Shown here piece by piece: positions 1-64,000 of a stretch of 64,000 nt of DNA. The notes below the pieces were generated by a model, which saw only the letters and a list, made by a program, of their open reading frames with translations, was not told the DNA's origin and made no database searches. The translations under genes and the position numbers were made by a program. This DNA is from Kibdelosporangium persicum. Its GTDB lineage: Bacteria; Actinomycetota; Actinomycetes; Mycobacteriales; Pseudonocardiaceae. The stretch lies in assembly GCF_013280595.1 (NCBI RefSeq), contig NZ_JAAATY010000002.1:248001-312000 (forward strand), written 5' to 3'. Position 1 is the stretch's first letter; the number at the start of each line of letters is the position of its first letter.

Positions 1-171
1 TACGCGTTCACCGACGCCGACGGGGACGGCGAAGCCGACCAGATGACCGTGATCGAGTCCGATGGCAGCGTGACGATCTCGCAGCACACCGGCGAGGACG
101 AGTGGGCCGAGGTGGAGAAGGGGCACCTGGACTCCCAGGGCAACTACGTCCCGGACACCCAGCGCGGCTGA
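1..171 (+). CDS. C-terminal fragment of an acidic, DxDxDG-containing protein
   Basis: An open frame enters at base 1 and stops with TGA at 169-171, giving the last 56 residues of a gene that starts outside the window. The fragment holds the acidic stretch DADGDGEAD, which resembles calcium-binding DxDxDG loops of thrombospondin type-3 or dockerin-like repeats, followed by mixed polar sequence ending in DTQRG. Third positions are almost all G or C, so coding is credible. A 12-bp hairpin begins 12 bases after the stop. Function cannot be named from this piece. Confidence 0.75.
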   Translation, partial: YAFTDADGDGEADQMTVIESDGSVTISQHTGEDEWAEVEKGHLDSQGNYVPDTQRG

Positions 172-183
172 CCTGACCCCGAC

Positions 184-212
184 GGCCCGTTCGTGCGAGT
201 CACGAACGGGCC
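184..212 (+). terminator. Intrinsic terminator hairpin
   Basis: A perfect 12-bp inverted repeat (GGCCCGTTCGTG at 184-195, CACGAACGGGCC at 201-212) with a 5-base loop follows the stop at 171. There is no U-tract, which is common for actinobacterial terminators. Confidence 0.75.
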
Positions 213-659
213 GTTCGTGACTCCGGGTCCGATTCGACGCAATAGCCTTGCAGCACAAGGGAACTTGACGAAGTGGCGGCGGCCACAATGCTTTCGCCGG
301 ACTCCGGCAAAAGCATGATGAAACTCCGCGAATCAACTGAACCGATTTCCTGAACCGATCCGGAATGCACGGCCGACCGGAAGATTTCCCGGACAACCCG
401 GGTCATGTGGGAAAGCACACGTACGCATTCGAGTGCTGAATCGATCCCCTTATCGGTCCGGTGAGGCAACCCACACGCCAGCTGTCGTTTAAGTGGCCGT
501 CACCTGGTTAACCTCGCTTCATCCCTTTTCACGGCACGCCCATCTCCTCCTCCAGGTGGGTGGGCGAAGCCATTGGTGAGGACGTCGAAGTCCCCGCGCT
601 AGCAAGACAACGGCGTCTGTCGCGGGCTTTGAACTCCCAGGTTCAGGAGACGAGGCGAG
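213..659. other. Non-coding region upstream of pckG
   Basis: This stretch has lower G/C than its neighbours and no frame with convincing codon bias. An 89-codon minus-strand frame (469-200) exists, but its third positions are mixed and it runs back into the terminator at 184-212, so I do not call it a gene. The region presumably holds the pckG promoter and leader; I could not identify a confident -10/-35 pair. Confidence 0.5.
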
Positions 660-2474
660 ATGACCGCATTGGCCATTCCAGGTCTGGATACCGCACCGAC
701 GACGCACCAAAGGCTTCTCGAGTGGGTGCACGAGGTCGCCGAGCTGACCACACCGGACCGAGTGGTGTGGGCGGACGGTTCGGACGAGGAGTGGGACCGG
801 CTCACCGCGAAACTTGTCGAAGCCGGAACGTTCACACCGCTCAAGCAGAAACCCAACTCGTTCTGGGCCGCTTCGGATCCCGGCGACGTCGCCAGGGTCG
901 AGGAGCGGACGTTCATCTGTTCGGTCGACCCGCAGGACGCGGGCCCGACCAACAACTGGATGGACCCGGCCGAGATGAAGGCCACCATGACCGAGCTCTA
1001 CCGGGGCTGCATGCGTGGCCGCACCATGTACGTGATCCCGTTCTGCATGGGCCCGCTCGAGGCGGAGAAACCCATGCTGGGTGTGGAGATCACCGACTCG
1101 GAGTACGTCGTCGTGTCCATGCGAGTGATGACCCGTATGGGTTCGAAGGCGTTGGCCAAGTTCGGTGAGGACGCGGACTTCGTGCCGTGCCTGCACTCCG
1201 TCGGCGCGCCGCTCGAAGACGGCAGGCAGGACGTCGCGTGGCCGGCGAACGAGACCAAGTACATCAGCCACTTCCCGGAGACCCGCGAGATCTGGAGCTA
1301 CGGCTCCGGCTACGGCGGAAACGCGTTGCTGGGCAAGAAGTGCTACTCGCTGCGGATCGCCTCGGTGATCGGCCGCGACGAGGGCTGGCTGGCCGAGCAC
1401 ATGCTGATCCTCAAGCTGATCTCGCCGGAGAACAAGGTCTACTACATCGCCGCGGCCTTCCCCAGCGCCTGCGGCAAGACGAACCTGGCCATGCTCGAGC
1501 CGACCATCCCCGGCTGGCGGGTCGAGACGCTCGGCGACGACATCGCGTGGATGCGGTTCGGTGAGGACGGCCGGCTGTACGCGGTCAACCCGGAAGCCGG
1601 CTTCTTCGGCGTGGCACCGGGCACGGACTGGCACACCAACCCGAACGCGATGCGCACCATCGAGCGTGGCAACACGGTCTTCACCAACGTCGCGCTGACC
1701 GACGACGGCGACATCTGGTGGGAAGGCATGGGTGAGCCGCCCGCCCACCTGACGAGCTGGAAGAAGCAGGACTGGACGCCCGACTCGGACGAGCCGTCCA
1801 GCCACCCGAACTCGCGGTACTGCACGCCGATGGCACAGTGCCCGATCCTGGCACCGGAGTGGGACGACCCGAAGGGCGTGCCGATCTCGGCGATCTTCTT
1901 CGGTGGCCGCCGTAAGGACACCATCCCGCTGGTGACCGAGTCCCGCGACTGGAACCACGGCACCTTCATGGGCGCGACGCTGTCGAGCGAGACGACAGCG
2001 GCCGCCAAGGGCAAGGTCGGTGTGGTCCGGCGCGACCCGATGGCGATGCTGCCGTTCATCGGCTACAACGCCGCCGACTACTTCGCGCACTGGATCGCCA
2101 CCGGCAAGCGCGCCGACGCGGCCAAGCTGCCGAAAATCTTCTACGTCAACTGGTTCCGCCGCGGCGAGGACAAGAGCTTCCTGTGGCCGGGCTTCGGTGA
2201 GAACTCGCGCGTGCTGAAGTGGGCGATCGAGCGCATCGAAGGCAAGGCCGCCGCGCGGGAGACCCCGATCGGGTACGTGCCCACTGTGGACGACCTGGAC
2301 ACCGAGGGCCTGGACGCGCCGCGGGCGGACCTCGAGGCCGCCCTCAAGGTGGACGTCGAGGAGTGGCGTGCGGAGATCCCGATGATCGAGGAGTGGTTCG
2401 ACAAGATGGGCGACAAGCTGCCGACGTCGCTGCGCGACGAGCTGGAAGCCCTCAAGCAGCGCCTGTCAGCGTAG
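660..2474 (+). CDS. pckG: Phosphoenolpyruvate carboxykinase (GTP)
   Basis: The 604-residue product is a GTP-dependent PEP carboxykinase, which converts oxaloacetate and GTP to PEP, GDP and CO2 in gluconeogenesis in the cytoplasm. The hyper-reactive cysteine loop FPSACGKTN lies at residues 267-275 and doubles as the P-loop. NSRYCTP and FFGGRRKDT, both typical of the GTP class, follow. Length matches the family (about 600). The ATG at 660 is preceded by a purine-rich AGGAGA-type ribosome site near 645. The gene stands alone between two terminators. M. tuberculosis also has this enzyme (pckA) close to trmB, which lies about 11 kb downstream here. Confidence 0.98.
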
Positions 2475-2484
2475 CCAGGCGCAC

Positions 2485-2516
2485 AAGGCCCCGGGGACGG
2501 CTCACCCCGGGGCCTT
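2485..2516. terminator. Bidirectional terminator between pckG and the dynamin operon
   Basis: AAGGCCCCGGGG at 2485-2496 pairs perfectly with CCCCGGGGCCTT at 2505-2516 around an 8-base loop. It sits between two convergent genes and has A and T residues on its outer edges, so it can serve both strands. Confidence 0.85.
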
Positions 2517-2538
2517 TCCCTGCCGTCGGCGCGGGCGC

Positions 2539-4401
2539 TCAGCCTGGCTGGGCGGCGGGTTTGACCTTGGCTGTGCGGATGCGGGCCAGCAGGGCCTTGG
2601 CGGTCTCGCTGCCCGACTCGACCTGGGCGAGGTGCTTGTTGACCGCCTGCAGGCGCTTGGAGCGTTCGGTGGCGTCCAGCCGCATGGCCTTGTCGACCTC
2701 GCGGAGTTCTTCCTCGATGGCCGCGATCCGGCGGCCGAGCGCGTCGTCGAGGGCCAGCGACAGTTCCTGCTCGGCCTGGATCAGCTGGTCGGCGACCATC
2801 TGGTCCAGGGTGGACCGGGCGTCGGCGATCGCGTCGGTGAGCCAGGTCTTCATGTGCTGCTTGTCCTGGGAGTGCCGCCGCGTTCGGGAGATCCACCAGC
2901 CCGCGCCGAGTCCGAGCACGATCGTGACCGGGGCGACGATCACGCCGAGCGTGCCCGCGGCCGCCGCGCCGAAGAGTCCCAACGGCAGCGTGGCGAGTTT
3001 GCCGAGGCCGACGCCGCCGGAGATGCCCATCATCACCATGAGCTTGTCCTCGGACGTGCCGGGGCGTTTCTCCGGCGAGCGCAGCACGACCGGGGGTTGC
3101 CCGGCGCGCGCGTACTGGGCCTGGAGCATCACCAGTTCGTCCGGGGAGAACAGGCCGACCAGCACGGTTTCGCCGATCTTGTTCAGCCGGGCGCCGACGG
3201 ATGTGCTGATCCGGCGCGAGACCAGCTGCAGTGCGGCGTCGACCTGACCGGGCAGCGCGGCCAGTGTCTCCCGGTCGGCCACGTCGATGGCCTGACGGAA
3301 CCAGGTCTGCATGTCCCGCATCTCGCGGCTGACTTCGTGCGTGTTCTCCACGCGGGTGCGCTGGATCTCGCCGCGTAGCTTCACCTGCCAGCCGCGTGCG
3401 GCCGATTTGCGTTGTGCGGTCAGCTCTTCCTTACGCGCCCGGAGCGCCTTCGCCTCGTCGGCGCCCGTGGTCAGCGCACGGGATTCGGCCGTGAGCTGCA
3501 CTTTGACCTCGTCGAGTGACGTGGTCAGCGCACGCATGGTGTTGGCCTCGGCCAGCATCGCGGCCTTGCCGATCACCAGCTCCTGCAAGGCATCCGCGAG
3601 GGCGGCCAGGCCGGAGCGTTCCTTGAGCATGTCGGCGGCCTGCTGGTTCGGTGCTTTCCCCGCCATCTCGTACATCCGCGCCGAGACGGGGTGGAACTCC
3701 GAGTCGGCGAACCGGGGCGCGTGGTCGCGCAGCAGGCTCTGGTTGGCTTCCAGCACCTGCCGCCAGCCGCGATACTGGTCCACTTTGGACAAGGCGAACA
3801 GCACGGTCTCCACCCGGTCGCCGACGTTGCGCAGGAAGTTCAGCTCACCGACGGTGAACGGGGCCGAGGCGTCGACGACGAACAGCAGCGCCGTGGCGCT
3901 CGCCGCGGCCTCCAGCGCCAGTTCGCCGTGCACCGAGTCGAGACCACCGACGCCCGGGGTGTCCACAATGGAAATCTTGCTGAGCAGTTCGACCGGCCCG
4001 TCGACTTCGACGTACCGCGGCGGCAGATGCCCTTCCGGCAGGTCGTGCCCGGCCGACACCCAGTTCACCAGCTGGCCGAGATCGACCTGGATCGGCGCGA
4101 GGTGGCCCGGGTAGCACGCCCGCGCCTCCCATTCCTCGGCGTGACCGAAGATCAGGTACGTCGCCGTGGCCACGTCGGCGTCCACCGGGGACAGGCCTGG
4201 CCGGTCGAGCAGGGCGTTGACCAGCGAGCTCTTGCCGCGGTTGGTCTCACCGAGGGTCACCACGGTCGGCTGGCGCCTGCGCCGGGCCCGCAGCTCCTCG
4301 ACCCACGTCGCGGACTCCGGCGAGATCTCCCGCAGCAGCTTCAACATCTGCTCACGGTGCTGGGCGACCTGCTTGGGCAGGCTGGGAGCGGGCATCGTCA
4401 C
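2539..4401 (-). CDS. Dynamin-family GTPase with C-terminal hydrophobic hairpin
   Basis: This 620-residue protein has the G1 loop GETNRGKSS at residues 51-59, the G3 motif DTPGVGG from residue 147 and a G4 motif SKVD near 205-208, defining a dynamin-type GTPase head. The middle is long, charged and helical. Residues near 450-505 contain two hydrophobic stretches that could insert into membrane, followed by a basic patch and more coiled helix. Bacterial dynamin-like proteins such as Streptomyces DynA/DynB and mycobacterial IniA act at membranes and septa. The GTG start overlaps the stop of the GrpE-like gene upstream by four bases (GTGA, 4398-4401), so translation is probably coupled. Exact cellular role is unknown. 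Confidence 0.88.
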   Translation of the reverse strand: MTMPAPSLPKQVAQHREQMLKLLREISPESATWVEELRARRRRQPTVVTLGETNRGKSSLVNALLDRPGLSPVDADVATATYLIFGHAEEWEARACYPGHLAPIQVDLGQLVNWVSAGHDLPEGHLPPRYVEVDGPVELLSKISIVDTPGVGGLDSVHGELALEAAASATALLFVVDASAPFTVGELNFLRNVGDRVETVLFALSKVDQYRGWRQVLEANQSLLRDHAPRFADSEFHPVSARMYEMAGKAPNQQAADMLKERSGLAALADALQELVIGKAAMLAEANTMRALTTSLDEVKVQLTAESRALTTGADEAKALRARKEELTAQRKSAARGWQVKLRGEIQRTRVENTHEVSREMRDMQTWFRQAIDVADRETLAALPGQVDAALQLVSRRISTSVGARLNKIGETVLVGLFSPDELVMLQAQYARAGQPPVVLRSPEKRPGTSEDKLMVMMGISGGVGLGKLATLPLGLFGAAAAGTLGVIVAPVTIVLGLGAGWWISRTRRHSQDKQHMKTWLTDAIADARSTLDQMVADQLIQAEQELSLALDDALGRRIAAIEEELREVDKAMRLDATERSKRLQAVNKHLAQVESGSETAKALLARIRTAKVKPAAQPG

Positions 4402-4823
4402 GGTTGCCTGGCCTTGTACACGGTCACGATCGGCGCGCGCAGCAAGCGCCCGCGATCAGCGAAACCCACCACTTCCGTCTCCGCGACCACGCCGTCCATC
4501 GTCACGTCCTGCGTCGGCACCGTACCGCCCGCCTCATGCCGCGCCGGGTCGAACAGATCACCGTCCGGCCGGATCGCGGACACGCCGATACCGGCCAGCC
4601 CTTCCTCGATCCGCTCCACCACACCGGCGCTGCGGGCGCGGTCGAGCGCGTACAGGCAGAGCTGGACGAGCGAGTCCCGCTCGGCCAACGCCTGCTTGAG
4701 CGGGTCGGCCTGCTCGGGCTCGGCCTTGTCGATGCCCGCGATCACCTCGGCACTGACCTCGATCGTCGGGTCGGCCTCGTCGTCCGCCTTGGCACGCCGG
4801 AAGAGAGAAGCCAACGAGATCAC
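4398..4823 (-). CDS. GrpE-like nucleotide exchange factor homologue
   Basis: The 141-residue product carries the C-terminal half of a GrpE fold: FDPARHEAGG, then a beta-rich stretch ending GRLLRAPIVTVYK, which corresponds to the beta domain that contacts the Hsp70 ATPase in true GrpE. The long N-terminal coiled coil of housekeeping GrpE is largely missing, so this is a divergent paralogue rather than the main grpE. It lies between two dynamin-like genes, overlapping the downstream one by four bases. Similar GrpE/dynamin clusters in actinobacteria often include an Hsp70-like gene; none is seen beside this operon. Role in remodelling the dynamins is inference. Confidence 0.78.
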   Translation of the reverse strand: MISLASLFRRAKADDEADPTIEVSAEVIAGIDKAEPEQADPLKQALAERDSLVQLCLYALDRARSAGVVERIEEGLAGIGVSAIRPDGDLFDPARHEAGGTVPTQDVTMDGVVAETEVVGFADRGRLLRAPIVTVYKARQP

Positions 4824-4859
4824 CCTGTCTGCGAAATGAGGACGGCTGTCGCGCCGAAA

Positions 4860-6422
4860 TTACCCTTGGTTGCCACGAAGTTGTTGCCAGATGAGGAAAT
4901 AGGCGCGGTGTACCACGTGCGCCACCCGGCTCTGCGCCGGTGTCGCGCCGAACGAGGCGAACGAACGCCACCAGCCCGCCCGCTCCAGCGCGTACGCGAC
5001 CAGCTCGTGCTGCGGGCGCCCCTGCATGCCGAGCTGCTCGCCGACGTCCGCGCTGCCGCCGACCCGCAGCACCTCTTCGGCCAGGTCCTCGGGCATCGCC
5101 ACGGCACCGGACGTGACCAGCGTGAGCGCTTCGAGCAGCCGCAGCGCGTGCGCTTCCGGCTTGGCCAGCAGGACCTCGATCGCGTCGTGCACGCGCTGGC
5201 GTTCACCCAGGTCACCGGATGCCTGGGCGAGCGCGGTGACGGACGCCAACCCGGCCGCGGCCTTGATGCCGTCCGCGCGGGCCCGGAACACCGCGTCGAG
5301 CCGGGCACGAACGGTCGCCAGGCCGGACGCGTCCAGCAGCTTGCGCCGCAGGGCGCCCGCGGTCAGGTCCGGGTCCTGGCGCAGCGCCTCGACGGCCTGG
5401 CCGATGCCGTAGAGATCCAGCTTCTCCAGCAGCCGCAGACGCGTGCCGCTGGGCACATCGCACTCCCACGTCGTGAAGATGTCCGCGGAGACCAGCATCA
5501 TCTCCCACGTCACGTCGTCGAGCTGGGCGAGCTGCTTCAACGCGTCCGCGTCGGCGGAGGTGAAACCGCCGGACTCGGCCGTCTCGGCGAGCAGCCCGAT
5601 CACCGGCAGCACGTCGGCGACCCGGGGCTTGAGCGAGACGGCCTGCTTCTCGGCCAGCAGCGACGCGGCCTTCCAGACGTCACCGTCCGAGCCGGCGACC
5701 GACTCCGGGGCGATCGTGTCCGCCTTGTTCAGCACCGCGATCGCGTTGACCGGCCCGGCTTCGCGGCTCGCGGTCGCCGCGGTGAACGCCGCAAGCGCTT
5801 GCTGGTCGTCCGCCCGTACGCCCTGCGTCACGACATAGAGCACCGCCTCGGCGCCCGCGACCGCGTTGCGCGAGGTGTCGTCCAGGTCGTTGGACTCCTC
5901 TTCGTCCTCGTCCGGCTTGGCCGCGCCGAGCAGCTGCTCCGTGCGGGCCACCGACGCGGCGTCCAGCGAACCGAGGCCGGGCGTGTCGATCACCGTGAGG
6001 TCCCGCAGCACCGCGTTGGTCAGGTACGCCTCGATGTGCGAGACCTGCTCGAAGTCCAGGCCGAGGGTGGCCGGGATCATCCCGGTCGCGTCGAAGGGCA
6101 GCACCTGTTTGCGGCCGTCCTTGAAGATCACCTCGACCCGGTCGACCGTGCCGTACTGGAACCTGGTCACCAGCCGGGTGCACTCACCGACGTCGGTCGG
6201 CGCCACCCGGCGCCCGATCAGGGCGTTGACCAGTGTCGACTTGCCGGACTTGATCCGCCCGGCCACGGCGACCTGCAGCGGCGCGGACAACCGGCGCAGT
6301 ACCTCACGGAACCCGGCCGCGGTCCGGGCCGAGACCTGCGACTGCAACCGGACGCACAGCTGGGCGACCGCGGCCGACAACGGGCCAGCAAGGTGCTGCT
6401 GCTGGTCGGTTGCCGTCGTCAC
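4860..6422 (-). CDS. Dynamin-family GTPase, short form
   Basis: The 520-residue protein has a clear GTPase head: GRIKSGKST (residues 55-63), DTPGLGSLD (from residue 146) and NKAD (232-235). An acidic insert, DEDEEESNDLDD, lies between G3 and G4. Unlike the partner at 2539-4401, no strong hydrophobic hairpin is visible in its C-terminal half, so it may reach membranes only through its partner, as in two-component bacterial dynamins. It is the first gene of the operon; the next gene follows after 36 bases. Upstream lies the 48-bp dispersed repeat instead of an Hsp70 gene. Confidence 0.86.
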   Translation of the reverse strand: MTTATDQQQHLAGPLSAAVAQLCVRLQSQVSARTAAGFREVLRRLSAPLQVAVAGRIKSGKSTLVNALIGRRVAPTDVGECTRLVTRFQYGTVDRVEVIFKDGRKQVLPFDATGMIPATLGLDFEQVSHIEAYLTNAVLRDLTVIDTPGLGSLDAASVARTEQLLGAAKPDEDEEESNDLDDTSRNAVAGAEAVLYVVTQGVRADDQQALAAFTAATASREAGPVNAIAVLNKADTIAPESVAGSDGDVWKAASLLAEKQAVSLKPRVADVLPVIGLLAETAESGGFTSADADALKQLAQLDDVTWEMMLVSADIFTTWECDVPSGTRLRLLEKLDLYGIGQAVEALRQDPDLTAGALRRKLLDASGLATVRARLDAVFRARADGIKAAAGLASVTALAQASGDLGERQRVHDAIEVLLAKPEAHALRLLEALTLVTSGAVAMPEDLAEEVLRVGGSADVGEQLGMQGRPQHELVAYALERAGWWRSFASFGATPAQSRVAHVVHRAYFLIWQQLRGNQG

Positions 6423-6467
6423 CCGTGGAATCGTGCCATGTCTTCACGACGCACGGTTGTGAACCCG

Positions 6468-6675
6468 GCATGGTCGCGCCGGTCATTTACGCCACGCAAC
6501 GCGCCCGGCATCGCCCCAGCCCAGGTCGCGGCCACGCACCAGGCGATGCCGGCTGCGCGGGGCGGGGTGGAAATGGCCGGCTTCGGCGACCATGCCCGCC
6601 CGAGCGAAGCGAGGGCAATACAACACAGCATGGTCGCGCCGGTCATTTACGCCACGCAACGCGCCCGGCATCGCC
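6468..6675. repeat. Pair of 48-bp direct repeats, dispersed-repeat family
   Basis: Bases 6468-6515 and 6628-6675 are identical over 48 bp and lie exactly 160 bp apart. Each copy ends in CCGGCATCGCC. In the first copy this pairs with GGCGATGCCGG at 6542-6552, giving a perfect 11-bp stem, and a second imperfect hairpin lies around 6597-6615. Short minus-strand frames through both copies encode the peptide MPGALRGVNDRRDHA, but the frames begin or end in the repeats and are not convincing genes. The intergenic space 6423-6751 holds nothing else that I recognise. Confidence 0.7.
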
Positions 6676-6751
6676 TCGACCCGCGTGCGTGGTGCGACAG
6701 CCGGACGAAGCAGGGGCAATAGAACGGCCCGTTCCGGGGTAACCACGGGTC

Positions 6752-7201
6752 ATGGACACGAACAGCTACATCGCCTTTCTCGTGGTCGGTGTCATCCTCG
6801 TGGCCATCGACGGGCAGATCATCTATCGGAGCGGGCGGCGGTATCTCGAGCGTTCTCATGGCGATTCCGGTGCGGGCGCGTCTATGGCGCGCCTCGTCAC
6901 GGTGCTGTTCCACCTCGTGGTGCTCGGTCTGCTGATGCTGATCTCGACCGTCGATGTCGGGGAGACCCAGACCGAGGGTGTCGTACTTCGGCTCGGGATC
7001 GTTCTGCTGGTGCTCGCCGCGGCGCACGGCGTCACCATGGCGATTCTCGCGCGGATCAAGGATTCGCAGGTCCAGGAGCAGTTGGCCGAGGAACTGGCGA
7101 ACCCGAACCCCGCCGTCCGGCACGAGCAGCCGCCGGAACCGAGCGTCGACAAGACGCCCACCACCACGACCAACCCACCACCGCCGTACCTCGCACCCTG
7201 A
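6752..7201 (+). CDS. Small membrane protein with three transmembrane segments
   Basis: The 149-residue protein has hydrophobic segments at about residues 7-25, 47-66 and 78-99. A charged helix and a proline/threonine-rich tail ending PPPPYLAP follow. I do not recognise a family. The proline tail is likely cytoplasmic or periplasmic and disordered. The gene is single, preceded by the dispersed repeat and closed by a hairpin at 7225-7255. ATG at 6752 is the first start in a frame with strong GC3 bias. Confidence 0.8.
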   Translation: MDTNSYIAFLVVGVILVAIDGQIIYRSGRRYLERSHGDSGAGASMARLVTVLFHLVVLGLLMLISTVDVGETQTEGVVLRLGIVLLVLAAAHGVTMAILARIKDSQVQEQLAEELANPNPAVRHEQPPEPSVDKTPTTTTNPPPPYLAP

Positions 7202-7224
7202 TCAGCCTCAAGGGCTAACCAGAC

Positions 7225-7255
7225 TCAGCCTCCGGCTCGACGCGCCGGAGGCTGA
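7225..7255 (+). terminator. Intrinsic terminator
   Basis: TCAGCCTCCGGC (7225-7236) pairs perfectly with GCCGGAGGCTGA (7244-7255) across a 7-base loop, 24 bases after the stop of the small membrane protein and just before the histidine kinase. Confidence 0.8.
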
Positions 7256-7276
7256 CGCACGCTTAGGCTGCTAGGT

Positions 7277-8473
7277 GTGCGACGGCTGAGCTTGTGGATG
7301 CGTGCGCATCCGACGTTCGGCGACTCCTTGCTGGCACTGCTGCTGGTCGTGTTCGAGTTGCCGCAGTTCACGACCGCGTATGAACCGGACCCGTGGTGGG
7401 TCTACGCGCTGGTGAGCGCGGCGCTGATCGGACCGGTGGTGCTGCGCAGGCGCCGGCCGGTGCTGGCGGGTTACATCATCCTCGTCGCCGGGTTCACCCA
7501 ACTGGTCATCGACGCGGTGTCGGCCAGGCCCGACCTGCTCAGGCCCGCGGACATGGCGATCGGTATCGCGCTGTACACGATGGTGGTCTACGTCGGCCGT
7601 CGCCAGGCGTTGATCTACGCCGCCTGGGTCACGATCGGCACGTTGCTCTGGTCGGTCTGGCTGATCAAGCCCCGTGGCGAGGAGGCTTGGTGGATCGCGG
7701 GCATCGCGGTGTTCGTGCTTTTCGCGTTCAGCTGGACGCTCGGCGAGTTCGTGGGCGCCCGCCGCGCGTACCAGGCCGAGGTGGAACAGCGACTGCAACT
7801 GCTGGAGACCGAACGCGACCAGCAAGCCAAGATCGCCGTGGCCGAGGAACGAGCCCGCATCGCGCGCGAGTTGCACGACGTCGTGGCGCACGCGGTGAGC
7901 GTGATGGTCGTCCAGGCCGACGGCGCTCAGTACGCCGTGCACACCAACCCTGAACTGGCCGAACGTGCGATCAAGACGATCTCGTCCACCGGACGGGAGG
8001 CACTGACCGAACTCCGTCGGCTGCTCGGCGTGCTGCGCGCCGAGGACAGCGTGGACGAACGGACCCCGCAGCCCGGCACGAACTCGCTGAACGACCTGGC
8101 CGAACGCGTCCGCCTGGTCGGGCTGCCCGTCCGGCTGAAGCTGAAGGGCGAGCTGGACAGCCTGCCCGCGGGCATCGGGCTGGGGATCTACCGGATCGTG
8201 CAGGAAGCCCTCACCAACACGCTGAAGCACGCGGGCGCGGGGGCGTCCGCGGTGGTCCGCGTCGCGCGGATCGGCGACAACGTCGAACTGGACGTCACCG
8301 ACGACGGCTTCGGCACCCCGCACGAACTGGTGTCGATCTCCGGCGGCAACGGCCTGATCGGGATGCGGGAACGAGCGAACGTCTTCGGCGGCACACTGCA
8401 GGCGGGCCCCCGGCCGGGTGGCGGGTGGCACGTGCACGCGGTCCTACCGATACAAGGAAACATAGGCACATGA
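7277..8473 (+). CDS. Sensor histidine kinase, NarL/DesK type
   Basis: This 398-residue kinase begins with four to five transmembrane helices (roughly residues 15-160), a short coiled coil, then a HisKA_3 dimerisation box ARELHDVVAH with phospho-acceptor His200. The HATPase domain has an N-box near NTLKHAG and glycine-rich DDGFG and GNGLIGMRER motifs. No large extracellular sensor is present, so it probably senses membrane state or a ligand within the bilayer. The GTG start at 7277 gives the full first helix. The stop overlaps the response-regulator ATG (ATGA, 8470-8473). This organisation is common for DesK-like systems. Confidence 0.93.
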   Translation: MRRLSLWMRAHPTFGDSLLALLLVVFELPQFTTAYEPDPWWVYALVSAALIGPVVLRRRRPVLAGYIILVAGFTQLVIDAVSARPDLLRPADMAIGIALYTMVVYVGRRQALIYAAWVTIGTLLWSVWLIKPRGEEAWWIAGIAVFVLFAFSWTLGEFVGARRAYQAEVEQRLQLLETERDQQAKIAVAEERARIARELHDVVAHAVSVMVVQADGAQYAVHTNPELAERAIKTISSTGREALTELRRLLGVLRAEDSVDERTPQPGTNSLNDLAERVRLVGLPVRLKLKGELDSLPAGIGLGIYRIVQEALTNTLKHAGAGASAVVRVARIGDNVELDVTDDGFGTPHELVSISGGNGLIGMRERANVFGGTLQAGPRPGGGWHVHAVLPIQGNIGT

Positions 8474-9126
8474 TCAGAGTGGTGCTGGTCGACGACCAGG
8501 AGCTGATGCGCGTCGGCTTCCGGATGGTCCTCGGGGCCCAGCCGGACATGGAGATCGTCGGTGAGGCGGGAGACGGGGACGCGGCCGTCAAACTGGCCGC
8601 GGAACTGCGGCCGGACGTGGTGCTGATGGACGTGCGGATGCCCGTGCTGGACGGCGTCGAGGCGACCAAACTGATCACCGAGGCCGGCACGGCCAAGGTG
8701 CTCGTGATGACGACCTTCGACCTGGACGAGTACGCGCTCACTGCCCTGCGCAACGGGGCAAGCGGCTTCATGCTGAAGGACACGCCACCGGATCACCTGG
8801 TCGCCGCCCTGCGGTCGGTGGCCAGCGGCGACGCCGTGGTCTCGCCGAGCGTCACCCGACGGTTACTGGACCGGTTCCTCGGAGCGGCCGGCGGACAGTT
8901 GCGGGACGCGTCGGTGCTCGACGCGTTGACCGATCGCGAACGGGAAGTCCTCGTGCTGATGGCGCAGGGGCTGTCGAACACGGAGATCGCCAGGAAGCTG
9001 TTCCTGTCGGAGGCGACCGTGAAGACCCACGTGGGCCGGGTGCTGGCGAAGCTGGAGTTGCGCGACCGCGTGCAGGCAGTGGTGCTCGCCTACGAGACCG
9101 GCCTCGTCCGCCCGGGCGAGGCTTAG
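8470..9126 (+). CDS. LuxR/NarL-type response regulator
   Basis: The 218-residue regulator has a receiver domain with acidic pocket DD near residues 8-9, phospho-acceptor Asp54 in VLMDVRMP, and Lys in FMLKD. A C-terminal LuxR helix-turn-helix follows (LTDREREVLVLMAQGLSNTEI region). I choose ATG 8470, which overlaps the kinase stop and has AAGGAA upstream; an extended frame from 8425 adds residues without homology. Its stop codon TAG (9124-9126) coincides with the first bases of the MITE at 9126, so the element sits exactly at the gene end. Confidence 0.95.
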   Translation: MIRVVLVDDQELMRVGFRMVLGAQPDMEIVGEAGDGDAAVKLAAELRPDVVLMDVRMPVLDGVEATKLITEAGTAKVLVMTTFDLDEYALTALRNGASGFMLKDTPPDHLVAALRSVASGDAVVSPSVTRRLLDRFLGAAGGQLRDASVLDALTDREREVLVLMAQGLSNTEIARKLFLSEATVKTHVGRVLAKLELRDRVQAVVLAYETGLVRPGEA

Positions 9127-9248
9127 GCCGTGTTTCAAATGCCCGATCGCGATAGCCGGGCCGGATGCGGCCCCTGACGCCACACCGAGCCGATTCCGGC
9201 CTCCGGCCGGGGCAGACTCTCATCGACCGGGACATTCGAAACACGACC
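9126..9248. mobile_element. MITE copy 1 (shortened internal variant)
   Basis: This 123-bp element shares its left 58 bp and right 34 bp with the two longer copies at 17219 and 54345 but has a different middle. The ends are imperfect inverted repeats starting GGCCGTGTTTC on the left and, reading inward on the other strand, GGTCGTGTTTC on the right. The left flank is TTAG and the right flank CTTG, so any target duplication has decayed. It is non-coding; short frames through it are spurious. Confidence 0.85.
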
Positions 9249-9271
9249 TTGCGTCCCGTCGGGCGGACGTT

Positions 9272-10162
9272 TCAGCGGTAGTCGTCCGGGTTCAGCGTGT
9301 GCGGGTCGAGGCCCTTGCCGAAGACGTCCTCGTACCAGCGGCCCCAGTCCGGTTGGGTGCCGTCGACGTCCTTGAAGTCGTACTCCCGCATCAGCCTCCA
9401 GGATGACAAGGACTGACCTGACCAGCGGCCGACGTCCGGGTCCTGGGCCAGTGCGGCCACCGCACGGCCGACGTAGTGCGGGGATTCGGCCATCGCGAAG
9501 TGGATGTCCTGGGCGATCGCGTCCCGCCAGTTCTCCTCGGTGACGTTCATGCCTTCGAGCATCGCCTCGGAGCGGATGAAGCCGGGCGTCAGGGCCAGCG
9601 CGGTGATCCCGTGCGCACTCAGCTGCCGGCCCATTGCCTGTGCGGTCCGGCGGATTCCGGATTTGACGAGGTAGTAGGGCAAAGCGACGCCGTGGTAGGT
9701 CTCGTCGTCGCCGTCGGTGACTTCGACGACCAGGCCTGAGCCCTGGTCGACCATCATCGGCAACAGCGTGTGCAGTGCGATCAGGTGGGTTTCGATCCCG
9801 TTGCGGTGCACGGCTATCGCTTTGTCCACATCGGATTCCCAGAACGGTGTGCCGTGGTCCACGAACGGGTCGCCGCCCCAGACGTCGTTCACCAGGACGT
9901 CCAGCCGGTCCAGCCGGGCGCGCAGGGCCTCGACGTCCGCCCGGACCGAGAAGTCGCAGCGGACCGCGATGCCCCGGCCGCCCGCCTTCGTCACCAGATC
10001 CGCTGTGTCCTCAATGGTTTCCGGTCGGTTCATCGGGCTCGCCGAGGTTCGGGTCGTTCGGCCCGCCACGTACACCGTCGCACCGAGGGCGCCGAGTTCC
10101 ACCGCGATTCCCCGGCCGCATCCCCTGGTCGCGCCCGCGACCACAGCCACAAGGTCAGCCAT
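9272..10162 (-). CDS. SDR-family NAD(P)-dependent oxidoreductase
   Basis: The 296-residue protein is a short-chain dehydrogenase with the cofactor loop GATRGCGRG near residues 10-18, arginines after beta-2 that suggest NADP, and a catalytic pair Tyr163/Lys167 in PYYLVK. The usual NNAG motif is VNDVWGG, and the usual catalytic serine position reads VTDGDDE. It therefore belongs to an atypical SDR subgroup whose substrate is unknown. It is translated after the TetR gene with an 8-base overlap, so the regulator probably controls it. The ATG at 10162 matches the start of the Rossmann strand. Confidence 0.88.
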   Translation of the reverse strand: MADLVAVVAGATRGCGRGIAVELGALGATVYVAGRTTRTSASPMNRPETIEDTADLVTKAGGRGIAVRCDFSVRADVEALRARLDRLDVLVNDVWGGDPFVDHGTPFWESDVDKAIAVHRNGIETHLIALHTLLPMMVDQGSGLVVEVTDGDDETYHGVALPYYLVKSGIRRTAQAMGRQLSAHGITALALTPGFIRSEAMLEGMNVTEENWRDAIAQDIHFAMAESPHYVGRAVAALAQDPDVGRWSGQSLSSWRLMREYDFKDVDGTQPDWGRWYEDVFGKGLDPHTLNPDDYR

Positions 10163-10694
10163 TGTCCTGCCATCCTTCCAGTACCGCGGTGACGTCTTCG
10201 GTGATGCGGTCGACCAGGCTCCCGGCCGGCCGTACCGACCAGGCGATCGCCGTGCCGTTGGCCAACGAGACGAGGATTCGCGCGGCCTGCGGGGGCGCGC
10301 CGGCGACAGTCCGGGTGTGCACGGCCAGCTCCGCTTCGAAGGCCGCGAAGAACTCGCCGAGCAGCTCCCGCAGCTCGGGGTCGGCGAGGTCGATCGCCAG
10401 TTGACCGAGGTTGTTCGCCGCGGTTGACGGGTCGTCCAGCCCCCGGTAGACCGCGAGGATCGCGCCGAGCACGTCCGGTGCGTCCCGCACCTGGGCGCGG
10501 ACCTGCCCCACGGCCGCCTGGCTCAGTGCTTTCAGCAGGCCGTGTTTCGAGCCGAACCGTTGCGACACCGTGCCGACCGAGACGCCTGCTTCGGCTGCCA
10601 CGTCGGCGACTGTGAAGCCGGGGCCGTGCGTGCTGATGACCGCGCCGAGCGCGCTGAGCAGCCGCTCGTCGGTGATCGTCCGAGGCCTCGCCAC
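10155..10694 (-). CDS. TetR-family transcriptional regulator
   Basis: The 179-residue protein begins ARPRTITDERLL and carries a TetR helix-turn-helix (FTVADVAAEAGVSVGTVSQRFGSKHGLLKAL). The ligand-binding domain is helical with no clear family. I choose GTG 10694, because the longer frame to 10745 crosses the probable operator. It overlaps the SDR gene by 8 bases and is divergent from the ABC exporter at 10910. An inverted repeat at 10699-10722 directly upstream suggests autoregulation, and possibly control of the ABC genes. Confidence 0.9.
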   Translation of the reverse strand: MARPRTITDERLLSALGAVISTHGPGFTVADVAAEAGVSVGTVSQRFGSKHGLLKALSQAAVGQVRAQVRDAPDVLGAILAVYRGLDDPSTAANNLGQLAIDLADPELRELLGEFFAAFEAELAVHTRTVAGAPPQAARILVSLANGTAIAWSVRPAGSLVDRITEDVTAVLEGWQDNG

Positions 10695-10698
10695 GGCA

Positions 10699-10722
10699 AT
10701 TAGTGAAGCACAGTTCATTAAT
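10699..10722. promoter_or_regulatory. Probable TetR operator
   Basis: ATTAGTGAA and TTCATTAAT form 9-base arms (8 of 9 matching) around a 6-base spacer. The site starts 4 bases upstream of the TetR start and is much more A/T-rich than its surroundings. Its position would block TetR-SDR transcription. Confidence 0.6.
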
Positions 10723-10909
10723 TCTGTCGACCCTGAGCCCGGCAACTCAGGGACAGCTCGGGGTTCTCACCGATCACAAGCCGGTGGATCGTCCGCCACG
10801 CTACGACTGCGAGTTGACCCCGAGTTGGCACCACGGGACGACGCGATCGGACAGCCGTCCCGGCCACGATGGACACATCGAGGCGGGAATCCACTCTCAA
10901 GGAGCGACC

Positions 10910-11848
10910 ATGATCGAGGCACGGGGCCTCACCAAGCGATATGGGAAGACCCTCGCGGTCAATGATCTGTCGTTCACCGTTCAACCGGGCCGGGTCACCG
11001 GCTTCCTCGGCCCGAACGGTGCGGGCAAGTCCACCACCATGCGGATGATGCTGGGGCTGGACAACCCGACCTCCGGTGAGGCGCTGATCGACGGCAAGCA
11101 CTACCGGGAACTACGCCATCCGCTGCGCAAGATCGGCGCGCTGCTGGACGCGAAGTGGGTGCACCCCAACCGTTCGGCCTACGCACACCTGCGCTGGATG
11201 GCCGTTTCCAACAAGATCCCGGTCAGCCGGGTGGACGAGGTGCTCGACCTGGTCGGCCTGACCGCGGTGGCCAAGAAGCGCGCGGGCGGCTTCTCGCTCG
11301 GTATGTCACAGCGGCTGGGCATCGCGGGCGCACTGCTCGGCGACCCCGAGGTGCTGCTGTTCGACGAGCCGGTGAACGGCCTGGACCCGGAGGGCATCCT
11401 GTGGATCCGCAAGTTCATGCACCGGCTGGCCGACGAGGGCCGCACCGTGCTGGTCTCCAGCCACCTGCTGTCGGAGATGTCCCTCACCGCGCAGGAACTC
11501 GTGGTGATCGGCCGCGGCAGGCTGATCGCGCAACGCTCCACTGAGGACTTCATCCACGCCGCCACGGAGAACACCGTCAAGGTGCGCAGCCCGCAGGCGA
11601 GCAAGCTGCGGGACCTGCTCGCCGGCACCGACGCCGCCCTGCGCGACGACGCCGACGCGCTGATCGTGTCCGGTTTGGACGCCGCGCAGATCGGCGAGAT
11701 GGCCGCGGCCAACCAGGTCGTGCTGCACGAGCTCAGCCCGCAGCGCGGGTCGCTCGAGGAGGCGTTCATGCAGCTGACCGGCGACTCCGTCGAGTACCAC
11801 ACCGAGCTGACCGAAACCGTTGACCAACTGGTGGATGTGAACCGATGA
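10910..11848 (+). CDS. ABC transporter ATP-binding protein
   Basis: This 312-residue ATPase has Walker A GPNGAGKST (residues 34-42), a signature-like FSLGMSQRLGIAGAL and Walker B VLLFDEPVNGLDP. A roughly 80-residue C-terminal extension follows, as in drug or lantibiotic exporters of the CcmA/BcrA type. ATG 10910 has AAGGAG at about 10899-10904; upstream codons in frame lack family similarity. It overlaps the permease start by four bases (ATGA) and forms a two-gene exporter, divergent from the TetR-SDR pair. Confidence 0.95.
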   Translation: MIEARGLTKRYGKTLAVNDLSFTVQPGRVTGFLGPNGAGKSTTMRMMLGLDNPTSGEALIDGKHYRELRHPLRKIGALLDAKWVHPNRSAYAHLRWMAVSNKIPVSRVDEVLDLVGLTAVAKKRAGGFSLGMSQRLGIAGALLGDPEVLLFDEPVNGLDPEGILWIRKFMHRLADEGRTVLVSSHLLSEMSLTAQELVVIGRGRLIAQRSTEDFIHAATENTVKVRSPQASKLRDLLAGTDAALRDDADALIVSGLDAAQIGEMAAANQVVLHELSPQRGSLEEAFMQLTGDSVEYHTELTETVDQLVDVNR

Positions 11849-12603
11849 CCCTGCTCGCCGTCGAACGGATCAAACTCTTCTCCACCCGGTCGCCGTGGTG
11901 GTGCATGGGCCTCGCCCTGACCCTGATGGTCGGTTTCGCCGCGCTGGTCAGCGGCTCGGCCGACAGCGCGGGCGACGTCAGCGTGCCCGTCACGCAGTTC
12001 GGCTACAGCTTCGCGCTGGCGGTCATCCTCGTGCTCGCCACGCTGTCGGTGACCACCGAATACCGCTTCAACACGATCAGGACCACGTTCCAGGCCGTGC
12101 CCAGCCGCACGTCCGCCCTGCTGGCCAAGACGACCGTGGTCGCGCTGGTCTCCGGGGTGCTCGGCACGATCGCCGCGTTCGGTTCGCTCGGCGTCGCCAT
12201 GCTGCTGCAGCCGGACGCCAGCCTCGCGCTCAACAGCGAGGCCGACTGGCGCCAGGTCGCCGGCACCGGTCTGGTGACGTTCTTCGCCGCCGTCGTCGCG
12301 GTCGCGGTCGGCGTCCTGATCCGGCACACGGCCGGCGCGGTGTCGGTGCTGCTGGCGTACTCGCTGGTGGCCGAGGGCCTGGTCCAGCTGATCCCGCGGG
12401 TCGGTGACGACATCCACCAGTGGCTGCCGTTCAACGTCGCCAACCGGTTCCTCACCGGCAACCCGGACGTGGCCGTGGTCTTCGAGGGCCCCGGGGCGTC
12501 GACCAGCACGCTGAGCCCGTGGGCGGCGCTGGCCTACTTCGCCGGGTTCTCGATCGTCATGCTGCTCATCGCGCTCGTCACCGCCAAGCGGCGGGACGCC
12601 TGA
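11845..12603 (+). CDS. ABC transporter permease
   Basis: The 252-residue integral membrane protein has six predicted transmembrane helices, with the ABC-2 feature VTTEYRFNTIRTTF after the second helix and a final helix followed by AKRRDA. It pairs with the ATPase at 10910-11848 as a homodimeric exporter permease. The substrate is not evident; the neighbouring TetR and SDR suggest a small-molecule or drug response. Translation is coupled to the ATPase through an ATGA overlap, and a terminator lies at 12664-12696. Confidence 0.93.
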   Translation: MTLLAVERIKLFSTRSPWWCMGLALTLMVGFAALVSGSADSAGDVSVPVTQFGYSFALAVILVLATLSVTTEYRFNTIRTTFQAVPSRTSALLAKTTVVALVSGVLGTIAAFGSLGVAMLLQPDASLALNSEADWRQVAGTGLVTFFAAVVAVAVGVLIRHTAGAVSVLLAYSLVAEGLVQLIPRVGDDIHQWLPFNVANRFLTGNPDVAVVFEGPGASTSTLSPWAALAYFAGFSIVMLLIALVTAKRRDA

Positions 12604-12663
12604 ACAAAAGAACCACCTGGTGGGTCCGTCGGGGGTCCCACTGGGCGGGACGGGGGATGAGAG

Positions 12664-12696
12664 CCCGGGCCACCTTTCGGGGGGTGGCCCGGGTTT
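12664..12696 (+). terminator. Intrinsic terminator after the ABC operon
   Basis: CCCGGGCCACC (12664-12674) pairs with GGTGGCCCGGG (12683-12693) and is followed by TTT, 60 bases after the permease stop. The remainder of 12604-12887 shows no other gene. Confidence 0.88.
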
Positions 12697-12887
12697 CTCT
12701 GTTGGTCTGGTCACGGACGGTTGCGATCACTGCCGTGCCTTGCAAGTATGTAACGAGCGATCTAGCGCACGCGGCCCGGTTAAGACCACGTTAAGAGGCT
12801 GTGAGGTGCCGCACGTGTCGCGGACAACGATGTTCGACTGGCGCTCAGATCGATGTTGACTCCGTCACGAACCATCGGAGGTGGACG

Positions 12888-13490
12888 TTGACGGTCGCAG
12901 ATGTAAGCGCACCAACCGAACCGCCGGAGCCGGTCATGCCGAACAACGGCGTGGGGCGCCGCGAACTACGAGTCGAACCGATGATCGAGCTCGAATGGTC
13001 GCAGGCCATCGAGCCCCACACCGCGCTGGCATCGATCGCGGCCGCGACCAGGCCAGCCGAGACCCGGCGCGCGTGGGTACACCGTGCACCAGAGGACCAA
13101 GTGCTGGCGCTGTACCGCTCAGCGTCCGAAGTCGACCACGAGCTCGCCGCCCCGTGGTGGCTGAAGGCGTTGGCAGCAGGCGAGTTGAGCTCACGGGCCG
13201 AAGGCTTCCTGCTGGAGGACCGGGTCGGCAAACTGCTGGATGCCCGTCCTGGCTGGGTTTTCGTGCCGTGGAGCAGTGACGGCGACTGCGGCTATTGGGA
13301 GTACATGCCATCCGAACGCCGGGTGAGCGGACCCGCGGTGCCGACCACCCTGGTGCTCACCCACCGGCACACCGGGTGGCTGGACATCTATCCCGTGCAC
13401 CTCACGACCGGCCGGGCGCCGGCGCCGCTGGCCGTGAAGGGAATGGGCGACCTGCGGTCCAACCTCGCCCGCTGGGAGAGCGTGTTCTAG
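12888..13490 (+). CDS. Conserved-type hypothetical protein
   Basis: I do not recognise this 200-residue protein. It has no signal peptide or membrane helix. The N-terminus is proline-rich and disordered. The core has many tryptophans, for example APWWLKALAAG, GWVFVPWSSDGDCGYWEY and HRHTGWLDIYPVHL, suggesting a compact alpha/beta fold. A TTG start at 12888 is favoured because GGAGGTGG lies at 12877-12884; a longer frame from 12801 has a low-quality, basic N-terminus. It lies 10 bases before trmB on the same strand, so the two may be co-transcribed. Confidence 0.7.
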   Translation: MTVADVSAPTEPPEPVMPNNGVGRRELRVEPMIELEWSQAIEPHTALASIAAATRPAETRRAWVHRAPEDQVLALYRSASEVDHELAAPWWLKALAAGELSSRAEGFLLEDRVGKLLDARPGWVFVPWSSDGDCGYWEYMPSERRVSGPAVPTTLVLTHRHTGWLDIYPVHLTTGRAPAPLAVKGMGDLRSNLARWESVF

Positions 13491-13500
13491 CGTCTTCGCC

Positions 13501-14199
13501 GTGGAACAACAGCTGCACAGGCGCACGATCGTCAGCTACGTCCAGCGTGGCGGGCGGATGACGGCCGGCCAGGAACGGGCGTGGGAACGGTATTGGCCGC
13601 GGCTCGGCCAGGACGTCTCCGCCCTGCCCGCCGGACCGGTGGACACCGGCGCGTGGTTCGGCCGGTCCGCGCCCGTGGTGCTGGAGATCGGTTCGGGGAT
13701 GGGCGAGACGACGGCCAAACTGGCCGCCGCCGCGCCGGAGGTGAACTACCTGGCCGTCGAGGTGTACCAGGCCGGCCTGGCGCAGCTGATGATGCGTGCC
13801 GCCGAGCTCGGGCTGACCAACCTCCGGCTGCTGCGTGGTGACGCGGTCATCCTGCTCACCGACCACATCGCACCGGACTCGCTGTCCGAGGTCCGGCTGT
13901 ACTTCCCGGACCCGTGGCCGAAGAAGCGGCACCACAAGCGCCGGATCGTCCAGCCGGACTTCGTGTCACTGGTGGCGTCGCGGCTGGCGCCCGGCGGCCG
14001 GTTCCACATGGCGACCGACTGGGAGCACTACGCCGAGCACATGCTCGAGGTCTGCACGGCCGAACCCGGGTTGCGCAACGTCCACTCCGGATGGGCGCCG
14101 CGGCCGCAATGGCGTCCGGTGACCAAGTTCGAGTCGCGGGCGCATGCCGAGGGCCGGGACATCCGGGATCTCATCTTCGAGAAAGCGCACAGCGCCTGA
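13501..14199 (+). CDS. trmB: tRNA (guanine-N7-)-methyltransferase
   Basis: The 232-residue enzyme methylates G46 of tRNA to m7G using SAM. Family marks are EIGSGMGETT for SAM binding, the acidic LRGDAV strand, and the diagnostic YFPDPWPKKRHHKRR stretch that contacts tRNA. A WEHYAEHM segment and the terminal RAHAEGRDIRDLIFEK also fit TrmB. Its length matches the family. The GTG start at 13501 lies 10 bases after the hypothetical gene. Confidence 0.95.
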   Translation: MEQQLHRRTIVSYVQRGGRMTAGQERAWERYWPRLGQDVSALPAGPVDTGAWFGRSAPVVLEIGSGMGETTAKLAAAAPEVNYLAVEVYQAGLAQLMMRAAELGLTNLRLLRGDAVILLTDHIAPDSLSEVRLYFPDPWPKKRHHKRRIVQPDFVSLVASRLAPGGRFHMATDWEHYAEHMLEVCTAEPGLRNVHSGWAPRPQWRPVTKFESRAHAEGRDIRDLIFEKAHSA

Positions 14200-14252
14200 C
14201 GATCAACCACTGAGAGTAGTTCGTTCGACTGCGGCAGTACCCGACCAGGTAG

Positions 14253-15236
14253 TTGAGCCGGGTGGGACATTCGGCCGATGAACACCGCGTGACTGCCCTG
14301 CTGTCAGCCGAGATGGTCGCCGCTGAGGAGTTCCTGCACCGGTTTCACGGTGCCCGCCCGCGCGCAGGCCATGTGCAGATAAGGCTCAACAAGGTCCGTG
14401 CGCAGATCCTGGCGACCGGGACGTACGAACACACCCGTGCGGAACTCGCCTACGGCGCACGGATCGCCCTGCGGGACAGCAGCGTGTACACCGACGGCGT
14501 GCCGTGGCGTGAACTGTTGGTCCGTGACCTGCGTGCGGCACGGACCACCAACCAGGTCGCGACCGCGTGCGTACAACACCTACGGCTCGCGGCGGGCAAC
14601 GGCCGGGTCCGTCCCACCGTGACGATCTTCGCGCCGAACGGCCCGCGCGTGGTCAACGAACAGCTGATCCGCTACGCCGGTTACGCGCAGCACGGCCAAG
14701 TGCTGGGCGACCGCAGGCATGTGGCGTTCACCGAGACCGTCCGCAAGATGGGCTGGTGTCCGCCCACCACACGCAGCGCCTTCGACCTGCTGCCCCTGGT
14801 GGTGCAGGACGAGGAACAGGGCACGCGGCTGTTCGGGTTGCCGCGTGACGTCGTGCGGGAGATTCCGCTGGAGCACCCCGGGCTCGACTGGTTCGCCGGT
14901 CTCGGCCTGCGCTGGCACGCGATCGGTGCGTGCTCACGGCGGCTGTCGATCGGCGGCGTGCGGTATCCGGTGGTGTTCAACGGGATCTCCACGTCCTCGG
15001 CGATCGGCGCGGAGGCGCTGGGCGACGACCGCGCGTACGGCTTCGGCCGGGTGATCGCCGACCGCCTCGGTCTGGACACGTCGGCCGACGAATCGGTGTG
15101 GCGAGAACGCGCCGTGCTCGAACTCGACCGTGCGGTGCTGCACTCCTTCCGTGCGGCTGGAGTGACCATCGCATCGCGGGACGCGCGTCCGGCACGGCGC
15201 GAGTCGGGCAGGTACCCGCCAAGCTTCCTGGGATAA
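14253..15236 (+). CDS. Nitric-oxide-synthase-fold protein lacking the heme cysteine
   Basis: The 327-residue product aligns along most of its length with bacterial NOS oxygenase. Shared landmarks include RPTVTIF, EQLIRYAGY, GDRRHVAFTE, MGW, FDLLPL, a LPR..V.E.P..HP segment, GGVRY and VFNG. However, the heme-thiolate signature WRNSNRCIGR of true NOS reads LRDSSVYTDG here: Cys is Tyr79 and Trp is Leu73. The arginine-binding segment FNGWYMGTEIG reads FNGISTSSAIG, so the catalytic Glu is Ala250. The C-terminal pterin segment is absent. It is therefore not a normal NO synthase, but the frame is intact with strong codon bias. TTG 14253, GTG 14262 and GTG 14289 are possible starts. The amidohydrolase follows after 9 bases. 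Confidence 0.85.
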   Translation: MSRVGHSADEHRVTALLSAEMVAAEEFLHRFHGARPRAGHVQIRLNKVRAQILATGTYEHTRAELAYGARIALRDSSVYTDGVPWRELLVRDLRAARTTNQVATACVQHLRLAAGNGRVRPTVTIFAPNGPRVVNEQLIRYAGYAQHGQVLGDRRHVAFTETVRKMGWCPPTTRSAFDLLPLVVQDEEQGTRLFGLPRDVVREIPLEHPGLDWFAGLGLRWHAIGACSRRLSIGGVRYPVVFNGISTSSAIGAEALGDDRAYGFGRVIADRLGLDTSADESVWRERAVLELDRAVLHSFRAAGVTIASRDARPARRESGRYPPSFLG

Positions 15237-15245
15237 CGTCTGCAC

Positions 15246-16556
15246 ATGCGACAGCGTTTGCGTGCTCCGATCGTGCTGCCCTGCGACCCGGATTGCTCGG
15301 TGCTGCGGAACGCCGTGGTGGACATCGAGGACGACGGCCGCATCGGGTACGTCGGCCCGCTGGCCGACGCCCCCGGTGACGAGCCGGTCACCGACGTATC
15401 CGGAATCCTGCTGCCTGGCCTGGTGAACACGCACGCGCACACGCCGATGACCGTGCTGCGCGGGATGGGCGGCGACCTGCCGCTGCTGCGCTGGCTGCAG
15501 GAGGTCATCTGGCCGGCCGAGGCGCGGCTGAGCCCGGCCGACATGCGGGCCGGGATGCTGCTCGGGTCGGTCGAGATGCTCCGCGCCGGCGTGACCACGA
15601 GCGTGGAGATGTACTTCCACCTCGACGAACTGGCCGAGGCGGTGCTGCGGACCGGCGGGCGCGCCGTGCTGACCGGCGGGATCATCGAGGCGCCCGGCTT
15701 CAAGTGGCGGTCGCTGCTCGACGACGTCAGCGGCTTGATCGACAGTCAGGGCTTGCGGTTCGGCCCGGGCGACCGGATCGAGATCGGGTACGGGCCGCAT
15801 TCGGCGTACACGCTCTCGCCCGAAGTCCTCACCGAAGTCATGGCCGCCGCACACGAACGTGACGCCCTGGCGCACATCCACGTGGCCGAGGCCGCCCTGG
15901 AGGACGCGGACCAGCGCACCGCGCACGGCTCGGTGCCCAAGTTGCTGGAATCACTGGGTTTCTACGGCGGCCGGGTGCTCGCCGCGCACTGCGTGCACCT
16001 GTCCGACGAGGACATCGCCATCTTCGCCCGGCACGGGGTCGCGGTCGCGCACTGCCCGGGCTCGAACGCCAAGCTCGCGTCCGGCATCGCCCGCGTCCGT
16101 GACCTGCGCGAGGCAGGCGTGACCGTCGGCCTCGGCACGGACGGGCCGGCCAGCAACGACGACCTCGACCTGTGGGAGGAGGTCCGGCTCGCCGCGATGC
16201 TCAGCCGTCTGTCCACTATGGACGCCTCAGTGCTGGTCGCGCCGGATGTCCTGTTGATGGCCACCCGCGTGGGCGCCGCCGCGATCGGCCGGGACGACAT
16301 CGGCGCACTGGAGGCAGGGCGCTGGGCCGACATCGTGCACATCTCGACCGACGCGCCCGCGTTCGCCGCGGGCGTGGACGTCCCCGACGCCCAACTGCTG
16401 TCCAATGTGGTCTGGGCCGCCGGCGCCCGTCAGGTCCAGGACGTCTGGGTGGCGGGCGACCAGGTCGTGCGCGACTACGAGCCGACGCGGGTCGACCGCT
16501 TCGAGATCCAGGCCCAGGCGGGCGCGGTCACCCAGCGGTTGCTCTCGGGCGGATGA
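15246..16556 (+). CDS. Amidohydrolase, S-adenosylhomocysteine/methylthioadenosine deaminase type
   Basis: The 436-residue protein is a metal-dependent amidohydrolase. Metal ligands are visible as NTHAH (His63, His65), a His in LAHIHVAEA, a His in AAHCVHLS and Asp in GTDGPASNDDLD. These are arranged as in MtaD/SsnA-type deaminases that act on adenosine derivatives or other amino-heterocycles. The beta-sandwich ends are intact and length is normal (about 430). It follows the NOS-fold gene by 9 bases, so they are likely one operon. Its 3' end overlaps the convergent SDR gene by 29 bases. Substrate assignment within the family is uncertain. Confidence 0.88.
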   Translation: MRQRLRAPIVLPCDPDCSVLRNAVVDIEDDGRIGYVGPLADAPGDEPVTDVSGILLPGLVNTHAHTPMTVLRGMGGDLPLLRWLQEVIWPAEARLSPADMRAGMLLGSVEMLRAGVTTSVEMYFHLDELAEAVLRTGGRAVLTGGIIEAPGFKWRSLLDDVSGLIDSQGLRFGPGDRIEIGYGPHSAYTLSPEVLTEVMAAAHERDALAHIHVAEAALEDADQRTAHGSVPKLLESLGFYGGRVLAAHCVHLSDEDIAIFARHGVAVAHCPGSNAKLASGIARVRDLREAGVTVGLGTDGPASNDDLDLWEEVRLAAMLSRLSTMDASVLVAPDVLLMATRVGAAAIGRDDIGALEAGRWADIVHISTDAPAFAAGVDVPDAQLLSNVVWAAGARQVQDVWVAGDQVVRDYEPTRVDRFEIQAQAGAVTQRLLSGG

Positions 16557-17187
16557 CCACTTCGGTGGGGTGCGCGTCGGCAGGCGCGGTGATCGCGTTG
16601 AGCACGAACTGGGCGACGGTCTCGGGCTTGAGGTACTTCTCCGGCTCGTAGTCGCCCTGTTCGGTGGCCCGTACCCCCCGCTGCATCTCGGTGGCCGTGC
16701 GACCAGGGAAGACCGAGGTGACCCGGATGTCGGGTTCCTCGGTCCGCAGGGCGTCGGCGAAGGCGCGCAGCGCGTACTTGCTCGCGGCGTAGGCACCCCA
16801 GTTCGCGTTCACCCGCAGCCCGGCGCCCGAGTTGATCAGGATGACGTGCCCGTTCGCGGCCCTGAGCTTCGGCAACAGCACACGGGTGAGCTCGGCGACC
16901 GCGATGACGTTGAGCTCGAGCGTCTCCCGCCAGGTCCGCACCGACGTCTGGCTCAGCGGCGCGATCTCGACCATGCCCGCACTGTGCACGAGCACGTCCA
17001 GGTCCGGGATCTCCGCCGTCCTGGCCGCCAGGGCGTCGAGGTCCCGCAGGTCCACCGGCCACGGCCGGCCCGGCAGCCCTTCCGGGATCTTGCGACCACC
17101 CAGCCACACCTCGTGCGTCGGCGCCAGAACGTGGGCGATCGCCGCCCCGATCCCACCGGACGCACCCGTCACCAAAGCTGTCTGCAC
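16528..17187 (-). CDS. Short-chain dehydrogenase/reductase
   Basis: This 219-residue classical SDR has TGASGGIG at residues 7-14, HSAG in place of NNAG, a catalytic Ser in INSGAG and YAASK for the Tyr/Lys pair. The arginine after beta-2 (GGRK) favours NADPH. Length is short but typical for compact bacterial SDRs. It is convergent with and overlaps the amidohydrolase by 29 bases. The GTG start at 17187 lies 31 bases from MITE copy 2, which therefore sits in its promoter region. Confidence 0.9.
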   Translation of the reverse strand: MQTALVTGASGGIGAAIAHVLAPTHEVWLGGRKIPEGLPGRPWPVDLRDLDALAARTAEIPDLDVLVHSAGMVEIAPLSQTSVRTWRETLELNVIAVAELTRVLLPKLRAANGHVILINSGAGLRVNANWGAYAASKYALRAFADALRTEEPDIRVTSVFPGRTATEMQRGVRATEQGDYEPEKYLKPETVAQFVLNAITAPADAHPTEVVIRPRATAG

Positions 17188-17218
17188 ACCCCGACCCTAG
17201 GTGATCAGCACCCACCTA

Positions 17219-17381
17219 GGTCGTGTTTCGAATGTCCCGGTCGATGAGAGTCGGGATCGGGGCGGTTCCTGGCGTCGCCGCGGGATCGCCGCGAATACTG
17301 GTTTGTCTTTGGGCGGTCCCGCGGTGGCGTCAGGGGCCGCATCCGGCCCGGCTATCGCGATCGGGCATTTGAAACACGGCC
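17219..17381. mobile_element. MITE copy 2 (163 bp)
   Basis: The element is flanked by CTAG on both sides (17216-17219 and 17381-17384). It has roughly 25-bp imperfect terminal inverted repeats and is in the opposite orientation to copy 3. Compared in the same orientation, it differs from copy 3 by only one indel and one substitution that I can find. It encodes nothing. Short frames spanning it are shadows. It lies upstream of the SDR at 16528-17187, whose expression it may affect. Confidence 0.9.
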
Positions 17382-17390
17382 TAGCCCGGA

Positions 17391-17549
17391 ACGCCCAAGA
17401 CAGCACCTGTCTGTCTCGGAGAGCACGTCGTCCAGCACTTTGATCAGGTGGTCCGGGCCTTCGAGGACGGTGGTGTTGGGGCGTTCGGCGATCCTATCGA
17501 ACAGGCGTTCAGCACGCTGTCGGCGCTGGTTCGTGTCGCAGCACACTAA
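17391..17549 (-). pseudogene. Possible remnant of a gene beside MITE 2
   Basis: On the minus strand this stretch reads as good actinobacterial codons (mostly G/C third positions). It encodes a segment including RAERLFDRIAERPNTTVLEG and PDHLIKVLDDVLSE, after which the frame runs into the MITE. A GTG lies near 17549. There is no ribosome site and no complete domain, so it looks like the tail or remnant of a gene cut or eroded at the element. I do not recognise the family. Confidence 0.3.
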
Positions 17550-17574
17550 ACCTCCGGCCGGCCTGGAGCGTGGA

Positions 17575-18105
17575 ATGGATGTGAGAGCGGTTGCTGCCGG
17601 CTCGGATGCCGGTCCGTCCAGCATGGACGCGATGGCGGCGTTCGCGGCACTGTTCGACGAGTCCTTCGAGGCGATGAGGCGACTCGCGTACCTGCTTGGT
17701 GCCGATGACCCGGAGAACATCGCGCAGGAGGCGTTCGTCCGGCTGCATGGCCGTTGGCAGACGTTATACGACGACAGCAAGGCGCTGCCGTACCTGCGGG
17801 CGATGGTGGTGAATCTCAGCCGGTCGAGGCTGCGGCACCTGCGTGTCGTGCGGCGGACGCCGCCGGATGTGATGCTCGACGAGTTGTCGGCCGAATCGCA
17901 CGCGATGGCCCGGCAGGAACACAGGCGGATCAGGGAGGCGCTGGGCAAGCTCTCCCGCAGGCAACGGGAAGTGCTGGTGTTGCGCTATTGGCTGGACCTC
18001 GACCAGGCCGCGATCGCCGAGACGCTCGGCGTGGCGGTCGGCACGGTCAAAGCCACCACGTCACACGCGATGACCAACCTGCGCAAGCACCTGGAGGAGT
18101 GGTGA
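17575..18105 (+). CDS. ECF RNA polymerase sigma factor, SigE-like family
   Basis: The 176-residue sigma factor has region 2 (FEAMRRLAYLLGADDPENIAQEAFVRLHGRW) and region 4 (LSRRQREVLVLRYWLDLDQAAIAETLGVAVGTV) separated by a short linker, without the regions found in primary sigma factors. ATG 17575 is preceded by GGAGCG; ATG 17623 is an alternative. It shares a TGATG junction with the next gene, a membrane protein that may act as its regulator. Targets are unknown; the PhoX gene downstream is a candidate. Confidence 0.92.
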   Translation: MDVRAVAAGSDAGPSSMDAMAAFAALFDESFEAMRRLAYLLGADDPENIAQEAFVRLHGRWQTLYDDSKALPYLRAMVVNLSRSRLRHLRVVRRTPPDVMLDELSAESHAMARQEHRRIREALGKLSRRQREVLVLRYWLDLDQAAIAETLGVAVGTVKATTSHAMTNLRKHLEEW

Positions 18106-18872
18106 TGGACGAGCTGGAGCACCGGCTGCGCTCGGCACTCACCGAGTTGGCCGAGGAGGTGCCGCCGAGCCACGGCGCGTGGGAGGAACAACAGCGCCGG
18201 CTGGCGTTGAAAAGTCGTCGAGATCGACGTCGACCGGCTGTTATGGCGGCCGTGGCCGCGGCGGTGGTCGCGCTGATCGCCGTCCCCGTGGTGATCATCA
18301 ACCAGCAGGTGAGCAGTCCGGTGGACCCGGCCGGGTCGTTGCCGCTGGTGACCAACCCGCCGGAGTCGTCGAGGGCTCAGGTGTCCAAGAGCCGCGTCCA
18401 GTACGTCCCGCTCAAGGGCGAATCACTGGTGACCGAGCCGGCCATCGTCGGTTCGCAGTACTTCACAAACGACCGCACGATGCTCCTCACCTACGCGTAC
18501 ACCGTGCGGATGCCGGACGGCGACTGGCAGCTGTGCCGGGCGCAGAACATGGAGGGCCAGCCGATCAACGGTCCTCAGCAGACCACTTTCGGCACACCCT
18601 CATGCCAGCCGCTGCATCAACCGAAGGACGGCAAGTTCTTCTGGGGGCGGCGTGAGATGTCCTCGCCTGGCGCCCCGGGCACCTGGGTGTACGTGATGAG
18701 CCACCCCGCGGACAACCTGATGCTGGCCCGCGCGGACGACAGCCTCCTGATGGCTCAGTCGAAGGCGGTCGGCAAGGACTTCGTCCTGTTCGTCGCGTAT
18801 GTCGGTTCACCGAAGCCTCCGATCCGGTGGACCGTGCGGGACGCGAGCAACCAGACGTTGCAAGACGGTTGA
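18105..18872 (+). CDS. Single-pass membrane protein paired with the sigma factor
   Basis: The 255-residue product begins MDELEHRLRSALTELAEEVP, a helical cytoplasmic segment of about 45 residues rich in Arg/Lys near its end. One transmembrane helix follows at about residues 47-67 (VMAAVAAAVVALIAVPVVII), then an extracellular domain of roughly 185 residues. Layout and position suggest an anti-sigma-like partner, but no HxxxCxxC zinc motif is present, so this is inference. Its ATG overlaps the sigma stop (TGATG). The last bases overlap a PHO-box-like repeat. Confidence 0.8.
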   Translation: MDELEHRLRSALTELAEEVPPSHGAWEEQQRRLALKSRRDRRRPAVMAAVAAAVVALIAVPVVIINQQVSSPVDPAGSLPLVTNPPESSRAQVSKSRVQYVPLKGESLVTEPAIVGSQYFTNDRTMLLTYAYTVRMPDGDWQLCRAQNMEGQPINGPQQTTFGTPSCQPLHQPKDGKFFWGRREMSSPGAPGTWVYVMSHPADNLMLARADDSLLMAQSKAVGKDFVLFVAYVGSPKPPIRWTVRDASNQTLQDG

Positions 18873-18888
18873 CGAACATCAGGTGAAC
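18867..18888 (-). promoter_or_regulatory. PHO-box-like direct repeats upstream of PhoX 1
   Basis: On the minus strand two adjacent 11-base units, GTTCACCTGAT (18888-18878) and GTTCGTCAACC (18877-18867), fit the actinobacterial PhoP-binding layout of GTTCA-type 11-mers. A further GTTCACT occurs on the plus strand at 18907-18913. The site is 83-104 bases upstream of the PhoX start. Orientation is opposite to the gene, so confidence is moderate. Confidence 0.45.
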
Positions 18889-18970
18889 ACAAGGCGACCA
18901 TCGGTCGTTCACTTTCCGGGCCAACCGGCTTAGTGTCGAGCTCCTCGGCGGACCGACTGGAGGAGTCCCG

Positions 18971-20998
18971 ATGCCACCACGCATCCCCTTGCCCCTGCTC
19001 AACAGTGGCAGCCGGGCCGCGGTAATCTGTGAATACCGCTGCGGTAACGCCTGCTCACACGAAGCGCCGAACCCGTCGGCGAACGAGTACCTCGGTGACA
19101 TCGTCACGAACGTGATCAACCGGCGGGGAGCGCTCAAAGCGGGCGCCGTGGTCACGTTCGCGGCGAGCGGCGTGGTCGGCCTGACCGGTTCCGCCGCCGC
19201 TGACGGCCGGCGCGCGACACCCGGGGTGAACTTCGAGCGCGTCCAGCCCAACACGTTGGACGCCGTCGTCGTGCCCCCGGGCTACGAGCAGGCCGTGGTC
19301 ATCCGCTGGGGCGACCCGGTGTTACCGGGCGCGCCGGCCTTCGACTTCGACAGGCAGACCGCGGACGCCCAGGCCAAGCAGTTCGGCTACAACTGCGACT
19401 TCGCCGCGCTGATGCCATTGCCGGGCCACGGCCAGCTGCTGGTCACCAACCACGAGTACACGTCCGAGAACTTCATGTTCAAGGGCTACAGCTCGGCCAA
19501 CCCGACCGAGGAGCAGGTCCGCATCGGGTGGGCGGCGCACGGGCTGTCGGTCGTGGAGGTCGAACAGGTCCGTGGCTCGGGCCGGCTCAGGCCGGTGATC
19601 GGCCGCCACAACCGGCGGATCACCATGACCACGCCGTTCCGGATGACCGGTCCGGCGGCGGGCAGTGACCTGCTGAAGACCTCGGCCGATCCGACCGGCA
19701 CGGTCGCGCTCGGCACGCTGAACAACTGCGCGGGCGGCGTGACGCCGTGGGGCACGATCCTGTCCGGCGAGGAGAACTTCAACCAGTACTGGGCCAACGC
19801 GGGCCAGACCGCGGAACCGGTCAGGTCGCGGGCCGCGCGCTACGGCGTCACCAGCGGGGCGACCAGCCGCAAGTGGGAGCGCTACGACAAGCGGTTCGAC
19901 ATGCTGCAGGAACCCAACGAGGTCAACCGGTTCGGCTACGTCATCGAACTCGACCCGTACGACCCGGAGTCCACGCCGGTCAAGCACACCGCGCTCGGCC
20001 GCTTCAAGCACGAGTGCGCCAACATCCGCGTGGCACGGGACGGGCGCGTGGTCGCGTACTCCGGCGACGACGAGCGCTTCGAGTACCTGTACAAGTTCGT
20101 GTCCAAGAACAAGATGCGCAAGGGCCACAGCCGTGCCGCACGTCGCTACAACATGACCTTGCTCGACGAAGGCACGCTGTACGTCGCCAGGTTCACCGGC
20201 GACAGCCCGCCAAGCGAGATCGACGGCACCGGCAAGCTGCCGTCCGACAAGAGGTTCGACGGCGCCGGCGAGTGGATTCCGCTGGCCGACGGCCGTCGGT
20301 CGTTCGTGCCCGGGATGACCGCCGAGGAGGTCTACGTCTTCACCCGGCTGGCCGCCGACAAGGTCGGGGCGACCAAGATGGACCGCCCGGAGGACGTCCA
20401 GGCCAGCCCGAAGACCGGCAAGGTCTACGTCGCGCTGTCCAACAACGTCGAACGCGGTGTCACGCCGGGCAAGGAGAGCGCGACCGAGCCGAACCCACGC
20501 AACAACAACAAACACGGTCATGTGCTGGAACTGACCGAGCACGACCCGTTGTCGCTGCGGTTCGACTGGTGGTTGTTCCTGGTGTGCGGCGATCCGAAGG
20601 ACCCGAACACGTACTTCGCCGGGTTCCCGCGCGACCAGGTCAGCCCGATCTCCAGTCCGGACAACGTGGCCTTCGACCCGTACGGCAACCTGTGGATCTC
20701 CACCGACTCGGCGGGCGCGCTCGGGATCAACGACGGCCTGTACGCGGTGCCGGTCGACGGCCCGGAACGCGGCAACCTCAAGTTGTTCCTCACGGTGCCC
20801 AGGGGCGCGGAGACGTGCGGTCCGATCGTGCGGGAACGGCTGGTCACGGTGTGCGTGCAGCATCCAGGCGAGCTCGACGGCCACAGCGCCGAGAACCCGG
20901 CGTCACATTGGCCCGACGGCGGTGACAGCCAGCCACGGCCCTCGGTCGTCGCGGTGTGGAAACCAGGACGGCGCGGTCCGGAGCGCATCGGCTTCTAA
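18971..20998 (+). CDS. phoX: PhoX-family phosphatase, Tat-exported (paralogue 1)
   Basis: The 675-residue protein belongs to the PhoX (DUF839) family, calcium/iron phosphatases that release phosphate from organic esters outside the cell. A Tat motif NRRGALKAGA (Arg51/52) precedes a hydrophobic stretch and SAAA. Before it is a 50-residue n-region with the motif CEYRCGNACSH (Cys20, 24, 28). The mature part has TPWGTILSGEENFNQYW, LGRFKHECANI and DGLYAVPVDGP-type PhoX blocks. The ATG at 18971 follows GGAGG. It is followed by a close paralogue after 136 bases. Both likely serve phosphate starvation. Confidence 0.92.
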   Translation: MPPRIPLPLLNSGSRAAVICEYRCGNACSHEAPNPSANEYLGDIVTNVINRRGALKAGAVVTFAASGVVGLTGSAAADGRRATPGVNFERVQPNTLDAVVVPPGYEQAVVIRWGDPVLPGAPAFDFDRQTADAQAKQFGYNCDFAALMPLPGHGQLLVTNHEYTSENFMFKGYSSANPTEEQVRIGWAAHGLSVVEVEQVRGSGRLRPVIGRHNRRITMTTPFRMTGPAAGSDLLKTSADPTGTVALGTLNNCAGGVTPWGTILSGEENFNQYWANAGQTAEPVRSRAARYGVTSGATSRKWERYDKRFDMLQEPNEVNRFGYVIELDPYDPESTPVKHTALGRFKHECANIRVARDGRVVAYSGDDERFEYLYKFVSKNKMRKGHSRAARRYNMTLLDEGTLYVARFTGDSPPSEIDGTGKLPSDKRFDGAGEWIPLADGRRSFVPGMTAEEVYVFTRLAADKVGATKMDRPEDVQASPKTGKVYVALSNNVERGVTPGKESATEPNPRNNNKHGHVLELTEHDPLSLRFDWWLFLVCGDPKDPNTYFAGFPRDQVSPISSPDNVAFDPYGNLWISTDSAGALGINDGLYAVPVDGPERGNLKLFLTVPRGAETCGPIVRERLVTVCVQHPGELDGHSAENPASHWPDGGDSQPRPSVVAVWKPGRRGPERIGF

Positions 20999-21040
20999 CC
21001 CCGCGTAACCAGGCGATTCTCCCGTGCGATGGCGTCAGCT

Positions 21041-21062
21041 GTTCGCCTCGCGTTCACCTGGA
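21041..21062 (+). promoter_or_regulatory. PHO box upstream of PhoX 2
   Basis: Two tandem 11-base units, GTTCGCCTCGC (21041-21051) and GTTCACCTGGA (21052-21062), match the PhoP box format described in Streptomyces. The second unit fits the GTTCAYYYRG core exactly. It lies 73 bases before the GTG start, between the two phosphatase genes, suggesting separate PhoP control of the second copy. Confidence 0.6.
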
Positions 21063-21134
21063 TGTCGGCTGATCAACCCTTGTCACGCTTACGTTTCAGC
21101 CGTTCCGGACTGACCCTCGTACGGGAGGCCTCGC

Positions 21135-23210
21135 GTGTCCTCACGCCCCGAGCCTGGCCGCCGCATGCTGCCTTTGCTCACCGACAACCACCACGGGCGG
21201 CAGGCGATCACCTGCCAGTACCGCTGCAACAACGCCTGTTCCCATGAGGCACCCAACACCTCGGACAACGAGTACTTCGGTGACGTCGTGCGCGATGTCG
21301 TGCGCCGCCGCGGCATGCTCAAGGCCGGCGCCGTGTTCGCCGTGGCCGGCGCCGGTGTGACCGCGCTGGGCGGTACCGCCGCGGCCGCCCCGGCCCAGAA
21401 CGCCGAAGCCGAGGCCCACGGTCGTGGCCGCCCGGACCGCCGGGACGGCTTGAACTTCGACCCGGTCGCCCCGAACACCGAGGACCGGATCGTCGCGCCG
21501 GAAGGCTACGACCAGTCGGTCGTGATCCGCTGGGGCGACCCGGTGCTGCCCGGCGCGCCGAAGTTCGACTTCGACAGGCAGACCGCCGCCGCGCAGGCCA
21601 AGCAGTTCGGCTACAACAACGACTTCTGCGGCCTCGTGCCGCTGGGCCACAACCGCTGGCTGATGGGCTCGAACCACGAGTACTCGTCCGAGACCTTCAT
21701 GTTCAAGGGGTACGACTCGGCCAACCCGACCGAGGAGCAGGTCAAGATCGGCTGGGCGGCGCACGGCTTCTCGGTCGTCGTCGTGGAGAAGGACTTCTGG
21801 TCGGGCAAGCTGGTGCCCAGGCTGGACCGGCACTACAACCGCCGGATCACCGTCACCACCGAATTTGTCCTCGACGGCCCGGCGGCGGGCAGCAAGTACC
21901 TCAGGACCTCGGCGGACAGCACCGGCCGCAAGGTTCTCGGCACGCTGAACAACTGCGCCGGCGGCGTGACGCCGTGGGGCACGATCCTGTCCGGCGAGGA
22001 GAACTTCAACGGTTACTTCGCCAACAGCAACTCCGGCTCGGTCGACCCGCGTGTCGCCCGCTACGGCGCCCCCAGCGCGACCACCTCGCGCAAGTGGGAG
22101 CGGTTCGACCAGCGCTTCGACATCGCCAAGGAGCCGAACGAGTTCAACCGGTTCGGCTACATCGTCGAGATCGACCCGCACGACCCGAAGTCGGCCCCGG
22201 TGAAGCACACCGCACTGGGCCGCTTCAAGCACGAGGGCGCCAACGTCCGCGTCGCGCGGGACGGCCGTGTAGTCGTCTACATGGGCGACGACGAGCGCTT
22301 CGACTACATCTACAAGTTCGTCTCCAAGGGCCGCATCAAGCACGGCAACAGCCAGCGCGCCCGTGAGGAGAACAAGAAGCTGCTGTCCGACGGGACGCTG
22401 TATGTCGCCAAGTTCACCGGTGACAGCCCGGCCGCGGAGATCGACGGGTCCGGCAAGCTGCCGTCCGACGGCGAGTTCGACGGCGTCGGCGAGTGGATCC
22501 CGCTGGCCAGCGGCGACAAGTCCTTTGTGGACGGATTCACCGCCGAAGAGGTGTACGTCTTCACCCGCCTGGCCGCGGACAAGGCCGGCGCGACCAAGAT
22601 GGACCGTCCCGAGGACGTCGAGCCGAACCCGAAGACCGGCCGGGTGTACGCGGCGCTGACCAACAACACCGACCGCGGCGTCCGCCCCGGCAAGGAAGGC
22701 GCGACCGAGCCCAACCCGCGGATCGGCAACAAGCACGGCCACGTCCTGGAGTGGGAAGAGCGCGGCAACGACCCGACCGCCACGAAGTTCTCGTGGAAGC
22801 TCTTCCTGGTCTGCGGTGACCCGTCGTCGCCGGACACCTACTTCGGTGGCTACGACAAGTCACAGGTCAGCCCGATCTCGTGCCCGGACAACGTGGCCTT
22901 CGACAAGCGCGGCAACCTGTGGATCTCCACCGACGGCAACGCGCTGAAGTCCAACGACGGCCTGTTCGCCGTACCGACCGAGGGCCGTTATCGCGGCCGG
23001 GTCAAGCAGTTCCTGACCGTGCCGAAGGGCGCGGAGACCTGTGGCCCGGTCATCGAGGACGACTTCGTCCTCGTCTCGGTGCAGCACCCGGGTGAGTTCG
23101 ACGAGGCCAGCGCCGAGAACCCGCTGTCGCACTGGCCGGACGGCGGCACCAGCCAGCCGCGGCCGTCCGTGGCCGCGATCTGGCCGCGCCGCGGCAAGAT
23201 CTGCGACTGA
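21135..23210 (+). CDS. phoX: PhoX-family phosphatase, Tat-exported (paralogue 2)
   Basis: This 691-residue paralogue has the same layout as its neighbour: a long n-region with CQYRCNNACSHEAPNTSDN (Cys27, 31, 35), twin arginines in VRRRGMLKAG (57-59), a hydrophobic core, an AAAAP cleavage area, then the PhoX domain. The GTG start at 21135 has GGGAGG at 21123-21128. The C-terminal part retains all blocks seen in paralogue 1, so it should be active. A perfect 13-bp hairpin closes the gene. Confidence 0.92.
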   Translation: MSSRPEPGRRMLPLLTDNHHGRQAITCQYRCNNACSHEAPNTSDNEYFGDVVRDVVRRRGMLKAGAVFAVAGAGVTALGGTAAAAPAQNAEAEAHGRGRPDRRDGLNFDPVAPNTEDRIVAPEGYDQSVVIRWGDPVLPGAPKFDFDRQTAAAQAKQFGYNNDFCGLVPLGHNRWLMGSNHEYSSETFMFKGYDSANPTEEQVKIGWAAHGFSVVVVEKDFWSGKLVPRLDRHYNRRITVTTEFVLDGPAAGSKYLRTSADSTGRKVLGTLNNCAGGVTPWGTILSGEENFNGYFANSNSGSVDPRVARYGAPSATTSRKWERFDQRFDIAKEPNEFNRFGYIVEIDPHDPKSAPVKHTALGRFKHEGANVRVARDGRVVVYMGDDERFDYIYKFVSKGRIKHGNSQRAREENKKLLSDGTLYVAKFTGDSPAAEIDGSGKLPSDGEFDGVGEWIPLASGDKSFVDGFTAEEVYVFTRLAADKAGATKMDRPEDVEPNPKTGRVYAALTNNTDRGVRPGKEGATEPNPRIGNKHGHVLEWEERGNDPTATKFSWKLFLVCGDPSSPDTYFGGYDKSQVSPISCPDNVAFDKRGNLWISTDGNALKSNDGLFAVPTEGRYRGRVKQFLTVPKGAETCGPVIEDDFVLVSVQHPGEFDEASAENPLSHWPDGGTSQPRPSVAAIWPRRGKICD

Positions 23211-23219
23211 TCACGAACT

Positions 23220-23249
23220 GTGGTGGGGCCGGAACTCCGGCCCCACCAC
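23220..23249. terminator. Bidirectional terminator
   Basis: GTGGTGGGGCCGG (23220-23232) and CCGGCCCCACCAC (23237-23249) form a perfect 13-bp stem with a 4-base loop. It sits 9 bases after the PhoX 2 stop and 1 base from the end of the small minus-strand frame at 23251, so it can end transcription from both sides. Confidence 0.9.
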
Positions 23250-23250
23250 A

Positions 23251-23424
23251 TCACGGCTCAAGAAGAACCACGGGATCGAACGAGATCTTGATCAGGTAGC
23301 CGTCCTGGCCCTCGTACTTCCCGACCATCGGTGCATACGGGAGCGGCAGGTAACGCTCGGCGAGACCGGTACTCCACATGCCGTAGAACTCGATCAACGG
23401 ATCGAATCCCAATGCCCGCGTCAC
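23251..23424 (-). CDS. Small 57-residue protein downstream of ino1
   Basis: A minus-strand frame starts with GTG at 23424, six bases after an excellent GGAGG ribosome site (23431-23435), and stops at 23251. The product begins MTRALGFDPLIEFYG, includes YLPLPYAPMVGKYEGQDGYL and ends DPVVLLEP. About 80 percent of its third positions are G or C. There is no signal peptide or membrane helix; it is aromatic- and proline-rich. It follows ino1 by 24 bases and ends at a terminator, so it is probably the last gene of the padR-ino1 unit. I do not recognise it. Confidence 0.55.
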   Translation of the reverse strand: MTRALGFDPLIEFYGMWSTGLAERYLPLPYAPMVGKYEGQDGYLIKISFDPVVLLEP

Positions 23425-23448
23425 CCGCCACCTCCGTCAAAAGGAACC

Positions 23449-24531
23449 TCAGCCTTCCACGTCACCGCGGATGAAGGCCTCGACGGCGTCGCGGGCCTCG
23501 GAGTCCGAGTACTGCTCGGGCGGGGACTTCATGAAGTAGGACGAGGCCGAGAGGATCGGCCCGCCGATGCCGCGGTCCTTGGCGATCTTGGCGGCGCGGA
23601 CCGCGTCGATGATCACACCGGCCGAGTTGGGGGAGTCCCAGACCTCGAGCTTGTACTCGAGGTTCAGCGGGGTGTCGCCGAAGGAACGGCCCTCCAGGCG
23701 CACGTAGGCCCACTTGCGGTCGTCCAGCCAAGGCACGTGGTCCGACGGCCCGATGTGCACGTCGGCCTTCTCCATCTCGTGCGGCACCTGCGAGGTGACC
23801 GCCTGGGTCTTGGAGATCTTCTTCGACTGGAGGCGTTTGCGCTCCAGCATGTTCATGAAGTCCATGTTGCCGCCGAAGTTGAGCTGGTAGGTCCGCAGCA
23901 GCTCGACTCCGCGGTCCTCGAACAGCTTGGCCAGCACGCGGTGCGTGATGGTGGCGCCGACCTGGGACTTGATGTCGTCGCCGACGATCGGCACGCCCGC
24001 GGCGCGGAACTTCTCGGCCCACACCGGGTCCGAGGCGATGAACACCGGCAGCGCGTTGACGAACGCGACGCCCGCGTCGATGGCGCACTGGGCGTAGAAC
24101 TTGTCCGCCTCCTCCGAACCGACCGGGAGGTAGGACACCAGCACGTCCGCGCCCGACTCCTTGAGCACCTTGACCACGTCGACCGGGTCCTCGTCGGCCT
24201 CGGTGATGATCTCGCGGTAGTACTCGCCCAGCCCGTCGAGGGTGTGGCCACGCTGCACCGTCACCCCGAGCGGGGGCACGTCGCAGATCCTGATCGTGTT
24301 GTTCTCGCTGGCCACGATGGCTTCGGACAGGTCACGCCCGACCTTCTTGGCATCCACGTCGAACGCTGCGACGAACTGCACGTCGCCGACGTGGTACTCG
24401 CCGAACCGCACGTGCATCAGGCCGGGCACGCGGGTGGCTGGATCGGCGTCGCGGTAGTAGTGGACGCCCTGCACCAGCGAAGCCGCGCAGTTTCCGACGC
24501 CGACGATGGCCACTTTCACGCTTTGGCCCAT
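23449..24531 (-). CDS. ino1: Inositol-3-phosphate synthase
   Basis: The 360-residue enzyme converts glucose 6-phosphate to 1L-myo-inositol 3-phosphate with NAD, the first step for phosphatidylinositol, mycothiol and mannosides. It has the Rossmann loop [14 protein letters not shown] at residues 9-22, the [15 protein letters not shown] segment, [11 protein letters not shown], and NFGGNMDF. Conserved lysines lie in [13 protein letters not shown]. Length is that of actinobacterial Ino1. AAGGAGA precedes the ATG. It lies downstream of a PadR regulator on the same strand, as in mycobacteria (Rv0046c/Rv0047c). Confidence 0.97.
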
Positions 24532-24597
24532 GCCGGTTCTCCTTATCCTTGTCCGCTGACGGCGCCTTCAGCTGCCGTCACTGGTCTTTCCGCCGGC

Positions 24598-25140
24598 TCA
24601 CAGCGCGCCGCCATCCTGCTCGCGCTGTTCCTCGGCGATCAGCTCGTTGAGCCACCGCACCTCGCGTTCACTGCTCTCCAGTCCCATCCGGTGCAGCTCG
24701 CGGGTGTAGCGGTCGATCTGTTCGCCCATCCGGGCCAGTGCCGAACGCTGGCCTTCCCTGCGTTCCTCGACCCGTCTGCGGCGGCCTTCCAGGATCCGCA
24801 TCCTGACTTCGGCGGGTGTCCGGGAGAAGAACGCCATGTGGACGCCGAACCCCTCGTCGTCCCAAGTCTGGGGACCGGCGTCGGCCAGCAGTTCGGCGAA
24901 GCGTTCCTTGCCGTCCGCGGTGAGCTTGTAGACCCGCTTGGCCCGGCGTCCCCACGTGCGGTTCTCGTCCGGATCCTCCTCGACGATGAAGCCGGCGCGT
25001 TGCAGGCGGCGCAATGTGGGATACAGGGACCCGTAGGAGAAGGTGCGTAGGGTGCCGAGCAGGTCGAACAACCGTTTACGCAGTTCGTAGCCGTGCATCG
25101 AGGCCTCGTGCAGCAGCCCGAGGATGGCGAACTCAAGCAC
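24598..25140 (-). CDS. PadR-family regulator of the ino1 locus
   Basis: The 180-residue regulator has a PadR winged helix (LEFAILGLLHEASMHGYELR, then SYGSLYPTLRRLQRAGFI) and the extended C-terminal helical domain (Vir-type). I choose GTG 25140, preceded by GGGAGG five bases upstream; a frame to 25161 has no homology. The gene is immediately upstream of ino1, a pairing conserved across actinobacteria, so ino1 or itself is the likely target. An inverted repeat covering a TATAAT lies 35 bases upstream. Confidence 0.92.
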   Translation of the reverse strand: MLEFAILGLLHEASMHGYELRKRLFDLLGTLRTFSYGSLYPTLRRLQRAGFIVEEDPDENRTWGRRAKRVYKLTADGKERFAELLADAGPQTWDDEGFGVHMAFFSRTPAEVRMRILEGRRRRVEERREGQRSALARMGEQIDRYTRELHRMGLESSEREVRWLNELIAEEQREQDGGAL

Positions 25141-25174
25141 CGAGACCTCCCTTCCGGACACCTTGACCTACCGG

Positions 25175-25200
25175 CCGATTATATCGTTGCGATACATCGG
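25175..25200 (-). promoter_or_regulatory. PadR operator overlapping a -10 box
   Basis: The core TATCG-TTG-CGATA (25182-25194) is a perfect inverted repeat flanked by CCGAT and ATCGG. On the minus strand it includes a consensus -10 hexamer TATAAT at 25183-25178, about 38 bases before the PadR start. No good -35 is visible. Binding here would block the promoter, so autoregulation is likely. Confidence 0.55.
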
Positions 25201-25331
25201 GCGCCGGTTCAACGAAATGAGCCTGTGGCAATCGACACCTCCGCATTGATCCGCAGGTCGAAGGGCTGACAGTGGCCCGCTGCGCCGAACGGCGCAACGG
25301 TCCTCAGCTGGGGGCACGTAGTCTGTCCGGT

Positions 25332-25736
25332 GTGCGGACCCAACGTCAGGTCGTGGACTACTCGCTGCAGCGCCGTGCGCTGCTCGCCGAGGTCTACTCC
25401 GGCCGGGTCGGCACCATGGAGGTCTGCGACGCCAGTCCCTACCTGCTGCGAGCAGCGAAGTTCCATGGTCAGCCGACGGACGTGCAATGCCCGGTGTGCC
25501 GCAAGGAACCGCTCACGCTGGTGTCGTGGATCTACGGGGACGAGCTCAAGCACGCCTCCGGATCCGCGCGTTCGCCCGAGGAACTCGCCAAACTGGCGAA
25601 CCTCTACGAGGAGTTCACCGTGTATGCGGTAGAAGTTTGCCGCACATGTTCATGGAACCACCTAGTGCAGTCATACGTCTTGGGAACGCGTGGTCTGCGT
25701 TCCGGCAAGCCACGCAGGAGGACAGTGGCGGAGTGA
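25332..25736 (+). CDS. DUF5318 zinc-ribbon protein
   Basis: The 134-residue protein is the DUF5318 family found upstream of ponA in actinobacteria (Rv0049-like). It has two CxxC pairs, CPVC near residue 55 and CRTC near residue 100, that should bind zinc. RTQRQVVDYSLQRRALLAEV at the N-terminus and a basic tail KPRRRTVAE are family features. The GTG start at 25332 is chosen because the 20 residues upstream lack homology. Function is unknown. It is followed by ponA on the same strand. Confidence 0.9.
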   Translation: MRTQRQVVDYSLQRRALLAEVYSGRVGTMEVCDASPYLLRAAKFHGQPTDVQCPVCRKEPLTLVSWIYGDELKHASGSARSPEELAKLANLYEEFTVYAVEVCRTCSWNHLVQSYVLGTRGLRSGKPRRRTVAE

Positions 25737-25806
25737 GGCGGTTGCAAACGCACTTGTTTCGTCACAAACTGCTCCGCATGCTCGCGGACGTCTGGAAGGC
25801 CCATTC

Positions 25807-28566
25807 GTGAACGACCACAGAGACCCGCAATGGCCCACGGGTGACGACCCGGACGCCGGCAGGCGCGGGCGTCGCCAGGAACAGTCCCAGGAAAGCACTG
25901 GGTTCTGGCAGCCGTCCTTCGACGACGATGACGCGCCGGCACCGCAGCAGCAGCCCCAGTGGCCGACCGAGACCCCGCCCGAGCGCCCGCACGCCGCGCC
26001 GCGCCCACCGGGCACGCCGCCGCCGGCGGGACGCGCTGGCCCGCCCCGTCCGCCAGGACGTCCACCCGGTGGTCCGCGCCCCGGTCAGCCGGTGCCACCG
26101 CCACCCGGTGCCCGGCCGCCGACACCGCCGCCAGGCCAGCAGACAGCCCGCGTTCCCCAGAACCACGCCGCCGACCAGCCGACTGACGTGGTCAGTCCGA
26201 TCAGCGGCGGGCGCAGCCGTACGTCACCCGAGCCTGAGCTGCTCACGCACCGGGAGTTCGAGGACGAATACGGCTACGGCTACGGCTACGACGATCCGGG
26301 CAGCCAGTATGACGAGCCGGTGCTCTCCGACGAGGAGGCGCGCCGTCGGCGTCGCAAGAAGATCTGGCGGCGTGTCCGGCGGACCAGCTACGTCCTCACC
26401 GCGCTGATGATCATCGGCCCGCTGGTCGCGTTCTTCGTCGCCTACCAGGTCGTCGACGTGCCGGACCCGGAGAAGCTGGCCAACGACCTGGACAAGACCG
26501 TCACGATCGAATACGGCAACGGCGACAACTTCGCGACGGTGGCCCCCAAGGGCCGCCGGACGTTGGTCAAGTGGGAGGACATCCCGGAGCACGTGCGCCA
26601 GGCGGTCTACGCCGCCGAGGACGCGACGTTCGAGACCAACGAAGGCTTCGACATCACCGGCATCATGCGGGCTGTCTGGAACAACCTGTCCGGTGGTGGC
26701 GGCGGTGGTTCGACCATCACCCAGCAGTACGTGAAGAAGGCGACCGGCAACGAGGACAAGACCCTCACCCGTAAGGCCCTCGAACTGGTGACGGCGTACA
26801 AGTTGTCCAACACCAAGGACAAGAAGGAGATCCTCGCCGGATACCTGAACACGATCTACTTCGGGTGCCGGGCGTACGGCATCGCCGCGGCGGCGGAGGC
26901 CTACTACGGCAAGCCGCTCAAAGACATCACGAAGATCGAGGCGGCCACGCTCGCCGGAGTCATCCAGCAGCCCGGCCGGGCGTGCAGTGACCCGGAATGG
27001 GTGGAGCAGCGCTGGAACTACGTGATGACCAAGCTGGTCGAGAACAAGTGGCTGACGCCGCAGGACAAGGCGGCAGCGCAGTTCCCGCAGCCGAAGGGCG
27101 AGTCCGACGCCCAGGGCATGACCCCGGACAAGCAGTTCATCTGGCAGCAGGCCAAGCGTGAGCTGGAAGACCAGGGCATCTCCGAAGAAGAGATCAACAA
27201 GAAGGGCTACAAGGTCCAGCTCACCATCGACCCGAGCGCGCAGGCAGCGGCGGCGGAAGCGGCCAAGGCCGTCATGGCGGGTCAGCCGGAGAATCTCCGG
27301 CAGGCGATCGTCGCCGTCGACCCGAACACCGGCGGGATCGTGGCCTACTACGGGTTCAACGAGGGTACGAACGGCACCGACTACGCCCGCGGCTGGTACA
27401 ACCCTGGCTCCTCGTTCAAGCCGTTCGACCTGGTCGCGTTGCTGCACAAGAACAAGAGCATCTACTCGACCTTCGACGGCAGGTCCGGCCGCAAGTTCGG
27501 CGGCAGCACGATCAACAACTCCGAGGGCAACGACAGCTGCGGCGAGCACTGCACGGTGGCCAAGGCCATGGAGTTGTCGATCAACACCGTGTTCGCCGAC
27601 ATCGCGTTCCACGAAACGGGCACCGCCGCGGTGGCCAAGGCCGCGATCGAGGCGGGCATCCCGACGAACATCGGCCGGGACCAGAAGCCGCTCGAACGGG
27701 AGGAGAACGGCGGCCAGCCCGACCTGAACATCGCCATCGGCGGTGGCCGGTACGTGGCCAGGCCGATCGACATGGCCGGGGCGTACGCGACCTTCGCGGC
27801 CAACGGCGTGAAGCGGACCCCGCACATCGTCGCCAAGGTGACCGACCCGAACGACGGCGACAACCTGATCTACGACGGCAACCAGACCATGGGCCAGCCG
27901 AAGCAGGCGTTCTCCACCGACCCCGCCGAGAACGCCAAGATCGCCAGAAACGTGACCGAGACGCTGATCCCGGTAGTCAACACCACTCGTAACGGTGCGC
28001 TGAAGTGCATCGAAGGGCGTCAGTGCGCGGCCAAGACCGGTACGCACGGGTGCGCCGAGGTGAAGGGCAAGACCACGAAGGCCGACAACTGCGCGGCCTG
28101 GACGGTCGGCTACACACCGCAGATCTCCGCTGCTGTCTGGGTCGGCTCGGATCAGAACACGCCGCTGCGCACCAAGCAGGGCAAAGCGATCTTCGGTAGT
28201 GGCCTGCCTGGCGAGATGTGGAAGAAGTTCATGGACCAGTACCTGAAGGGGAAGAAGAAGGAGACCTTCCCCAAGTTCAGCGTGCTGGGCACCCCGCAGA
28301 CCGAGATCCAGCAGCGCGACGACGACGAGAGCGACGACAAGAGGGACAACCGGTCGAGCTCGAGCAGCCCGTCGTCGCCGAGCTCGCCCTCCACCCCGAC
28401 CGGAACGCCGGGTTCGAGCGCGCCGAGCACGCCGACGAGCGGGCGACCGTCGGGATCGAAGACGCCACCACCGTTCACGCCCCCAGGAATCCCCACTGGC
28501 CGGGACCCGGGGGGCCCGGGGGACGGCCCGGGGGGCAACAACGATTTCACGGGCAACGACGGATAG
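25807..28566 (+). CDS. ponA: Bifunctional class A penicillin-binding protein
   Basis: The 919-residue protein polymerises and cross-links peptidoglycan. It starts with a roughly 180-residue proline-rich cytoplasmic region. A transmembrane helix (VLTALMIIGPLVAFFVAYQV) lies near residues 198-217. The glycosyltransferase domain has its catalytic Glu271 in AAEDATF. The transpeptidase domain has Ser535 in SSFK, SIN at 591-593 and KTGT from Lys743. The C-terminus is a Ser/Pro/Thr then Gly-rich tail. It corresponds to mycobacterial PonA1 (Rv0050) in position and layout. GTG 25807 is 70 bases after DUF5318. Confidence 0.96.
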   Translation: MNDHRDPQWPTGDDPDAGRRGRRQEQSQESTGFWQPSFDDDDAPAPQQQPQWPTETPPERPHAAPRPPGTPPPAGRAGPPRPPGRPPGGPRPGQPVPPPPGARPPTPPPGQQTARVPQNHAADQPTDVVSPISGGRSRTSPEPELLTHREFEDEYGYGYGYDDPGSQYDEPVLSDEEARRRRRKKIWRRVRRTSYVLTALMIIGPLVAFFVAYQVVDVPDPEKLANDLDKTVTIEYGNGDNFATVAPKGRRTLVKWEDIPEHVRQAVYAAEDATFETNEGFDITGIMRAVWNNLSGGGGGGSTITQQYVKKATGNEDKTLTRKALELVTAYKLSNTKDKKEILAGYLNTIYFGCRAYGIAAAAEAYYGKPLKDITKIEAATLAGVIQQPGRACSDPEWVEQRWNYVMTKLVENKWLTPQDKAAAQFPQPKGESDAQGMTPDKQFIWQQAKRELEDQGISEEEINKKGYKVQLTIDPSAQAAAAEAAKAVMAGQPENLRQAIVAVDPNTGGIVAYYGFNEGTNGTDYARGWYNPGSSFKPFDLVALLHKNKSIYSTFDGRSGRKFGGSTINNSEGNDSCGEHCTVAKAMELSINTVFADIAFHETGTAAVAKAAIEAGIPTNIGRDQKPLEREENGGQPDLNIAIGGGRYVARPIDMAGAYATFAANGVKRTPHIVAKVTDPNDGDNLIYDGNQTMGQPKQAFSTDPAENAKIARNVTETLIPVVNTTRNGALKCIEGRQCAAKTGTHGCAEVKGKTTKADNCAAWTVGYTPQISAAVWVGSDQNTPLRTKQGKAIFGSGLPGEMWKKFMDQYLKGKKKETFPKFSVLGTPQTEIQQRDDDESDDKRDNRSSSSSPSSPSSPSTPTGTPGSSAPSTPTSGRPSGSKTPPPFTPPGIPTGRDPGGPGDGPGGNNDFTGNDG

Positions 28567-28605
28567 CGGCCGCCTGCTTGATCGCATCCAACTAGCATCC
28601 TGCGC

Positions 28606-30126
28606 GTGCAGTCCGAAGAAACCGGTGACACCGACTCGCTCGACCTGACCGAGCGAGTCGCTCCCACCCGGACAGGTCCGCTGGCCGGAAGTGCGGCCGG
28701 GGTGATCGGTGGTCCGCTCGGGCGGCACGCGCAGGTGGGCAGGCAGTGGTTCTGGACGCCACTGCGGATCGCCTTCCTGATCGGTGTGCTCGCGTTGACT
28801 GTGAGCTGGTTCGGCAAGGCCGGCTGCATCCAGCAGTACACCAACGACCAAGGCCAGTTCGAGCTCGACTGGCGCACGGCCCGGCCGTACATCGCGATGT
28901 GCTACTCCGATGTCGTCCCGCTCTACACCGCCGAGCGGCTCGACCAGCCGGACGCGTTCCCGTACCGGACGAGCTGGATCGACGACGAGGGCAAGCCGAC
29001 CCAGCAGACCCGGTACATGGAGTACCCGGTGGTCACCGGCATGTTCCAGTGGATCAACGCGAGGCTCGCCGCGGGCTGGCTGGACATGGGCCTGCTGAGC
29101 GCCCTGCCGGTCGCGATCTACTTCAACATCACCGCTTTCTGGCTCGCGTTGGCGTGGCTCGTCACGGTGTGGGCCACGATGCGGACCGCGCGGCGGCGGC
29201 CGTGGGACGCCGTGCTCGTCGCGGCGTCACCATTGATCCTGGTGCACGCGTTCACCAACTTCGACACGCTGGCCACCGCGGCCGCGGCCGCTGGGCTCCT
29301 GGCGTGGGCGCGGCGCAAGCCGGTGCTCGCCGGCGTGCTGCTCGGGCTGGGCGGTGCGGCCAAGTTCTATCCGTTGTTCCTGCTCGGCGCGTTGTTCGTG
29401 CTGTGTCTACGAGCCGGGAAGCTCAGAGCGTGGCAACGGACCACGCTCGCCGCACTGGCGACGTGGCTCGCGGTGAACGCGCCGATCGCGTTGGCCTATC
29501 CCGCGGGCTGGTGGGAGTTCTTCCGGCGCAACACCGCCCGTGCCGCGGACACCGACTCGATCTACAACGTGATCTCCGGGTTCACCGGCTGGCTCGGTTT
29601 CGACGGTCCGCTGGGACCGTGGGAGACGCCGTCCGTGCTGAACGGCTTCACCGTGGTGATGTTCCTGGTGGCGTGCGCGGCCATCGCCTGGATGGCGCTG
29701 TCCGCGCCGACCCGGCCGCGGGTGGCGCAACTCGGGTTCCTGCTGGTGGCGTCCTTCCTGCTGATCAACAAGGTGTGGAGCCCGCAGTACTCGCTGTGGC
29801 TCGTGCCGCTGGCCGTGCTCGCGCTGCCGAGGTGGAAGATCCTGCTGGCGTGGATGACCGTGGACGCGCTGGTCTGGGTGCCGCGGATGATGTACTACCT
29901 CGGCGTGGAGCACAAAGGCCTGCCGGTCGAATGGTTCCTGGGCGCGGTCGTGCTGCGCGACCTCGTGGTGATTGCCTTGTGCGCACTGGTGGTCTACGAG
30001 ATCTACCACCCCGAGCGCGACCTGGTCCGCAAATTCGGTGACGACGACCCCGCCGGCGGTGTGCTCGACGGGGCCGAAGACAAGTTCATCCTCACAACAA
30101 GGCGAGCGGCACCGCTTCACCCATAG
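28606..30126 (+). CDS. GT87-like polytopic membrane glycosyltransferase
   Basis: The 506-residue protein has about ten transmembrane helices and the DUF2029/GT87 architecture of polyprenol-phosphate-dependent mannosyltransferases, comparable to Rv0051 downstream of ponA1. A conserved extracytoplasmic loop reads CYSD, then FPY and EYPVVTG. It shares these motifs with a second paralogue at 31360-32814. A cytoplasmic N-terminal tail of about 45 residues precedes the first helix. The GTG start follows ponA by 39 bases, so they are co-transcribed. Donor and acceptor are unknown. Its end overlaps the convergent SGNH gene by 35 bases. Confidence 0.85.
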   Translation: MQSEETGDTDSLDLTERVAPTRTGPLAGSAAGVIGGPLGRHAQVGRQWFWTPLRIAFLIGVLALTVSWFGKAGCIQQYTNDQGQFELDWRTARPYIAMCYSDVVPLYTAERLDQPDAFPYRTSWIDDEGKPTQQTRYMEYPVVTGMFQWINARLAAGWLDMGLLSALPVAIYFNITAFWLALAWLVTVWATMRTARRRPWDAVLVAASPLILVHAFTNFDTLATAAAAAGLLAWARRKPVLAGVLLGLGGAAKFYPLFLLGALFVLCLRAGKLRAWQRTTLAALATWLAVNAPIALAYPAGWWEFFRRNTARAADTDSIYNVISGFTGWLGFDGPLGPWETPSVLNGFTVVMFLVACAAIAWMALSAPTRPRVAQLGFLLVASFLLINKVWSPQYSLWLVPLAVLALPRWKILLAWMTVDALVWVPRMMYYLGVEHKGLPVEWFLGAVVLRDLVVIALCALVVYEIYHPERDLVRKFGDDDPAGGVLDGAEDKFILTTRRAAPLHP

Positions 30127-31291
30127 CCCGCAGGCCGGCGTCGTTCGGGTGCAGGTGGTCGCCCGTGTCGAACTCCGGCCTCATCCGCAGCGGGTCCTGG
30201 GTGTCCCGGACCGCGGCGTCGAAGTCGATCACGCCGTCGAACGCGCCGCCGGTGCGGATGAACGTGTTCACCGCCTGCCGGGTGGCTTCGAGCGTCTCGT
30301 TCCAGACCCGCCAGCCCTTGAACGGCGTCAGCGTGCCGCCCAGGACCCGGATGCCCCGGGCCTTGGCCTGCGCGATGATCTGCCGGTACGCGCTGATGAT
30401 CTGCTGGGGATCGGTCTGGTGCGGGGTCTGCTGGATGTCGTTGATGCCTTCCAGCACGATCATCGTCCGCACGCCGCCGAGGCTGAGCACGTCCTCGTCC
30501 AACCGGGCCAGTGCGTTCCGGCCGAAGTCGGTGCCGTCGAGCAGCAACCGGTTGCCGCTGATGCCCGCGTTGAGCACGCCCAGCCTGCGTTGACCGGCCT
30601 TGAGCCGGTCCGCCAGCACATCCGGCCACCGGCGGTTGGCGCCCACGGTGGACCCGAAGCCGTCGGTGATCGAGTCGCCGAGCGTGACCACTGACGCGGT
30701 CGCGGGCGAGCCCTGCACGTCGACCCCGCTGACGTAGTGCCAGACGTTCGTGCGCTCGTTGTACGGCGTGCCCGTCTCGTCGGTCGTGAAGTTGCCCGCG
30801 CGCGTGAAGAACGAGGTCTGCACCGCGGTCGGGTGATACGTGACCGGGCCGGACGGCGTCGGAACATAAGTGGTGACAAGCAGATCCGTGTCCTCGGGCA
30901 CACGCAGGACCGCCGGGTCGGTCAGGACCTCGGCCCCTGGCGGCACGGTGACCGTCTGCGAACCGCCGAACCTCAGCGTCCGCATGCTGCCCGGCACCGC
31001 CCTCGGACTGTTCGGCTCGGCCGCGACGGCGACCGTGACCTGCCCGAACTGCAAGGGTTTGGTGCCGAACGCGTTGGACAGCCGGACCCGGACGACACCG
31101 CCGCCGACACTGGTGTGCACGACGTTGCGGATCGAGAAGTTCGGGTAGCCGTTCTCCGTGTTCGGTACGCCCGTCGCGGGCGACGCCGCCCACGTGCCGA
31201 TCCACCCGCCGGGGGTCTGTGCCCCGCTGGAGGAGGTCAGCAAGCCGATCGTCAGCGTGGCCCCAAGGCCCACGGCCAGCAGTCGTCTCAT
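30092..31291 (-). CDS. Secreted SGNH/GDSL esterase
   Basis: The 399-residue protein starts with a Sec signal peptide (MRRLLAVGLGATLTIGLL). An N-terminal beta-sandwich of about 160 residues follows, then an SGNH hydrolase domain with LGDSITDG (Ser197), GISGN, GINDI and DHLHPND (Asp378, His381). Such enzymes remove acyl or acetyl groups from lipids or carbohydrates outside the cell. The ATG at 31291 fits the signal peptide. It lies between two GT87-like genes and converges with the first. Substrate is not evident. Confidence 0.92.
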   Translation of the reverse strand: MRRLLAVGLGATLTIGLLTSSSGAQTPGGWIGTWAASPATGVPNTENGYPNFSIRNVVHTSVGGGVVRVRLSNAFGTKPLQFGQVTVAVAAEPNSPRAVPGSMRTLRFGGSQTVTVPPGAEVLTDPAVLRVPEDTDLLVTTYVPTPSGPVTYHPTAVQTSFFTRAGNFTTDETGTPYNERTNVWHYVSGVDVQGSPATASVVTLGDSITDGFGSTVGANRRWPDVLADRLKAGQRRLGVLNAGISGNRLLLDGTDFGRNALARLDEDVLSLGGVRTMIVLEGINDIQQTPHQTDPQQIISAYRQIIAQAKARGIRVLGGTLTPFKGWRVWNETLEATRQAVNTFIRTGGAFDGVIDFDAAVRDTQDPLRMRPEFDTGDHLHPNDAGLRAMGEAVPLALL

Positions 31292-31359
31292 CAGATCAAC
31301 GTGCTCGGTCACGCGATCCGGACACCACCGCCGAACGACTGATCTGGCGGCGCCGAGTG

Positions 31360-32814
31360 TTAACTGAGGGTGGCGGGTTTCGGCACGCCGGGCAGGAAGT
31401 CGTCCGGCACCGGATCGTCCACAGTGGATCTCGCGTTCAGGAACGCGATGAACAGGCCCACCAGCAACGCCGCCCGGCCCCACACGCCGATCATCACCGC
31501 CTGCGCGGTGAACCCGTCGTAGATCGTGGTCGCCTTGTTGATGTCGATGGCGTGGTACCACTTGAAGATCCCGATGCCCATCGCGATGTCCGCGATGTAG
31601 TACGCGATCGCCCAGCCGAGGTGCACCCGCAGCAGCACGAACATCGGCACCAGCCACAGCGTGTACTGCGGCGAGTGGACCTTGTGCAGCAACAGGAATC
31701 CGCACAGCATCGCGGCGGACACCGCGATCCACGGGTACGTGCCCGCACGCTTGTAGCGGCGCCAGCCCAGGTACAGCGCCAACGCGAACGAGGCGAGCAC
31801 CAGGATCGGCGACCACAGCGTGACCATGTCCTGGAACTCGACGTTCTTCGGATCCGACTCCGGCCGGAAACCCCAGAACCAGAACGAGTTCGTGGTGATG
31901 TCGGCCTGCCGCAGCCCCTGGAACGTGAACGAGGCCTTCCAGCCGTCGAACCCGGCCAGCGCGAACGGCAGGTTCACCAGGATCGCGGTCAGCAGCGCCA
32001 CTCCGGCGATCCGGAACATGCCCGCGACGTTGTACCGCTTGCCGGACGGCAACTCCTGGCCGGACCGGCCGCCGGTCAGCACGTACAGCATCAGCGGCAT
32101 CACGAAGATCGCCGGATAGAGCTTGAACGTGAAGCCGACGCCCAGCAGGATCGCCGAGAACGTGGCCCGTTCCATCAACGGGCGGTTCGCGCCCGCCTTG
32201 CCCCAGCCGCGGTGCATCACGTACACGGCCGCGACCGCGCACAACACGACCGGCAGGTCCCAGTTGTGGAAGGCGTACAGCACGACCGGTGGGCCGATGC
32301 TCCACAACAGCGCTCGCCAGCGGGAGAGTCTGCCCAGCATCCACGCGGTGAGCAGGCCGAACGGCGCCATCAGGATCGCCGATCCGAGCAGGAACCCGGC
32401 GTCGGTGTCGGCGAACAACGCGCCGAGCCAGATCACCACGCCGGTCAGCACCGGGTACTCGACCGTGCCGCCGGTCAGCTCGCCCTTGGCGTTGATCCCG
32501 CCGTGCACGTAGGGGAAGACGTGCCGGTCGATGTCCCGGCCGACCCACAGGAACTGGATGTCGGAGTAGCAAGCGTCGTTACGGGCCCGCTGGGTGTAGT
32601 CCGGCTCGCTGCGGCCCAGCTCGTCGAACCGCGGGCCGGTGCACCTGTCCTTGTTGGCGAACCCGAGGAGCAAGGTCACGCCGCACAACAGCACCATCAG
32701 CGCGAGCGCGAGCCGGCCGAACCGCTTCCCGGCGGATGTGGGCTCGCCGGCCTGCTGCTCGCCCACAGACCTCTCCGCCTCCTTGGACACCTGACCCGCT
32801 TGCACCCTGGTCAC
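31360..32814 (-). CDS. GT87-like polytopic membrane glycosyltransferase, second copy
   Basis: The 484-residue protein has a short cytoplasmic tail, then about ten transmembrane helices. It carries the same loop motifs as the paralogue at 28606-30126: CYSD, FPY and EYPVLTG. It also has an internal HKVHSPQYTLWLVP motif, matched by NKVWSPQYSLWLVP in the first copy. This places it in the DUF2029/GT87 family. The GTG start at 32814 overlaps the endonuclease IV stop by four bases (GTGA, 32811-32814), an unusual partner for a glycosyltransferase. Confidence 0.85.
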   Translation of the reverse strand: MTRVQAGQVSKEAERSVGEQQAGEPTSAGKRFGRLALALMVLLCGVTLLLGFANKDRCTGPRFDELGRSEPDYTQRARNDACYSDIQFLWVGRDIDRHVFPYVHGGINAKGELTGGTVEYPVLTGVVIWLGALFADTDAGFLLGSAILMAPFGLLTAWMLGRLSRWRALLWSIGPPVVLYAFHNWDLPVVLCAVAAVYVMHRGWGKAGANRPLMERATFSAILLGVGFTFKLYPAIFVMPLMLYVLTGGRSGQELPSGKRYNVAGMFRIAGVALLTAILVNLPFALAGFDGWKASFTFQGLRQADITTNSFWFWGFRPESDPKNVEFQDMVTLWSPILVLASFALALYLGWRRYKRAGTYPWIAVSAAMLCGFLLLHKVHSPQYTLWLVPMFVLLRVHLGWAIAYYIADIAMGIGIFKWYHAIDINKATTIYDGFTAQAVMIGVWGRAALLVGLFIAFLNARSTVDDPVPDDFLPGVPKPATLS

Positions 32815-33581
32815 CCGCCAAGTGCCTGGCGCAGGAACGCGATGTCCTCCGCCTGGCCGTCCGACGGTGTCTCGACCACGACCGGCGCCCCCGCCGCGGC
32901 GACGACCGCCGCGAGCACCTCCGGTTCGATGGTGCCAGTACCGATGTTCGCGTGCCGGTCCCGGGAGGAGCCGAACTCGTCCCGCGAGTTGTTCAGGTGC
33001 ACGAGGTCGATCCGCCCGGTGATCGCCTTGACCCGGTCGACGATGCCGGCCAGGTCCTCCCCGGCGGCGAAGGCGTGGCACGTGTCCAGGCAGAACCCCG
33101 CGTCGAACTCGCCGACCGCGTCCCACAGCCGGGCCAGCATGTCGAACCGGCGGGCCATGGCGTTGTCGCCGCCCGCGGTGTTCTCGATCAGGATCGGCAG
33201 CGGGAAGCCGCCCTCCTTGACCTGCCGCTCGAAGAACTTCCGCCAGTTCTCGATCCCGGCGGCCGGGTCCTCGCCCTTGGTCACGTGCCCGCCGTGCACG
33301 ATCAGGCCCTTCGCGCCGATCGCGGCGGCCCCCTCGGCGTGCTGCGTCACGGTCTTGCGGGACGGGATGCGGATCCGGTTGTTCATCGACGCGATGTTCA
33401 CCGGGTACGGCGAGTGGACGAACACGTCCAGGTCGGTGGCCCGCAACGCCTCGGCGTGCGGGTGCTCAGGCGGCTTCTTCCAGGACTGCGGATCGGCCAG
33501 GAAGAACTGCACCACCTCGGCGCCACGCTCTCGCGCGGCGGCGAGCGGATCGTCGTCGCGAACATGGGCACCTATGCGCAT
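32811..33581 (-). CDS. nfo: Endonuclease IV (AP endonuclease)
   Basis: The 256-residue TIM-barrel enzyme cuts DNA 5' of abasic sites in base excision repair. Family motifs seen are IGAHV at the N-terminus, VFVHSPYPVNIAS, GLIVHGGH, ILIENTAGG, GFCLDTCHAFAAG and VHLNNSRDEFGSSRDRHANIG. These supply the histidine, aspartate and glutamate ligands of the trinuclear zinc site. Length is slightly shorter than E. coli Nfo (285). Its stop overlaps the start of the GT87-like gene. Confidence 0.95.
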   Translation of the reverse strand: MRIGAHVRDDDPLAAARERGAEVVQFFLADPQSWKKPPEHPHAEALRATDLDVFVHSPYPVNIASMNNRIRIPSRKTVTQHAEGAAAIGAKGLIVHGGHVTKGEDPAAGIENWRKFFERQVKEGGFPLPILIENTAGGDNAMARRFDMLARLWDAVGEFDAGFCLDTCHAFAAGEDLAGIVDRVKAITGRIDLVHLNNSRDEFGSSRDRHANIGTGTIEPEVLAAVVAAAGAPVVVETPSDGQAEDIAFLRQALGG

Positions 33582-33757
33582 GGCCGTCGAGCGTAGTCGG
33601 CACGCACTAGCAAACGCGGCGGTGGTAGCCCTCAGGGGGTCGCATTACTCCACCTGGCGGAAGAATCACGCGATTCGACCTAGTGAGCGTCACCACCGGC
33701 GCGTAGTGTCGTTGAAATCCGTAGAGGCTACTCGCCGGTACGACGGAGGGCTGGACT

Positions 33758-34756
33758 ATGCGACTCGCCAAACGACTGGCCGCCACGTTCGCGGTGGTCA
33801 TCGTCGTGGTGACGAGCAGCCTGCTCGGCGGGAGCATCGCGGCCGCGGCGACTCCGGTGGTGATCGGCAGCTGCGCGACCACCGTCCAGGGCGAGCCAGG
33901 CACACCGCTCCAACTCCAGCCCGGCGCGGTCCTCGAACCGGTGGTCAACGTCGTCAAGGCACTCGACCCGTTGAACCTCATCACGCCGGGAGTGCGGTCG
34001 GCGTTCGCCGCGCTGCCGCCGATCCCGATCGGCGCGATCCCCGCTGGCGGCGGGTTCATCAGCGGTGGCCAGATCGCCAACGCGGTGATCGCCCAGCTGA
34101 ACAAGATCCCGCTGCTCGGCCCGATCCTCGGCGGCGTGGCCAAGGATGTGCAGGACGCCCTCGCCGGCATGTGCGGTGTGACCGTTCAGGTCGTCAACAC
34201 CGCCGCGGCCCAGGCCCAGGGCACCACCGGCGCGCTGGCGGACGCGGCCAACGGTGCCGCTCAGGCGATCATCCCCGGCGCGGGCGGATCGAAGCCCGGC
34301 ACTCCGGGGGGTGGCGGCACCCAGCCGACCAAGCCCGGCCCTGGCGGCAGCCAGGGCGGCGCCCCGGGCGGCAGCCCGACGATGACCGCCCCGACCCTAC
34401 CGGTGATCGACGGTCCGCCGCAGGCACCACCGCTGATGGGGTGGAACGGCTGGAGCACCGGCCGGTCGCCGATGACCGACTACAGCATGATCCCGTTCGC
34501 CCAGGCTGGCCTGTACTCGCCATCACCGGCGGTCCGGTACGGCACGGGCGTGCCCGGCTACAGCCCCCAGTTCGGCATCCTCGGCGTGGACAACCCGCCG
34601 AACGACGGTGTCCAGGCCGCAGGACACGCCGAGGCGATCGGCGGCTCGTCAAGCCGCAACGACATCGACCTGTCCGTGCTGCTCGCCGTGCTGGCCCTGT
34701 CCGGCGTGACGGCCGCCCTGGTGCGTACCTGGGTGCTGCGCAAAGCGGCCGTTTGA
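33758..34756 (+). CDS. Exported protein with C-terminal membrane anchor
   Basis: The 332-residue protein has a signal peptide (residues 1-31, ending AAAA), an extracellular region of about 150 residues with two cysteines (in GSCATT and GMCGVT) that may form a disulfide, and a Gly/Pro-rich linker near 180-225. A 60-residue tail follows, then a C-terminal transmembrane helix (LSVLLAVLALSGVTAALVRTW) and a short basic end, RKAAV. No sortase motif is seen. I do not recognise the family. It is upstream of rpsF on the same strand but probably has its own promoter. Confidence 0.8.
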   Translation: MRLAKRLAATFAVVIVVVTSSLLGGSIAAAATPVVIGSCATTVQGEPGTPLQLQPGAVLEPVVNVVKALDPLNLITPGVRSAFAALPPIPIGAIPAGGGFISGGQIANAVIAQLNKIPLLGPILGGVAKDVQDALAGMCGVTVQVVNTAAAQAQGTTGALADAANGAAQAIIPGAGGSKPGTPGGGGTQPTKPGPGGSQGGAPGGSPTMTAPTLPVIDGPPQAPPLMGWNGWSTGRSPMTDYSMIPFAQAGLYSPSPAVRYGTGVPGYSPQFGILGVDNPPNDGVQAAGHAEAIGGSSSRNDIDLSVLLAVLALSGVTAALVRTWVLRKAAV

Positions 34757-34837
34757 AGTCCTGTAGTCTTTTTGGCCGTAGACCCTCCTGCCATGGAGAG
34801 ACCATGGCCGCGAGTCCACAGGAGGTGAGTGGTCTTC

Positions 34838-35146
34838 ATGCGTCATTACGAGGTAATGATCATCCTCGATCCCAGCACCGACGAGCGCAACGTGCAGCCG
34901 TCACTGGAGAACTACCTCAACGTGATCCGCAACTCCGGCGGTTCGGTTGAGAAGGTCGAGGTCTGGGGCAAGCGCCGGCTCTCGTTCGAGATCAACAAGC
35001 ACGCCGAGGGCATCTACGCGGTCCTCGACGTCAACGCCGAGCCCGACGCGGTGAAGGAGATGGACCGCCAGCTCTCCCTGTCCGAGTCGATCCTGCGCAC
35101 CAAGGTGCTGCGTCGCGTCGACAAGCGTCCGGCCGCCAGGGCCTGA
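34838..35146 (+). CDS. rpsF: 30S ribosomal protein S6
   Basis: The 102-residue protein is ribosomal protein S6 ([20 protein letters not shown], then [20 protein letters not shown] and [15 protein letters not shown]). ATG 34838 fits the conserved MRxYE start; a GTG at 34829 would add three residues but leaves only three bases after GGAGGT (34821-34826). It is the first gene of the rpsF-ssb-rpsR-rplI operon, conserved in bacteria. Confidence 0.98.
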
Positions 35147-35171
35147 TCTCACACCCAGCTAGGGAGCCGAT

Positions 35172-35690
35172 ATGGCAGGCGACACGATCATCACCGTGGT
35201 CGGCAACCTGACCGCCGACCCGGAACTGCGGTTCACCTCGTCCGGGGCGGCCGTTGCCAGCTTCACGGTGGCTTCGACGCCGCGCACCTTCGACCGCCAG
35301 AGCGGCGAGTGGAAGGACGGCGAGGCGCTGTTCATGCGGTGCAGCATCTGGCGGCAGGCCGCTGAGAACGTGGCCGAGTCGCTCACCCGTGGTGCACGGG
35401 TGATCGTGACCGGCCGGCTCAAGCAGCGGTCCTACGACACCCGTGAGGGTGAGAAGCGCACCGTCATCGAACTGGAAGTCGACGAGATCGGTCCCTCGCT
35501 GCGGTACGCCACCGCGAAGGTCAACCGTGTCAGCCGTGGTGAAGGCGGCGGCGGTGGATTCGGTGGTGGCGGCGGAGGCAACAGCGGTGGCGGCAGCCGG
35601 CAGACCGTGCCCGCCGACGACCCGTGGGGCTCAGCGCCTCCGGCCGGTGGCGGCGGCGGTGGCGGCTTCTCCGACGAACCGCCTTTCTAA
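35172..35690 (+). CDS. ssb: Single-stranded DNA-binding protein
   Basis: The 172-residue protein has the OB fold of SSB in its first 110 residues ([20 protein letters not shown], then [12 protein letters not shown]). A glycine-rich linker and the acidic protein-interaction tip SDEPPF follow, as in SSB proteins that recruit replication and repair factors. It coats single-stranded DNA as a tetramer. It lies between the S6 and S18 genes, the standard actinobacterial order. Confidence 0.98.
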
Positions 35691-35717
35691 CCCCCAGATC
35701 TCTCAGGAGTAGTTCTC

Positions 35718-35960
35718 GTGGCCAAGCCACCCATTCGCAAGCCGAAGAAGAAGGTCTGCGCGTTCTGCAAGAAGGACGCCGTGGACACGTTGATCGACTA
35801 CAAGGACACCGCGCTGCTGCGCAAGTTCATCTCGGACCGCGGCAAGATCCGCGCTCGCCGGGTGACCGGCAACTGCAGCCAGCACCAGCGGGACATCGCC
35901 ATCGCGGTGAAGAACGCCCGTGAGATGGCGCTGCTCCCCTACACGTCGACCGCGCGCTGA
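35718..35960 (+). CDS. rpsR: 30S ribosomal protein S18, zinc-ribbon type
   Basis: The 80-residue protein is S18 ([28 protein letters not shown]). It contains KVCAFCKK at the N-terminus and a further Cys in TGNCSQH, so it is the Cys-containing C+ form that binds zinc; many actinobacteria also have a zinc-independent paralogue elsewhere. The GTG start at 35718 follows AGGAG. Confidence 0.98.
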
Positions 35961-35974
35961 TCGGAGGGACAGAG

Positions 35975-36430
35975 ATGAAGCTGATTCTCACCACCGATGT
36001 GAGCGGCCTCGGCGGCCCCGGCGACATCGTCGAGGTCAAGGACGGGTACGGCCGTAACTACCTGCTCCCGCGTGGCCTGGCGATCCTGGCCACCAAGGGC
36101 GCGGAGAAGAACGTCCGCACGATCCGCCGGGCGCAGGACGCTCGCCGGGTGCGCGACCTCGACCACGCCAAGGAGATCAAGGCCACGCTCGAGGGCCTTG
36201 GTGCGGTCCCGCTCAAGGCGAAGGCGGCCGCCGGTTCCGGTAAGCTGTTCGGTTCGGTCACCACGGCCGACATCGTCTCGGCGATCAAGGCCGCCGGTGG
36301 TCCGCAGCTGGACAAGCGGACCGTCGAGCTGCCCGGTCACATCAAGAACGTCGGCAAGCACACCGCCAGCGTCCGGCTGCACCCGGACGTGAACGTGTCG
36401 GTGAAGCTGGAAGTCACCGCCGCCGGCTGA
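35975..36430 (+). CDS. rplI: 50S ribosomal protein L9
   Basis: The 151-residue protein has the L9 N-terminal domain ([34 protein letters not shown] in sequence order), the long connecting helix and the C-terminal rRNA-binding domain ending VKLEVTAAG. It is the last gene of the S6-SSB-S18-L9 operon and follows rpsR by 14 bases with GGAGG upstream. A strong terminator lies 16 bases after its stop. Confidence 0.98.
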
Positions 36431-36446
36431 CGTCGGATCTGCTGCG

Positions 36447-36481
36447 AGCCACCCTCCCGGGGCATCCTCGGGAGGGTGGCT
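36447..36481 (+). terminator. Terminator of the rpsF-rplI operon
   Basis: A 13-bp stem (AGCCACCCTCCCG at 36447-36459 and CGGGAGGGTGGCT at 36469-36481) with a 9-base loop ends in a T-rich tail. It immediately precedes the DnaA-box cluster, insulating it from upstream transcription. Confidence 0.9.
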
Positions 36482-36484
36482 TTG

Positions 36485-36709
36485 TTATCCACAGGCTGTC
36501 CCCACGATGGGGTGAAACCAGACATCGCGACACGCCGACGGCCACTTTCCGCGCGACACGCCGACGTATTTTCGACGAGTTTTTCCACACCTCGTACACA
36601 GGCCCTGACCTGCGGATTCGATTCTTATACCGGCAGTTGTCCCCAGCTTGCCCACAGGCCCATCGATGCCTGTGGTCAGCTCCGGTCATCCATCCACAGG
36701 TTGTCCACA
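36485..36709. promoter_or_regulatory. DnaA-box cluster between rplI and dnaB
   Basis: Two perfect boxes, TTATCCACA (36485-36493) and TTGTCCACA (36701-36709), flank near-boxes TTTTCCACA (36581-36589), TTGTCCCCA (36637-36645) and TTGCCCACA (36648-36656), all on the plus strand. A weaker CCATCCACA is at 36690-36698. Two 14-base direct repeats, GCGACACGCCGACG, occur at 36527-36540 and 36553-36566, 26 bp apart. An A/T-richer stretch lies at 36567-36590. The 412-bp gap 36431-36842 holds no gene. It may control dnaB or bind DnaA; dnaA and dnaN are not here, so it is not shown to be oriC. Confidence 0.65.
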
Positions 36710-36842
36710 GAAGCCTCCCCAGCACGGTTTGGTGACTGTCGGACAAGCCCTCTAGCGTGCATCGCGACACCCCGATGACGTTGCCTGACGCGGTACCGCC
36801 CGGGGTGTAAGTTCGAACATATGAGCGAGGAGGGGCTGCTCT

Positions 36843-38225
36843 GTGGCGCTGACGGATGACCGGGGACCAGCACCGGTTGACAACGGCGGGAGCCACCCGA
36901 CGTTCGACAAGCAGCCGCCGCAGGACCTGCCGGCCGAGCAGTCCGTGCTCGGCGGGATGATGCTGTCGAAGGACGCGATCGCCGACGTGGTCGAAGTCCT
37001 GCGGCCCGGTGACTTCTACCGCCCCGCGCACCAGGCGGTCTACGACTGCATCCTCGACCTCTACAGCCGTGGTGAACCCGCCGACCCCATCACGGTCGCC
37101 GCGGAGATGGAACGCCGCGGCGAACTGCGCCGCATCGGCGGCGCCCCGTACCTGCACACCCTGATCGCCACCGTGCCGACCGCGGCGAACGCCGGGTACT
37201 ACGCGGAGATCGTGGCGGAGAAGGCGGTGCTGCGCAGGCTTGTCGAAGCAGGCACCCGCATCGTCCAGCTCGGGTACTCCGGCCAGGACGGCAGCGACGT
37301 GAACGAGATCGTCGACCGCGCCCAGTCAGCGATCTACGAGGTCACCGAACGTCGCACGACCGAGGACTACGTCGCCCTCGAAGAGCTGCTGCAGCCCACG
37401 ATGGACGAGATCGACGCCATCGCCTCGCGCGGCGGCTCCTCCCTCGGCGTCCCCACCGGCTTCGCCGACTTCGACGAACTCACCAACGGCCTGCACCCCG
37501 GCCAGATGATCATCGTGGCGGCCCGTCCCGGTGTCGGCAAGTCGACGCTGGGACTGGACTGGGCCAGGTCCTGTTCGATCAAGCACGGGATGAGCAGCGT
37601 CATCTTCTCGCTGGAAATGAGCAAGACCGAGATCGTCATGCGGATGTTGTCGGCGGAGGCGAAGATCCGGCTCGCGGACATGCGTGGTGGCCGGATGACG
37701 GACGACGACTGGACGCGGCTGGCGCGGCGGATGAGTGAGATCTCCGAGGCGCCGCTGTTCATCGACGACTCGCCGAACATGACGATGATGGAGATCCGGG
37801 CGAAGGCGCGCAGGCTCAAGCAGCGCAACGACCTGAAGCTGATCGTGCTCGACTACATGCAGCTGATGACGTCGGGCAAGCGGGTGGAGAGCCGCCAGCA
37901 GGAGGTCTCGGAGTTCTCCCGGTCGCTCAAGCTGCTGGCCAAGGAGCTCGAGGTTCCGGTGGTCGCGATGAGTCAGCTGAACCGTGGTCCTGAGCAGCGG
38001 ACCGACAAGCGCCCGATGCTGGCCGACCTGCGTGAATCCGGTTCGCTGGAGCAGGACGCCGACATGGTCGTGCTGATCCACCGGCCGGACGCGTGGGAGC
38101 GGGACGACCCGCGGGCCGGCGAGGCCGACCTGATCATCGCCAAGCACCGTGCCGGTCCGACCGCGACCATCACCGTGGCCCACCAGCTGCACTACTCGAA
38201 GTTCGCCGACCTCGCCCAGGCCTAG
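36843..38225 (+). CDS. dnaB: Replicative DNA helicase
   Basis: The 460-residue hexameric helicase has the DnaB N-terminal helical domain (residues 25-130), a linker, and a RecA-like core with Walker A ARPGVGKST (227-235), Walker B IVLDYMQL and the QLNRGPEQR arginine-finger area. No intein interrupts it, unlike dnaB in some mycobacteria. The GTG start follows GAGGAGG. It sits downstream of a DnaA-box cluster, and rplI precedes it as in mycobacteria. Confidence 0.98.
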   Translation: MALTDDRGPAPVDNGGSHPTFDKQPPQDLPAEQSVLGGMMLSKDAIADVVEVLRPGDFYRPAHQAVYDCILDLYSRGEPADPITVAAEMERRGELRRIGGAPYLHTLIATVPTAANAGYYAEIVAEKAVLRRLVEAGTRIVQLGYSGQDGSDVNEIVDRAQSAIYEVTERRTTEDYVALEELLQPTMDEIDAIASRGGSSLGVPTGFADFDELTNGLHPGQMIIVAARPGVGKSTLGLDWARSCSIKHGMSSVIFSLEMSKTEIVMRMLSAEAKIRLADMRGGRMTDDDWTRLARRMSEISEAPLFIDDSPNMTMMEIRAKARRLKQRNDLKLIVLDYMQLMTSGKRVESRQQEVSEFSRSLKLLAKELEVPVVAMSQLNRGPEQRTDKRPMLADLRESGSLEQDADMVVLIHRPDAWERDDPRAGEADLIIAKHRAGPTATITVAHQLHYSKFADLAQA

Positions 38226-38266
38226 TCACTTGTGAAGTAGCCGGGGGACGCTGCCTGGTGCGGTCG

Positions 38267-39067
38267 TCATTGGTACGGGATGGGGACGCCCGCGGCCCGC
38301 AGTTTGGTCTCGACGAGCGCGTTCAGCCGGGTCCAGGCCGGTGCGTGATCTTCGAGGTGGTGGTTGATCAGCCCGTATCGGGTGGCGTCGTCGGACCGGG
38401 GCCGGTAGTCGGTCGGCAGGGTCAGGTGCTCGCGGTTGGCCAGCAGGTTGTCGGCCAGGTCGGACGCCAGCTCGTCGATCCGAGGGTCGTCCGGCGGCCA
38501 GGACCGCGCGTCCCAGCCGCGCTTGGTCAGGGCGACGAACTGCGGGTCGTCCAGCCGGTGTTCGAGCTGGGTCAGGAAGATGTCGAAGAACTTCGGTGCC
38601 AGTGCCCTGGCCAGCACCAGGCCTTCCCGCTGGCTGGCCACGTAGACCGGGTCGAAGCCGAGATCGGTGAGCCGGTCCAGGATCGCGAGGGCGCGGCCGG
38701 GCAGCAGGAGCCGGTCGCCGTCGGCGAGCTGTCGCAGTGTGTCGCGCCGGGCGATCAGGTCGGCGATCCGTTCGGTGAGGCGACGTTCGACGTCGGCGAG
38801 TGCGGCGGTGAACTGCTCGGCGTCGGCGTCGAGCAGTGCCCCGACTTCGGCCAGCGGCACGCCGGAGCTGGCCAGGGTTCGGACCTGGACCAGCCGCAGC
38901 AGGTCAGCCGATCCATAACGCCGGTAGCCGGAGCTGTCGCGTTGTGGTTCGTTGAGCAGTCCGTGCTGGTGGTAGTGCCGCACGGTTTTCACCGTGACCC
39001 CGGCGAATGCCGCGGCCTGGCCGATCGTGACGCCTGTCGACTTGACCGAGATGGTCGGGGAAGCCAT
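38267..39067 (-). CDS. MerR-family transcriptional regulator
   Basis: The 266-residue regulator has a MerR winged helix (TIGQAAAFAGVTVKTVRHYHQHGLL, then YRRYGSADLLRLVQVRTL), the dimerisation coiled coil and a long C-terminal effector domain of about 150 residues, similar in size to TipA-like drug-binding domains. ATG 39067 lies only six bases after a -10-like hexamer, so the message is probably leaderless. Its promoter is nearly the same as that of the serine hydrolase upstream, which it likely controls together with itself. Confidence 0.92.
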   Translation of the reverse strand: MASPTISVKSTGVTIGQAAAFAGVTVKTVRHYHQHGLLNEPQRDSSGYRRYGSADLLRLVQVRTLASSGVPLAEVGALLDADAEQFTAALADVERRLTERIADLIARRDTLRQLADGDRLLLPGRALAILDRLTDLGFDPVYVASQREGLVLARALAPKFFDIFLTQLEHRLDDPQFVALTKRGWDARSWPPDDPRIDELASDLADNLLANREHLTLPTDYRPRSDDATRYGLINHHLEDHAPAWTRLNALVETKLRAAGVPIPYQ

Positions 39068-39105
39068 GCGACGAGTGTGCAGCCTGCCCCTAGGTCAAGG
39101 TCAAC
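39068..39105 (-). promoter_or_regulatory. MerR-type leaderless promoter of the regulator
   Basis: On the minus strand TTGACC (39104-39099) is followed by a 19-base spacer and CACACT, then six bases to ATG. The spacer contains CCTAG-GGG-CAGG. From GTTGACC to ATG, 30 of 41 positions match the promoter at 40322-40359. A 19-base spacer is the hallmark of MerR-activated promoters. The -35 overlaps the stop of the serine hydrolase gene. Confidence 0.65.
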
Positions 39106-40321
39106 CCGACTGTCCTCGTACCGCACCGCCGCAGAACACCTCGTTGAGGAGCTTGTCCAACGCCTTCGGGTAGTCCGCTACCAGGTCGATGTCGGCGTCC
39201 CCGCTGGTGATCGAGGCGGTCAGGGTTTTGCTGCCGTCGGGCGTGCTGTACATCAGCGCTCCGTAGCCGATGGTGCTGCCGTTGTGGAAAAAGAGGGTGC
39301 CGCCGCAGTTCGGGCTCGCGTCCTGCACGCGCAGTCCCAGGCCGAAGCCGCTCTTCGGGTGTGGCGTGCGCATCTCGGCCAGCAGCGGGGCGGGCAGGAG
39401 TTTGCCGCCCAGCAGCGCGGAGAAGAACGTGTGGAGATCCTCGGTGGTCGAGATCATGTCACCGGCGGCGAACAGCAGGGAGGGGTTCTGGCGGGTGACG
39501 TCGACCGTCTTCGGTTGGCCGTCGTCCTGGTAGCGGTAGTAGCCGTGGGCGTGCGGCCCGGGGATGCCCGACCAGGCACCTGGCACCACAGTGCCCCACA
39601 GCCGGAGTGGCCGCAGGATCCGCCGTTGCATCTCCTCGGCGTACGAGCGGCCGGTGACCTTCTCGATCAGCCGCGCGGCCAGCGTGTAGTTGGTATTGGA
39701 GTAGTTCCAGTCCGTTCCCGGCGTGAACAGGGCCGGCTTGGACAACGCGAACCGGACCAGTTCGTCGGGTTGGTAGGTGCGGAACCGGTTGTCCACCCAT
39801 TCCTCGCCCGTGGAGGGGAGGCCTGGCATGGCCGTGCCGTTGTAATAGTCGCCGGTGTGGTTGAACACTCCGCTGGTGTGTTGCAGCAGCATCCGCACCG
39901 TGATCCGCCGGTCCAGCGCGAACTCGGGCAGGTAGCCGTGCACCGGGGTGTCCAGTCCGATCTTGCCCTCGGCCACCAGTTGCAGCACCACGGTCGCGAC
40001 GAAGGTCTTGGTGTTGCTGCCGATCCGGAACCGCCCGTTCACCGGCGGCTTCGCGGCGTCGCCCAGCTTGCGGACCCCGGCGCTGCCCACCCACTCGCCT
40101 CGCTGGTCGTGCACACGTAAGTGCATCCCGGCGAAGCCGATGTCGACGAACGTCTGGATGGCCTCCTGGAGTTCCGGACGGCTCTGCTGCCCGGCGGCCG
40201 CCGCGCCGGCCGGGGCGGCGACTCCGGCTACCACCGCGGCAGCCAGAGCCGTGACCGCCACTCGCCGCAACCCTCCGACCGGCGAAGTAAGCCGAGCCGT
40301 GGAAGTGATTTCGTTCTTCAT
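39101..40321 (-). CDS. Exported serine hydrolase, beta-lactamase/DD-peptidase fold
   Basis: The 406-residue protein has a signal peptide (residues 1-43) and a class C beta-lactamase/DD-peptidase domain with the SxxK motif GSNTK (Ser102, Lys105), a YSN triad residue set and a late HNGS motif in place of KTG. This is typical of serine hydrolases acting as esterases or D-aminopeptidases. ATG 40321 is supported by the signal peptide and by the leaderless promoter. Its gene ends 33 bases before the MerR start. The MerR protein may induce it in response to a peptide or antibiotic. Confidence 0.9.
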   Translation of the reverse strand: MKNEITSTARLTSPVGGLRRVAVTALAAAVVAGVAAPAGAAAAGQQSRPELQEAIQTFVDIGFAGMHLRVHDQRGEWVGSAGVRKLGDAAKPPVNGRFRIGSNTKTFVATVVLQLVAEGKIGLDTPVHGYLPEFALDRRITVRMLLQHTSGVFNHTGDYYNGTAMPGLPSTGEEWVDNRFRTYQPDELVRFALSKPALFTPGTDWNYSNTNYTLAARLIEKVTGRSYAEEMQRRILRPLRLWGTVVPGAWSGIPGPHAHGYYRYQDDGQPKTVDVTRQNPSLLFAAGDMISTTEDLHTFFSALLGGKLLPAPLLAEMRTPHPKSGFGLGLRVQDASPNCGGTLFFHNGSTIGYGALMYSTPDGSKTLTASITSGDADIDLVADYPKALDKLLNEVFCGGAVRGQSG

Positions 40322-40359
40322 GCGGCCAGGCTCCACCTTGCCCCAAGGGCGGGGTCAAC
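40322..40359 (-). promoter_or_regulatory. MerR-type leaderless promoter of the serine hydrolase
   Basis: GTTGACC (40359-40353) is followed by a 19-base spacer that holds the perfect inverted repeat CCTTG-GGG-CAAGG, then GAGCCT and six bases to ATG. Layout and length equal those of the MerR promoter at 39068-39105, pointing to one regulator for both genes. Confidence 0.65.
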
Positions 40360-40368
40360 TCCCGGAGA

Positions 40369-41352
40369 TCACTTTCCGCCGAGCTTCCTGAGGGCCGCGG
40401 CCGTCAGGTCGGTCGCGGGCTGGCAGTTCGTGTCCTCAGGTGCTTCGCGGTAGACGCTGACCCGCAGCCGTTCGACTGTCTTGGTGCCCATCGGGCGATC
40501 GAGGGGCCGGTACGCGAGCTCGGCCGAGCAGCTCGGCACGTGCCGGTTGGCGCCAGAACCGCTGCCTGCCCAGGTGTCGGTGACCGCTTCGCGGCCGTCG
40601 ATGGTGATCGCGCGGTCGGTCTTCTCGTCGACCTCCGGCCGGTGGCCGCGGACGAAGGTGACCAGGAGGCTCGGGTCGGCCGGGCCACCGGTGTCGATGG
40701 TGCAGGTCTGCCGGTTGTACGCGGGAGTCAGCTTGACGGGGTCACGGCCGAGCACTCGCCGGATCTCGGTGAACTCGATGACGTGGCAGGCGTCGTGGCG
40801 GGCGAGCGAGTCCGGTGACACCTCGGCAGGTTTCAGTTCGCCCCGCGCCAGCTGCGGCACCATGCCGTCGACCACCGCGTCCGCGAACTCGCACGCGGGT
40901 CCGCGAACCGGAGCACGGCTCGCGGCGACGAAGATCGTCGACTGTTCGGACACCACGATGTACCGGCGGCACCAGTTGGTGTCCTCGTCGCCGTGGAACG
41001 TGATGCCGTTGCGGGAGATCGGTTTCGCTCCGGCAGGCGGTGCGAACCTGAAGGCGACCTGAACGGTTGCCTGATCGTGTCGCGCCATGACGACAGTCAT
41101 CTCGCACTCGGTGAACGCTATGCCGATGTTCATCGACACCCTGCCGAACTTCGCCAGCGAGTCCTGGTTCATCAACGCGCATGGGTCGGCCTGGGCGAGT
41201 TGTTCGGCGGTGACCGCGATACCGCCGGTAGGTGGCACCGCCGCGACCGACGTCACCGTCGTCGGGGCTGGTGGTGGCGGCGGCGGTGCCGGTTCGGACG
41301 TGCAAGCCACCGCGCACAGCAGCGCTACGAAGATGAAGCTGTGCCGGACCAT
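40369..41352 (-). CDS. Lipoprotein, DUF3558-like
   Basis: The 327-residue protein has a lipoprotein signal ending AVAC (Cys17), a proline-rich spacer and two similar domains starting ADPCALMNQDSLAKFG and HDACHVIEFTEIRRVLG. This matches the DUF3558 pattern of actinobacterial cell-surface lipoproteins with paired cysteines. Function is unknown. It lies upstream of the serine hydrolase on the same strand, but the promoter at 40322-40359 separates them. Confidence 0.78.
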   Translation of the reverse strand: MVRHSFIFVALLCAVACTSEPAPPPPPPAPTTVTSVAAVPPTGGIAVTAEQLAQADPCALMNQDSLAKFGRVSMNIGIAFTECEMTVVMARHDQATVQVAFRFAPPAGAKPISRNGITFHGDEDTNWCRRYIVVSEQSTIFVAASRAPVRGPACEFADAVVDGMVPQLARGELKPAEVSPDSLARHDACHVIEFTEIRRVLGRDPVKLTPAYNRQTCTIDTGGPADPSLLVTFVRGHRPEVDEKTDRAITIDGREAVTDTWAGSGSGANRHVPSCSAELAYRPLDRPMGTKTVERLRVSVYREAPEDTNCQPATDLTAAALRKLGGK

Positions 41353-41556
41353 GATCCGAAGGTAGTCACGATCGGCGGGACCCCTCCCGGTCAGTTCCGC
41401 GCCCGGTCGGCAGCGAGTCCATACCGGCCGGGATGGCGTCCGGCCGGATCACCGACAACCCGGTATTCGCCCTGATAGACCGGTCAGTCGCGGGCCTTGG
41501 GACGTATCCTGCTGGAGCGAGTGGCGACAACCGCGGCCGCACTGATGTAGCCTTGT

Positions 41557-41572
41557 TGTTGAAGATTCAACA
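41557..41572. promoter_or_regulatory. Inverted repeat upstream of the DODA dioxygenase
   Basis: TGTTGAA-GA-TTCAACA is a perfect 7-bp inverted repeat 14 bases before the dioxygenase ATG. The shape fits MarR- or HxlR-type operators. No regulator gene is adjacent. The rest of the gap 41353-41585 holds no gene. Confidence 0.5.
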
Positions 41573-41585
41573 TTGGAGCCGCCTG

Positions 41586-42365
41586 ATGAGCACCATGCCT
41601 GTGCTGTACCTCAGCCACGGCGCGCCGCCGCTCGCCGATGACCCGGTCTGGACGCGCCAGCTGGCGCAGTGGTCGCGTGACCTGCCGCGACCCACGGCGA
41701 TCTTGGTGGTGTCGGCGCACTGGGAAGAGGCCCCGCTGACCATTGGCGCGACCACGTCCCAGCCGCTCGTGTACGACTTCTGGGGCTTCCCCGAGCGCTA
41801 CTACCAGGTCCAGTACGCGGCGCCCGGCGCTCCGGAGCTCGCCGCGAAGGTCCGCAAACTCGTGCAGTCGCCCGAGACGCCGGTGCGCGAGGAGCCGTCG
41901 CGGGGCCTGGACCATGGCGCGTACGTGCCGCTCGTCGAGATGTACCCGGACGCGAACGTCCCCGTGCTGCAGATCTCGATGCCGACGCTGGACCCGACCG
42001 GTTTGCTCGATCTCGGTCGCAAGCTGGCGCCGTTGCGTGACGAAGGCGTGCTGATCATCGGCAGCGGCTTCTTCACCCACAACCTCACCGGCATGAACAT
42101 GGCCGCGGGCACGGACATCACGCCGCCACAGTGGTCGAGCGAGTTCGACGACTGGGGCAGGCAGGTGCTCACCGAACGGGACATCGACGCGCTGCTTGAC
42201 TTCGACCGCAAGGCACCCGCCGCGCGGCTCGCGCATCCGCGGACCGAACACTTCGCGCCGCTGTTCGTCTCGCTCGGCGCGAGCATCGACCGCAACGAGC
42301 ACGCGGACACCACGATCGACGGTTACTGGTACGGCCTGTCGAAGCGATCACTGCAATTCGACTGA
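41586..42365 (+). CDS. DODA-type extradiol ring-cleavage dioxygenase
   Basis: The 259-residue protein belongs to the class III extradiol dioxygenase family of YgiD/DODA, which opens catechol rings such as DOPA using a metal. Candidate ligands and catalytic residues are seen in YLSHGAPP, VVSAHWEE, LDHGAYVPL and the C-terminal HFAPLFV. FFTHNL is also conserved. ATG 41586 is chosen; the longer frame upstream crosses the operator-like repeat. Substrate is unknown. Confidence 0.92.
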   Translation: MSTMPVLYLSHGAPPLADDPVWTRQLAQWSRDLPRPTAILVVSAHWEEAPLTIGATTSQPLVYDFWGFPERYYQVQYAAPGAPELAAKVRKLVQSPETPVREEPSRGLDHGAYVPLVEMYPDANVPVLQISMPTLDPTGLLDLGRKLAPLRDEGVLIIGSGFFTHNLTGMNMAAGTDITPPQWSSEFDDWGRQVLTERDIDALLDFDRKAPAARLAHPRTEHFAPLFVSLGASIDRNEHADTTIDGYWYGLSKRSLQFD

Positions 42366-42420
42366 GAACTCACCGGCCAGGGTCCTTGTGAGTCCTACTT
42401 GGACAGTGGAGACTCGGCGC

Positions 42421-42921
42421 ATGCGCGCGCCGGAACTCATCGTCGGGGTGTTGCGTGGCAAAGGTTTGCTCGATCCCCGGACCGGACTGCCCGGCCGTGA
42501 ACTGCTGATCGACCGCCTCAGCCTCGCCCTCACCCGAGCCAGGACACACGGCACTCTGGTGAGCCTCGTGCTCGTCCCCGGGAACGCCGAAGTGGCGATG
42601 CTGCTGAGGAAAACGATGCGCGACGACCACACCGTCGCCAGGTACGAACCGCTCCTGGTCGCGATCGTCGCCGAACACCCGCACGGCGACGCCCGCCCGA
42701 TCGTGGAGCGTGTCCGGACTGTCACCAGCGCCAGAACTGCGTGGTACACCAGCGATGGCACTGCGCGCGTGCACGAAGTGCTGTTCCGCGCCGAAGCCAC
42801 GTTGATCCGGCAAGCCGGTCCACAGCAAAACGGGCCCGGGAGCTTCGTTGCTCCCGGGCCCGGTCAGCGCAACCCGCGACTCAGATCTTCGGCAACGAGA
42901 GCAGACCGGTCAGGGCCTTGA
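42421..42921 (+). CDS. Degenerate GGDEF-like protein
   Basis: The 166-residue protein begins like a diguanylate cyclase domain: DPRTGLPGRELLIDRLSLALTRA corresponds to the DxLTGLxNR start and the first helix. The following strand LVSLVLVPGN resembles the metal-binding strand but lacks its aspartate. The place of the GGDEF loop reads VARYEPLLVAIVAE, so the signature is gone. It is about 150 residues long, as expected for the domain. Its last 30 codons run through the terminator of the convergent gene, suggesting the original stop was lost. Catalysis is unlikely; a binding or structural role is inference. Confidence 0.65.
   Translation: MRAPELIVGVLRGKGLLDPRTGLPGRELLIDRLSLALTRARTHGTLVSLVLVPGNAEVAMLLRKTMRDDHTVARYEPLLVAIVAEHPHGDARPIVERVRTVTSARTAWYTSDGTARVHEVLFRAEATLIRQAGPQQNGPGSFVAPGPGQRNPRLRSSATRADRSGP
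42831..42862 (-). terminator. Strong terminator of the minus-strand secreted-protein gene
   Basis: CGGGCCCGGGAGC (42831-42843) pairs perfectly over 13 bp with GCTCCCGGGCCCG (42850-42862). Read on the minus strand it is followed by TTTT, so it ends transcription of the gene at 42881-43825. It lies inside the 3' part of the plus-strand GGDEF-like frame. Confidence 0.88.
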
Positions 42922-43825
42922 GCTTGGTCAGCTCCTTGAGCTTCGACAGGTCGTTGATGCTCGGCATCCCCGGGGTCTCGACGCCGGACACCGCGGGCAG
43001 GTTCTCAGGCACGCCGCCGCTCTGCACGCTGACGGTCTGCGGCGCGGTGGCGGGCAGCTGCGGGATGTCGGTCTGCGAGTCGGCGGCGGCCGCCTCCGAA
43101 TTGGCGACCTCCTGGACGTCCACGCCGTCGACGCCACGAGCCACCTTCTCGACGAGACGCTTGTGGCCGTCCTCGCCCAGCAGCGGCAGGCGGTGTTGCT
43201 GCAGCATGTCGACGATCGGGGAGTCGGTGATGTCGCTGGGCCGGGTCGGCAGCTTGGGCAGCGGGATCAGCTGCGAGAGGTCGAGGGGCAGCCCGTCGAG
43301 GCTCGCCGTGGGCAGACCGAGGTCGCCGGTCAGCAGGTTGCTCGGCGCCAAACCGTCGGTCGGCAGTCCTTCGGTCGCCACAGTCCCTTCGGCTGCCAGC
43401 ACGTCCTGGATGGGCAGGCCGTCGGTCGGCAGCAACTGCTTGGTCGTCAGCAGGTCCTGGGTCGGCAGCAGCCCGGCCATGTCGGTCAGGTCGCCGAGGC
43501 CGAGCAGGTCCTTGGCGAGCGAGGCGGCCTTGAGCAGGTCGTCCAGTTCGCCGGTGCCGGTCAGGTCGCCGAGCGGGAGGTCGCCGAGCGGCAGGTTGCG
43601 CGACTCCGCGCCGGGCATCGTCGGCATGGTGGGCATGGTCGGCAGGAGCGAAGTGCTTTCGGTCAGATTCGACAGGCTGTCCAGGTTGGTCAGCGCGCCC
43701 AGGCCGGACAGCGGCAGCTCCGGCACGGTGGGCACCGGCGCGGCGGCCGCCTGGAAGAGGCCGAAGCCGACGGCGCAGGCGGCGGTCGCGGTCACGAAGA
43801 TGCTGCGGCGGATGGTCTTACGCAC
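42881..43825 (-). CDS. Secreted Leu/Pro/Asp-rich low-complexity protein
   Basis: The 314-residue protein has a Sec signal peptide (residues 1-29, ending AAAA). The mature part is made of short hydrophobic/acidic motifs such as LLPTMP, LPLGDLPLGDL, LLPTDGLPIQDVL and ATEGLPTDGL, with no cysteine after the signal. It looks like an extended or aggregating surface protein and is unlike known enzymes. It is the downstream neighbour of the giant chaplin-like protein on the same strand (76 bases apart, AGGAGA before GTG), so they may act together on the cell surface. Confidence 0.8.
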   Translation of the reverse strand: MRKTIRRSIFVTATAACAVGFGLFQAAAAPVPTVPELPLSGLGALTNLDSLSNLTESTSLLPTMPTMPTMPGAESRNLPLGDLPLGDLTGTGELDDLLKAASLAKDLLGLGDLTDMAGLLPTQDLLTTKQLLPTDGLPIQDVLAAEGTVATEGLPTDGLAPSNLLTGDLGLPTASLDGLPLDLSQLIPLPKLPTRPSDITDSPIVDMLQQHRLPLLGEDGHKRLVEKVARGVDGVDVQEVANSEAAAADSQTDIPQLPATAPQTVSVQSGGVPENLPAVSGVETPGMPSINDLSKLKELTKLKALTGLLSLPKI

Positions 43826-43901
43826 GAGATTTCTCCTAGAAAACGGGTGAGGAACAAGGGATTCCGAGTGGCCGGGGACAACGCCCCGGCCACTACCGGG
43901 G

Positions 43902-46900
43902 TCACGTCAACTTCGGCAGGTCATCGAAGTCCGGCTGCACGGGCAGCTGCTTGACCACGTCGATGGCGGGCAGCGTCTGCGTCACGTCCAGTGTGGACGG
44001 ATCGGCGGCGCGGAGGATGTTCTGGATGCGCGACAGCTGAACGCCGTTGATGCTGCCGGTACCCAGCGCCTCACTGTCTACATTGGACAGTACCGGAAGC
44101 CCGTTGGGCCGTGCCGACCGGGTCCGGTCCTCCGACCGGGCCTCGGCCATGCCGATCGGCTGCGTCCGGGTGATGTCGTCGGCGACGTCGTCCAGGAACG
44201 GCAGGCCGAAGGCGCCGACGTTCGCGGCGTCCAGGTCCGGTGCCACGCTGAACTGCGACCTGACCAGCCTGTCCGGCAGCCCGGCCAGGTCGTTGACCGG
44301 GGTGTCCGTACGGGTCTGCTGCGGCGGGAAGGTTCCCCACACCGGCAGCCGCGGCAGCTTGTCGGCGGCCAGCCCGCCACCCTGACCGATGGGCAGCTCG
44401 ACGATCGGCGCGGTGTCCTCGAGCTTGGCCAGCGGGTTGGTCCTGCCGTTCGCGACGGCGTGTGCCACAACGGGGACGGGAACGGCGAACACCTGCGGAG
44501 CGGCACCGGCCGGGGCCGAGTGGTTGACGCCGGACAGCGTGTGCAGCGGACCGTCGGTGGTGGCGGCACCGCCCACGTTCGTGCTGGTGTCGTTCTGCGC
44601 GGCACCGGTGGAGTGACCACCGCCGGAAGCGGCGTTGCCGTAGGCCTGCGGAGCGGCCCCGACAGGCGCGGTGAACAGGTTGCCGGACAGCGAACCGAAG
44701 TCACCGCTGCTCTTCGCGTCACCGCCGGACAGCGCGTTGGTGTCGTTCTGCGCGGTACCGGTTCCGTTGCCGACGACCGAAACCGCGTCGCCGAAGCCCT
44801 GCGGGCTCCCGGCGACCGGCACGCTGGCCAGGTTGCCGGACAGGTTGCCGCCCTTGGCGGACGTGGTGTCGTGGCCACCGGTGACGGCGGTGATCTCGTT
44901 CGGCCCGGTGCCGTTGGCGGTCCCGCCGACGCCGGCCGCGTCGCCGAAGACCTGGGCGATCGCGGCGACCGGCACGTCGGCCAGGTTGCCGGAGACCGAA
45001 CCACGGTCGCCGTTGGTGGTGATGTCGCCGCCGTTGGTGACCTTGGTGTTGTTGTCGCCCCTGCCGTTCACCAGGCCGGAGAGCGCCGTGGCGTTGCCGA
45101 AGGTGTGGCTGGCCGCCAGCGGCTGAGCGCTGGCCACGTTGCCGGAGACCGAACCGTCCGCGCCGTTGGTCACCACGTCGCCACCAGCGGTGGAGGCGGT
45201 GGTGTTGTCGGCGGAACCGTCGACGACCGAGGCGATTCCGGCCGCGTCGCCGAAGAGTTGGACCGCACCGGCGCCGGGCACGGAGGCCGCGTTGCCGTTG
45301 ATCGTTCCGGCCTTGCCGTCGGTGCTGATCCCGCCACCGGAGGTGGACGAACTCTCCCCGGTCACCCACGAGTTGGACTTGCCCAGCACGCCCGTGGCCG
45401 TTCCGAAGGCCTGCGAGGGCATGGCCACCGGGGCGGCCGCGACGTTGCCGGACCCGGCGCCGCCGGTGCCCTGGGCGATGGCCGGGCCGCCGGCCTTGGC
45501 CGTGGTCTGCTTGATCGCGGAGGCGTTGGAGATGCCGCCGCCCGTGGCGGAGTTGCCGAACAGCTGCGCCGGACCGGCCAGCGAGGTGACCACCGCGTTC
45601 GACGCCAGCACACCGGCGTCGTCGTGGGTGTTGGTCGCGGCACCGGCCACGGTGACCTTGTTCTCGTCGACCTTGCTGGAGGACAGGCCGCCGACGTTGG
45701 CGGTGTTGCTGAACACTTCGGCGGGCATGCCGACGGCCGGGGTCACGGCGTTGCCGCCGCCCGTGCTGTCGTTGCCCGTCGTCCCGGTGTAGCCACCGGC
45801 GGTGGTGGTCACGTCGTTGCAGACATCGGAGTTGCCGCGGCCGAGAACGGTCGCCGAGTTGCTCAGCACGTGGACGGGGCCGGCGGCCGACGGCCGTATG
45901 GCGCTACCGCCGATGACGGACTTGTCCGCGTGCACAACCGACTCGCCACCCGCGGTGGTGACCTTCTGCTCACCGACGAGCGCCTCGGCCTGGCCACCCA
46001 CCGAATCCGCGAGACCGAAGCCCTGGGCGGGCATCGCCACAGCGGCGCTGCCGACCGTGCCGGAGGCCACGCTGTTGTCCGCGTTGGACAGCCCGTTCCC
46101 GCCGGCCTTGGTGACCGTGCCGTTCAGCGAGTCGGTCTTGGAGGTGCCGAGCACGCTGGCGGCGTTGCCGAACGTCTCGGCCGGGCCGGCCACGGCCGGA
46201 TCGGCGATGGTCCCGGCCAGCACGGCGTCCTTGCCGCTGGTGACCGTGGTGCCACCGGCGTTCGACACGTCCGAGTTGACGTGGTCGACGCTGGTCAGGC
46301 CGGCCGCCGTCGGCGATCCGGCGAAGACCTGCACCGGCGAAGCGACCGACGGGGTCAGCGCGGTACCGCCACCGGTGGACTTGGTGCCGTCGGTCGCGGT
46401 GGACCCGCCTGCCTTGGTGACGGTCCCGGTGCCGCCGACGCAGTCCCCGGTGCCCAGCACGGTCACCGCGTTACAGGTCGCGTCGGCCGTCGTGGCGATC
46501 GCGGGCTCGGCGACAGCGCCGGACAGCACCGACTCCCGGCCGCTGGTGGAGATGTAGCCGGCGCCGTTCTTGGCACCGATCGGCTGCCCGGCGGTCGCGC
46601 CGACCAGGTTCTTCTCGTCGACCCAGGACTTGCCGCCCGCGGAGATGGCGTTGCCGTGCACCGCGGACGGCAGGGCGACCGGGACACCCGTGCCGGTACC
46701 GGCGACGACACTGTTGTCGCCGTTGGTCTTGATGGTGCCCGGCGCGTGCGCCTGGTCGTCCATGTCGGTGGTGGCTTTGGCGATCCCAGCGCCGCTGACC
46801 GCGTTACCGGTGACCTGAGCAGGCGTGGCCAGCTGCTCGGACACCACGTTGCCGGCCAGCACACTGTCGCCGCCGTTGGTGACGACGTCGCCACCGACGA

Positions 46901-47525
46901 CGGTGGCGCTCCTGGACACGTAGTTCGTGGTCGCCTTGCCGGATGCTGCGGCCGCGTTGCCGCTGACCCGGACCGGCATGGCCCAGTCGAGGTTGACGAC
47001 GTTGCCGGCGCCGACCGCGTCCTGGCCGTCGGTGTACACCGGCGAGTGCCCGGCGTACGTCTCGTTCGAGGTGGCGTTCACGTGCGCGTCGTGGCCTGCG
47101 GCGATCGCGTTGCCCGCGGCCTCGACGGGGACGATCATGTCCCCACTGACTTTGTTGCCTTGGAACACATCCTTGGCTTTCGGCGTGATACGGCCGATGC
47201 CGGGCAGTTTCTGTTCCGCCAGCCTGCCCGCGACCGACTGGGCCTTTTCGATGATGGGAGCGGCCTTCGCGACGGGCGTGCCCTTCGTCACCGCCTCCGT
47301 GCTCACCACGACATCGCGGTTCACGGTGGGGATGTTTTTCTGGCCGAACGGGGTGCCGATCGCGTTGTCGTGCACCCTTACCGGAATCTTCACTCGCGGA
47401 TCGAGCGGCGAGGCCGGCCGATCCGGGTTGACGTTCTCGTTGGCAGAAGCGATGCCGGTACCGAGCATCAGCAAACCACCGGTGATCAGCGCGGTCTGGA
47501 GACTGCGCCGCGCCCAGGTTTGCAT
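43902..47525 (-). CDS. Giant secreted protein of about 18 chaplin-like repeats
   Basis: The 1207-residue protein has a signal peptide (residues 1-28) and a roughly 90-residue pre-region. About 18 tandem repeats of about 51 residues follow from near residue 121 to 1040. The pattern is TxGxxSVxSGNVVxxPVAxPAQ, then VFGNAAxVxG, variable Asn-rich spacer and AGG. This resembles the chaplin domain (GVLSGN, VPV, GN), the amyloid-forming surfactant of aerial hyphae in Streptomyces, but lacks the two conserved cysteines in most repeats. A 165-residue Pro/Asp-rich C-terminal domain closes it. ATG 47525 has GGAGA upstream. No sortase motif is seen. Codon use is normal for the window. Confidence 0.8.
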   Translation of the reverse strand: MQTWARRSLQTALITGGLLMLGTGIASANENVNPDRPASPLDPRVKIPVRVHDNAIGTPFGQKNIPTVNRDVVVSTEAVTKGTPVAKAAPIIEKAQSVAGRLAEQKLPGIGRITPKAKDVFQGNKVSGDMIVPVEAAGNAIAAGHDAHVNATSNETYAGHSPVYTDGQDAVGAGNVVNLDWAMPVRVSGNAAAASGKATTNYVSRSATVVGGDVVTNGGDSVLAGNVVSEQLATPAQVTGNAVSGAGIAKATTDMDDQAHAPGTIKTNGDNSVVAGTGTGVPVALPSAVHGNAISAGGKSWVDEKNLVGATAGQPIGAKNGAGYISTSGRESVLSGAVAEPAIATTADATCNAVTVLGTGDCVGGTGTVTKAGGSTATDGTKSTGGGTALTPSVASPVQVFAGSPTAAGLTSVDHVNSDVSNAGGTTVTSGKDAVLAGTIADPAVAGPAETFGNAASVLGTSKTDSLNGTVTKAGGNGLSNADNSVASGTVGSAAVAMPAQGFGLADSVGGQAEALVGEQKVTTAGGESVVHADKSVIGGSAIRPSAAGPVHVLSNSATVLGRGNSDVCNDVTTTAGGYTGTTGNDSTGGGNAVTPAVGMPAEVFSNTANVGGLSSSKVDENKVTVAGAATNTHDDAGVLASNAVVTSLAGPAQLFGNSATGGGISNASAIKQTTAKAGGPAIAQGTGGAGSGNVAAAPVAMPSQAFGTATGVLGKSNSWVTGESSSTSGGGISTDGKAGTINGNAASVPGAGAVQLFGDAAGIASVVDGSADNTTASTAGGDVVTNGADGSVSGNVASAQPLAASHTFGNATALSGLVNGRGDNNTKVTNGGDITTNGDRGSVSGNLADVPVAAIAQVFGDAAGVGGTANGTGPNEITAVTGGHDTTSAKGGNLSGNLASVPVAGSPQGFGDAVSVVGNGTGTAQNDTNALSGGDAKSSGDFGSLSGNLFTAPVGAAPQAYGNAASGGGHSTGAAQNDTSTNVGGAATTDGPLHTLSGVNHSAPAGAAPQVFAVPVPVVAHAVANGRTNPLAKLEDTAPIVELPIGQGGGLAADKLPRLPVWGTFPPQQTRTDTPVNDLAGLPDRLVRSQFSVAPDLDAANVGAFGLPFLDDVADDITRTQPIGMAEARSEDRTRSARPNGLPVLSNVDSEALGTGSINGVQLSRIQNILRAADPSTLDVTQTLPAIDVVKQLPVQPDFDDLPKLT

Positions 47526-47684
47526 CGGGGTGTTTCTCCTTTTCCTTGTGCATGCAAGGGATGGGAAACGGGTGGCCGGACGCGAGAGGCGTCGGGGCAT
47601 GCGACCACCCGGGTCTGAGGGGTGGGATGCGCGGCCGGCAGCGCGAAAGCACACGGGCGCCGTCAGAGGCCGCGCGTGGTTGAG

Positions 47685-48467
47685 TCAGTCAGGGGTGACG
47701 CCGGGCTGCGCACCGGCAGCCGGGGAAACGTGCTGCGAGATCAGGCGCAGCGCCTGCGAGGTGGCCGATCCGGAAGCCGGGAAGGGCCACGCGTGAGCAC
47801 CCGCGATGCCGAAGTCGTCGTTCGATCCGCTGGTGCCGCACGAGGAGCACGCGCCGGCGGGCGCGGCCGGTGCGGGCAACGGCATCGGCATCGGCAGGCG
47901 GGGGAGAGCGGGGAGTTCCGGTGCCGGGTCGCCTGCCGACGGGGCAAGCCGGGGCGACTCGGCAACGGAGGCACGACGCACGTCGTGCGCCGCCACTCGC
48001 TCCGGACCAGGGGTGACGACCGGAACGAGCTGGGGGATGGCGGCGACCGGGGTGACGACCGGCGACTCGTCACCGGGCGTCAGAATCCGGAGCCTGGCAG
48101 GCGTGGTCTCGCCGGACTCGGTCCGGGGCGCGGGCAGGCTCAGGTGCGCCGCGACCTTTCCGACCGTGTCCCGCACCCGCCGGCCGACCTCTTCGAGCTC
48201 GGCGGACGGGGCCTGCGGCGCCGGCAACACCGTGTCGACGAAGTCCTTGAACTGCTGGGCATCCTGCGGGGCGAACGAGGAATCCACAGGCGCGGCAACG
48301 GTCAGGGCGTCGACGACCGGCTTGATGGCGTCGTCCGGTTCGGACGACTGCGCCGACGCGGTCGCTGTCGACAGCAACCACGCGGCGGCGGCACCTCCGA
48401 CGATCACGGCGGCACGCGAAAGGACGCGCCGCACTCGGGCGCCCCTCTCGGTCCTTGCCGTGTCCAC
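47685..48467 (-). CDS. Secreted proline-rich protein with CSSC motif
   Basis: The 260-residue protein has a signal peptide (VRRVLSRAAVIVGGAAAAWLL and ATASA) and a short helical domain. A proline-rich region (ELPALPRLPMPMPLPAPAAP) and a C-terminal part with GACSSCGTSGSNDD and AHAWPFPASGS follow. The CxxC may form a disulfide. It is the first gene of the minus-strand surface island; the chaplin-like gene starts 160 bases further on. GTG 48467 fits the signal peptide. I do not recognise the family. Confidence 0.75.
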   Translation of the reverse strand: MDTARTERGARVRRVLSRAAVIVGGAAAAWLLSTATASAQSSEPDDAIKPVVDALTVAAPVDSSFAPQDAQQFKDFVDTVLPAPQAPSAELEEVGRRVRDTVGKVAAHLSLPAPRTESGETTPARLRILTPGDESPVVTPVAAIPQLVPVVTPGPERVAAHDVRRASVAESPRLAPSAGDPAPELPALPRLPMPMPLPAPAAPAGACSSCGTSGSNDDFGIAGAHAWPFPASGSATSQALRLISQHVSPAAGAQPGVTPD

Positions 48468-48616
48468 GGTTCGATGCCTGTCTTTCCGGTCTGGCGATGG
48501 TGGTCCGCACACCCGGCATCGGATGGATCACGTCCGGGGTGCGTCGCAAGACTGCCAAACCGACCCCGCCCGGCGCACGCCCGAAGCGACCAGTCCGCTC
48601 GATCGTGTGAACCTGC

Positions 48617-50707
48617 TCAAGTCCGCTTCAGCAGCCGTGTCGCGCCGGCGGCCACTGTGGTCGCCAGCACCCAGCCCGCGGCGATGAGGACTCCGGAGAC
48701 CCACTCGGACGGCCCGGCCATCCGCCACATCCTGTCCTGGCCCAGATCGATGATGGGCAGCAACAGATCCATCGACAGCAGCGCCGGGCTCCACACCGGA
48801 TTCTGGTCGTTGTCCAGTTTGGACAGTTCGTGCGACGCGAACCACACCGTGCCGGCGAGCCAGAACACCGCCAGCCACACCACCGCGAGCCAGGGGCGGT
48901 AGCCGAAGCCGACCGTCTTGTCCTGCAACACCCCCCAGATCCGGCCGGGCCACTTCAGTTCCGTGTGCCGCCTTCGCTGCTTCTCCATCAGCACCTTCTC
49001 GGCGAGCTCCTCCTCGCCCGCGTCCCGGTACACGGTCACCAGCTGGTCGTACGGCCCGGGCGCGAAATCCGGCTGCACCTGGCGCAACCACCGCAGCCGG
49101 TCCTTGACGGTGGCGTTCCCGTTGGCCTCGATGGACTCGTACACGAAGTCGTCGACGTCCACTCCGCACGTGGCGGCCCACAGCCCGGGGCCGTCGGACA
49201 ACTTGCGGACATGCGCGTTGCCAAGGCGGACGGCCCCTTGCGGCGGTTCGTCCGGTGCGAAGTGCATGACGAGGTGGTGTGCGGTCAGTCCATAGCCGTC
49301 GAACGCGACGCTGTCCGGCCGGCCGTCCCCGATCGTCGCGTGCGACAGGTGCACGGTGTGCCGGATCTCCGCCACCCGCGCGCTCACGCCGCCCGTCGCG
49401 ACGACGTTCCTGCTGCACAACAGGTTGTGACCGATGGAAGCGAACTGGAGGTCCAGCGAGGGCTTGCGGGTCCCGTTGGCGCGCAGCCGGGGCTCGGTGA
49501 ACGTCGAGCCGGTGACGTTCAGCGAAGCGCCGATCCTGGCGTCCTGTAACCGGATCGACCCGGTGGCCTGAACGCCCTCCAGGAACAGGGTTTCGCCGAT
49601 CGACAGCCGGTCGGCGAACAACGCGTCCCGTCCGGCGCAGTGCAGCCGTGCGCCGGACAGGCTGGCACTGCCGTCGATCTTCGCGCCGGGCAGCCGGACC
49701 TGGCCGTAGGCGACCAGCGGTTTCTCGTTCGGCGCACCGGCGATCGCGCCCGATCGCGCGTTCAGGTCGCCGCCGAGTTCGATGCCGTCGCCGAACAGCG
49801 CGCACGGAGCGCGGTACGGGTCGGGTTCGTCCTCCTCGCATCCCAGCGTGGCGCCGGTGAGCCGGAGGAAGCCGCCGATCCGGGCGTCCGCGAGCCGCAC
49901 CGAGCCACGGGCGGAGAAGCCGTTGTCCAGGGAGACGTTGCCTTCCACCCTGATCCGGTCGGCGTCCAGCGGTGGCCTGCCGGGCGGCGCGGTCATGTCC
50001 GCGCCGGTGAACCTCGCGTCGCCGCCGATGTGCGCGCCCCGGAACAGAACCCGGCCGACCGACCGGAACCGGCCGCCCTTGGCGTCGGCCAACAGGTTGC
50101 CCTCGACGGTCAGGCCGCTGCCGTCCAGCGCGATGCCGTCCCGGTTGGTCAGGCACGCCCCGGTCAGTTGCAGGTTCCCGCCGACCTTCGCGCCCGACAA
50201 CCGCATCTCGCCGTTGGTGCGCAACACCACAGCCTGCAGCGATCCGGAGATCCGCAGTCGTGCGCCGAGGAACGGGCCGTGCAGCACGGCACCGGAGATC
50301 CGCAGCGATCCGTCGATGCTGGCGTCGGTCAGGTCCAGCGCGCCGTCACACGTGAACCGCGGCTCCAGGATCAGGTCGCTCTCCACGCGCAGGTTGCGGC
50401 CGATCACGCCAGGCATCCGGCACGCGTGCATGCGCAACCCGATCAGCCGGGCCATCCGCAGGTCCAGCCGGTGCTCGAACACGCAGTCCCGCAGGTCGAT
50501 CACCTGCCGGACACGTTTGCCCTGCAGGCTGAAGTACTCGGTGACCCGCGCCCCGGTCAGCCGGATCACGCTGGGCGACTCCGACCCGTCGAGCAGCTCG
50601 GCGAGCACCTGGCCACGGATCGCCTTGCCGCCCAGATCGATCCGGTCACCACGCCGGAACGCGTCGACGAGGTGCTGCTCGGTCTCGGTCAGCTCGTAAC
50701 GGGACAC
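48617..50707 (-). CDS. Beta-helix-like repeat protein with C-terminal membrane anchor
   Basis: The 696-residue protein is mostly repeats of about 20 residues, such as ALDLTDASIDGSLRISGA, MRLSGAKVGGNLQLTGA and LDLQFASIGHNLLCSRN, which suggest a long right-handed beta-helix related to pentapeptide-type folds. A helical segment follows. Two transmembrane stretches lie near residues 595-617 (PWLAVVWLAVFWLAGTVWF) and the C-terminus (WVSGVLIAAGWVLATTVAAG). There is no N-terminal signal, so the helix is probably cytoplasmic and tethered to the membrane. Similar Streptomyces proteins are labelled membrane-associated oxidoreductases without evidence. GTG 50707 is chosen. Confidence 0.8.
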   Translation of the reverse strand: MSRYELTETEQHLVDAFRRGDRIDLGGKAIRGQVLAELLDGSESPSVIRLTGARVTEYFSLQGKRVRQVIDLRDCVFEHRLDLRMARLIGLRMHACRMPGVIGRNLRVESDLILEPRFTCDGALDLTDASIDGSLRISGAVLHGPFLGARLRISGSLQAVVLRTNGEMRLSGAKVGGNLQLTGACLTNRDGIALDGSGLTVEGNLLADAKGGRFRSVGRVLFRGAHIGGDARFTGADMTAPPGRPPLDADRIRVEGNVSLDNGFSARGSVRLADARIGGFLRLTGATLGCEEDEPDPYRAPCALFGDGIELGGDLNARSGAIAGAPNEKPLVAYGQVRLPGAKIDGSASLSGARLHCAGRDALFADRLSIGETLFLEGVQATGSIRLQDARIGASLNVTGSTFTEPRLRANGTRKPSLDLQFASIGHNLLCSRNVVATGGVSARVAEIRHTVHLSHATIGDGRPDSVAFDGYGLTAHHLVMHFAPDEPPQGAVRLGNAHVRKLSDGPGLWAATCGVDVDDFVYESIEANGNATVKDRLRWLRQVQPDFAPGPYDQLVTVYRDAGEEELAEKVLMEKQRRRHTELKWPGRIWGVLQDKTVGFGYRPWLAVVWLAVFWLAGTVWFASHELSKLDNDQNPVWSPALLSMDLLLPIIDLGQDRMWRMAGPSEWVSGVLIAAGWVLATTVAAGATRLLKRT

Positions 50708-50769
50708 ACCGCGATTCTTTCGTGCCGACCCTTGTGCACGGCGCCCTTTCGCAGGCCCGTACCGATAAC

Positions 50770-51936
50770 GTGACGCGCGTGACAACCGAGCCGAGGAAGC
50801 GGCCTGTGGCCCCGATCGAAGTGACGAATGTGGTGCCACGCGGCCTGCGGGTCGCCGCCGCGCTGGCGTGGCGGCTGGCCGTGGTCGCCTTGGCCCTGTA
50901 CGGGATCATGCTTGTCGCCGGGTACTTCGCCACCGTGCTCATCCCGGTCGGGATCGCCCTGCTGCTCGCGGCGTTGATGGTCCCGGCGGTCGACAAGCTG
51001 GTCGAGTGGCGGATAGCGAAGGGGTTCTCCACCGCGATCGTGCTGATCGCGGGCCTCGGGGTGATCGGTGGCCTGCTGACGTTCGTGATCTCGGAGTTCT
51101 CCAGCGGCCTGCCGCAGTTGCAGACCCAGGTCGGCCAGTCGCTGGACACCATCGAGAACTGGCTGGAGCACGGCCCGCTGCACCTGCGTGACGAACAGAT
51201 CAGGGACTTCATCAGCAACATCATCGAGACGATCAAGACCAACCAGGCCGCGATCACCTCGGGCGCGCTGACCACCGCGGTCAGCATCGGCGAGATCCTC
51301 GCCGGGTTCGTGCTGACGCTGTTCATCCTGATCTTCTTCCTCTACGACGGCGAGGGGATCTGGACGTTCCTGGTCCGCGGCGTGCCGGCGAACGTGCGCG
51401 AGCGGGTGGACGTGGCCGGCCGGCGCAGCTTCTCCTCGCTGGTCAGCTACGTGCGGGCGACCGCGGCCGTCGCGGTGGTCGACGCGGTCGGCATCGGCAT
51501 CGGCCTGGCGATCGTGGGCGTGCCGCTCGTGGTCCCGTTGTCCGCACTGGTGTTCCTCGGCGCGTTCATCCCGATCATCGGTGCTGTCATCGCCGGGGCG
51601 GTGGCCGTGCTGGTCGCGCTGGTGGCGAACGGTTTCGTCGCGGCGCTGATCGTGCTGGCCATCGTGATCGGCGTGATGCAGCTGGAAAGTCACATCCTGC
51701 AACCGTGGCTGCTCGGCCGGGCGGTCCGGCTGCACCCGTTGGCCGTGGTCCTCGCGATCACCGCCGGGTTGGTCGCGGCTGGTATCCCCGGCGCGTTGCT
51801 CGCGGTCCCGCTGCTGGCGGTGCTGAACGCGGGCATCCGGTCGTTACTGAGTGACCGCGACCGGTTCACCGACGCCGACGACGTCGACGTGCTGGACGAC
51901 GCGGGTTCGAGGCCGGGAAGCCATGCAAAGGAGTGA
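50770..51936 (+). CDS. AI-2E family transporter
   Basis: The 388-residue polytopic protein matches the AI-2E/PerM (UPF0118) family with about eight helices. An extracytoplasmic helical region follows helix 3, and the conserved SALVFLGAFIPIIGAVIAG and PGALLAVPLLAV motifs are present. It may export small molecules or act as an ion antiporter. GTG 50770 or 50779 may start it. It overlaps the MacS-like kinase by 14 bases, so the four genes 50770-54345 look like one unit. Confidence 0.9.
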   Translation: MTRVTTEPRKRPVAPIEVTNVVPRGLRVAAALAWRLAVVALALYGIMLVAGYFATVLIPVGIALLLAALMVPAVDKLVEWRIAKGFSTAIVLIAGLGVIGGLLTFVISEFSSGLPQLQTQVGQSLDTIENWLEHGPLHLRDEQIRDFISNIIETIKTNQAAITSGALTTAVSIGEILAGFVLTLFILIFFLYDGEGIWTFLVRGVPANVRERVDVAGRRSFSSLVSYVRATAAVAVVDAVGIGIGLAIVGVPLVVPLSALVFLGAFIPIIGAVIAGAVAVLVALVANGFVAALIVLAIVIGVMQLESHILQPWLLGRAVRLHPLAVVLAITAGLVAAGIPGALLAVPLLAVLNAGIRSLLSDRDRFTDADDVDVLDDAGSRPGSHAKE

Positions 51937-53080
51937 CGCGACCACGCCGCTCTGGTCGAGCGTCGCCATTCTGCGGCTGGTGACGTTCGGCTTCGCGGTG
52001 GTGGCGGTGTTCGTGCACCAGGACCGCTATCAGCGGCCGCAGCTCGCGTGGATCGTGCTCGGCCTGATCGCGGTGTGGACGGCGTTCACCGTGAGCGCGT
52101 ACCTGATGAAGTTCGGCCGCCGGGTGGCGGTGGTGTGGACGGACGTGGCGGTCACGTGCGCGCTGATGTACACCTCGGTGTGGATCTTGTCGCCCCAGCA
52201 GATGGAGGACATCGCGCCGCTGATCACGACGGTGTGGGCCAGCGAGCCGCCGATCGCGGCCGCGGTCCTCAACGGCCGGACGGCCGGTGTGCTGGCGGGG
52301 GTCGTCGTCGCGATCGCCACGGGGTTCACGCGCGGTGCGCTGACCACGGACGTGACGAGGGACGCCGTCTTGTTGATGGGCAGTGGTTTTGTGGTCGGGC
52401 TCGCCTCGGTCACGGCGAGACGCGCGCAGGAGCGGATGGCCCAGGCGGCACGAGTCGAAGCCGCGACCGCCGAACGGGAACGGCTCGCGCGCAACATCCA
52501 CGACAGCGTGCTGCAGGTGCTGGCCCGGGTACGCAAGCGCGGCAACGAACTGGGTGGCGAGGCCGCCGAGCTGGCCCGGCTCGCCGGTGAGCAGGAAGTG
52601 GCGCTGAGATCACTGGTCGCGGCGGCCCCACCGGACTCCACCGACGACGGCACCACGGATCTGCGGTCGCGCCTGCAGGTGATGGAAACCGGGACCGTGC
52701 AGGTCTCCGTGCCCGGCACGGCCGTGCAACTGCCCGAGACGACAGTCACAGAGCTGACGTCCCTGGTGTCCGAGGCCCTGGTGAATGTGGCCAGGCACGC
52801 GGGCGACGGCGCCCGGGCCTGGGTGCTGCTCGAGGACCTCGGTGACGAGGTGGTGATCAGCGTGCGGGACGACGGGGCCGGGATTCCCGCGGGCCGGCTG
52901 GATCAGGCGGCGTCCGATGGCAGGCTGGGAGTGGCCCGGTCCATTCGTGGGCGTGTCGCCGACCTGGGTGGCACGATCACCCTGGAGACCGCGCCCGGCG
53001 CGGGCACCGAATGGGAGATCCGGATTCCGCGGGAGCCGGGCGGCCGGAAGGCGCGTCACAGGATGGGAGGTGGCCGATGA
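51923..53080 (+). CDS. macS: MacS-like sensor histidine kinase
   Basis: The 385-residue kinase has four or five N-terminal transmembrane helices, a short linker and a HisKA_3 box ARNIHDSVLQVLARV with His193. The ATPase domain contains VNVARHAGDGA, DDGAGIP and LGVARSIRGRV. It resembles MacS of the Streptomyces MacRS system that influences morphology and antibiotic production. ATG 51923 lies inside the end of the AI-2E gene. Its stop overlaps the regulator start (ATGA). Confidence 0.88.
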   Translation: MQRSDATTPLWSSVAILRLVTFGFAVVAVFVHQDRYQRPQLAWIVLGLIAVWTAFTVSAYLMKFGRRVAVVWTDVAVTCALMYTSVWILSPQQMEDIAPLITTVWASEPPIAAAVLNGRTAGVLAGVVVAIATGFTRGALTTDVTRDAVLLMGSGFVVGLASVTARRAQERMAQAARVEAATAERERLARNIHDSVLQVLARVRKRGNELGGEAAELARLAGEQEVALRSLVAAAPPDSTDDGTTDLRSRLQVMETGTVQVSVPGTAVQLPETTVTELTSLVSEALVNVARHAGDGARAWVLLEDLGDEVVISVRDDGAGIPAGRLDQAASDGRLGVARSIRGRVADLGGTITLETAPGAGTEWEIRIPREPGGRKARHRMGGGR

Positions 53081-53730
53081 CCAAGGCGATTTCGGTGATG
53101 GTCGTCGACGACCATCCGATGTGGCGTGACGGCGTGGCCCGTGATCTGGGGGAACGTGGCTTCGACGTCCGCGCGACGGCAGGCGACGCGGGTGCGGCGG
53201 TGCGGATCGCCAGGACGGTCACGCCGGACGTCGTGCTGATGGACCTGCAACTGGGCGACGAGTCCGGGGTGGACGCGACCCGCCAGATCGTCCAGGACGT
53301 GCCGGGCACGCGGGTGCTCGTGCTGTCGGCCAGCGGCGCGCACAGTGACGTCCTCGAAGCCGTGAAAGCCGGCGCCTCGGGTTATCTGGTGAAGTCCGCG
53401 TCGGCCGAGGAACTCGTGGACGCGGTGAACCGGACCGCGGACGGCGACGCGGTGTTCACCGCCGGGCTGGCCGGGCTCGTGCTCGGCGAGTACCGCAGGA
53501 TGGCGGCCGCGCCCGCGGAGGCCGAGGCCGCGCCGAAACTCACCGACCGGGAGACCGAGGTGCTCCGGCTGGTGGCCAAGGGGATGACCGCACGGCAGAT
53601 CGCCGACCGGCTCGTGCTGTCGCACCGGACCGTGGAGAACCATGTCCAGTCGACGTTGCGCAAACTGCAGCTGCACAACCGGGTCGAACTGGCTCGTTAC
53701 GCGATCGAGCACGGTCTCGACGCCGAGTGA
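53077..53730 (+). CDS. macR: MacR-like NarL-type response regulator
   Basis: The 217-residue regulator has receiver residues DD (11-12), phospho-acceptor Asp56 in VVLMDLQLG and Lys in GYLVKSAS. A LuxR HTH (LTDRETEVLRLVAKGMTARQIADRL) is at the C-terminus. GGGAGG precedes ATG 53077, which overlaps the kinase stop. Regulon genes probably include lipoproteins or membrane proteins, by analogy with MacR; none is proven here. Confidence 0.92.
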   Translation: MTKAISVMVVDDHPMWRDGVARDLGERGFDVRATAGDAGAAVRIARTVTPDVVLMDLQLGDESGVDATRQIVQDVPGTRVLVLSASGAHSDVLEAVKAGASGYLVKSASAEELVDAVNRTADGDAVFTAGLAGLVLGEYRRMAAAPAEAEAAPKLTDRETEVLRLVAKGMTARQIADRLVLSHRTVENHVQSTLRKLQLHNRVELARYAIEHGLDAE

Positions 53731-53745
53731 CAGTAGGGTTTGCGC

Positions 53746-54345
53746 GTGACCGACCCACGCGACCTCCGTGTGTCCGACAGCGAACGTGAACACGTCGTGG
53801 GACTGCTGCACAAGGCGCTGGCGCAGGCCCTGATCACGCCGGAAGAGTTCACCACGCGCTCGGCGGCCGCGCTGGCCGCCAGGACCAGGTCCGAGCTGAA
53901 CGGTGTGTTGATCGACATCCCGGGCGTCGTGCGTACCGGAACCGTGCCCGAACAGCGCCTCGAACTGCGCAGTGTGTTGTCGAAGATCCGTCGCCGTGGC
54001 CGGTGGGACGTGCCGAGCGAACTGGTCGTGCACTGTGATCAGAGCTGGTGTGAGCTCGACTTCGCGGTCGCCCGCATCCCGTACCAGGTGGTCAAGGTCG
54101 AGTTCGATGTGCGGGCCGCGCACGTACGGCTGATGCTGCCGTACGAATCGACGTTGGACGCGTCGATGCTGCAGGTGATGAACTGCCGCTACGTCAACAA
54201 AGTGCGACCCGGGCCGGTGCCCGGGCCGCAGTTCCAGCTCAGCGGGAAGGTGCGCGGCGGCACGTTGACCATCACCCGGCCGCCGGTCCTGCGGCTCGGT
54301 TCGGTGATGGTGCGCTTCCCGTTGAAGATCGACCGGATCGACTAG
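53746..54345 (+). CDS. DUF1707 domain protein
   Basis: The 199-residue protein starts with the DUF1707 domain (DLRVSDSEREHVVGLLHKALAQALITPEEFTTRSAAALAARTRSELNGVL in order), an actinobacterial SHOCT-like helical domain of unknown role. It is followed by a beta-rich domain of about 130 residues. The GTG start at 53746 lies 16 bases after macR. The TAG stop (54343-54345) is the CTAG at the left end of MITE copy 3, so the C-terminus ends exactly at the insertion. Confidence 0.85.
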   Translation: MTDPRDLRVSDSEREHVVGLLHKALAQALITPEEFTTRSAAALAARTRSELNGVLIDIPGVVRTGTVPEQRLELRSVLSKIRRRGRWDVPSELVVHCDQSWCELDFAVARIPYQVVKVEFDVRAAHVRLMLPYESTLDASMLQVMNCRYVNKVRPGPVPGPQFQLSGKVRGGTLTITRPPVLRLGSVMVRFPLKIDRID

Positions 54346-54506
54346 GCCGTGTTTCAAATGCCCGATCGCGATAGCCGGGCCGGATGCGGCCCCTGACGCC
54401 ACCGCGGGACCGCCCAAAGACAACCAGTATTCGCGGCGATCCCGCGGCGACGCCAGGAACCGCCCCGATCCCGACTCTCATCGACCGGGACATTCAAAAC
54501 ACGACC
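54345..54506. mobile_element. MITE copy 3 (162 bp)
   Basis: The element is flanked by CTAG at 54342-54345 and 54506-54509 and shows roughly 25-bp imperfect inverted ends (GGCCGTGTTTC and GGTCGTGTTTC inward). Its sequence is almost identical to copy 2 in reverse orientation. It separates two convergent genes whose stop codons are the TAG of each flanking CTAG. Target choice YTAR with 4-bp duplication resembles IS5-family elements; TA duplication of IS630/Tc1 type is an alternative reading. Confidence 0.92.
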
Positions 54507-56134
54507 TAGCTCAGCATCGCGTGCACGGCCGCCCGCGCGTCCGCGGGCGTGTGTGACACCAGTGCGGCCCTGGCGACCTGGCGGTAGGTGTCCTCGGTCT
54601 GCTTGGCCAGTGCCGCACCGACTTTGCGGATCGCGGCCGCGTTCATCGACAGGCTGCTGATGCCCAGGCCGACGAGCACACCCGCGAGGTTCGGGTCTGC
54701 GGCCGCCTCACCACAGACGCCCGCGGGCTTGCCCGCCTTGGTCGCCGCCTGGCCGATCATGCCGATCAGTCGCAGCAACGCCGGCTGCCACGGGTCGTTG
54801 AGGGCCGCCACGGCGCCGAGCTGACGGTCCGCCGCGAGGGTGTACTGCGCGAGATCGTTGGTGCCGATGCTGACGAACTCCACGACGCCGAAGATCTCGT
54901 CGGCGACCAGTGCCGCCGCCGGGACCTCGATCATCACGCCCGCTCGTTCGACACCCGCGGCGTGCGCCCGCTCGGCGAACCACGCGGCTTCTTCGACAGT
55001 CGCGACCATCGGCGCCATCACGGAGACTTCCGCGCCCGTCTGGTCGGCGGCGGCGACGATCGCGGCGAGCTGGCGGTCCAGGACGCCGACCCGTTCGCGG
55101 GACACGCGGATGCCGCGCACACCGAGCGCCGGGTTGGGCTCGGGATCGGGTGAGAGGAACGCGAGTGGCTTGTCCGCGCCTGCGTCGAGCGTCCGGACGA
55201 TGATCGGTTTCCCGTGAAACGGTGCCAGCACCGCGGCGTACGCGGCCTGCTGTTCTTCGACCGTCGGTTCGTCAGTCGCGTCGAGGTACGAGAACTCAGT
55301 ACGGAACAGGCCGACACCTTCGGCGCCCGCGTCCACGGCCGCCTGTGCGTCCTTCGCGGAACCGACGTTCGCCAGCACCTTGATCCGCATGCCGTCCGCG
55401 GTCACGCCCACGCCGTTCCAGTCCGCCGAAGCGCTGACTTCCGCGGCGAACGGCGTGATCGGGCCGCTCGGCACCTCGACCACACCGGTCGCACCGTTGA
55501 CGATCAGCTGCTTCGGCTCGGCCGCGAGCACCCCACGAACCGCGACGACCGCGGGAATTCCCAGCGCCCTGGCCAGAATCGCGGTGTGACTGGTCGGCCC
55601 GCCCTCCTCGGTGACCAGGGCGAGCACCTTCGCCGGGTCGAGCCCGGCCGTGTCCGCGGGCGCGAGGTCCTGCGCGACAAGCACACTCGGTTCGGTCAGG
55701 TCCGGAACTCCGGGTGGTGCGATGCCCAACAGGTCAGCCACCACGCGGTCGCGGACGTCCTCGATGTCACGGACCCGCTCGGCCATGTAGCCGCCCGCCG
55801 CGCGCAACGCGTCGGCGAAACCCGCGGCCGCTTCGTAAACCGCACGGGCGGCAGGCAACTGCTTGGTGGTGACGAGTTGTTCGGCCTGCGTGACCAACGC
55901 GGGGTCCGCGGCCATCATCGCCGTGGTCTCGAGAAGTTGTTTCGCCTCACCGGTCGCCGCTTCCGCCCGCGCCGTCAGATCGGCCGCGACACGTTGCGTC
56001 GCGGGTGCGATCCGCTGCGACTCGGCCGCGGGATCAGACGGAGGCGGGCCCGCGGGTGGTTCCCCCGCGGGCTGCGCGACCACGACTACCGGGCCTGCGG
56101 CCCGACCAGGACTTACGCCGACACCACTGAACAT
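54506..56134 (-). CDS. ptsI: PTS enzyme I (PEP-protein phosphotransferase)
   Basis: The 542-residue enzyme transfers phosphate from PEP to HPr. It has the phospho-histidine motif GGPTSHTAILARALGIPA (His183), GAEGVGLFRTEF, MAPMVAT and the catalytic Cys in AGVCGEAAADP. Length is slightly below the E. coli protein (575). Its TAG stop (54508-54506) is formed at the right end of MITE 3. No ptsH or enzyme II lies beside it in this window. A ribokinase-family gene lies 9 bases upstream on the same strand, so the two are co-transcribed. Confidence 0.96.
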   Translation of the reverse strand: MFSGVGVSPGRAAGPVVVVAQPAGEPPAGPPPSDPAAESQRIAPATQRVAADLTARAEAATGEAKQLLETTAMMAADPALVTQAEQLVTTKQLPAARAVYEAAAGFADALRAAGGYMAERVRDIEDVRDRVVADLLGIAPPGVPDLTEPSVLVAQDLAPADTAGLDPAKVLALVTEEGGPTSHTAILARALGIPAVVAVRGVLAAEPKQLIVNGATGVVEVPSGPITPFAAEVSASADWNGVGVTADGMRIKVLANVGSAKDAQAAVDAGAEGVGLFRTEFSYLDATDEPTVEEQQAAYAAVLAPFHGKPIIVRTLDAGADKPLAFLSPDPEPNPALGVRGIRVSRERVGVLDRQLAAIVAAADQTGAEVSVMAPMVATVEEAAWFAERAHAAGVERAGVMIEVPAAALVADEIFGVVEFVSIGTNDLAQYTLAADRQLGAVAALNDPWQPALLRLIGMIGQAATKAGKPAGVCGEAAADPNLAGVLVGLGISSLSMNAAAIRKVGAALAKQTEDTYRQVARAALVSHTPADARAAVHAMLS

Positions 56135-56143
56135 GGCCCGACA

Positions 56144-57028
56144 TTACCCGCGAACTTCCTCCGCTGTGGGATACGACGGCTGGGCACCTTTGCGGGTGAC
56201 CGAGATGGCGGCGACCTTGACGGCGAGGTGTGCCGCCGTGACCAGATCGGCACCTTCCGCCAGTTGAGCGGCGAGCGCGCCGGTGAACGCGTCGCCCGCG
56301 CCGGTGGTGTCCACGGCGTCCACCTTGGGTGATTCGACCTCGTGGGTGCCGTCGGCCTCGATCACCAACGCACCGCGGGCGCCCAGCGTGACCACGGCCG
56401 AACGCGGCCCGAGATCGAGCAGTCCGCGCAGATCAGCGCCTTGGCCGATCAGCTGGGCGGCTTCGTGTTCGTTGACCACGACCGGGTCCAGTGCGGCCAG
56501 CGTTCCCGCGGACAACTCGGCCATCGGCGAAATGTTGACGACCGGCCGGATTCCGCGCTGCACAGCCACCGCCACCGCGTGCTCCACCGTCGGCAACGGG
56601 ACTTCCAGCGACGCGACGAGCACGCGGGCATCCGCCAGATCCACGTCCTGCTCGCTCAACGCGCTGTTCGCACCAGGGGAAACGAGGATCGAGTTCTCGC
56701 CGTCCGGCGTGACGAAGATGTACGCGGCCCCCGTCGGCCGATCGCTGCGCCGCACCAGCGAAGTGTCCACACCGGCCGTGCGCAACGATTCGAGCAATAG
56801 TTCGCCGTGGCCGTCGTTCCCGACCGCGCCGAGCAAAGCCACCTTCGCACCCAGCCTGGCGGCGGCCACCGCGGTGTTCGCGCCCTTGCCGCCCGGGAGC
56901 ACCGAAGTATCCGAGCCGAGCACCGTTTCCCCTGGCCCCGGCCGCCTTTCGACGGCCACTACCAGGTCGGCATTGGCCGAGCCCACCACGATAAGATCCA
57001 GCCCGAGATCAACTCCCACGGGCGACAC
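56144..57028 (-). CDS. rbsK: Ribokinase-family carbohydrate kinase
   Basis: The 294-residue PfkB-family kinase has the N-terminal motif NADLV, the PGGKGANTAVAAARLG motif of ribokinase (residues 45-60) and the ATP-side motif DTTGAGDAFTG with catalytic Asp246. It phosphorylates ribose or a related sugar. GTG 57028 is the listed start; an internal start near residue 8 is possible. It lies directly upstream of ptsI. The 623-bp region before it carries a hairpin and the tandem repeat array. Confidence 0.9.
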   Translation of the reverse strand: MSPVGVDLGLDLIVVGSANADLVVAVERRPGPGETVLGSDTSVLPGGKGANTAVAAARLGAKVALLGAVGNDGHGELLLESLRTAGVDTSLVRRSDRPTGAAYIFVTPDGENSILVSPGANSALSEQDVDLADARVLVASLEVPLPTVEHAVAVAVQRGIRPVVNISPMAELSAGTLAALDPVVVNEHEAAQLIGQGADLRGLLDLGPRSAVVTLGARGALVIEADGTHEVESPKVDAVDTTGAGDAFTGALAAQLAEGADLVTAAHLAVKVAAISVTRKGAQPSYPTAEEVRG

Positions 57029-57177
57029 CTAACCATGCGAAAGCCTGGGCGTCATGCGCATCTGTTAACGATTGCGGCTCTCTGTGGATGGTTGGTGCCA
57101 CAATGTGAGTGAACGTCGTGTATACCCGTCGGGGACAGATAGGCCCTCGCTGCGACCATCATCGCAGTGGTGGGGTT

Positions 57178-57201
57178 CAGTTCCGCCAGATGGCGAAACT
57201 G
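57178..57201. repeat. Hairpin upstream of the ribokinase gene
   Basis: CAGTTCCGCCA-GA-TGGCGAAACTG forms an inverted repeat with 10 of 11 positions paired. It lies between the ribokinase start and the tandem array and may be a terminator, a regulatory site or a degenerate repeat unit. Confidence 0.5.
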
Positions 57202-57219
57202 GACTTCTGTGCTGTCGGT

Positions 57220-57650
57220 GTCGGTCGTGTAGCCCCCCGAGCGACCGGCACCGGCAGCACAATTAACGGATCCGGTGTCGGTCGTGTAGCCCCGCGGTGC
57301 CGATCCGGGGCGAACCGGCACCGGCAGCACAATTACGGCCTTCCAGCGCTAACGGCGTCGGTCGTGTAGCCCCGCAGTGCCGATCCGGGGCGAACCGGCA
57401 CCGGCAGCACAATTAACCGCCTTCCCAGCGCTAACGGCGTCGGTCGTGTAGCCCCGCGGTGCCGATCCGGGGCGAACCGGCACCGGCAGCACAATTAACG
57501 GATCCGGTGTCGGTCGTGTAGCCCCGCGGCGCCGATCCGGGGCGAACCGGCACCGGCAGCACAATTACGGCCTTCCCAGCGCTAACGGCGTCGGTCGTGT
57601 AGCCCCGCGGCGCCGATCCGGGACGAACCGGCACCGGCAGCACAATTAAC
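57220..57650. repeat. Six-copy tandem repeat with alternating linkers
   Basis: Six units begin GTCGGTCGTGTAGCCC at 57220, 57277, 57357, 57439, 57509 and 57590. Each has a core of about 58 bp (shorter in unit 1) that can fold through CGGTGCCG and CGGCACCG, and through GCCCCG and CGGGGC. Cores end CAGCACAATTA. Two linkers alternate: a short one, CGGATCCGGT, after units 1 and 4, and a long one of about 20 bases with AGCGCTAACGGC after units 2, 3 and 5. Copies differ at few positions. Frames across it are not genes. The 5' edge of the gap 57029-57219 has no gene. Confidence 0.85.
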
Positions 57651-57651
57651 C

Positions 57652-59784
57652 CTAAACCCGCTCCAACTCTTTCTTATTTGATATATCAGCTTCGCCCATG
57701 CCTGCTTTCTGTTGCAGGCGCTTCAGGGACCTGGGCGCCCACCAGACGGCGTCGCCGAGCAGGCGCATGACCGCCGGAACAAGCGTCATCCGCACAACGG
57801 TCGCATCCAACACGAGAGCGACGATCATTCCTACGCCGACGAAACGCATCATCGAAAGCTCCGACAACGCGAACGCGCCGGTGACGACGATGAGCAGCAC
57901 CGCGGCCGCGCTGATCATCCGGCCGGTACGGACCAGTCCCGTCTGGATCGCGTCCGGTGTGCTCAGCCCGGACTGCCGTGCCTCGATCATCCTGGACAGC
58001 AGGAATGTCTCGTAGTCCGTGGACAATCCGAACACGACCGCGCCGATCAGCACGAACATCCCGGCCTGCAACGGTTCCGGCGTGACGCCGAGCAAGTCGG
58101 CGCCGTGTCCCGACTGGAAGACGAAGACCAGCACGCCGTACGTCGCCGACAGGCTCAACGCGCTCATCAGCACTGCCTTGACGGGCAGCAACACCGAGCC
58201 GAAGGCCAGGAACATCAGGATCAACGTGGCGACCACCAGAATCCCGACCATCAGCGGCGCGTTCTCCACAATGGACTGGTTGGCGTCCATCACCTCGGCG
58301 GTCAGCCCGCCGACCAACACCTGGGAACCGCTCGGCGGCGGCAAGGCGCGTAAGCCGTCCACAGCCTGACGTGCGGCGTCACCGACCGGTTCGCCGGCCA
58401 GCTGGGCGTGGATCAGCGTGACGCCGTCACGTCCCGCGCTGACCGCGGCCTGTTCCACGCCAGGGATTTCGTTCACCTGCGAGACGAACTGCTCCACGTT
58501 GGCGTTCCCGCGCACCACGATCTCGGCGGTGTTGCTGCCGACGGCGGGGAAGTTGCCGTTGATGGTCTCGATGGCCTGGCGGGTCGGGTCGTCCGACGGA
58601 AGCTGCTTCTCGGTCACCGCACCGAAGCTGACCTTCGCGAACGGCAGCGCCATGACCACCAGCACGGCCAGGATCGGCAACGCGAACACAACCGGCCTGC
58701 GCATCACCGCGCGGCCGAGGCGCGCCAGCCCGCGCGGGTCACTGACCGGCTTGTCACGCCGCCACGGCAGAGACAGCCTGTCCACCTTGGGCCCGAGGAT
58801 GCCAAGCATCGCGGGGAGCAGGGTCAACGAGATCACCGCCGCGATCGCGACCGCGGACATCCCGCCGTACGCCATGGACCTCAGGAAGTCGAGCGGGAAC
58901 ACCAGCAGCCCGGCCAGCGCGATCACCAGCAGTGTCGCGGAGAACGCGATGGTCCGGCCCGCTGTGGCCACCGTCCGGCGCACGGCCTCCTCGGTGCCGC
59001 GGCCTTCGGCGAGTTCCTCACGGAACCGCCCGACAGCGAACAGCCCGTAGTCGATGGCCAGGCCAAGGCCCAGCAGTGTGGCCACGTTGATGGCGAAGTT
59101 GTTCACGTCCACCACGTACGACAGCGCGTTCAACACGCCGAGCGACCCGAGAATCGCCAGGCCGCCGACCAGTACCGGCAGCAGCGCGGCCACCACGCCG
59201 CCGAAGATCAGTAACAGCAACAGCAGCACGACCGGCAGCGAGATGGCTTCGGCCATGGTCAGGTCGGACTTCGACTGTTCGCCGATGGTGTGTTCCATCG
59301 CGGTCGTGCCCGCGACTTGTTCGCGGAGCCCGTCGACGGCCAGCTTGTCCTTGATGCGCTCGAAATTCGCCAGTCGCGCGCTCTCGTCGTCGCCTGTCAG
59401 GGTGATGGTCACGAGGCCGTGTCGTTTTCCGGCGTCGGCCAGTGCCGGATTCTTGGTTTCCCAGTACGAGACGCGTTGTCGGACGGCATCGGCGGGCAGC
59501 ATGTTGAGCTTGCCGACAACTCGGGCGGCCAGGGCGGGATCGTCGACGGACTTGCCCTCGCCCGCGTCGTAGACCACGACGACATCGCTTTCCCGCTGAC
59601 CAAGGGCCTGTTCGGCGATCCGGCCCGCCTCGGCGGACTGGCTGGATTCGTTGTAGTACCCGCCTTGTTTCATCCGGTCGAAAACGCCGAAACCCCACAG
59701 TCCACCGAGGACCGCCAGGACGAGGACCGTGACCAGTACGGTCCACCGCCTGCGGTGCGCCACCATTCCCCAGTTGCTGAACAC
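57652..59784 (-). CDS. MMPL-family RND transporter
   Basis: The 710-residue protein has the MMPL layout: helix 1, a periplasmic loop of about 150 residues, helices 2-6, helix 7, a second loop, and helices 8-12. Typical motifs include GLAIDYGLFAVGRFREEL and FGLSTDYETFLLSRMIEA, which carry the proton-relay acidic residues. Such pumps export lipids or antibiotics. The GTG start at 59784 is divergent from a TetR gene with two operators between them. The tandem repeat begins 2 bases after its stop. Confidence 0.95.
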   Translation of the reverse strand: MFSNWGMVAHRRRWTVLVTVLVLAVLGGLWGFGVFDRMKQGGYYNESSQSAEAGRIAEQALGQRESDVVVVYDAGEGKSVDDPALAARVVGKLNMLPADAVRQRVSYWETKNPALADAGKRHGLVTITLTGDDESARLANFERIKDKLAVDGLREQVAGTTAMEHTIGEQSKSDLTMAEAISLPVVLLLLLLIFGGVVAALLPVLVGGLAILGSLGVLNALSYVVDVNNFAINVATLLGLGLAIDYGLFAVGRFREELAEGRGTEEAVRRTVATAGRTIAFSATLLVIALAGLLVFPLDFLRSMAYGGMSAVAIAAVISLTLLPAMLGILGPKVDRLSLPWRRDKPVSDPRGLARLGRAVMRRPVVFALPILAVLVVMALPFAKVSFGAVTEKQLPSDDPTRQAIETINGNFPAVGSNTAEIVVRGNANVEQFVSQVNEIPGVEQAAVSAGRDGVTLIHAQLAGEPVGDAARQAVDGLRALPPPSGSQVLVGGLTAEVMDANQSIVENAPLMVGILVVATLILMFLAFGSVLLPVKAVLMSALSLSATYGVLVFVFQSGHGADLLGVTPEPLQAGMFVLIGAVVFGLSTDYETFLLSRMIEARQSGLSTPDAIQTGLVRTGRMISAAAVLLIVVTGAFALSELSMMRFVGVGMIVALVLDATVVRMTLVPAVMRLLGDAVWWAPRSLKRLQQKAGMGEADISNKKELERV

Positions 59785-59858
59785 TTGTCCGTCCTCCCGT
59801 TTCGGTGGTGCACGACGGCCGTCGTGACTACCGTCGGCGTGAACGGGTCGAAACCTCG

Positions 59859-59914
59859 GTAAACACCGTTCACTGTCGCTGAGGGCCAGAGTACGGATGG
59901 TTAACGGTGTTTAC
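59859..59914. promoter_or_regulatory. Twin TetR operators between MMPL and TetR genes
   Basis: GTAAAC-ACC-GTTCAC (59859-59873) and GTTAAC-GGT-GTTTAC (59900-59914) share the form GTNAAC-N3-GTTNAC. The first 12 bases of one are the exact reverse complement of the last 12 of the other. They lie in the divergent promoter region and would let one regulator control both genes. Confidence 0.7.
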
Positions 59915-59932
59915 AAGACGATGGAGTCAACC

Positions 59933-60652
59933 ATGAGCGAGCCCACACGGCGCGAGCGTGCCCGGGCGGCGACGGATCGCGAGATCCGTCAGCAGGCACG
60001 CACCCTGCTGATCAACGAAGGGCCCGAGGCGGTCACGCTGCGCGCGATCGCCCGGCAGCTCGGCATCACCGCACCGGCGCTCTACCGCTACTACTCCTCA
60101 CGCGAGGACCTGGTGCGCCACGTCCGCATGGACATCTGCGCCGATCTCGCCGACGACCTGACGGCCGATTTGGCCGAGGTGCCGGAGAGCGACACCGTGC
60201 AGCAGGTGCTGACGATCTGCCGCGGCTTCCGGCGCTGGGCGCTGGCGCACCCGCGCGAGTTCTCGATGGTCTTCGCGACCCCGCAGGGCACGACCGACGA
60301 CCTGGCCGCCGACCCCTTCGGCCGGATCTTCCTGTCGGTCGCGGGCAAGGTGCTGATCACCAAGCAGATCAGCCCGCCGCCGGACGACGCCGTCCCGCTG
60401 CCGATGCGGGCCGACCTCGAGGCCTTCCGCGCGGATCTGTTGTCGACGATCGCGCACTCCGGGGTGGCCGTCCCGGAGGACATCCTGAGCCTCGGGACCG
60501 CGTACATGATCCTCCAGTTCTGGGTCCGGCTCTACGGCCAGGTCGCGCTGGAGGTGTTCGGCCACTTCCCGATGCTGATCAGCAACACTGAGAACTTCTT
60601 CGAGATCATGCTGGCCGACCTAGTCGCGGACGCCGGGCTGAACGTCACGTGA
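59933..60652 (+). CDS. TetR/AcrR regulator with WHG domain
   Basis: The 239-residue regulator has a TetR HTH (VTLRAIARQLGITAPALYRYYSSREDLVRHV) and a C-terminal domain with the WHG-type pattern (WALAHPREFSMVFATP). ATG 59933 has GGAG seven bases upstream; an ATG at 59897 lies inside an operator and is less likely. It probably represses the divergent MMPL pump and itself. Its stop overlaps the start of the next gene by four bases. Confidence 0.92.
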   Translation: MSEPTRRERARAATDREIRQQARTLLINEGPEAVTLRAIARQLGITAPALYRYYSSREDLVRHVRMDICADLADDLTADLAEVPESDTVQQVLTICRGFRRWALAHPREFSMVFATPQGTTDDLAADPFGRIFLSVAGKVLITKQISPPPDDAVPLPMRADLEAFRADLLSTIAHSGVAVPEDILSLGTAYMILQFWVRLYGQVALEVFGHFPMLISNTENFFEIMLADLVADAGLNVT

Positions 60653-63600
60653 CGTCCTATCTCGAACGCCGTCGGCACATCACCGAACGTGCGCCGCACG
60701 CCGACCTGGCCGAGGTCTGGGACGAGGACCCGGACCTCGCGCTCGACATGGCCGAAGTGGTCAACCACCTGCCGACCTTGCGGCGCGGACTGACATCCGG
60801 CGTCGTCGACCGGCAAAAACGAGTCGCGGCTTCGTCCAGCCTGCCCCGGCTCGATCCCCGCGTGGTCGTCGAGGCCCTGCCCGACTTGCCGATGGACGTC
60901 CGCCGTGTGTTGTTCCGCCGGGTCAGGTCCAAGCGGATGACCGCGCTCGCCGACGCACTCCTGTTGCCACTGCACGACTCGTGGGGCGCGTACGAGGCTG
61001 CCCAGTTGCTGCCGGTGTGCAGCCGTCAGGTCGTGGCGGAGTGGCTGCCCAAGCTGGAACACGTCGTCTCGTTGAGTGCGATCGCCAGGCGCTACCCGGA
61101 CCTCATACTGGCCAAGGCACAGGCGGAACTGCCGGACGCGGACCGGGACGCGTGGTGGGGCCGCAACCTGGTCGCCGTCGACGAGGTGATCCCGCACTTC
61201 CCCGCCGAGGTGCTCGACCTGGTCGAACAGTTCGGGCCGACCACACTCATGCCGTTCACCCAGGCGAGGTCGGCGTATTTGGCCAAAGTCGACGCCGGTC
61301 GGTTCCTCCGCGTGTTACGGAACCGGAGCTACCAGCTCAGCAGGTCCGCGTACCGCGTGTTGGCCGAGGCCAACCCGCCTGAGCTGGTGTGGCTCGGCCG
61401 CCAGGACGCGCTTCCGGTGTTGCGCGCCATGCCGCCGTCCCGGCGCGAGGCGTTCTGGGACGCGGTCAACGCGGACAAGGACATGAGCCAAGCCGACATC
61501 GGCTTCCAGACCATGCATGTCCTGCCTCGCGAACGGCGTGCCGACGAGGCCCGTCGCATGCGGGCGATCGCGTTGAAAGAAGGCAAGGAGAACAAGGCCA
61601 ACCTGCTCGCACAGTTCCTGCCGTACGACGAAGGCCGTGCGATCCTGACTGAACTGACGTACGCGGGTGAGGCGACCGATCGCCAGCTGGGTTACGGACT
61701 GCTGGTCGGCTGTGCCGCCAAGGACTTCCGGCTCGCCGAACTGCTGCCGTGGCTGGTCGACCGGCTCAAGCGGGACCAGGACCCGGTGCGGGTGGCGGCT
61801 TTCCGGGCGTTGACGGCGGCAAGCCCTCGCGCGTTCGGCGAGGCGGCCGAACTGACCCAACTGGCCACTGATGCCTTCAACGCACGCGACCTGTCCGTCG
61901 AATCGACCGACGCGCTGCTCCGGCTTTGCCTGAAACTGCTGGTGCACAACGACTCCCAGGTCGCGCTGGGAATCATCGAGGCGCTGTGGAAGCGGGACAG
62001 TCCGACCGGGCTCGGGCGACTGGACCGGATGTTGCGGCGCGGCCAGGAGCACGACATCTACCGCGTGCTCGCGCCGGTCATCCACGAACACGCGGCGCGG
62101 GCGACCTACTACCCGGCGCTGGTCCTGGCCGGCTCACTCGGCCGCCGCGCCTGGGACATGCCGGACCTGCTCGAACCGCTCTGGTCGGCGATCAAGGACG
62201 GCGACGACGCCGAAGCCAGGTCGGCGATCCGTTACCTGCTCGCCGATCCGCGCGCACGCGGTGAACGGGTCGAGCGAGTCCTGGCGATCGAGCCGAGTGC
62301 GGTGTTCCTGCCGCAGGTGATGAACGTCGTGCAGTCGGCCCGTACCGACCTGCTCGACCTGGTGTTCGGCGACGAACCACCGCACGGCCGGTTCGCACCC
62401 GGCGATGTCCGGCGGATTCCGTTGGGAATGCGGCAAACCCAGCGGTGGCTGCCGTCGCAGCGAGCCCGGTACGCCGAGTTGCTGGAGTCCTTGGCGGACT
62501 CGGACCACTCGCGGGAAGTCCGCGCAGCGGCGGTCCGGACGCTGGGCACTGTTCGCGGCCACAACGCGATCCGTTATCTGTCCACGGAGGACGAACTGAT
62601 CGCCCAGGCCGCGATCACCGTCCTGCCGTTGCTCCCGGACCCGGTCGAAGCGCTCCGGCTGCTGATGGACCGGGCGCTGTCGGACAACCGTGGCCAGGCC
62701 GAACTCACCGCGATGTACACGATCCGCCGTTGCGCACGCCGAATCCCGCCGAGCGTGCTGGCCGAAACGCTTGCCGTGCAAGGTGGACGGGTCACGGTCC
62801 GCAAGGAACTCGTCCGGCTGATCAGCGACTTCCGCCTGCCGGACACCGTGGGCATGCTGCATCGCGCGTGGCACGGGGAGAACCAGCACCGCGATGTCCG
62901 GGCGGCGATCGCGTTCCAGGCACTGTCCTGGTTGGACGATCCTCGGGCCTGGGAACTGTTGCGTACGGCCGTGACCGGTCCACGCGAGGTCGCCATGCAG
63001 ACGCTCCGGGTGCAGCCGTACTCGGTTCCCGTTCAGCACAGGGCCTCGGTCGCCGCGCTGATCCACGAAGTCGCGACCGGCTCGGACGAACGCCTGCGCG
63101 GCGAAGCACTGTCCCAGCTCAGTGCCTGGTTGCCGTGGTATCCCGAGGCTTTGCCGGTCCTGCGTGACGTCATCACGAATCTCGACGAGCGGGCAACGTG
63201 GCGCGCGGCGGTCAACGGCCTGATCCGCCTCGTGTGGCAGCCTGAAATCCAGGCCGCGGTACTTGATGTCCTGCGGACGTTGGCCACGGCCACGGGCCAC
63301 GACGCGCAGAGCGACCGGGACCGCCCGGCATTGCAGCGGATGCGGGCGATCTTCGACGGGCTGTACCGCATGTCGAGCTGGCGTCAGCGCATGCACGACT
63401 TCGCCGGCGACTTGGTCGAGGCACTGTCCGGGGTCGAGGAGATCCGGCGGGAGCTGGTCCAGCTCAAGTTCGCGACGGTCCGGTTCTCCTCGCCGGACGA
63501 AAGCGAGCCCGTCGCGGATCTTCGTGCCGTCGACGCCCTGGTGGCAGGCCGTCCACTGCTCGCGAGCAACGCGATCTGGAACGTGCGGGCACGCCAGTGG

Positions 63601-63789
63601 AACGCCGACGCCATGCTCACCGCCGCCCGTAGCGTCACGAGCGGTCACCTGGCGTTACGGCTGCTCGCCATCGGCGGACCGCATTTCGGCTGGCCCGAGC
63701 GCTGGCGCGAGCTGCTGCGAGAGCTGCGCAGGCACCCGGACGCCGACGTGCGGGACGCCGCCATGCAGATCATGACGGCGTCCGAATGA
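60649..63789 (+). CDS. HEAT-repeat-like protein of 1046 residues
   Basis: The protein has no signal peptide or membrane helix. It is built almost fully of paired helices with HEAT-like spacing, for example REVRAAAVRTLGTVRGHNAIRYL, IAFQALSWLDDPRAWELLRTA and RGEALSQLSAWLPWYPEALPVL. Such superhelices bind other proteins or nucleic acid. The GTG start overlaps the TetR stop (GTGA, 60649-60652), so its level follows the regulator. It ends 1 base before the convergent leuS stop. I do not recognise a characterised homologue. Confidence 0.82.
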   Translation: MTSYLERRRHITERAPHADLAEVWDEDPDLALDMAEVVNHLPTLRRGLTSGVVDRQKRVAASSSLPRLDPRVVVEALPDLPMDVRRVLFRRVRSKRMTALADALLLPLHDSWGAYEAAQLLPVCSRQVVAEWLPKLEHVVSLSAIARRYPDLILAKAQAELPDADRDAWWGRNLVAVDEVIPHFPAEVLDLVEQFGPTTLMPFTQARSAYLAKVDAGRFLRVLRNRSYQLSRSAYRVLAEANPPELVWLGRQDALPVLRAMPPSRREAFWDAVNADKDMSQADIGFQTMHVLPRERRADEARRMRAIALKEGKENKANLLAQFLPYDEGRAILTELTYAGEATDRQLGYGLLVGCAAKDFRLAELLPWLVDRLKRDQDPVRVAAFRALTAASPRAFGEAAELTQLATDAFNARDLSVESTDALLRLCLKLLVHNDSQVALGIIEALWKRDSPTGLGRLDRMLRRGQEHDIYRVLAPVIHEHAARATYYPALVLAGSLGRRAWDMPDLLEPLWSAIKDGDDAEARSAIRYLLADPRARGERVERVLAIEPSAVFLPQVMNVVQSARTDLLDLVFGDEPPHGRFAPGDVRRIPLGMRQTQRWLPSQRARYAELLESLADSDHSREVRAAAVRTLGTVRGHNAIRYLSTEDELIAQAAITVLPLLPDPVEALRLLMDRALSDNRGQAELTAMYTIRRCARRIPPSVLAETLAVQGGRVTVRKELVRLISDFRLPDTVGMLHRAWHGENQHRDVRAAIAFQALSWLDDPRAWELLRTAVTGPREVAMQTLRVQPYSVPVQHRASVAALIHEVATGSDERLRGEALSQLSAWLPWYPEALPVLRDVITNLDERATWRAAVNGLIRLVWQPEIQAAVLDVLRTLATATGHDAQSDRDRPALQRMRAIFDGLYRMSSWRQRMHDFAGDLVEALSGVEEIRRELVQLKFATVRFSSPDESEPVADLRAVDALVAGRPLLASNAIWNVRARQWNADAMLTAARSVTSGHLALRLLAIGGPHFGWPERWRELLRELRRHPDADVRDAAMQIMTASE

Positions 63790-63790
63790 C

Positions 63791-64000
63791 TCAGAGGACC
63801 ACGTTCACCAGACGGCCGGGCACCACGATCACCTTGCGGGGCTCGTTGCCTCCGGTCAGCGCGACGATCTTCTCGTCGGCCAGGGCGGCGGCCTTCACGT
63901 CGTCCTGACTCGCGTCCGCGGCGACGGTCACCCGTGACCGGACCTTGCCGTTGACCTGCACCGGGTACTCGATGGTGTCCTCGACCAGGTACCGCTCGTC
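63791..64000 (-). CDS. leuS: Leucyl-tRNA synthetase, C-terminal fragment
   Basis: The last 69 codons of a minus-strand gene end with TGA at 63793-63791. The sequence reads [31 protein letters not shown] and [14 protein letters not shown], which is the C-terminal RNA-binding domain of LeuRS. The rest of the gene is outside the window. M. tuberculosis leuS (Rv0041) is likewise near ino1 and ponA1. Confidence 0.93.

Follow-up and report, generated by a model that had tools for sequence, protein, structure and literature searches.

A nitric oxide synthase-like protein of Kibdelosporangium persicum with Tyr at the axial heme position, its subfamily, and its locus

Background

Nitric oxide synthase (NOS) is a well-studied heme enzyme whose axial Cys serves as its signature, and a gene that belongs to the NOS family and is devoid of this residue raises the question of what its product is retained for. 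Such a gene is located in a stretch of 64,000 nucleotides of Kibdelosporangium persicum (contig NZ_JAAATY010000002.1, positions 248,001 to 312,000), henceforth called the window, to which coordinates given without a further identifier refer. A preliminary description, made from the letters of the window, had claimed that the protein is a NOS relative which lost the heme Cys, the arginine-binding Glu, and the C-terminal pterin region, and that the gene is not decaying. In the literature searched, where subscription papers were thinly covered, we found no account of a NOS-like protein that is devoid of this Cys, and we regard the protein as a variant of a known family without earlier description in that literature. 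The features of the locus are as follows.

12801–13490: conserved gene of 229 amino acids upstream of trmB, without Pfam match, present in 38/46 NOSL stretches (NOSL is defined below)
13501–14199, + strand: trmB, tRNA (guanosine46-N7)-methyltransferase (TIGR00091, 163.8 bits)
14200–14288, + strand: possible regulatory DNA between trmB and the probable start of the NOS-like gene, two blocks largely conserved, 7 members
14253–15236, + strand: NOS-like protein of class D (Tyr79/Ala250, without the pterin region; class defined below), 327 amino acids as listed, GTG 14289 being the probable start
14487–14489, + strand: codon of Tyr79, replacing the axial heme Cys (alignment to solved NOS)
15000–15002, + strand: codon of Ala250, replacing the substrate-binding Glu (alignment to solved NOS)
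15246–16556, + strand: TRZ/ATZ-type amidohydrolase (PF01979), 9 nt past the stop of the NOS-like gene

Gene model and flanking features

The open frame at 14253–15236 (+) comprises 327 amino acids when counted from a TTG at 14253, a start that is doubtful. Judged from sequence conservation, GTG 14289 (VTAL) is probably the true start; it was kept in 7/7 members compared and aligned with the script-called MTAL start of Cys-bearing relatives. Upstream of it, the blocks within 14200–14288 showed unusual conservation across 7 relatives and are possible regulatory DNA, and no promoter-like match was found within 12600–16700. The nearest solved relative of the amidohydrolase in the PDB was 4f0r (MTA/SAH deaminase, E 7.3e-78).

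Family membership and lost active-site residues

The protein matched PF02898 with 275.7 bits (E 6.9e-82, gathering score 22.7), and solved NOS structures were its best PDB matches, with the same result using a profile of six relatives, so the claimed relationship to NOS was borne out, the fold being assigned by sequence alone. The match covered residues 23–308 and profile positions 8–300 of 362, i.e., it stopped about 60 profile positions early. Residue equivalences were read from the alignment to solved NOS (2flq, eNOS). The heme loop LRDSSVYTDG aligned on WRHSNRCIGR without gaps, so that the axial Cys corresponds to Tyr79; likewise, FNGISTSSAIG aligned on FNGWYMGTEIG without gaps, so that the substrate Glu, which in NOS binds the guanidine of arginine and was present in 35/35 canonical rows, corresponds to Ala250. 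The proximal Trp, also found in 35/35 canonical rows, was replaced by Leu73; according to the accessible part of the source, this Trp hydrogen-bonds the axial Cys in NOS (PMC9500659). Only 23 residues followed Val304 in the window protein versus 62–108 in 12 canonical rows. A loose C-terminal DWxW pattern, which we take to be linked to pterin, was present in 32/35 canonical rows and absent from the window protein; this absence and the early end of the profile match agree with the claimed loss of the pterin region.

The preliminary description had named Cys169 and Cys226 as residues that might occupy the axial position instead. The Cys residues of the protein are 106, 169, and 227 (the latter being position 226 of that description). 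The positions of Cys169 and Cys227 held Arg in five aligned relatives, and that of Cys106 held Cys in 46/46 NOSL rows as well as in 10/12 canonical rows, which own a separate axial Cys. Another Cys as axial ligand was ruled out by these sequence alignments, since 169 and 227 are not conserved and 106 is common to canonical NOS; as far as sequence can tell, neither of the two named residues can substitute. An AlphaFold2 model, computed from only six rows (L003–L007 and the window protein), had a mean pLDDT of 43.2 and a pTM of 0.28, too low for use.

Because the protein has lost the thiolate ligand, the adjacent Trp, the Glu that binds guanidine, and the pterin region, the residue pattern indicates that the protein is very probably unable to make NO the NOS way. 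A PF02898 match alone, even one as far above the cut-off as here, is thus no evidence of NO synthesis.

The NOSL subfamily and the order of losses

In the window's family, 255/390 genomes had a match at 1e-20 or better, and the matches fell into two NOS-like groups. Canonical NOS (class A) has the Cys, the Glu, the proximal Trp, and the DWxW-type motif. The other group, here named NOSL, is a separate clade without proximal Trp (0/28 NOSL rows, 27 with Leu and 1 with Val, vs. 35/35 canonical rows) and without the DWxW-type motif. Within NOSL, Cys and Glu are both present in classes B0 and B; in class C, the Cys remains and the Glu is replaced by Ala, Thr, Gly, or Ser; and class D has Tyr and Ala. 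In residue tables, the Glu was kept in B0 (2/2) and B (8/8) and lost in C (9/9) and D (5/5), and the axial Cys was lost in class D only among the canonical and NOSL rows. The window protein belongs to NOSL by clade, by the absence of proximal Trp and DWxW-type motif, and by its position in the trmB-amidohydrolase locus. With classes B and C it shares the clade, mostly the locus, and the loss of the DWxW-type motif and proximal Trp, but B and C keep the Cys and B also keeps the Glu. Compared with bacterial NOS oxygenase (PF02898; 2flq, 1m7v), it is of the same sequence family over about residues 22–310, and 40 positions were invariant across 58 rows of classes A–D, but it is without axial Cys, proximal Trp, substrate Glu, and DWxW-type motif.

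A first tree, built without the two motif segments, separated 46 NOSL rows from 13 canonical rows at 100/99, with C+D at 100/99 and D at 100/100; on this tree, the axial site changed once (Cys-to-Tyr) and the Glu site six times. The corresponding values in a second tree were 99/94 for NOSL, 97/90 for C+D, and 100/100 for D. A clade sharing Tyr79 and Ala250, for which the preliminary description had proposed to look, therefore exists in both trees, and its nesting among class C rows received moderate support (93/76 and 95/85 in the first and second tree, respectively). The order of losses within NOSL was proximal Trp and pterin motif, then Glu, then Cys. This series is not strictly linear, as two further Cys-bearing types differ at the Glu site, a second Kibdelosporangium paralogue having Asp and genus g43 having Thr. 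The second Kibdelosporangium-group paralogue (L083–L086), which keeps the Cys and has Asp for the substrate Glu, sits outside the trmB-amidohydrolase locus, about 125–130 kb from the Tyr-type gene in genomes where both could be placed.

Conservation and selection within the genus

A scan of species genomes yielded six relatives that were 68–84% identical to the window protein; their records are Kibdelosporangium philippinense, K. aridum, K. banguiense, Actinocrispum wychmicini, Actinosynnema sp. ALI-1.44, and Rhodococcus rhodnii NRRL B-16535, the titles of the last two looking misplaced. A class D gene was present in 8/8 sampled genomes of the window's genus (g1), intact in seven (G027 included) and frameshifted in one draft assembly (L008). 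All eight members carried Tyr and Ala at the two sites (both pieces of the frameshifted copy counted), which rules out chance as the source of Tyr79/Ala250 and agrees with the replacements read from the alignments above.

Across 21 pairs of the seven class D genes, the median dN/dS was 0.175 (range 0.046–0.268). In the same genomes, the values were 0.150 for trmB, 0.151 for the upstream gene without Pfam match, 0.164 for the amidohydrolase, 0.226 for the SDR gene, and 0.365 for the ABC permease gene; among the pairs tried, class C gave 0.22–0.42 and class B 0.27–0.32. The earlier argument against decay, based on an intact frame and full codon bias, stood in its first part, given seven intact genes of eight and a dN/dS like that of the neighbours, and needs a small correction in its second, since the GC3 of the NOS-like gene (0.838) was slightly below that of trmB (0.909) and the amidohydrolase (0.927). 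The protein is very probably retained in this soil bacterium and its close relatives for another job than NO synthesis. A NOSL-type gene in two frames (L145; genome G023, genus g24) was also encountered and may be a pseudogene or reflect an error of assembly.

Genomic locus

Homologues of the window's genes were searched in 46 NOSL stretches (window excluded), some of which stop at contig ends. Besides the gene upstream of trmB (38 stretches), homologues were found of the ABC ATPase gene in 36, of trmB in 37, mostly directly upstream of NOSL, of the amidohydrolase gene in 33, and of the SDR gene in 32. NOSL and amidohydrolase were separated by less than 50 nt or called as overlapping in 7/7 class D and 8/13 class C stretches; the called overlaps stem from longest-start calling, and the class D junctions are 9–11 nt. 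In class B, the distance between the two genes often exceeded 1.3 kb, and in several cases a histidine kinase gene lay in the interval. The amidohydrolase was present in 20/20 family genomes tested, 19 of which are without NOSL, and in one genome (G018) it directly follows trmB with no NOSL. The amidohydrolase is therefore a neighbour that does not depend on NOSL, and dependence was rejected as an argument on these grounds. Of the claimed operon partner, the adjacency remained (9 nt gap), which is weak evidence. At many class B loci (within L089–L107), a HisKA_3 histidine kinase gene was found about 0.3 kb or less after NOSL (e.g., L097:9449-10621(+)), and similar kinase genes still adjoin the amidohydrolase in several NOSL-free genomes.

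The order trmB, canonical NOS, amidohydrolase was found in 6/8 canonical NOS stretches of genus g5; of the others, one had trmB only and one neither. The NOS at the locus (L191, L193, L195–L198) carry Cys and a DWxW-type motif; the amidohydrolase of L193 lies 7 kb away. Descent of NOSL from these canonical NOS at the same locus was rejected (AU p 1e-5, the g5 group having been chosen after its synteny was seen). As NOSL and the NOS at the g5 locus are not sister groups, simple vertical descent does not account for the locus: there was either differential loss of ancient neighbours or a refilling of the slot.

Residue changes at heme-pocket positions

Class D rows shared Val78, where nearly all class B and C rows have Trp; Gly225, where all other rows have Pro; Ile245, where class A and nearly all class B rows have Trp and class C rows Val; and one-residue deletions beside 229 and 241. 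Pocket segments contained 5/10 sites changed in D versus 17/108 sites conserved in B and C (Fisher p 0.008), and at a looser cut-off 7/19 versus 24/150 (p 0.015); both p-values are descriptive, because the three segments were drawn after the residue table had been seen. Asn243 and Phe242, which we take to be the heme-stacking Phe of NOS, were kept in 5/5 class D rows, and Arg74 was invariant across 58 rows. The equivalents of Arg382 and Arg375 (presumably the Arg residues of the propionate/pterin side, in iNOS numbering) were lost in D.

Possible functions of the protein

The reading that we prefer, with a probability of about 0.6, is that the window protein is a pseudo-NOS without heme that has been kept for a binding or regulatory role. 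Active-site residues would have been lost stepwise in NOSL, a subfamily found for the most part at the trmB-amidohydrolase locus within a single actinobacterial family, with class D at the far end of the series. The former heme and arginine pocket would have been remodelled through Val78, Tyr79, Gly225, Ile245, and the deletions beside 229 and 241, most likely leaving no heme bound, and the remainder of the protein would be conserved as a non-catalytic module for the binding of either a small molecule or a partner protein, candidates for the latter being the adjacent amidohydrolase and the competent NOS of the same cell. A comparable case may be the pseudoglobin domain of Synechococcus NOS, which, in the accessible part of the report, does not bind heme (PMC12922734) and so resembles the window protein in being a former heme fold without heme, but which is a globin in a multidomain enzyme and not a NOS oxygenase fold. 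As related genes of one family show graded active-site loss under selection, a few natural proteins suffice to test directly what use a NOS scaffold has once heme, arginine, and pterin are no longer bound.

Alternatively, Tyr79 might ligate heme, making the protein a tyrosinate-heme protein on the NOS fold that acts as a peroxidase- or catalase-like enzyme, a heme store, or a gas sensor. Catalases and hemophores are known to use Tyr as heme ligand, all eight members have Tyr at the axial position, as expected of such a ligand, and the retained Phe242, Asn243, and Arg74 fit a heme site as well. If true, new catalase-, peroxidase-, or sensor-like chemistry would have arisen on the NOS scaffold via living intermediates in which the successive losses (Trp and pterin motif, Glu, and finally Cys to Tyr) can still be read. 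However, the surroundings of the ligand and the distal face are altered (Val78, Gly225, Ile245), the two Arg equivalents and the C-terminal region are gone, and because both sides of the heme pocket and the propionate/pterin-side Arg residues are changed, the heme-free pseudo-NOS is favoured, and a Tyr-ligated heme is considered unlikely. That the gene is a relic paralogue losing its function appears very unlikely: catalytic residues are lost, one class D copy is frameshifted, and the NOSL gene of genus g24 is also split, but seven of eight copies are intact with a dN/dS like that of trmB and the amidohydrolase, Tyr and Ala are fixed instead of drifting, and the C-terminal P-[ST]-F-L-G end was conserved in 6/6 aligned rows.

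Two more specific versions of the heme-free pseudo-NOS concern the candidate partners. A role in assisting or regulating the neighbouring amidohydrolase, which is MTA/SAH deaminase-like, would fit the tight junctions in classes D and C, but this enzyme occurs in 19/19 tested NOSL-free genomes and next to trmB without NOSL in G018, and in class B it is often distant or separated by the kinase gene, so that we consider this role quite unlikely. Pairing with, or regulation of, a competent NOS as an inactive partner has in its favour that 7/7 genomes with an intact class D gene (G000, G027, G065, G114, G131, G147, G163) also carry a longer NOS, recognised either by its Cys and Glu or by a score in the canonical range. 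Against it, the C-terminal part of NOS, which helps to form the dimer, is missing, and in 21 genomes, by count of the residue-typed tables, a NOSL of class B0, B, or C was the sole PF02898 match, so that NOSL need not pair with NOS; this independence covers B0, B, and C and not D, since every intact-D genome has the longer NOS. We rate such pairing as highly improbable. The other NOS of the window's genome (L151:6007-7140(+), G000:C45:18096-19085) keeps Cys, Glu, and Trp, ends in RYSSLVAP instead of the DWSWIVPP region, and has a long tree branch of 1.13. Within genus g1, seven PF02898 matches were counted in G093 and five in G027.

Cys losses among NOS-like proteins

A census comprised 199 distinct residue-typed NOS-like ORFs, a sample that leans to the best-scoring matches and is not random. 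After three fragments had been set aside, 196 informative ORFs remained, of which 184 had Cys at the axial position; Tyr was found in 8, every one from genus g1, and Gly in 4, every one from genus g58. About 107 rows were NOSL without proximal Trp by residue, and about 40 of these were without Glu. Scores in the NOSL range were absent outside the window's family from 397 order-level and 394 class-level genomes, where matches were mostly typed by score and not by residue. In a phylum sample of 296 genomes searched with a class E query (see below), 7 matched, and their NOS kept the Cys except in the window's own gene.

The Gly-bearing proteins, here named class E, had the Cys replaced by Gly in 4/4 genomes of genus g58 (family f13; L139–L142). 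They resemble class D in the independent loss of the axial Cys from a shortened NOS-like protein, but Cys was replaced by Gly, and Glu and proximal Trp are kept. As a second independent loss, class E indicates that loss of the Cys is a recurring theme and not a single curiosity. In the class E protein at L139:6427-7407(-), the Glu is kept and the C-terminus is shortened, and its gene adjoins an Orn/Lys/Arg decarboxylase-type gene.
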